Shown: in pieces, positions 1 to 26,231 of the stretch
Numbering within the stretch: position 1 is the first letter of the stretch
How the letters are laid out: every line of letters begins with the position of its first letter
Assembly (NCBI GenBank): GCA_016176845.1
Contig: JACOWJ010000032.1
Location: 1 to 26,231 of the forward strand
Reading direction: 5' to 3'
DNA from: Nitrospinota bacterium
GTDB taxonomy: Bacteria > 2-12-FULL-45-22 > JACOWJ01
Length of the DNA stretch: 26,231 nt
Notes under the pieces: generated by a model
Told to the model about the DNA's origin: nothing
Database searches by the model: none
The model's input: the letters and a program-made list of their open reading frames with translations, nothing else
Position numbers and translations under genes: made by a program

Positions 1-313
1 CCAGGATCAGGAGAAAGACCGCCAGCCCGATGAGGATGAAGGCCCTGCCCTGGCTCCGGGCAGGGGCGTTGATCTCCTCGGTATGCTGGAGTCCCAGCAG
101 GGACCAGCCAAAACCGGAGAACTGGAGGAAGCCGCCGAGGGGCGCAAAGCTGATAAAGGCATCCTGGCCCCGTTCGTCCTTCTCGCGGATGATGCCGCGC
201 TTGCCGGCCAGGGCCAGTTGGAAGGCCTTGAGCCCTGAAACCCGGCGGTTGAGCCCTCTGCCCACCCCGTTCCCATCGGCGATAACCACGCCGTCCGCCC
301 TCACCAAAACGCG
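1..313 (-). CDS. Partial Cache-domain sensor (receptor/kinase) fragment, runs off left edge
   Basis: An open frame on the minus strand runs from a TAG at 314-316 to the window edge, about 104 codons. It reads like the end of a Cache sensor domain: 'VRADGVVIADGNGVGR', then a stretch ending 'FISFAPLGGFLQFSG', then 'GWSLLGLQHTEEI', followed by a hydrophobic helix 'FILIGLAVFLLIL' that would be the second membrane segment. Chemoreceptors and histidine kinases of the dCache type have this order, with HAMP and output domains after it; those would lie outside the window. A full dCache needs about 240 residues and a first membrane helix before this point. None is visible: the frame is closed by TAG, and the only starts are TTG 307 or GTG 304 without a ribosome site. 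It is therefore probably a 5'-truncated or frameshifted gene. The fold assignment is by eye. Confidence 0.45.
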
Positions 314-578
314 CTATCTTACCAGGCTGGCCGGGCCAATTCTCCTCCAGGAAGTCCTCTCTTATAGAACAAAGCTTCTGCATAGAGCCACTGACCATGA
401 CCCAAAAGTGAAAAACCCATGCCGACGCTTCCTTTTTTCTTCCCTTCAACCCCTGACCTTTACCTGAGGCCCACTTTGTGTTAAATTAAAACCCGTAAGC
501 GCGTGGCTTGGGCCAAGGGGCTGGAAACTACGGGCTGGAAGGTTTCTTTTCATGGTGCATTCTCTTTGAGCCATCGTT
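314..578. other. Intergenic region upstream of copA
   Basis: This 265-bp gap lies between the truncated sensor fragment and the copper ATPase, which diverge. No convincing gene, RNA or CueR-type copper operator is visible. The stretch near 470-500 is locally AT-richer and would be the natural place for a copA promoter, but no good -35/-10 pair was recognised. Confidence 0.4.
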
Positions 579-2873
579 ATGACGTATAGAGCCGCGGAAG
601 TTCGTACGGAAATTGCCCGGGCCGTTATCCCAATCCGGGGAATGACTTGTGCTTCCTGCGTAAACCGTGTAGAGAAGGCTATCGGCCGGGTGGAAGGGGT
701 GGTCTCTGCCACCGTGAACCTCGCCTCCCAGGAGGCCACGGTCGAATACCTCCGAGAGCTCACCGACCTGCCGGCATTGAGGGCGGCCATCGAACGGGTG
801 GGATATCGGCCCCTCGAAGCGGAGACGCCTCCAGTAATGGAGGTCGAGGCGGAAGCGTATCGACGACTCCGGGACAAGTTGTGGGTCACGGCCGTATTGG
901 GGGGCTTCATCATGCTCCTAAGCATGCACTCCTTGGGAGCTTTCGCGGGACACCTCCCTCAGGAGAGCCGATTCGCGCTCCTGTTCTTCCTGACTACGCC
1001 GGTCCTGTTTTGGGGAGGCTCCCAGTTTTTCCGGGGAACATGGGCATCTATGCGCCACGGCAGCGCAGACATGAATGCCCTGATCGTTCTGGGCACCTCT
1101 GCCGCTTACCTTTATAGCACCGCAGTCACCTTCCTGCCGGGCTTTCTCATCCATCATGGTTCCTCGCTTGAGGTCTATTACGACACCACCGCCATGATCA
1201 TCGTACTGATCCTGCTGGGTAGGAGCCTGGAGGCCCGGGCCCGTGGGCAGACCTCCCAGGCGATTGTGCGGTTGATGGGCCTCCAGCCAAGGACCGCCAG
1301 GATCATCCAGGCAGACCAGGAGAGGGATATACCGGTGGAGGAGGTCCAGGTGGGGGACCTGATCCTGGTTCGTCCCGGCGAGCGGATCCCAGTGGACGGG
1401 GTCGTGCGGGAGGGCCGATCGAGCGTAAACGAGTCGATGATCACCGGAGAGAGCCTGCCAGTGCTGAAAGAGCTGGGGAGCGAGGTCATCGGAGCCACCC
1501 TCAATGGGCCGGGAAGCTTGAAGTTCGAGGCCACCAAGGTGGGGAGGGACACCGCATTGGCCCAGATCATCCGTCTGGTAAAGGAGGCTCAGGGGTCCAA
1601 GGCCCCCATTCAACGGCTGGCGGACCGGATCGCCTCCTACTTCGTCCCGGCCATGATCGGCATCAGCCTGCTCACCTTCGCTTTCTGGATCATCCTACCC
1701 TCCTCACCCTCCTTCAACATGGCGCTGCTGAACGCCGTGGCCGTGTTGATCATCGCTTGCCCCTGTGCCTTGGGATTGGCCACGCCGACCGCCATCATGG
1801 TGGGCACCGGCAAGGGGGCGGAGCACGGCATCCTCATCAAGGGAGGGGAGACCCTGGAGCGGGTTCATCAGGTCGATACTCTGGTCTTCGACAAGACCGG
1901 CACGCTGACCCAAGGGATCCCGAGGGTGACCGATCTCCATTCCCTGGACGGATTCTCCCCGGATGAGCTGCTCCGGCTGGCGGCCTCAGCGGAGAGGGCT
2001 TCAGAGCATCCACTCTCGCAGGCCCTGGTCGAGGCCGCTCGGGAAAGAGGCCTTTCTTCGGAGGAACCTCAAGACTTCGGGGCGATCGTGGGCCGGGGGG
2101 TACGGGCCCGGATCGAGGGAAGGGAGATCCTCCTGGGCAACGAGAAGCTGCTGAAAGAGGAAGGGATCGACCTGGGGACCCTGGAAGCCGAGGCGCAAAG
2201 GCTATCAACCCAGGGGAAAACCCCCATTTATCTATCTTCGAATGGGAGGGCCATGGGTCTGTTGGCTGCGGCCGATCCCTTGAAGCCCGACTCCATCGAG
2301 GTGGTCCGTAGGCTTCAAGAGATGGGAATCGAGGTCGTGATGCTCACCGGAGATCGGCGGGAAACGGCCCAGGCGATCGCGCGCGCAGCGGGCATCCGAG
2401 AGGTCGTCGCGGAGGTCTCTCCGGCGGAGAAGTTGGCTTACATCCATCGACTCCAGTCGGAGGGCCGGGTGGTGGCCATGGTGGGCGACGGGATCAACGA
2501 CGCCCCAGCCCTGGCCCAGGCCCAGGTGGGCATCGCTCTGGGGGCCGGCACCGATGTGGCCATGGAAGCAAGTGACATTACCCTGATCGGGGGAAGCCTG
2601 ATGGGCGTGGTGGCGGCTATCGAGCTCAGCCGGAGGATCTTGCGCACTATTCGAGAGAACCTCTTCTGGGCCTTCGCCTACAACGTGGCCAGCATCCCCA
2701 TTGCGGCCGGTCTCCTCTATCCTTTTGGGGGAATCTCTTTAAACCCCATGATTGCAGCGGCAGCGATGAGCTTCAGTTCCATCTCCGTGGTCGCCAATTC
2801 CCTGAGGCTCAGGGCCTGGTTCCCTCAAACCTCCCAGAAGGGTTTTCCCGTGAAAATGCCGGGGTCTTTCTGA
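579..2873 (+). CDS. copA: Copper-exporting P-type ATPase (P1B-1, CopA)
   Basis: A 764-residue P1B-type ATPase that exports Cu(I) across the inner membrane using ATP. One N-terminal heavy-metal-associated domain carries GMTCASC (metal ligands C24 and C27). Predicted membrane helices follow, then the actuator motif TGES (about 289), the intramembrane metal site CPC (C394, C396), the phosphorylation motif DKTGTLT (D438), the P1B signature HP ('SEHPLSQAL'), and the hinge GDGINDAP (about 637). CPC together with the late-helix motifs YN ('FAYNVASIP') and MSFSS indicates Cu(I)/Ag(I) rather than Zn/Cd. The length is normal for one HMA domain. The ATG at 579 lacks an obvious Shine-Dalgarno sequence, but the HMA domain begins soon after it. 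The last residues ('VKMPGSF') are encoded inside dispersed-repeat copy A. No copper regulator or chaperone is adjacent. Confidence 0.96.
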
Positions 2874-2924
2874 AGGAGATTTTCATCTGCGGGGGCGGCC
2901 AACTTCGGTCGGTCATGTCGGTTT
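2843..2924 (+). repeat. Dispersed two-hairpin repeat, copy A
   Basis: One of three related 82-83-bp copies in the window (others at 8132-8214 plus and 22451-22532 minus). The shared anchors in order are 'CCGTGAAAATGCC', 'GTCT.TC', 'TTTTC', 'GCGGGGGCGGCCAACTT' and 'CATGTCGGTTT'. The first part can fold as GAAAAT/ATTTTC, and the second as CCAAC-TTCG-GTCGG with one mismatch. This copy begins inside copA and supplies its last codons and stop. No gene starts from the CATGTCGGTTT end here. Confidence 0.75.
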
Positions 2925-2997
2925 ATTGCCCCAATGGATCTAAGGGAGCGGGGAGCTTCGGAGATAAGCCGTTGAGAAATTTCAACCAAGAGGAGCT

Positions 2998-3022
2998 AGC
3001 AATCAATCGTAAGCGATTGGCT
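2998..3022 (+). promoter_or_regulatory. Hairpin just upstream of the galT-like ribosome site
   Basis: CAATCG (3004-3009), loop TAAG, CGATTG (3014-3019) form a perfect 6-bp stem. AGC (2998-3000) and GCT (3020-3022) can extend it across a 3-nt bulge. It ends about ten bases before the AAGGAG ribosome site at 3032-3037 of the next gene. It could affect initiation or stabilise the 5' end; no known riboswitch class is recognised. Confidence 0.3.
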
Positions 3023-3045
3023 AAGCCAACTAAGGAGCTTTTAGC

Positions 3046-4029
3046 GTGTCTGAGTTGAGAAGAGAACCTGTCTTACGTCGTTGGGTAGCCATCTCCACCT
3101 CTCCTTCCAAAGGGAAGAAGGAAACCTGTCCCTTTTGTCCCGGCAGTGAGGGCGCCACCCCTCCAGAGACCTTCGTCCTTCGGGAGACGGGGTCTAGGGA
3201 AAACGGCCCCGGCTGGTGGGTTCGGGTGGTGCCCAACCAATACCCCCTGTTTCGGCTGGAAGGGGGCCTGGGAAAACGAGCGGAGGGAATGTACGACATG
3301 ATGAACAACTTTGGGGCCCACGAGGTGGTGATCGAGACCCCGGAGCATCAGCAGACCTGGCCGGAGATGGAATTGGGGCAGCTGGAGAGGATCCTCCAGG
3401 CCTATTGCCAGCGAAGCCTATCCCTGCGAGGCGATAACCGGTTCAGACAGATCCTCATCACCAAACATCACTGGGGCCCGAAACATCATTGGGACCCGAC
3501 CTTAGAGCATCTTCTTCATCATCCGCACTCCCATATCGTGGCAATGCCCTTCATTCCTGCGCGGATCGAAGACGAGATCCGAGGGGTTCTGGAATACCAG
3601 CAGCGCAAGGAGCGGTGCATTTACTGTGACATCATCTCTCAGGAGCTCCGGGCCCAAAAACGGGTGATCCTGGAGACGGACCATTTCCTAACCTTTGCCC
3701 CCTATGCCTCCCGGTATCCTTACGAGACCTGGGTCATCCCCAAAAGCCATTTTCCCGACTTTGCCATGCTTTCCGGCTCCCAGGTGACCGACCTGAGCCA
3801 GGCGCTGAAGGCCATCTATACCAAGATGCAGAAGGCTTTTGAAGAGGCGATGATCAGTATGGTCTTGCATACTACCCCCCTCCAAGAGTTCTATCGTGAG
3901 GAGTATCACTGGCATATCGAGCTGAGGGCCAGGCTGGCTCGCCCCATGGGGTTCGAGTGGGGAACGGGATTTTTCATTAACTATGTCGCCCCAGAGGAGG
4001 CGGCTTCCGTCCTTCGGGATATCCAGTGA
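3046..4029 (+). CDS. GalT-like hexose-1-phosphate nucleotidyltransferase (HIT superfamily)
   Basis: A 327-residue two-domain HIT-fold protein of the galactose-1-phosphate uridylyltransferase family, which moves a nucleotidyl group between a sugar phosphate and a nucleotide sugar or phosphate. Family marks are CPFC (C28, C31, zinc), 'RVVPNQYPLF', 'GAHEVVIETPEH', the active-site His-Pro-His at 159-161, a second zinc-like CIYC near 193-196, and the C-terminal 'YHWHIELRARL'. The start is GTG 3046 with AAGGAG eight bases upstream. Two features are odd. The usual HPHxQ motif reads HPHSH, with His replacing the conserved Gln, and the segment before it is a tandem KHHWGP/KHHWDP where relatives usually have a Gly/Ala-rich loop. 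The bacterial/archaeal GalT-like group also contains ADP-glucose and AP4A enzymes, so the substrate is left open and no gene symbol is given. Confidence 0.85.
   Translation: MSELRREPVLRRWVAISTSPSKGKKETCPFCPGSEGATPPETFVLRETGSRENGPGWWVRVVPNQYPLFRLEGGLGKRAEGMYDMMNNFGAHEVVIETPEHQQTWPEMELGQLERILQAYCQRSLSLRGDNRFRQILITKHHWGPKHHWDPTLEHLLHHPHSHIVAMPFIPARIEDEIRGVLEYQQRKERCIYCDIISQELRAQKRVILETDHFLTFAPYASRYPYETWVIPKSHFPDFAMLSGSQVTDLSQALKAIYTKMQKAFEEAMISMVLHTTPLQEFYREEYHWHIELRARLARPMGFEWGTGFFINYVAPEEAASVLRDIQ
3463..3498 (+). repeat. In-frame 18-bp tandem duplication inside the galT-like gene
   Basis: Two adjacent 18-mers, 3463-3480 and 3481-3498, match at 16 of 18 positions and encode KHHWGP and KHHWDP (residues 140-151). 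They lie eight residues before the active-site HPH motif. Both differences are single substitutions, so this is a slightly aged duplication rather than an obvious assembly error. Confidence 0.8.
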
Positions 4030-4056
4030 CGGGGTGAGAGAAGGAGGGGGGCTAGG

Positions 4057-4132
4057 ATTGAAAATTGAAAATTGAAAGATGATTCCAGAGGGATTGCAGG
4101 GAGGGAGGTACAGGATTGGAAATTGGAAATTG
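4057..4132 (+). repeat. Heptanucleotide repeats ATTGAAA x3 and ATTGGAA x2
   Basis: ATTGAAA is repeated three times (4057-4077). After a GC-rich interval, ATTGGAA occurs twice plus ATTG (4115-4132). Each run is followed by related text ('GATTCCAGAGGGATTGCAGG' and 'GATTCGAGGGAGATTGCAGG'), so the whole 55-60-bp unit looks imperfectly duplicated. It fills the gap between the galT-like gene and pncB; the end of the second unit gives pncB its ribosome site. Confidence 0.8.
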
Positions 4133-4160
4133 ATTCGAGGGAGATTGCAGGGAGAAGGGG

Positions 4161-5324
4161 ATGATCCACACTGCGGGCTGGCAGGAGATCAAGGAAGGAA
4201 AGGTTACCGACGTCTATTTCGCGCGCACTTTACAGATCCTCCGGGCGAAGGGAATCGATAAGAGGGTGAGAGCAGAGCTCATCGCCAAGGAGCTGCCGCA
4301 AGGTTGGGCTTGGGCGGTGCTGGCGGGAATGGAGGAATGCCTCTCCCTCATGGAAGGGGTAAAGGTCCATGTCCGAGGGATGGCCGAAGGGACGATCTTT
4401 CGCCCCTACCAACCGGTCCTGGAGGTCGAGGGAAACTACACCGATTTCTGCCTCTATGAGACCGCCCTGCTGGGCTTCCTCTGTCAGGCCTCGGGCATAG
4501 CCACCAAGGCGGCTCGCTGTAAGAAGGCAGCGGGAAATCGGATGGTGATCAGTTTCGGGGCGCGTCGGATGCACCCTAGCCTGGCCCCCATGATCGAACG
4601 GAACGCTTACATCGGGGGTTGCGACGGGGTAGCGGTCGTCGCCAGCGGGCGGCTAATCGAGCAGGACCCGATGGGCACGATGCCCCACGCCCTGATCATC
4701 CTCCTGGGAGACACGGTAGGAGCGATCCAGGCCTTCCACGAAGTCATTCCCGGAGAGGTTCGCCGGGTAGCCCTGATCGATACCTTCAACGACGAGAAGT
4801 TCGAGGCCTTGCGGGTAGCCGAGGCCTTGGGGAAAGAGCTGGCCGCGATCCGGCTGGACACCCCTCGGTCCCGGCGGGGCGATTTCTACCGCATCTTCGA
4901 GGAGGTGCGCTGGGAGCTGGACCTGCGAGGCTACCAACACGTCAAGCTCTACGCCAGCGGCGCCCTCGACGAAGAGGATATCCATCGCCTCAACCCCCTG
5001 GTGGACGCCTACGGGGTGGGGACGACCATCAGCAACGCCCCGGTGGTGGACTTCTCGATGGACATCGTGGAGGTCGAGGGCCAACCCTTGGCCAAGCGGG
5101 GGAAGTGGTCGGGCGCCAAAAGCGTGTGGCGCTGCCGGCAGTGTCACCAAGACCAGATCCTGCCCCGGGGATGGCCGCCGGAGGGCTGTCCTTGCGGGGG
5201 AGAAAGGGAAGAGTTGGTGCAGCCTTTGGTGCAAGATGGGCAGTTGCTGCATTCTTTCCCCTTGGCCCGACAGCTCCGGGAAAAAGTGCTCCAGCAGCTG
5301 GAGTTGGAAGCATTTCCTCTATGA
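4161..5324 (+). CDS. pncB: Nicotinate phosphoribosyltransferase
   Basis: A 387-residue type II phosphoribosyltransferase that joins nicotinate and PRPP to make nicotinate mononucleotide, the first step of the Preiss-Handler NAD salvage route. Diagnostic segments are 'FGARRMHPSLAPMIERNAYI', 'GTMPHAL' (catalytic loop region), 'ALIDTFNDEKFEAL', 'IRLDTPRSRRGDF', and the phosphate-binding end 'YGVGTTISNAP'. The C-terminal tail holds CRQC followed by CPC, a zinc-knuckle-like set known in the short archaeal/clostridial-type enzymes such as that of Thermoplasma. Start ATG 4161 follows a GGGAGAAGGGG ribosome site. Its stop TGA overlaps the amrS start as ATGA, so the two are probably translationally coupled. 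The family assignment is firm; whether it accepts nicotinate only was not tested. Confidence 0.93.
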   Translation: MIHTAGWQEIKEGKVTDVYFARTLQILRAKGIDKRVRAELIAKELPQGWAWAVLAGMEECLSLMEGVKVHVRGMAEGTIFRPYQPVLEVEGNYTDFCLYETALLGFLCQASGIATKAARCKKAAGNRMVISFGARRMHPSLAPMIERNAYIGGCDGVAVVASGRLIEQDPMGTMPHALIILLGDTVGAIQAFHEVIPGEVRRVALIDTFNDEKFEALRVAEALGKELAAIRLDTPRSRRGDFYRIFEEVRWELDLRGYQHVKLYASGALDEEDIHRLNPLVDAYGVGTTISNAPVVDFSMDIVEVEGQPLAKRGKWSGAKSVWRCRQCHQDQILPRGWPPEGCPCGGEREELVQPLVQDGQLLHSFPLARQLREKVLQQLELEAFPL

Positions 5325-6340
5325 GAGAAGCTTTACTTTATCATTTAGAAGAAAACAGCCTGGTAGTTTGTGATCTTTGTGCTCACCGATGCCGGATCCC
5401 GGAAGGGAGAGTGGGGCTCTGCGGCGTGAGGGTCAATCGATCTGGGAGACTTTACTCTCTGGCTTACGGCCGAGTCGTCTCCGCCCAGATCGATCCGATC
5501 GAAAAGAAGCCCCTGTTCCATTTTCTCCCCGGCAGCCGCTCCTTGTCCATCGCCACCGCGGGCTGTAACTTTCGTTGCCTGCACTGCCAGAATCATTCGA
5601 TCTCCCAATGGCCTCGGGAACATCCCGGAGAAGAGCTCCCCGGCCAGCCCTTCTCCCCCCAGCAAATCGTCTCGCTGGCCCAGGCGCATGGCTGTGCCAG
5701 CATCTCTTACACCTACACCGAGCCCACCATCTACTTCGAGCTGGCCTTCGAGACCGCCCGGCTGGCCCACCAGCAAGGGGGGATCTCCAACCTCTTCGTG
5801 ACCAACGGTTATATGACCGCGCAGGCCTTGGAGATGATCCGACCTTACCTGGACGCGGCCAATGTGGACCTCAAGGGCTTCGATGACTTGAAATATCGCC
5901 AGTTATACGGGGGACACCTCCAGCCTGTCCTGGACAGTATCCGGCGGATGCGGGAGGCGGGCATTTGGGTGGAGGTCACCACGCTGATCATCCCGGGCCA
6001 CAACGACTCCCCAGAGGAGCTCCGGGAGATCGCTCGCTTTCTAAAAGGGGTAGGGGCAGAGATCCCCTGGCACCTTAGCGCCTTCCATCCCACCTATCGG
6101 CTCACTGATCGCCCGCGAACCCCCTTGCAGAGCCTGCATCGGGCCCGAGAGATCGGCCTGGGAGAGGGGCTGAGATACGTTTATACCGGCAACGCCCCGG
6201 GGGACGCCTACGAGGATACTTACTGTTATCGCTGTGGGTCGAGGCTGGTCGATCGCTGGGGATTTCAAGTCCGGCAGTATAGTATCAAAGACGGAAAATG
6301 CCCCGATTGCGGCGCTGCGGTCGATGGGATAGGGTTATGA
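5321..6340 (+). CDS. amrS: AmmeMemoRadiSam system radical SAM enzyme (AmrS)
   Basis: A 339-residue radical SAM protein of the AmmeMemoRadiSam family, related to pyruvate formate-lyase activase. An N-terminal cysteine cluster (C17, C20, C24, C34: 'CDLCAHRCRIPEGRVGLCG') precedes the [4Fe-4S]/SAM motif C82-x3-C86-x2-C89 ('CNFRCLHCQN'). Also present are 'SYTYTEPTIYFE', 'NVDLKGFDD', 'VTTLIIPGHNDS' and a C-terminal zinc ribbon (CYRCG...CPDCG). The frame is open far upstream into pncB, but ATG 5321 is the right start because the family N-terminus begins there and it overlaps the pncB stop as ATGA. The family is named for its partners AmrA (AMMECR1) and AmrB (Memo), which here are one fused protein at 13923-15404. 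The substrate of the system is not known to me. Confidence 0.93.
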   Translation: MREALLYHLEENSLVVCDLCAHRCRIPEGRVGLCGVRVNRSGRLYSLAYGRVVSAQIDPIEKKPLFHFLPGSRSLSIATAGCNFRCLHCQNHSISQWPREHPGEELPGQPFSPQQIVSLAQAHGCASISYTYTEPTIYFELAFETARLAHQQGGISNLFVTNGYMTAQALEMIRPYLDAANVDLKGFDDLKYRQLYGGHLQPVLDSIRRMREAGIWVEVTTLIIPGHNDSPEELREIARFLKGVGAEIPWHLSAFHPTYRLTDRPRTPLQSLHRAREIGLGEGLRYVYTGNAPGDAYEDTYCYRCGSRLVDRWGFQVRQYSIKDGKCPDCGAAVDGIGL

Positions 6341-6354
6341 AGGGGTAAAGGGTT

Positions 6355-7047
6355 ATGAACGAGGACCCCTTTCTGGAAGACCGGATTCGGATGGTGCGGC
6401 TGCAACTGCAGGAGAGAGGGATCAAGGACTCCCGGGTGCTGAATGCCATGGAGGAGGTGCCTCGACACTGTTTCGTCCCCCCTGATTACCGGCATGCAGC
6501 TTACCAGGATAGCCCCTTGCCCATCGGAGAGGGGCAGACCATCTCACAGCCCTACATGGTGGCCTTGATGACGCAGGCCCTTCAGCCCCAGCCCTGGGAA
6601 AAGGTGTTGGAGATCGGGACCGGCTCCGGCTATCAGGCGGCCATCTTGTCCCGTCTGGCCTATCGGATTTACACCGTCGAGCGTTTTCCCCCATTAGCCC
6701 AACGGGCCCAGGAGACCCTCCGGGAGCTGGGCTTCAATAACGTGGAGGTCATCATAGCCAACGGGAGCCTGGGACTTCCCCAAAAGGCCCCTTTCGATGG
6801 CATCCTGGTCACAGCCGGCGCCCCGCGCGTCCCTCTTCAGCTCCTGGACCAGCTAGCCGAAGGAGGAAGGCTGGTCATCCCCATAGGAGATCGGTGCAAC
6901 CAGACCCTTCTCCAGATCGTCCGGCAGCAAGGGCGATTTGTGCGGCACGAATTGGTCGATTGCGTCTTCGTCCCTTTAATCGGGTTGGAGGCGTGGGCCG
7001 ATATCCGGGAGATTAACGAGAGGGAGGGCTATGGGGCTAAAGATTGA
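6355..7047 (+). CDS. pcm: Protein-L-isoaspartate(D-aspartate) O-methyltransferase
   Basis: A 230-residue cytosolic SAM-dependent methyltransferase that methylates isoaspartyl residues in damaged proteins so that they can revert to aspartate. The family pattern is clear: 'VPRHCFVP', 'YQDSPLPIGEGQTISQP' (substrate loop), the SAM site 'LEIGTGSGYQAAIL' (about 85-98), 'IYTVERFP', 'PFDGILVTAGAP', and 'EGGRLVIPIG'. The length is typical. It starts 14 bp after amrS and overlaps rtcA by 17 bp, so it is in the same transcript. It starts at ATG 6355; only a weak purine-rich ribosome site (AAGGGG/AAAGG) precedes it. Confidence 0.95.
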   Translation: MNEDPFLEDRIRMVRLQLQERGIKDSRVLNAMEEVPRHCFVPPDYRHAAYQDSPLPIGEGQTISQPYMVALMTQALQPQPWEKVLEIGTGSGYQAAILSRLAYRIYTVERFPPLAQRAQETLRELGFNNVEVIIANGSLGLPQKAPFDGILVTAGAPRVPLQLLDQLAEGGRLVIPIGDRCNQTLLQIVRQQGRFVRHELVDCVFVPLIGLEAWADIREINEREGYGAKD

Positions 7048-8086
7048 CGGCAGTTATGGGGAGGGTGGAGGCCAGATCCTTCGGACTTCGTTAGCCTTAT
7101 CCGCTATCCTCCATCAGCCGATCGAGATCACCAACATCCGCGCTAAGCGGAACCGTCCTGGCCTGCGTCCCCAGCACCTGACCGGGGTGCGGGCGTTGGC
7201 CAAGGTCAGTCAGGCCGATCTTCGTGGAGACGCACTGGGATCCACATCCCTCGCCTTTTCTCCTCGACAAATCATCAGCGGCCGTTACACCTTCGATGTG
7301 GCCGAGGAGGCCCGCAGCGGCAGCGCCGGGGCTACCTCCCTCCTCTTCCAGACCCTGGCCCTCCCCCTGGCTTACGGGCCGGAGTCTTCAGAGGTCACGC
7401 TGCGGGGAGGGACCCATGTCCCCTGGAGCCCTCCGTTCCAATATCTAGCCGAGGTGTTCCTGCCCCTCCTGGGTCGGTTGGGTTATCGGGCCAACCTGGA
7501 GCTGGAGCGGTGGGGTTGGTACCCGATCGGGGGTGGGGTTGTGCACCTGGGTGTAGAGCCTTTGACCAAGCTCCAGCCCATTACGCTCGGTGAACGGGGA
7601 AGGCTGAAGGCCATCAAGGGGCTCTCGGCCACCTCCAACCTGCCCTCTCATGTCGCAGAGCGGCAGGCCCGACGAGCGGAGGGGCGGCTCAAAGCCCTGG
7701 GCTTACCCGTGGAAATGGAAGTCACTCAGGCACCCAGCCTGGGCCAGGGCAGTTTTCTCTTCCTGCTTGCCCTTTCGGAGGAAGGGATAGGCGGCTTCTC
7801 CTCCTTGGGGGCTCGAGGAAAACGGGCCGAGGTGGTGGCCGACGAGGCTGTCGACGATCTGATCCGTTACCTCGATTCGGGTTGCGCCATCGAAGAGCAC
7901 CTGGCCGACCAGCTCATCCCGTTCCTTGCTCTCGCGGGGGGCAACTCCAGCTTCACCACCTCTCGGATCAGCCAGCACCTGCTGACCAATATCTGGGTGG
8001 CTCGCTATTTCTTGCCGGTCAAATTCATCGTGGAGGGAGAAGAGGGCTCGCCGGGAGCAGTCAAGGTCATCCATGGAAATGGATAA
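7031..8086 (+). CDS. rtcA: RNA 3'-terminal phosphate cyclase
   Basis: A 351-residue enzyme that converts an RNA 3'-phosphate to a 2',3'-cyclic phosphate through a covalent AMP-histidine intermediate. Family marks are the start 'IDGSYGEGGGQILRTSLALS', 'NIRAKRNRPGLRPQH', 'GGTHVPWSPPFQYL', 'ERWGWYPIGGG', and the C-terminal 'SQHLLTNIWV' with the probable adenylylated histidine H316. ATG 7031 lies within the end of pcm (17-bp overlap) and follows a GAGAGGGAGG ribosome site. No rtcB ligase or RtcR activator is in the window. Placement with pcm makes a pair of macromolecule-repair genes (protein and RNA). Confidence 0.95.
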   Translation: MGLKIDGSYGEGGGQILRTSLALSAILHQPIEITNIRAKRNRPGLRPQHLTGVRALAKVSQADLRGDALGSTSLAFSPRQIISGRYTFDVAEEARSGSAGATSLLFQTLALPLAYGPESSEVTLRGGTHVPWSPPFQYLAEVFLPLLGRLGYRANLELERWGWYPIGGGVVHLGVEPLTKLQPITLGERGRLKAIKGLSATSNLPSHVAERQARRAEGRLKALGLPVEMEVTQAPSLGQGSFLFLLALSEEGIGGFSSLGARGKRAEVVADEAVDDLIRYLDSGCAIEEHLADQLIPFLALAGGNSSFTTSRISQHLLTNIWVARYFLPVKFIVEGEEGSPGAVKVIHGNG

Positions 8087-8131
8087 GAAACCCATGTTTC
8101 GGACAGGATATTTGGAACTTCAAGCCCGGGG

Positions 8132-8214
8132 ATTTTTACCGTGAAAATGCCAAGGTCTCTCGAAGGTCGTTTTCCTACGCGGGAGCGTCCAACTTGGGTT
8201 GGCCATGTCGGTTT
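8132..8214 (+). repeat. Dispersed two-hairpin repeat, copy B
   Basis: An 83-bp copy of the family described for 2843-2924. Hairpin 1 is GAAAATGCC (8143-8151) with GGTCGTTTTC (8165-8174), one bulged base. Hairpin 2 is a perfect CCAAC-TTGG-GTTGG (8189-8202). The copy fills the junction after rtcA, and its GTGAAAATG supplies the start codons (GTG 8141 or ATG 8147) of the next gene, whose first ~24 residues are repeat-encoded. Confidence 0.8.
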
Positions 8215-9079
8215 ACAGGAGCGGATCGAAACGGCGTACGGGCTGCTGGAGGCGTGCCGGCTTTGTCCCAGGCGCTGTGGGGTGAATCGGCTCAAGGGAG
8301 AGAAGGGGTTTTGTCGAAGTGGGCTCCTGCCCATCATCTCCAGCTACGGTCCCCACTTCGGAGAGGAGAGGCCCCTGGTCGGCCTGAGGGGATCGGGAAC
8401 GATCTTTTTCACCCACTGCAACTTGGGCTGTGTCTTTTGTCAGAATTACGATATCAGCCACGGGGGTCATGGCCGGGAGATCTCCCTGGAACAACTGGCC
8501 GACTTGATGGTGGAGTTACAGGAAGAAGGCTGCCACAATCTCAACTTCGTCACCCCCACCCATTTCTCCGCTCAGATCCTGGCGGCCCTACCCCAGGCTA
8601 TCGCGCAGGGACTGAACCTCCCCTTGGTTTATAACTGTGGAGGCTATGAATCCTTAGAGGTGCTGGGGCTGTTGGAAGGCCTCTTCGATATCTATATGCC
8701 CGATCTCAAGTTTGCTGATTCTCAGATCGGGCAGGCCTATTGCGCGGTTCCAGATTATTTCGAGGTGGCTCGGGAAGCACTGAAGGAGATGCACCGTCAG
8801 GTGGGAGACCTGCTGATGGATGAAAGGGGGATCGCCCAACGAGGCCTGTTGATCAGGCATTTGGTCCTGCCCAACGGTCTCGCCGGCACCCAGGAAGCTA
8901 TGGAGTTTCTGGCCCACGAGGTCTCTCGCCACACCTATGTCAACCTCATGGACCAGTACCGTCCTTGTTATGAGGCCAGCCGGCATGCTCCATTAAATCG
9001 GCGAATCACACGAGCCGAGTTCGAGGAGGCGCTCCGGATAACGCAGCAGGCCGGCCTCTATCGATTGGACGGGTTCTAA
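8141..9079 (+). CDS. PflX-type radical SAM protein (PFL-activase homologue)
   Basis: A 312-residue radical SAM protein of the PflX/COG1313 group, homologous to pyruvate formate-lyase activating enzymes but of unproven substrate. It has an N-terminal cysteine cluster 'CRLCPRRCGVNR...GFCRSG' (C39, C42, C46), the SAM motif C93-x3-C97-x2-C100 ('CNLGCVFCQNY'), 'GCHNLNFVTPTHF', 'VYNCGGYES', 'DIYMPDLKF', 'LIRHLVLPN' and 'YVNLMDQYRPCYEA'. The frame has no start codon between ATG 8147 and the conserved domain, so translation must begin in repeat copy B (GTG 8141 or ATG 8147). The N-terminal ~24 residues are therefore repeat-derived and not part of the family. It is 54 bp downstream of rtcA on the same strand; no glycyl-radical enzyme is nearby. 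Confidence 0.88.
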   Translation: MKMPRSLEGRFPTRERPTWVGHVGLQERIETAYGLLEACRLCPRRCGVNRLKGEKGFCRSGLLPIISSYGPHFGEERPLVGLRGSGTIFFTHCNLGCVFCQNYDISHGGHGREISLEQLADLMVELQEEGCHNLNFVTPTHFSAQILAALPQAIAQGLNLPLVYNCGGYESLEVLGLLEGLFDIYMPDLKFADSQIGQAYCAVPDYFEVAREALKEMHRQVGDLLMDERGIAQRGLLIRHLVLPNGLAGTQEAMEFLAHEVSRHTYVNLMDQYRPCYEASRHAPLNRRITRAEFEEALRITQQAGLYRLDGF

Positions 9080-9085
9080 CAGTCT

Positions 9086-9207
9086 ATCCGGAAACCATTC
9101 GTGTCAACTTAAGGTTTGGTCCTGGGAGTGCGGCCATCTTGGCCGCTCTTTGCAGGCGGGGACGCCCGCGTTCCCAGGGGTTAAGTTGACACGAATGATC
9201 CGGAAAC
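9086..9207. mobile_element. MITE-like palindromic element with flanking direct repeats
   Basis: Perfect 17-bp terminal inverted repeats (9096-9112 and 9181-9197, outer end CATTCGTGTCAACTTAA) bound a 102-bp element. A perfect 10-bp direct repeat, ATCCGGAAAC, abuts both ends (9086-9095 and 9198-9207), as a target-site duplication would. Inside are nested palindromes: CCTGGGA/TCCCAGG (9121-9127/9172-9178) and GCGGCC-ATCTT-GGCCGC (9130-9146). It contains no gene. It lies between convergent genes, so it could also act as a bidirectional transcript end. No transposase is nearby; mobility is inferred from structure alone. Confidence 0.65.
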
Positions 9208-9268
9208 ACTCCTTATCTCCTTTGCTTTTTCGGTCAAGGGAGGCTTTGAGAAGGTTTTCGGATAGGCT

Positions 9269-9814
9269 TTATCGTTCCAACGCAGCACTTGGCTCCCGGG
9301 AGATCAGCTCCGGTTTGATCTCATAAGTATACGGATAGCCTTTGGCCTTCCAACCGTCCACGTTTCTCAGCCCCGTTTTCCTGTCTGTCTGCCCCTCAAA
9401 ACCGTCCTTCAAATTGTAAACGGTAAAACCCAAGGCTGCCATTCGGGCGCAAGCCGCACGGCTTCTGCCTCCGCTGCGGCAATAAACGATATATTTGCGC
9501 CCCTTGTCCAGGCGGGACAGCAACTCCTTTTCGAAAGCCGGATTGGGCTGATCATGCTGATAGGTGGTTGGATTCCAGAGCTCCCAAGGGAGGTTGATCG
9601 CCCCCGTGATATGGCCCACATAGGCGTATTCCTGAGGTGTCCTCACATCAAGGAACAAAACCCCCTGGGGCTCCTTCTGGGCCATCGCCTGGGCCTCCTC
9701 TACGCTGAGATTCGAGCAGGCGGCCTCCGCGGAAGGAGCTTGAGGGGAAGAGAAAAGGAGAAGCGAGGAGAGACCCGCCAGCACCCATGAGGTTAAGATC
9801 GAGCTCTTGAACAT
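9269..9814 (-). CDS. Exported rhodanese-like sulfurtransferase domain protein
   Basis: A 181-residue single-domain rhodanese. An N-terminal signal sequence (about residues 1-31, hydrophobic 'WVLAGLSSLLLF', cut near 'SAEA|AC') places it in the periplasm. Rhodanese marks are 'VLFLDVRTPQEYAYVGHITG', 'AINLPW', and the active loop 'CRSGGRSR' with catalytic C112. The next cysteine sits at C122 ('AACARM'). ATG 9814 is preferred over TTG 9820 because AAAGG lies seven bases before it. It begins about 20 bp after the sigma-factor gene, so it is likely in the same transcript. Rhodaneses carry persulfide sulfur; the partner here is unknown. Confidence 0.88.
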   Translation of the reverse strand: MFKSSILTSWVLAGLSSLLLFSSPQAPSAEAACSNLSVEEAQAMAQKEPQGVLFLDVRTPQEYAYVGHITGAINLPWELWNPTTYQHDQPNPAFEKELLSRLDKGRKYIVYCRSGGRSRAACARMAALGFTVYNLKDGFEGQTDRKTGLRNVDGWKAKGYPYTYEIKPELISREPSAALER

Positions 9815-9833
9815 CGCCAAGCCTTTCTAGGCA

Positions 9834-11573
9834 TCAAGAGAGCGTTTCGTTCAGGTACTCCAGAAACTTCCTCCTGGTGTGATGCCGCAACTTTTCCAAG
9901 GCCAGAAATTCGATCTGCCGGATCCGCTCGCGGCTGAGACCCAACACGTCCCCGATCTCCTGGAGCGTGTAATCCGAAGGCTCCCCGATGCCAAAACGCA
10001 TCCGGATGACCTGCTCCTCCTTTGGGGTGAGGGTGGCCAGGGCCCGGTTGACCTGTCGGGCCATATCCTTGTGGATGACCGCTTCGGCTGGCGAGATGGT
10101 CTTTTTATCCTCAATGAAGTCGGCCAAGCGGCTGTCCTCATCCCCGATGGGCATCTCCAGGGAGATCGGCCTTTTGGTGATCCGCATGATCTCTCGGACC
10201 TCCTCCGGCGTCATCTTCATCTCCTGAGCGATCTCCTCCAGCGAGGGCTCTTTGCCTTGCTCCTTCCACAGCCGATGAGAGACGGCAACCATCCGCTTGA
10301 TCGTCTCGGTGACATAGACCGGGATCCGAATGGTGCGGGCCTGTTCGGCCAGAGCGCGGGTGATCGACTGCCGGATCCACCAGATGGCATAGGTGCTGAA
10401 TTTATAGCCTTTTCGGTAATCGTATTTCTCGGCGGCCCGGATCAGCCCAATATTTCCCTCCTGGACCAGATCCAGGAACTTCAGCCCTCGGTAGGTGTAC
10501 TGTTTGGCAATGGTAATGACCAGCCTCAGGTTGGCCTCGATCAGCTTATTTTTGGCTTCTTTGACCCTGGTCTCCCCTCGCTCGATCGCCGCCATCACCT
10601 CCCGGAACTCCTCCAGAGAGATGGGAATCTTGAGCTCATATTCCGGGGCCTCCCGGACCTTAATCGCCCGCCGCCGGCCCTTTTCCCGCTTGATCTCCCG
10701 GGTGGACATGGAGGAAGTGAACAAGATGTTCCTACCCGCCTGTTGGCCGTTCGCGTCGGCCTCCCGCTCCACCCGGATCCATTGTTCTCGGAGCCCATGG
10801 ACGATCTGATCAATCCACTCCTTATTGAGCTCAAGCTCCTCCAACAGCTGGGACATTTTCTCCCGATAGGTTTGCAGCTTATGCTCCAGCGCCTTGCGCT
10901 CTTCCTCGTCTTTTTGCGACTGAAGGGCAACCTGGAGGGCCTCCCGGAGCTTGACCACTTTTCTACCGAGCATCTTCAGCTTCCGGACAATCTCCAGAAA
11001 CCTCTGCCTGCGCCGTCCTTTTTCCTCTTCAGAGCAAGCCTCATCGTCCAGTCCCTGAACAATATCCTCAATGCGCTTTTTGTCCTCCTGGAGTTTCTCC
11101 TCCAAGGCGAAGACCTGTAGGACGGCCAGGGGGGTCCGGAAGCCCGCCCTCCGGATCTCCATCTCCCCCCCTTCTTTCATCTTGCCTAGCTCCACCTCTC
11201 CCTCGCGTGTGAGCAGGGGCAGGGAGGCCATATCGCGAAAATAGGCCCGGAATGGATCCAGGAAGCTCTCTTCTTCTTCCTCTTCCTCCTCCTCGATTTC
11301 TTCGGGTTCTCCCACGACCGCCTCTTCGACCGCTGGCAACTCTTCGATCGATAGCTCGTCGATCGGCAGCTCGTCGGTTTTGTCCCCCTGAACCCCCACC
11401 TCCGCAGCCTCATCGAGGTCTATCTCATCCTCTTCCAAGGTCTGCAACAGGTTGCTGATCCCTCGGGTGGACACCTCCCCCTTCCCCTCTTCCAACCCCT
11501 CCGAAGGCAAGAGGTCCTCTTCCTCTAGCCCAAAAAGAGCCTCGATTTCTTTGGATCCTTTTCCTTTCGGCAT
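9834..11573 (-). CDS. RNA polymerase sigma-70 factor, RpoD/SigA group (divergent)
   Basis: A 579-residue sigma factor. An acidic N-terminus includes an unbroken run of eight Glu near residue 97. Region 1.2 follows ('[23 protein letters not shown]'), then a charged helical non-conserved region, then regions 2-4. Core motifs are '[13 protein letters not shown]', '[20 protein letters not shown]', '[16 protein letters not shown]', '[15 protein letters not shown]', and the -35 helix '[20 protein letters not shown]'. It departs from strict housekeeping consensus (AIWW for [14 protein letters not shown] for [23 protein letters not shown] for AKALRKLRHPSRS). It may therefore be the sole RpoD of this lineage or a second RpoD-like factor. 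Start ATG 11573 has GAGGGGG upstream. The rhodanese gene follows closely. Confidence 0.9.
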
Positions 11574-11850
11574 ATTGATTGAGCCCCCTCTATCCGTCTC
11601 TTTTTTAGAGCTAACGCGGGCAGGGTTCTCCTTGGATAAATTCTTCCTTTTGAAAATGGTTTTAATTTTCTTGCTCCTTAGCGGATCTGAGGCCCCCCAC
11701 CTATTACCCGGACTTTCATATCCGGAGCGGGTTTAGGCCGTTTCTCTTTCGTTCTTTTTTGGCCCATTGTCAAGCTTGATAAGCATTGAATAAGGTGGTA
11801 ATCCTCTTTTCGGCCATCCATCGGAAAAGATTAGGCCTTAAAGCAAAGGC
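11574..11850 (-). promoter_or_regulatory. Leader of the sigma-factor gene
   Basis: This 277-bp gap separates the R3H ATPase from the sigma factor, both minus strand. A perfect TTGACA (-35) is present at 11768-11773 on the minus strand, but the hexamer 17 bases downstream (GAAAGA) is a poor -10, so the promoter is not proven. A 13-codon minus-strand frame starting ATGAAAGTCCGG and ending TAA (within about 11680-11722) lies in the leader without a clear ribosome site. Several AAGGAG-like motifs lack a following start codon. Confidence 0.3.
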
Positions 11851-13479
<1,629 letters not shown>

Positions 13480-13663
13480 AAGAGGCCATGTCCTATGTAA
13501 AAACCTTGGAGGGGAACCTCAGACAGGTCACTCGACGGCCTCTCCTCCGATGTTCCGGCTCGTTGCGCCCGGCTACGCTCGAAATGTCCACGCCTGTCCG
13601 CCTCTACATCTTTATTCGAAAAGGTAGTTCAATCTCCCTCATACAATGGAAACGAAACGATAT

Positions 13664-13692
13664 AAGATAATCAATTTTTTTATTTTTTTCAA
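13664..13692 (-). promoter_or_regulatory. Candidate sigma-70 promoter for the R3H ATPase gene
   Basis: On the minus strand TTGAAA (13692-13687) is followed after exactly 17 bases by TATCTT (13669-13664), five and four matches of six to the -35 and -10 consensus. The spacer is almost all A/T. Transcription would start near 13657 and leave a leader of about 180 nt before ATG 13479. Confidence 0.45.
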
Positions 13693-13827
13693 GGAAATTT
13701 TTTAGAGCCCGATATAAACCCCCTTGCCATCCCCATCGAGGCAAATTCTCAACTTCATAGGTTGAAATAAGACTTTTCATGGACACGGTCAAGAAAAGGC
13801 GAGCCAAAAACCCAACTGAAATAAGGT

Positions 13828-13856
13828 TTGACTGGCCGGGCCAACTGTGAGATGAT
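13828..13856 (+). promoter_or_regulatory. Candidate sigma-70 promoter for amrBA
   Basis: TTGACT (13828-13833), a 17-bp spacer, then GATGAT (13851-13856): five and four of six consensus matches. Transcription would start near 13863, close to TTG 13866, which favours the downstream ATG 13923 as the true start and a leader of about 60 nt. Confidence 0.45.
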
Positions 13857-13922
13857 GATAAACCCTTGAGCATATTCGAGCAGGTTTTGGTTAAGGGCTT
13901 CATAGAGGAAGAGGTCATTCCC

Positions 13923-15404
13923 ATGGATTTCTCCGTATCCTGGACGGCCAGGGAGAATCGGCAGGAGGTGCGCCCTTCCATCCTAAAAGGGACATGGTAC
14001 CCAGCCACCGCCCAGTCCCTGGGTAGTCAAGTGGATACCTTACTACAGGAGGCCAAACCCATCAATTTGCGGGGGGCACTCCTGGCCCTTATCTCTCCCC
14101 ATGCCGGCTACATCTACTCAGGCCGATGCGCAGCCCATGCTTACCGGGCCTTAATTGGCCGGAGCTATCGGCGGGTGATCGTCCTGGCTCCCAGCCATTA
14201 CGGGGATTTTCGAGGCGTTTCGGCCCTGCCGGTCTCGCATTATGAGACCCCCCTGGGCCTGGTGGAGGTAGACCAAGAGGCCGTCAAATCGTTGCGTGCT
14301 CATCCCCTGATCGAAACGCAGGTGGAGGCCGACCTCAAGGAGCACTCACTGGAGATCCAGTTGCCCTTTCTCCAGCGATCCTTACAGGGCTTCAAGCTGG
14401 TACCCCTCCTGGTCGGGCAGCTGGCGGCGGAGGACTACCCTGCCCTGGCCCAAGAGGTTCAACACCAGGTGGATGATCACACGCTCCTGATCGCCAGCTC
14501 AGACTTTACTCACTATGGGCCTCGATTTGGCTATCTTCCCTTCGAGAGCGAGGTCCCGTACCGGATCCGTACTCTGGATTCCCATGCCTTGGCGCGGATC
14601 GAGGAATTGGACCCCCATGGCTTCCTGGGCTACGTGGCCAGTACGGGCTCCACCATCTGCGGCTTTCGGCCCATCGCCCTCCTGCTGCACACTTTGCCGG
14701 AGGATGCCCACGGACAGCTGATGGACTATTATACTTCCGGAGAGATTAGCGGGGACTATCGCAACGCGGTGAGTTACGCCTCGCTCGCCTTCACTCGCGA
14801 CCCGGAGCTATTGGATCGGGAAGAGAAGAGGACCTTGCTCTCCATTGCCCGTGACACGATGGAGCTCTATCTGAGGACCGGCATGGTGCTGGAAGCCGAG
14901 TTCAGTCAATATCCCTTGACAGACAAGATTCAAAGGAAACAGGGGGCCTTCGTAACCCTGGAGAAAGATGGAAGGCTCCGGGGATGCATCGGCAACGTCC
15001 TGCCCATCAAGCCCCTTCATGAGACAGTAAGGGACAATGCGATCAATGCCGCCGCGCGCGATCCCCGTTTCCCGGCCATGACGATCGATGAGGCATCCCA
15101 AGTGACCCTGGAAGTCTCGGTCCTGAGCCCTTTGAAGAGGACCACGGCTTATCGGGAGATCCGAGTTGGCCGGCATGGCATGCTCATTAAAAAGGGGCCT
15201 CATAGCGGCTTGCTTCTTCCCCGGGTAGCCGCCGAGCGGCATTGGGACCTCCAAACCTTCCTGGAAAACACTTGCTTGAAGGCAGGGCTCCAACCCCACG
15301 ATTGGAGGGAGGGCGCCGAGATCTATATCTTTACCGCCCAGGCCTTCTCCGAAAAGAATGCCTCGACAGGTGCCCCTCCGTTTCAGGGGCTGGCCTCTCG
15401 TTGA
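13923..15404 (+). CDS. amrBA: AmmeMemoRadiSam AmrB-AmrA fusion (Memo + AMMECR1 domains)
   Basis: A 493-residue fusion. The N-terminal Memo-like domain (about 1-285) begins 'VRPSILKGTWYP' and keeps the three pocket residues of the family: H60 ('SPHAGYIYSG'), H92 ('APSHYGDF') and C246 ('TICGFRPI'). The spacing H60-H92 equals that of human MEMO1 H49-H81. The C-terminal AMMECR1 domain (about 305-475) contains 'RKQGAFVTLEKDGRLRGCIGN' with C355, 'NAINAAARDPRFPAM' and 'LEVSVLSPL'. ATG 13923 is preferred over TTG 13866 because AGAGGAAGAGG stands just upstream and the family start aligns there. These two domains and AmrS are the name-giving triad; AmrS is at 5321-6340. The biochemical role of the triad is unknown to me; Memo resembles non-heme iron dioxygenases in fold. 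Confidence 0.93.
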   Translation: MDFSVSWTARENRQEVRPSILKGTWYPATAQSLGSQVDTLLQEAKPINLRGALLALISPHAGYIYSGRCAAHAYRALIGRSYRRVIVLAPSHYGDFRGVSALPVSHYETPLGLVEVDQEAVKSLRAHPLIETQVEADLKEHSLEIQLPFLQRSLQGFKLVPLLVGQLAAEDYPALAQEVQHQVDDHTLLIASSDFTHYGPRFGYLPFESEVPYRIRTLDSHALARIEELDPHGFLGYVASTGSTICGFRPIALLLHTLPEDAHGQLMDYYTSGEISGDYRNAVSYASLAFTRDPELLDREEKRTLLSIARDTMELYLRTGMVLEAEFSQYPLTDKIQRKQGAFVTLEKDGRLRGCIGNVLPIKPLHETVRDNAINAAARDPRFPAMTIDEASQVTLEVSVLSPLKRTTAYREIRVGRHGMLIKKGPHSGLLLPRVAAERHWDLQTFLENTCLKAGLQPHDWREGAEIYIFTAQAFSEKNASTGAPPFQGLASR

Positions 15405-15614
15405 AGGGACAAGTCTCAGGGGACGCTTTGGGAAGCTGCGCTTCTTAAACAGAGGCGGAAAAGCTCCCCGATTTATCGGTCGAGGAGGTTCCGCAAACAA
15501 TATACTTGCCCAGAAAAGTTTTTCCCGCTGGCAAGATGCTGGCTCCACGGTGGGGTGGGCTTCCAGCCTGCCCAAACTTATCTGGATAACTATAACTGCA
15601 TGAGGAGTTAATCA

Positions 15615-16769
15615 ATGCAGATGGAAAAGATCATCGAACAGTGTCGAGAATCCGTCGAGGACTTCGCGTTCTCGGAGGCTAAGCGATGGAAAGAGCAACA
15701 CCCGGGAGGAAAGGTAATCGGCTATTTTCCGGTCTATACGCCCGTGGAGATCATTCATGCCGCGGGCATGCTCCCGGTGGCCGTCTATGGGGCGGGCAAC
15801 CGGATCGAGGTCAAGCAGGCCGACTCGCGCCTCCCTTCCTTCATCTGCTCCATCCCCCGGACCACGGTGGAGATGGCCTTCCGGGGAATGTGGGACTTCC
15901 TGGACCTGATGCTCTTCCATCCTATCTGCGACGTGGCCCGCAACCTGGTCCAGATCTGGCACCGTAACTTCTCTCACGTGCCCACCGACCTCCTCTACCT
16001 GCCCCAGAACCTGGTCAGTCGTCGCTCTGGGGAGTACCTCTGCGATGAATACGCTCGGTTCAAACGGCTCTTGGAGGAGCTTTCCGGAAAGCAAATCTCC
16101 CCGGAATCCCTCCGCCACAGCCTCCAGCTTTACAACCGCCAGCGCGCCCTTATCCGGCGGCTCTACGAGATCCGAAGGCATTCTCCCTGGCTGATCTCTG
16201 CCGCCGATACCTATGCCCTGCTCCGGGTGGGGACCCGAATCCCGGTGGAGGAGCACCTGGGCATGCTGGAGGCGGTCCTGGCCGAGCTGCCGGGGCGAAA
16301 GGCCAAGCCCCTGGACAAGATCCGGGTGGTCTTCGAGGGAAGCTTCTGCGAGCAGCCTCCCCTGGAGTTCATCGAGGTGATCGAGGACGTCTGCGATATC
16401 GTGGAGGACGACTTTATCATGGCCAGCCGCTGGATTACGGGCCCCGTCCCCGAGGAAGGGGATCCCTTGAGGGCCCTGGCCTTGAGCTACCGAGATCTCT
16501 TCTCCTACTCCTCCATTCAGCACGACGGCCGCCGCTCCAAGTCCCCAGGGCTGCTGGAGAAGTGCCGCCGGTCTGGGGCCCAGGCGGTCATCCTTTCTCC
16601 TCCCAAGTTCTGCGAGCCGGGCCTGGACGACCAGGTCCTCTTCGCCCAGGCGCTGCAGCAGGAGGGTATTCCCTACCTGGCCATGGAGTTCGAGGAGAAG
16701 ATGACCACCTTCGAGCCCGTGCGGCTCCAGGTGGAGACCTTTGCCGAGTCCTTGTTGTTTTATGCCTGA
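15615..16769 (+). CDS. 2-Hydroxyacyl-CoA dehydratase / benzoyl-CoA reductase D-type subunit (HgdB/BcrC-like)
   Basis: A 384-residue member of the 2-hydroxyglutaryl-CoA dehydratase D-component family (HgdB, FldC, BcrB/C). These proteins hold a [4Fe-4S] cluster that passes one electron, activated by an ATP-dependent partner, to an acyl-CoA. Visible marks are 'YFPVYTPVEIIHAAGMLPV' and three conserved cysteines as cluster ligands: C78 ('FICSIPRTT'), C105 ('HPICDVARN') and C333 ('KFCEPG'). 'VEDDFIMASRW' is also typical. The start ATG 15615 follows GAGGAG. Family enzymes need a second D-type subunit and an ATPase activator (HgdC/BcrA-D type); neither is in the window. It is followed after 114 bp by the acyl-CoA mutase, suggesting one pathway. 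Substrate unknown; benzoyl-CoA reductase subunit C is the closest impression, by eye only. Confidence 0.85.
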   Translation: MQMEKIIEQCRESVEDFAFSEAKRWKEQHPGGKVIGYFPVYTPVEIIHAAGMLPVAVYGAGNRIEVKQADSRLPSFICSIPRTTVEMAFRGMWDFLDLMLFHPICDVARNLVQIWHRNFSHVPTDLLYLPQNLVSRRSGEYLCDEYARFKRLLEELSGKQISPESLRHSLQLYNRQRALIRRLYEIRRHSPWLISAADTYALLRVGTRIPVEEHLGMLEAVLAELPGRKAKPLDKIRVVFEGSFCEQPPLEFIEVIEDVCDIVEDDFIMASRWITGPVPEEGDPLRALALSYRDLFSYSSIQHDGRRSKSPGLLEKCRRSGAQAVILSPPKFCEPGLDDQVLFAQALQQEGIPYLAMEFEEKMTTFEPVRLQVETFAESLLFYA

Positions 16770-16786
16770 TGAGTCCGGAACAATCA

Positions 16787-16859
16787 AGTTAAGTTTTAAG
16801 TTTTAGGTGTTAAGTTTTAGGTTTCTTGCTTAACACTTAAAACCTGAAACTTAAAACTT
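16787..16859. repeat. Heptanucleotide inverted repeat of TTAAG/TTTTA type
   Basis: Text with a 7-bp period, GTTTTAA/GTTTTAG/GTGTTAA/GTTTTAG, then reversed as ACTTAAA/ACCTGAA/ACTTAAA. The outer arms pair (AAGTTTTAAGTTT with AAACTTAAAACTT, one mismatch further in), so the RNA would form a long AU-rich hairpin. It fills the gap between the dehydratase subunit and the mutase. It could attenuate transcription or merely be a repeat footprint. Confidence 0.75.
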
Positions 16860-16883
16860 TCCCGTAAATTAAAAGGAAGCCCG

Positions 16884-18548
16884 ATGGATCAAGACAAGCA
16901 CGATGAATGGAAGAGGGAATACGAGAAAGTGACAGAGAGACAGCCCGAAAGGCGCTCGAAGTTTGAGACCTCCTCGGGCATCCCCCTCAAGCCCCTTTAC
17001 ACCCCTCAAGACCTCGAGGGGTTGGAGTACGATCGAGACCTGGGCAACCCCTGCCAGTATCCCTTCTCCAGGGGGATCTACCCCACCATGTATCGCACCC
17101 AACTGTGGACCAAGCGGATGCTGGTCGGACATGAGACCCCGGAGATCTTCAACGTCCGGCAGAAGCGGATGCTCGAAGTGGGGACCACGGGGATCAACCT
17201 GATCCCCTGCAACTCCTTCATGCGGGGCTGCGATTCCGACGAGGCGGAAGTGGAACTGCTGGGCCGCTGTGGGACTACCATCGACTCCCTCCAGGATATG
17301 GAGATGGCCTTAAAGGATATCCCCTTGGATCAGGTAACCCTGGGTCTAAACGATCCAGGGCCCTTCATCATGCTGGCCATGTGCATCGCCAGCGCCGAGA
17401 AGCAGGGAATCTCCCGGGAGCGATTGCGGGGGACTTCCAACCAGTCGGATTTCATCTCCCACTACATCGGCTGCAACATGTTCTTCCGTTTCCCTTTGGA
17501 GGGACACCTGCGCATGCTGATGGACCACATTACCTTCTGCCATCAGTACCTGCCCCAATGGAACTGCCTGAGCATCGTGGGGCAGCACGTCCAGCAAGGG
17601 GGGGCTACGCCGGTTCAGGCGTTGGGCTTCACCCTGGCCAGCGGGATCTTTTACGTAGAGGAAGGGCTGAAAGCAGGGCTGAAGGCGGAGGAGCTCGTCC
17701 CCCGGTTCACCTTCTTCTTCGACGCGAGCAGTCAGTTCTTCGAGGAGATCGCCAAGTTCCGGGCCGCCCGTAGGATGTGGGCCAGGATCCTCCGGGAGCG
17801 CTTCGGGATCCAAGACCCCCGGGCACTGCGGCTCAAGTTCCACGCCCAGACCTCGGGAGCCGAGCTCACCGCGGCCCAGCCCCTGAACAACATTGCCAGG
17901 GTGACCCTCCAGGCCCTGGCCGCCATCCTGGGGGGAGTCCAATCCCTCCATACCGATGCTTACGACGAGGCGCTCTGGTCTCCCACGGAGGAAGCGGCCC
18001 GCATCGCCCTCATGACCCAGAACATCCTGGCCGAAGAGACCGGCGTGGCCGATGTCATCGACCCCTTAGGGGGATCTTACTTCCTGGAGACGCTCACCCA
18101 AGAGGTGGAGGAACGGGCCTGGCAGATCATCGCCAAGATCGACGAACTGGGGGGGATGTACCAGGCCGTTAAGAGGGGCTACCCGCAGAAAGAGATCGCC
18201 CGGTCCGCTTACGAGCAACAACAGCGGACAGAGAGCGGGGAGAAGGTCATCGTGGGAGTCAACAAGTATATAGCCTTCGAAGAGGATGGCCGGACCTCTT
18301 CTCCTCCTCCGGAAGTGAGGCATGACCTCATCGCGAAGCAGATCGCCAGAACGCGGAGGCTAAAGAAAGAGCGGGACCAAACGAGGACCCGGGAGGCCCT
18401 GGAGCGGTTGAAAGAGGTGGCCCACGGTCAGCAGGGGAACCTTTTTGCCGCCGTGATCGAAGCGGTCAAGGCCCAGGCCACCCAGGGAGAGATCACCCGG
18501 ACCTTACGAGAGGTCTACGGCTTCGGCAGGCCCCTGCTCACCTCGTGA
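16884..18548 (+). CDS. B12-dependent acyl-CoA mutase large subunit, MCM-like with altered substrate pocket
   Basis: A 554-residue homologue of the methylmalonyl-CoA mutase catalytic (TIM-barrel) domain, e.g. 'YPFSRGIYPTMYRTQLWT', 'FEEIAKFRAARRMWARIL', 'KFHAQTSGAELTAAQPLNNI', 'QSLHTDAYDEAL', 'VADVIDPLGGSYFLE'. It ends without the B12-binding domain (no DxHxxG...SxL...GG), so a separate small subunit must supply cobalamin; none is in the window. Residues that fix substrate in MCM are changed. The position of Tyr89 (RQYAGF) is L80 ('RMLVGH'), the usual 'AFDLPT' loop reads 'LIPCNSF', and the carboxylate-binding Arg207 position appears to be N198. The catalytic His is kept (H235, 'SIVGQHVQQGGAT'). 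It therefore probably isomerises another acyl-CoA. ATG 16884, with AAAGGAAG before it. Confidence 0.88.
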   Translation: MDQDKHDEWKREYEKVTERQPERRSKFETSSGIPLKPLYTPQDLEGLEYDRDLGNPCQYPFSRGIYPTMYRTQLWTKRMLVGHETPEIFNVRQKRMLEVGTTGINLIPCNSFMRGCDSDEAEVELLGRCGTTIDSLQDMEMALKDIPLDQVTLGLNDPGPFIMLAMCIASAEKQGISRERLRGTSNQSDFISHYIGCNMFFRFPLEGHLRMLMDHITFCHQYLPQWNCLSIVGQHVQQGGATPVQALGFTLASGIFYVEEGLKAGLKAEELVPRFTFFFDASSQFFEEIAKFRAARRMWARILRERFGIQDPRALRLKFHAQTSGAELTAAQPLNNIARVTLQALAAILGGVQSLHTDAYDEALWSPTEEAARIALMTQNILAEETGVADVIDPLGGSYFLETLTQEVEERAWQIIAKIDELGGMYQAVKRGYPQKEIARSAYEQQQRTESGEKVIVGVNKYIAFEEDGRTSSPPPEVRHDLIAKQIARTRRLKKERDQTRTREALERLKEVAHGQQGNLFAAVIEAVKAQATQGEITRTLREVYGFGRPLLTS

Positions 18549-18549
18549 G

Positions 18550-18588
18550 AATTGGAAGTGGGAAATTTAAAATTTCCCACTTCCAATT
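18550..18588. repeat. Perfect 18-bp-stem heptad palindrome between convergent genes
   Basis: AATTGGAAGTGGGAAATT (18550-18567), loop TAA, then its exact complement (18571-18588), starting two bases after the mutase stop. The right arm continues as ATTTCCA/ATTG with the 7-bp period seen elsewhere in the window. The stem is long enough to be a bidirectional transcript end for the convergent pair, although there is no classic U-run. The stop of the minus-strand glycosyltransferase frame lies inside it. Confidence 0.8.
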
Positions 18589-20231
18589 TCCAATTGATAT
18601 AGGGTAAGACAACAATCTGAAGGATCGAGGAGGGGATCGCGGGAAAAGGTCCGGATGGGAACCACCCGGAATGGCGGAGCCTGGATTGCCGAATTCTGCG
18701 ATTTCCCATCTTTCTTTAATTTCCCATTTCCCATTTCCCATTTCCCATTTCCCATTCTTTGCCCTCCTGCCTCTCCCGCCATGGTCAGAAAAATCTGCTG
18801 GGGAGACATGAGGGCGAGAAGGGGATCGGACCACAGCTCGCTCATCCCACGGATCCGTTTGGAGGGCAGCCGAGGACGATAATACTCGAAGAGCCGCTGC
18901 TCCTCCCCGCCGTACAGGAGAGAATCGCCCCCTGGATAGCTGTCGTGCAAGAAATCTAGGACTTGGAGGGCCAGGGGGGGCGTAGTTTGTTGCCGGCGGA
19001 CCAGGTCGAGCGAGAGGGAAAGGGAAGAGCCCAGGAAGAGGGCCAGCAAGGCGCGAGAGAGGAACCTCCCATGGAGGGAAGAGACGCGATCCAGCAGCGA
19101 GATCAGGCCGCGGGCGACGCCTGGCAGCATGAGCAGGACCAGGATCAGGACGTGGCGAGGGCGGGAGAGGTTCTGGGCCAGGCAGATCCAGAGGAAGTAG
19201 GGAATAATGCCGGCCAGGAGGAAGCGATCCGCCCGAGACGAATGATCCTTTCCCCATGCCCAGCAGAGGAGGCCCAAGGCGATCCCACAGGAAGGCAGGA
19301 GCCTCCAGGGAGAGGCGCCCGGCCCATAAAAGCCCAGACCATGGAGGAACAGGGCGGAGAGCAGGGCATGCATCCGGCCCAAGGGATAGGGCTCGATCCA
19401 GGCGGTCCCGCCCCAGGATTGGAAATGACCCGCCGTGAACCTCAACCCCTCGGCCAGGAGGGGCTCTCCCCCAAGCTGGACCCTCTGCCAGAGAAGCCAG
19501 AGGGAGCAAACGACCAGGAAAGAGAATACGGTCAGGATCGCTTCGATCCATTTTCCCCTTCCCGAGGATCGCTCTCGGAGGATCTGTCCCTCGAGGATCG
19601 CACCCGTCAGCAAGAAAGGGAAATAGGAAGGCCGGGTTCCCAGAGCCAGGGCCAGGGCGACCCCTGCAGCCGGCCCGGCATACGGGCGGGGAGCATAGGA
19701 GAAAAGGCAGAGGGCTGTGAGGATAAAAAAGGAGCCCGTCACATCGGAGAGGGCCCGCTCGCTCAGCAGCCAATGGAGCGGGTTGAAGATCAGAAGAAGG
19801 GAGGAGAGCAGGGCCACGCGGCGGCCATAAAGCCGATCAGCCAGGAGGAAAAGGGGAAGGGCGGTCATCCCCCCCAGGAGGGCATTGACAGCGGTCAGGG
19901 CGGAGCCCTCCTCTCCCAGCCAGGGCCAGAGAAGTCGCGCCAGTCCGAGGTAGACGGGATAGCCGGGGAAATGGGGCTGATACTCCGAGAGGGAGTAGCG
20001 CCTCAGGCCCAGGGCAAAGTCCACCTCATCCCAGGAGCCCAGCCAGGGGACCCGCAGGGGGAGCCTCAGCGCCAGGGAGCTCGCGGCCAGCAGGAGCCCA
20101 ACCCCAAAAGGTTTATAGGCGCGAAAAGCCGTACCAACCTCCGCGAGTGGTTCGCTTTTTACCAGGCCACCACCGCCTGCCCGGCCAGCAGGTTGTTGTC
20201 CACGTCCTTTTGTCCCTGCTCCCGGTTCCAT
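18567..20231 (-). CDS. Polytopic glycosyltransferase-like membrane protein (GT39/PMT type)
   Basis: A 554-residue integral membrane protein with about ten hydrophobic helices. Its first loop contains 'LGSWDEVDFALGLRRY', which resembles the acidic catalytic loop of lipid-phosphate-sugar-dependent mannosyl/arabinosyltransferases (GT39/GT83). 'FPGYPVYLGLARL' and 'LSERALSDVTGSFFILTA' also fit. The donor and acceptor cannot be read. The start ATG 20231 lies inside the porin gene (73-bp out-of-frame overlap) but has GGTGGAG four bases upstream, and no other usual start exists before the first helix. The last 62 residues ('MGNGKWEMGNGK' onward) are encoded by heptanucleotide repeats and the 18550-18588 palindrome, so the original protein probably ended near residue 492 and gained a junk tail. 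Confidence 0.75.
   Translation of the reverse strand: MEPGAGTKGRGQQPAGRAGGGGLVKSEPLAEVGTAFRAYKPFGVGLLLAASSLALRLPLRVPWLGSWDEVDFALGLRRYSLSEYQPHFPGYPVYLGLARLLWPWLGEEGSALTAVNALLGGMTALPLFLLADRLYGRRVALLSSLLLIFNPLHWLLSERALSDVTGSFFILTALCLFSYAPRPYAGPAAGVALALALGTRPSYFPFLLTGAILEGQILRERSSGRGKWIEAILTVFSFLVVCSLWLLWQRVQLGGEPLLAEGLRFTAGHFQSWGGTAWIEPYPLGRMHALLSALFLHGLGFYGPGASPWRLLPSCGIALGLLCWAWGKDHSSRADRFLLAGIIPYFLWICLAQNLSRPRHVLILVLLMLPGVARGLISLLDRVSSLHGRFLSRALLALFLGSSLSLSLDLVRRQQTTPPLALQVLDFLHDSYPGGDSLLYGGEEQRLFEYYRPRLPSKRIRGMSELWSDPLLALMSPQQIFLTMAGEAGGQRMGNGKWEMGNGKLKKDGKSQNSAIQAPPFRVVPIRTFSRDPLLDPSDCCLTLYQLEIGSGKF
18719..18753. repeat. Heptanucleotide tandem repeat ATTTCCC x5
   Basis: Five uninterrupted copies of ATTTCCC. 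The array is read by the glycosyltransferase-like gene on the minus strand. Three copies (21 bp) equal seven codons, so it yields a 7-residue period (GNGKWEM) in the protein tail. The complement GGGAAAT matches the arms of the 18550-18588 palindrome, so the two are probably parts of one repeat system. Confidence 0.9.
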
Positions 20232-21520
20232 TGATACTCCACCTTAAACCGGAGGTTCGGCAGGGGACTATAGCCCAGGCCCAGAGAAAATTCCCGGAAT
20301 CGGTTATCCGTTATTTCCCGGTCCATGTTGTACTCCCCGAAGCGGGCGATAGCCTCCAGGCCGGGCGTGATCCCCTGGGCCACCTGGAAGTACCAGCCTT
20401 TCAAGTGGGCATCGTATATCTCTTTCTGGCTGCCGGGCCTGGTAAATACCTTCCCTTCCTCGTCCCGTCCCCCAAACCACTCCCCGACCACCCGGAGGTC
20501 GCGGGTCAAGGAGAAGAGCTGCTTGAGGTCGGCCGCCAGATGGAAGCCGAGGCGGCTGGCACGGCTGTTGTCCTTCTCGTCATGCTTTCCGCTGACGAGG
20601 GAGAGCCCAAAATCCAGCCCGGGCACCAGCTGATTGAACCGCAGCCTTCCGCCGAGGGATTTCCCGTCGTTACCTCCGAGGTCCTGGTTGCGATTATCCC
20701 GGCCAAAGCCGCCGTGGCGGACATCCCCGTTCACCACGAAGAGGGCCAGCTCGCCCACCCGGGGAACGGTATAGTTGCCCCAGAGGCCCACGTCGGTCCA
20801 GGTTCCCGGGACGACATTGCGGGCCGCCGTGGGCCGGGTCACCAGGCGGTTGATCGGCGAGGCGTGGGCCTCCCCCTCGATGCCGAAGGGGACGATGATC
20901 GATCCCAGCGATAGGCGGGCTTTGGGGGTGGGGGTAAGATCGATCTGAGCGACCTCGATCTTCACCTCTCCATCTTTTCCCCCGCCCCTCGACGCGATAT
21001 TGGTGGTATGCTCGTATTCCAGCTCGGCCTTGGCATAGACCTTTTCGTGGATCTTCCATCCCGTCCAGAGGGTGAGGTGGTTGTTATCAAAGGAGGGATT
21101 GCCCTGGATGCCCGAGACCTCGCTGTCGGAGTAGTTGAGGTCCAGGTAGCCGTGGAAATCCAGGCTTTCCGCCAGGCTGCTCACCCGGGTGGAGGAACCG
21201 GGGGCGGAGCCGGCCGTGGTCACCTCGAAATATTCGTCCTCTTTTTCTCCCTCCTTGCCCTTCCCCACGGAAGAACCTTGCGCCACAGCAGAGCCAGGAT
21301 TGGCGGGGTTGCCCTTGATCCTTCCCAGCTCTTCTAACAAGGTCTTGAGCTGCCTCTGGGTCTCTTCCTGCTGTGCTTGCAACTGTTGGACCTTTTGGGC
21401 CAGCTGTTCGATCCTGGCCGCGGAATCTTCCGCAAAGGCGGGCGCCATCCAGCATCCCAGGGCCATCAGCCCGATCAAGATGCCTCCCAGCCTCTTCGTA
21501 CCTTTCCCCCTCCCCTTCAT
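20159..21520 (-). CDS. Outer-membrane porin with N-terminal coiled coil
   Basis: A 453-residue exported protein. The signal peptide (about residues 1-30, 'GGILIGLMALGCWMAPAFA|ED') is followed by a Gln/Glu-rich coiled coil ('IEQLAQKVQQLQAQQEETQR'). The remainder alternates polar and non-polar residues as a beta-barrel does: 'LDFHGYLDLNYSDSEVS', 'KVYAKAELEYEHTT', 'FSLGLGYSPLPNLRFKVEYQW'. It ends in an aromatic residue ('AVVAW'), as barrel proteins recognised by the Bam machinery do. The coiled-coil plus barrel plan is that of trimeric porins; selectivity cannot be told. ATG 21520 is chosen over ATG 21577 because AAAGAGG stands close before it and the signal peptide begins there. Its end overlaps the start of the glycosyltransferase-like gene. 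Confidence 0.85.
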   Translation of the reverse strand: MKGRGKGTKRLGGILIGLMALGCWMAPAFAEDSAARIEQLAQKVQQLQAQQEETQRQLKTLLEELGRIKGNPANPGSAVAQGSSVGKGKEGEKEDEYFEVTTAGSAPGSSTRVSSLAESLDFHGYLDLNYSDSEVSGIQGNPSFDNNHLTLWTGWKIHEKVYAKAELEYEHTTNIASRGGGKDGEVKIEVAQIDLTPTPKARLSLGSIIVPFGIEGEAHASPINRLVTRPTAARNVVPGTWTDVGLWGNYTVPRVGELALFVVNGDVRHGGFGRDNRNQDLGGNDGKSLGGRLRFNQLVPGLDFGLSLVSGKHDEKDNSRASRLGFHLAADLKQLFSLTRDLRVVGEWFGGRDEEGKVFTRPGSQKEIYDAHLKGWYFQVAQGITPGLEAIARFGEYNMDREITDNRFREFSLGLGYSPLPNLRFKVEYQWNREQGQKDVDNNLLAGQAVVAW

Positions 21521-21842
21521 TGCCTCTTTCTCCTCTCCTCGGAAACATTTCCCTGTTGGTGCCCAGCGATCCATCACCCCTAGTACACATCGGTGGAAAT
21601 GATTTTCTGGTTTTCGCTTACCTGGGATTGCTTCGCTCCGCTCGCAATGACAGAGTCAGGTCGTTGCGAGGAGCGCAAGCGACGAAGCAATCTAAACCAG
21701 CGAAAAACTCGAGCCAAGTTGTACTAGCGAAGCTCCGCCTCAAACCGACCAGAGGGGCCACGGCTTGCTCTGGCATCATGATTTGGTTCAAATCGAAACT
21801 TGACTCGTTTGTAAAGATTTCCACATATGAAGCGGGCTAGTA
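21521..21842. other. Intergenic region upstream of the porin
   Basis: This 322-bp gap contains the inverted repeat at 21625-21693 and, downstream of it, sequence with no recognised gene. A GGTTCAAATC stretch near 21785-21794 is not part of a tRNA. The porin promoter should lie in this region, but no clear -35/-10 pair was found. Confidence 0.4.
21625..21693. repeat. 'TTGCTTCG' inverted repeat element
   Basis: GGATTGCTTCGCTCCGCTCGCAATGA (21625-21650) faces the near-complement TCGTTGCGAGGAGCGCAAGC plus GACGAAGCAATCT (21661-21693). The arms are 26 and 33 bp with a small insertion in one. Sequences of this kind (GCGAGGAGCG...GAAGCAATC) recur in intergenic DNA of many unrelated bacteria. It lies upstream of the porin gene and would form a strong hairpin. 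Confidence 0.8.
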
Positions 21843-22547
21843 CTAAGATCGTTCTCCATCCTTAAAATAGGGATAGGCCTGGAGGATCCTCTCCTCGATG
21901 CGCGCAGCCAGCGACTTAAATTCTTCCGGCTTGGAAGGAATGACCCCCACCCCAAAGGCCCCGGGAGACCCCAAGGCCTTGAAGGCCAGCTCGAAGTCGT
22001 TCAGGATGGCCTGATTGAGATTGGTCTGGTGGCGGCTATCGAAGGCCTTGACGTTCCCCATCAGAATCTCCGCGTAATAGCGCCTGGCCATCTTGAGCCG
22101 GGCCAGGGATGCGGCAGGGTCTCGCAAGTTCTCCTTCAGGTTCCAGTAAAACTTCTCCCGGATCCCCAGGAAGACCAGGTGGGCCATCCCCTTGACCATC
22201 CGCTGGAAGTCCCGGGCTTGAATGGCGGCCTCGATCCGAGGCCGGAGGTCCTGGCCGAAATAGCTCTTGAAGTTTCGCAGGGGGACCTCCAGGTCATTCA
22301 GGACCCGGGCCAACCGGTCCCAACTGCCCGCCCTCCCCTCCCGGACCACATCCGCGAAGCCCTTGATGAGAGGGTCCTCCGCCCCAGCCCCATAGCCATA
22401 TCCCCAGGCGCCGGGGACCGGGAAGAGCGAAAAGAGAACCCAGCAGAGCAAAACCGACATGGTCAAGCTAAGTTGGCCGCCCCCGGTCATGAAAATGGCC
22501 CGTGGAGAGACTCGGGCATTTTCACGGTAAAAGATCCAGTGCCACAT
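21843..22547 (-). CDS. Exported helical protein of unknown function
   Basis: I do not recognise this protein. The frame has 234 residues, but the first ~30 ('FYRENARVSPRAIF...') are translation of repeat copy C. The likely mature start is ATG 22460 (residue 30), also given by the repeat, followed by a signal sequence 'VLLCWVLFSLFPVPGAWG'. The remaining ~185 residues look all-helical, with many charged residues: 'FADVVREGRAGSWDRLARVL', 'EVPLRNFKSYFGQDLRPRIE', 'RLKMARRYYAEILMGNVKAF'. No cysteine, metal or catalytic motif is conspicuous. No clear ribosome site precedes either start. It lies directly downstream of the GGDEF/HD-GYP gene and upstream of the porin, same strand, so it is probably a periplasmic partner of one of them, but this is inference. 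Confidence 0.65.
   Translation of the reverse strand: MWHWIFYRENARVSPRAIFMTGGGQLSLTMSVLLCWVLFSLFPVPGAWGYGYGAGAEDPLIKGFADVVREGRAGSWDRLARVLNDLEVPLRNFKSYFGQDLRPRIEAAIQARDFQRMVKGMAHLVFLGIREKFYWNLKENLRDPAASLARLKMARRYYAEILMGNVKAFDSRHQTNLNQAILNDFELAFKALGSPGAFGVGVIPSKPEEFKSLAARIEERILQAYPYFKDGERS
22451..22532 (-). repeat. Dispersed two-hairpin repeat, copy C
   Basis: An 82-bp minus-strand copy of the family at 2843-2924 and 8132-8214. Hairpin 1 is the best of the three: TGAAAATGCCCG pairs with CGGGCCATTTTCA with one bulged base and a 10-nt loop. Hairpin 2 is GGCCAA...TTGACC with one mismatch. Its terminal CATGTCGGTTT supplies the probable start codon of the unknown exported protein, and the rest is open in that protein's frame. 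Confidence 0.8.
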
Positions 22548-22552
22548 CGTCC

Positions 22553-24556
22553 CTATCCTCCTACCACCTCTTTTTCAGCTTCTTCCTCAGATTCGGTCTT
22601 TTCCGTCATACTCAGCCATTGGATGAAGTTCTCCACCACGTCGGGATCGAACTGCGTGCCACTGCATCTCCTGAGCTCCTCGATGACCTCTTCCCGGGTG
22701 AAAGCGCGCCGGAAGGGCCTGGCCGAGCGCATGGCATAATAGGCATCCACCACCGCCAGGATCCGGGCCCCCATGGGGATCTGCTGGTGGGCCAACCCCT
22801 GCGGGTACCCGCCGCCCGCATATTGCTCGTGGTGATGGAGGATGATCGGCAGGACCTCCTTGAATCCCTCGACGGAGTCGAGGAGGTTTACCGCCACGAC
22901 GGGGTGCTGTTTGACCTGATCCATCTCCTCTTCTGTCAGCTTCTCCGCCTTGGACATAATCTGATCGGGGAGCACGATCACCCCAATGTCATGCAGCAGG
23001 CCAGCCACCAGGACCCGGTCCACTTCCAGGGGGTCCATCCCCATCTGCCGGGCCACCGCCGCCGCCTGGGAGGCCACAGTCTCCGAGTGTCGCTGGAGAT
23101 AGCCATCCTCCCCCCGCAGGGCCCCTACCAGGGCTCGCATGGACTCCAGCCGCTCCTCCCTTCCCTGGGAATCGACAAAAGGAAGGTTAACGAACTCGGA
23201 CAGGTCGAAGACCTTGACCCAGTTCTTCCCGTTGCGCTTGGCATAATACATAGCCCAGTCAGCCCTCTCGATCAGGGTCTTCTTCTCCGGGGCATCCTTG
23301 GGATATGAGGCGATGCCGATGCTCAGTGTAAGCCCCTCCCCCCACTCATCGGGATTCCCCTGGAACCGGTCCTCCACCCTCGCCCGCAGCCTCTCCGCCA
23401 ATATCTTGGCCGCGTCACTGGTGGCCCCCGGCAGGATCAGGGCGAACTCATCTCCCCCGTAACGGCAAGCGACATCGGAGACCCGCTTGGAGCCCTGAAG
23501 GATCCGGGAGATCTCCTTCAGCCCCAGGTCGCCAGCCTGATGGCCTTTCGAATCGTTTAGCCCCTTGAAGCCATCCAGGTCGCAGAAGATCAAGGAGACC
23601 TCCGTCTGGGCCCGTGCCGCCCGGGACAGCTCTTCCTCCAGTCGACGATGGAAATAGCGGTGGTTGTAAAGCGAGGTCAGCTCGTCCACCATGGCCATCT
23701 CCTTGGCCTCGTTGAGCTGGCGGGTCTTCTCGATGACGTCCTCGACCATCCGGTTGAAGGAGTCGGCCAGGCCCCGCAGCTCGTAAGTGCTCCCTCCGTC
23801 GATCCGTTTCATCAGCTTCCCGTCCACCACGATGTCGGGGGCGGTGATGGTGTCCACCATCTGCCGGATGGGCTTCAAAGCGGCCAAATGAAGGGAGGAC
23901 GAGGCACCGACGATCGAAACCACCAGGATCAGCGAGAGTACCCCTCCCATGTAGAGGCGGATCTTGGTGAGCCACTGACGAACGACGTTGATGTTCTGGT
24001 AGAGCTCAAGGACGCCGACTTGCTGGCCATGGTTGGGCAGCTTTTCGTTGAGGCAGAGCATGGGCAGATAGATCTCGATCACGTCGTGGTTGAGGAGAGT
24101 GCCCGCCTTGCCGTGGAGGCGGTCCGGACGGAAGCCATAAACCACCTTGGAGGTCACCTGGCCCCGGAGGGCCTGCCGCACCTGGGGGATCACAGAAGCA
24201 TCCATGCCCACCAACCCCTTCTCCGTCGAGTAGATCACCTGGCCGGTCGGGCTGAAGAAGTTTACCCGCTCCACCTGGAAGTGGCGCATGTTGTCATGGA
24301 TCAACTCGTCCAGCTCCTTCAAGTGTTTGGGGTCCAGGGGGTTGAACGCCTCTTTTTCGACCGCGTACCACGGGTTAAAGTAACGATCGTAAAATTCCTG
24401 ATTGATGTGCTGCCCCAGCGCGATCGCCCGCTGAAGGAAATGGTCGATCAGGAGCCCCTCGGTCAACCACTCGGCCAGGCCGGTGAAGATAACCCCTGGG
24501 ATCAGGGTGAAAAGGATCAGAGGACCGAGGACCTTCAGGGAGAGCCTCTTCTTCAT
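22553..24556 (-). CDS. Membrane receptor with HAMP, GGDEF and HD-GYP domains (c-di-GMP turnover)
   Basis: A 667-residue inner-membrane sensor. Order: membrane helix about 8-30, periplasmic Cache-like sensor about 35-195, second helix about 200-222, HAMP-like linker, GGDEF about 285-450, HD-GYP about 475-650. The diguanylate cyclase site is intact (GGDEF, 367-371, 'RYGGDEFAL'), and the inhibitory I-site RxxD (RVSD) sits five residues before it. The phosphodiesterase keeps HD ('LLHDIG', about 522) and GYP ('GGGYPQGL'), but the usual HHExxDGxGYP is HHEQYAGGGYP (Asp to Ala). Both synthesis and breakdown of c-di-GMP are possible. ATG 24556 is preferred over 24577 because GGAAAAG is properly spaced before it. 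Direct repeats lie upstream at 24587-24690. Confidence 0.92.
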   Translation of the reverse strand: MKKRLSLKVLGPLILFTLIPGVIFTGLAEWLTEGLLIDHFLQRAIALGQHINQEFYDRYFNPWYAVEKEAFNPLDPKHLKELDELIHDNMRHFQVERVNFFSPTGQVIYSTEKGLVGMDASVIPQVRQALRGQVTSKVVYGFRPDRLHGKAGTLLNHDVIEIYLPMLCLNEKLPNHGQQVGVLELYQNINVVRQWLTKIRLYMGGVLSLILVVSIVGASSSLHLAALKPIRQMVDTITAPDIVVDGKLMKRIDGGSTYELRGLADSFNRMVEDVIEKTRQLNEAKEMAMVDELTSLYNHRYFHRRLEEELSRAARAQTEVSLIFCDLDGFKGLNDSKGHQAGDLGLKEISRILQGSKRVSDVACRYGGDEFALILPGATSDAAKILAERLRARVEDRFQGNPDEWGEGLTLSIGIASYPKDAPEKKTLIERADWAMYYAKRNGKNWVKVFDLSEFVNLPFVDSQGREERLESMRALVGALRGEDGYLQRHSETVASQAAAVARQMGMDPLEVDRVLVAGLLHDIGVIVLPDQIMSKAEKLTEEEMDQVKQHPVVAVNLLDSVEGFKEVLPIILHHHEQYAGGGYPQGLAHQQIPMGARILAVVDAYYAMRSARPFRRAFTREEVIEELRRCSGTQFDPDVVENFIQWLSMTEKTESEEEAEKEVVGG

Positions 24557-24586
24557 GATATCTTTTCCATACCGCATGCGGTCGAG

Positions 24587-24690
24587 TATTACGGCATTTC
24601 GCTCGAAAAGTTAAGGAATCTCATGCTTCTCGGCAAATGTGTGCACAAGGTTTCTAATATTATTACGGCATTTGGCTCGAAAACCTAAGG
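24587..24690. promoter_or_regulatory. Pair of 30-bp direct repeats upstream of the GGDEF/HD-GYP gene
   Basis: TATTACGGCATTT at 24587 and again at 24661 begins two 30-bp direct repeats (24587-24616, 24661-24690) that match at 27 of 30 positions, 74 bp apart. The first contains the small palindrome TTTCG-CT-CGAAA. Their place just before the start of the receptor gene suggests paired binding sites for a regulator about seven helical turns apart; a local duplication is the alternative. Confidence 0.6.
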
Positions 24691-24718
24691 GCTTGATCGC
24701 ATAGCTTTCCATTTTTGA

Positions 24719-24789
24719 GGGGCTAGAGGCTAGCAAAAGTTCTTCTTCACTAACCCCTAGCCCCTAATCCCTAGCCCCTAACCCCTAAC
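24719..24789. repeat. Heptanucleotide repeat CTAACCC/CTAGCCC with inverted arm
   Basis: CTAACCC CTAGCCC CTAATCC CTAGCCC CTAACCC CTAAC (24750-24789) is a 7-bp tandem array, preceded by the inverse GGGGCTAGAGGCTAG (24719-24733). The two can fold with a short loop. It ends nine bases before the stop codon (minus strand) of the FAD protein, so it follows that gene and may end its transcript. Confidence 0.85.
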
Positions 24790-24797
24790 TGGATGCC

Positions 24798-26225
24798 TCA
24801 AGCCTCTTGCACCTGCGCCTCGATCAGCGTCTCCTCCAGCCCAACCCCGAAGACCTCCTCCTTTGAGGCCTTTCCTTGGGCCCATCGGGCTGCCAGGAGA
24901 CCCATCTGCATCGCCTGGTCCATGAAGAGATAGCGAAAGAGCCCCTGACGGCCGCAGGAGAGCAGATTCTCGCTGCAGCTCAGCGCGGCGATCAATCGTT
25001 CCTGGTGTTTCCGATAGTCCAACCGATAGATCGGGTAGGCATGGGGAGCCCAGGTAGATACATATCCCAGCACTTGCCCCCCCACCTCGATGCCCAGCCG
25101 GCTGAGGGCCTTCACTCCCCGGTGAAGCAGGGCCTCCTCGCTCTCTTCCCAGGCCTCCTCTCCGGGATCACAGGGAATCTCCAGGATCAGGGAGGTCCGG
25201 CCGGGGGGGGCATTGAAGGGGCTGCGTCGCTTAGGCTCCTGGATTCGAGTCATGGGGAGGTCCTCGTCCGGGACGTAGATCCAGGTGTTCTCGCTGACTT
25301 CATCCCGCTCGAGCAGCAGATCCAGGAAGCGGACGCCCCGGAAAGAAAGCTTCTCCAGGGACTCTTCCAACCCCGTCCTCCTCGAACGCAGGGAACGAAC
25401 CAGGTCGGGAAGGGGAATGGTGGAGATCAGGAGATCGCATTCCAGATCCTGCTCCCGGCCCTCGCAGTTAAAATGCACCGCCTTTGCCTTGCCCTTCGAG
25501 ACCTCCACCTCCTGGACCGCGGAGCTGAGGAAGAGGAGCCCGCCCCGGGCCCTAATCACCTCGGCCATCCGCTCGAAGATTTGTCCGATTCCCTTTTCGG
25601 GATAATAGAAGGAGGAGGCATAAGTCCTGAGGAAGCCTTTCGTTAGCCTAAGCCATCGTGAAAAAACCTCGCCCAGGCTGAGGGAAGGGATCCGCTGCCC
25701 GGCCCAATCGGCGGAGAGCTCCCGCGGGGATCGCCCCCAGAGCTTACGGGTATAACCCTCAAAAAAGGTGCGGTACAGGGTGGGGCCAAAGCGCCCCAGG
25801 AGCCAATCCTCGAGGGTCAGATCCGTCCCCTCATTCAGCCTTTTCCGGATCCTGAGGTCCATCAAGTCTTTCAGGCAGCTCAAACCCAACCGGAGGGGCA
25901 CCTTTCTCAGGATTTCCTCAAGAGACAAAGGATACCGGTAGTCTATGCCGCGCCAGCGGATGACGCTCCTACGCGTTGCAACCAACAGCTCGTCGCCCAA
26001 CAGCCCCTTCACGCGGTCGATCAGGGTTCGATCCTTCGAGATGAAACGGTGCCCTCCCAGGTCAAAGCGGAACCCCCGATGCTCCACGGTCCGGCACAGG
26101 CCTCCCACCTGGGATTCGCGCTCCACCACCGCCACCTCACAACCCTTCTCCGCCAACTCCCAGGCAGCCGTCAGGCCGCAGGGCCCCCCGCCCAGCACGA
26201 CGATCTTCCGTCGACCGCTCACCAC
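24798..26225 (-). CDS. FAD-dependent amine-oxidase/UDP-galactopyranose-mutase-like protein
   Basis: A 475-residue flavoprotein of the NAD(P)-binding-like amino-oxidase superfamily. The N-terminal dinucleotide fold is plain: 'VVLGGGPCGLTAAWELAEKG', acidic 'VERE', 'VGGLCRT', then 'FRFDLGGHRFISKD'. 'YTRKLWGRSP' and 'PEKGIGQIFERMAEVI' recall UDP-galactopyranose mutase and phytoene-desaturase relatives used in polysaccharide or lipid synthesis. The C-terminal FAD contact region reads 'LLSCGRQGLFRYLFMDQAMQMG'. The substrate cannot be told. The start is uncertain: GTG 26225 or GTG 26222 are possible, but the frame remains open to the window edge, so the true start may be outside. The glycosyltransferase-like gene at 18567-20231 suggests, weakly, a cell-surface sugar locus. 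Confidence 0.82.
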   Translation of the reverse strand: MVSGRRKIVVLGGGPCGLTAAWELAEKGCEVAVVERESQVGGLCRTVEHRGFRFDLGGHRFISKDRTLIDRVKGLLGDELLVATRRSVIRWRGIDYRYPLSLEEILRKVPLRLGLSCLKDLMDLRIRKRLNEGTDLTLEDWLLGRFGPTLYRTFFEGYTRKLWGRSPRELSADWAGQRIPSLSLGEVFSRWLRLTKGFLRTYASSFYYPEKGIGQIFERMAEVIRARGGLLFLSSAVQEVEVSKGKAKAVHFNCEGREQDLECDLLISTIPLPDLVRSLRSRRTGLEESLEKLSFRGVRFLDLLLERDEVSENTWIYVPDEDLPMTRIQEPKRRSPFNAPPGRTSLILEIPCDPGEEAWEESEEALLHRGVKALSRLGIEVGGQVLGYVSTWAPHAYPIYRLDYRKHQERLIAALSCSENLLSCGRQGLFRYLFMDQAMQMGLLAARWAQGKASKEEVFGVGLEETLIEAQVQEA

Positions 26226-26231
26226 CTCAAT

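Follow-up and report, generated by a model that had tools for sequence, protein, structure and literature searches.

The locus described here raises two questions, one of substrate and one of class. The 26,231 nucleotides that were analysed (the window, hereafter) encode a protein, P0001, that a preliminary description had placed on the methylmalonyl-CoA mutase (MCM) scaffold with a rewritten substrate pocket. Which acyl-CoA might such an enzyme rearrange, and does it represent a new class of mutase? We favor, with somewhat better than even confidence, the reading that P0001 is the large subunit of a rare heteromeric AdoCbl mutase whose partner is encoded on another contig (C58) of the same genome, and that its reaction, as a best guess from sequence, is the interconversion of pivalyl-CoA and isovaleryl-CoA or of a close quaternary-carbon homologue. 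Family, pocket, clade, partner phylogeny and the operon context of relatives were computed here, and from these we infer activity, pairing and substrate.

The frame of P0001 is intact. In a Pfam scan the protein covers PF01642 from position 1 to 512 of 512 (E 7e-179, 596 bits), and its TIGR00641 match of 561 bits lies above the cut-off; the MCM-type scaffold is thus upheld. In a PDB search it scores highest with HcmA of 2-hydroxyisobutyryl-CoA mutase (4r3u, 454 bits); human MCM reaches 376 bits and P. shermanii MCM 323 bits. The Pfam scan did not find the B12 domain PF02310 in P0001. This absence had been pointed out before, but it is ordinary for two-component mutases, and HcmA is likewise a separate large subunit. 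An AlphaFold model of P0001 (mean pLDDT 70.6, from a shallow alignment, with residues 35-81 below 50) confirms the fold, though it is too weak to bear on the shape of the substrate. No cobalamin riboswitch was found in an Rfam scan.

The pocket departs from that of MCM at many positions (MCM numbering is that of P. shermanii; Table). Catalytic His235 aligns with His244, and Gln187 and Glu362 retain Gln197 and Glu370. In contrast, Tyr89 is replaced by Leu80, and the loop Ala116, Phe117, Asp118, Leu119, Pro120, Thr121 by Ile107, Pro108, Cys109, Asn110, Ser111, Phe112 (IPCNSF for AFDLPT). The conserved His, Leu80 and the rewritten loop had all been recognized in the preliminary description, and the alignment agrees with it. 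Further changes are new to this analysis: Ala139 is Cys129, Tyr243 is Gln234, Glu247 is Gln238, and the TMNGAV-type loop reads NDPGPF. One assignment has to be moved by a single residue. Asn198, formerly set at MCM Arg207, corresponds to Asn208, and Cys197 occupies position 207. The stretch is flanked by one-residue insertions, N186 and R202, that are specific to the P0001 clade; gaps at these points keep Gln197 opposite Gln187 and the next Asp opposite Asp189, which places Cys197 at Arg207. P0001 therefore has Leu80 and Cys197 where MCM has its carboxylate clamp, Tyr89 and Arg207. It has Leu80 and Ile107 where HcmA-type enzymes have Ile90 and Asp117, and the ICM-type pair Phe89 and Gln207 is absent as well.

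Table. Features of the mutase locus and of the predicted partner gene. Positions refer to the window, except for the C58 gene.
Feature	Position	Strand	Evidence
Mutase large (substrate-binding TIM-barrel) subunit, two-component AdoCbl type	16884..18548	+	554 aa; PF01642, TIGR00641
Leu80 codon, at MCM Tyr89	17121..17123	+	alignment
I107-P108-C109-N110-S111-F112 codons, at MCM A116-F117-D118-L119-P120-T121	17202..17219	+	alignment
Cys197 codon, at MCM Arg207	17472..17474	+	alignment
Gln234 (MCM Tyr243) and catalytic His235 (MCM His244) codons	17583..17588	+	alignment
HGD-D family gene, BcrC/MbdN-like	15615..16769	+	PF06050 240 bits; MbdN 9g87_B 338 bits
Near-perfect palindrome, 77 nt	16786..16862		fold -35.8 kcal/mol, z -5.2
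B12-binding small subunit on contig C58	L095 4391-4801	-	PF02310 75 bits, DAHDRG motif

As in other members of the family, catalysis would begin with homolysis of the Co-C bond to give a 5'-deoxyadenosyl radical. This radical would strip the acyl-CoA of a hydrogen, and a 1,2-shift would carry the CoA-thioester carbonyl to the adjacent carbon. In MCM, Tyr89 and Arg207 hold the substrate carboxylate; in HCM, Asp117 of HcmA holds the substrate hydroxyl. Loss of all three equivalents suggests that P0001 probably binds a branched aliphatic acyl group that carries no charge. Of the earlier expectation of a new acyl-CoA substrate, what holds up is that a non-carboxylate acyl-CoA is likely.

Two close relatives of P0001 occur in MAGs, one from the same order (G001, 67% alignment identity) and one at 53% (G033). 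Members scored 1082-1132 bits against a profile built from these three proteins, and everything else in 386 genomes scored 638 bits or less; an eight-row profile searched against 385 genomes, a set overlapping the first, matched the G001 and G033 members alone. Relatives from genome contigs were rejected as a source for the clade, being all of MCM type, and the informative ones came from plasmid records. There, tblastn returned proteobacterial proteins with the same signature, 46-51% identical to P0001, from Diaphorobacter HDW4B, Sphingobium YC-XJ3 (two copies), Sulfitobacter BSw21498, Pseudosulfitobacter, Roseovarius THAF8 and Xanthobacter autotrophicus Py2 (Xaut_5043). All seven are annotated "acyl-CoA mutase large subunit family".

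In a maximum-likelihood tree, P0001, the two MAG proteins and the seven proteobacterial proteins form one clade (100/100), in which the other members are 45-67% identical to P0001. MCM, ECM, ICM-like rows with F89/Q207, and HcmA with Xaut_5021 fall outside it, the last two as a separate group (100/100). The Xaut_5021 cluster (GntR - B12 subunit - ligase - MeaB-type GTPase - large subunit) matches the described HCM operon (PMC7176365). The signature of the ten-member clade is L89, a PCN loop, C139, Q243-H244 and Q247 in MCM numbering, with insertions at 186 and 202; the G033 member, with His at position 117, is an exception. In P0001 numbering, L80, C109, Q234, Q238 and the insertions N186 and R202 do not vary within the clade and are seldom met outside it, and Cys109 is found in 0 of the 36 other alignment rows. 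Sequencing error or gene decay was considered as the origin of the signature and set aside, as ten proteins keep it.

Position 207 varies within the clade: it is Cys in P0001 and G001, Leu in G033, and Asn in the proteobacterial branch alone. P0001 branches below the proteobacterial members, and we do not claim it for their branch, since Asn207 marks that branch and not the whole clade. The proposal that the residue combination matches no known group is not supported. P0001 does lie outside MCM, ICM, HCM and ECM, identities that pocket and tree rule out, but seven proteobacterial proteins share its combination. The supposed new class becomes a deep branch of a rare mutase class that probably has a name already.

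The two MAGs, G001 and G033, also hold 11 and 18 MCM-like matches (loci L081-L086, L090-L093 and L098). In many of these proteins the His244 position is Asn, Asp, Ala, Ser or Glu; the longest branches could be aligned only with some uncertainty. Several of the genes adjoin a B12 small subunit, and the whole has the look of a radiation of unusual mutases.

The operons of the proteobacterial members provide a lead to the substrate. These operons have the order TetR - B12 small subunit - large subunit - MeaB, with acyl-CoA ligases near most and branched-chain ABC transporters near some. In two roseobacters, Sulfitobacter and Pseudosulfitobacter, the operon extends through a thioesterase gene and a TetR gene into a carboxylase-type set: carboxyltransferase, crotonase, biotin carboxylase and acyl-CoA dehydrogenase. 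The biotin carboxylase has MCC alpha (3u9s) as its top PDB match. The carboxyltransferase scores 589 bits to MCC beta (3u9r) versus 261 bits to 1vrg (labelled PCC beta), though PDB chains labelled acetyl-/propionyl-CoA carboxylase score equally high. The crotonase is above the general family model only, with gamma-carboxygeranoyl-CoA hydratase second, and the acyl-CoA dehydrogenase has no specific likeness to isovaleryl-CoA dehydrogenase. A gene run of methylcrotonyl-CoA-carboxylase type resembles an isovaleryl-CoA route, which makes isovaleryl-CoA a plausible product of the mutase and pivalyl-CoA a plausible substrate. By this analogy, the roseobacter gene order points to a pivalyl-CoA/isovaleryl-CoA mutase.

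A pivalyl-CoA mutase was reportedly described by Kitanishi, Cracan and Banerjee in 2015 and cloned from X. autotrophicus Py2; we take Xaut_5043/5044 to be that published enzyme. If this is correct, P0001 would largely fall inside a characterised clade with the same pocket residues, a placement that the preliminary description had held to count against a new substrate. The same interconversion of pivalyl-CoA and isovaleryl-CoA is carried out by IcmF (PMC10481361, PMC9974510).

A two-component mutase needs a small subunit, and a stand-alone B12-binding protein, which the preliminary description had proposed to look for, is indeed encoded in the genome. Two short stand-alone mutase-type B12 domains were found, on contigs C4 and C58. 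The C58 protein keeps the DxHxxG cobalt-ligand motif, and its best match is G001:C7 (64% over 126 aa). Both fall in one group (99/96) with the operon-encoded small subunits of the proteobacteria, and a one-residue deletion in SSLA[TY]DHL is common to all of them. The C4 protein groups elsewhere and lies about 4 kb from a gene that, by eye, is glyoxalase/methylmalonyl-CoA-epimerase-like. Since the large- and small-subunit lineages agree, we predict that the C58 protein pairs with P0001. In neither the window genome nor G001 are the two subunit genes linked. A small subunit of the C58 lineage was not identified in G033, where the nearest (C13, 50%) groups elsewhere. Behind the small-subunit gene on C58 (L095 3479-4801), in the same orientation, come genes for a 4Fe-4S ferredoxin-type protein and for a small protein that is ThiS/MoaD-like by eye and has no Pfam match.

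The immediate neighborhood of the mutase gene could suggest a different substrate. Lying 114 bp downstream of the BcrC/MbdN-like gene and on the same strand, it follows a gene of class I benzoyl-CoA-reductase or 2-hydroxyacyl-CoA-dehydratase subunit type. The TIGR02263 score of this neighbor (327 bits) is below the cut-off of 421, and the window contains no BcrB or activator gene. Its orthologue in G033 (C302, 51%) keeps cysteines 78, 105 and 333 and is flanked by an acyl-CoA ligase gene on one side and a BcrB-like gene on the other. HGD-D matches are abundant, with 29 in the 68%-complete 1.5 Mb draft genome of P0001, often paired (contigs C36, C8, C14, C19, C38 and C22, for example), and more than 30 in G001, where two such genes adjoin the orthologous small-subunit gene. 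P0001 could thus be a mutase of the same type that acts on a larger uncharged acyl-CoA, branched or alicyclic, in an anaerobic pathway fed by the genome's benzoyl-CoA-reductase-type enzymes. Position 207 fits this alternative, being Cys or Leu and not Asn. So does the search for downstream genes: neither the 68%-complete genome nor G001 (85%) yielded an MCC-type carboxyltransferase, with matches of 33-35% only, and the roseobacter-type isovaleryl-CoA/leucine route was sought in the former and not found. As P0001 is a deep branch with Cys at 207, its substrate may have shifted, and the same Cys together with the absent MCC route leaves room for another one.

Other observations lower the weight of this neighborhood. 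With HGD-D genes this abundant, one could plausibly come to lie beside a mutase subunit gene by chance. The HGD-D gene at G001:C7 is only 31% identical to the one in the window, and the HGD-D neighbors are not orthologues; next to the gene for the large-subunit orthologue, neither G001 nor G033 has an HGD-D gene. The two window genes are parted by a palindrome that is dispersed through the genome (about 40 places in 1.53 Mb, about 30 of them at 93-100% identity) and is REP- or MITE-like. This palindrome and the unlinked orthologues weaken a same-operon reading, and a functional association of mutase and BcrC-like gene is suggestive only. We therefore consider the larger substrate a minority prospect, well behind the pivalyl-CoA type. 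Equally tentative is the related idea that the three-MAG branch is like the pivalyl-CoA type in appearance only and serves an anaerobic pathway with a new specificity, perhaps for a branched or cyclic acyl-CoA that ring reduction supplies.

Other features of the window deserve brief mention. A second hairpin, with perfect 19-bp arms, just downstream of the mutase gene and intergenic runs of ATTTCCC / GAAAATT-type short repeats were noticed at 18550-18588, 18701-18750 and 4056-4135. At 13866-15404, Memo and AMMECR1 domains are fused in one 512-aa protein.

It is improbable that P0001 is a degenerate or non-catalytic mutase homologue. Replacement of Tyr243 and several corrin-side residues, the separation of the two subunit genes and the failure to find MeaB in the 68%-complete draft genome are what one might expect of decay. 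However, the intact frame, the retention of the altered residues and the catalytic His across such divergent proteins, the complete proteobacterial operons, with small subunit and MeaB, and the cobalt-ligand motif of the C58 protein all argue for a working enzyme. Least credible of all is the reading of P0001 as a plain MCM, ICM or HCM whose sequence has drifted. The TIGR00641 score and the HcmA match would allow it, but the substrate-fixing residues differ, the tree places P0001 outside these classes, and a canonical MCM large subunit (Y89/R207) is encoded separately on C17, adjoining carboxylase genes, as is the C4 small subunit with its epimerase-like gene nearby.

The present results place a rare B12 mutase subfamily in a deep-branching, probably anaerobic lineage, and provide markers in the sequence as well as a predicted pair of subunits. 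Enzymes that move carbon beside a quaternary center are a known way to degrade pivalate-type compounds, and a version from an anaerobe, if true, would indicate how quaternary carbons could be handled without oxygen. In short, a pocket outside the textbook classes need not mean a new class.

Among known systems, P0001 most resembles the Xaut_5043-type clade, with which it shares L89, I/L116-P117-C118, C139, Q243-H244, Q247, the insertions N186/R202, a two-component architecture and a cognate small-subunit lineage. Unlike the proteobacterial enzymes of this type, it has Cys197 (Leu in G033) where theirs have Asn at 207, Asn for His at 208 and Gln73 for Arg82, and its subunit genes are unlinked, with a BcrC-like neighbor instead of a TetR-MeaB-ligase operon. 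HcmA (4r3u; Xaut_5021) is also two-component, 41% identical by alignment and non-Tyr at position 89. It differs in having I90, D117, F-D, Q208 and Y243 where P0001 has L80, I107, P-C, C197 and Q234, and the two belong to separate clades. ICM (IcmF, 4xc6/5cjw, and the ICM-like F89/Q207 rows) acts on the uncharged class of acyl-CoA predicted for P0001, but the F89, A116, F117-D118, Q207-K208 and Y243 of the ICM-like rows are not kept. MCM (1req, 2xij, 6oxc) and ethylmalonyl-CoA mutase have in common with P0001 the TIM barrel, His244 and Arg at 87 and 283; in contrast to them, P0001 has lost the carboxylate-binding Tyr89 and Arg207 and carries no fused B12 domain.
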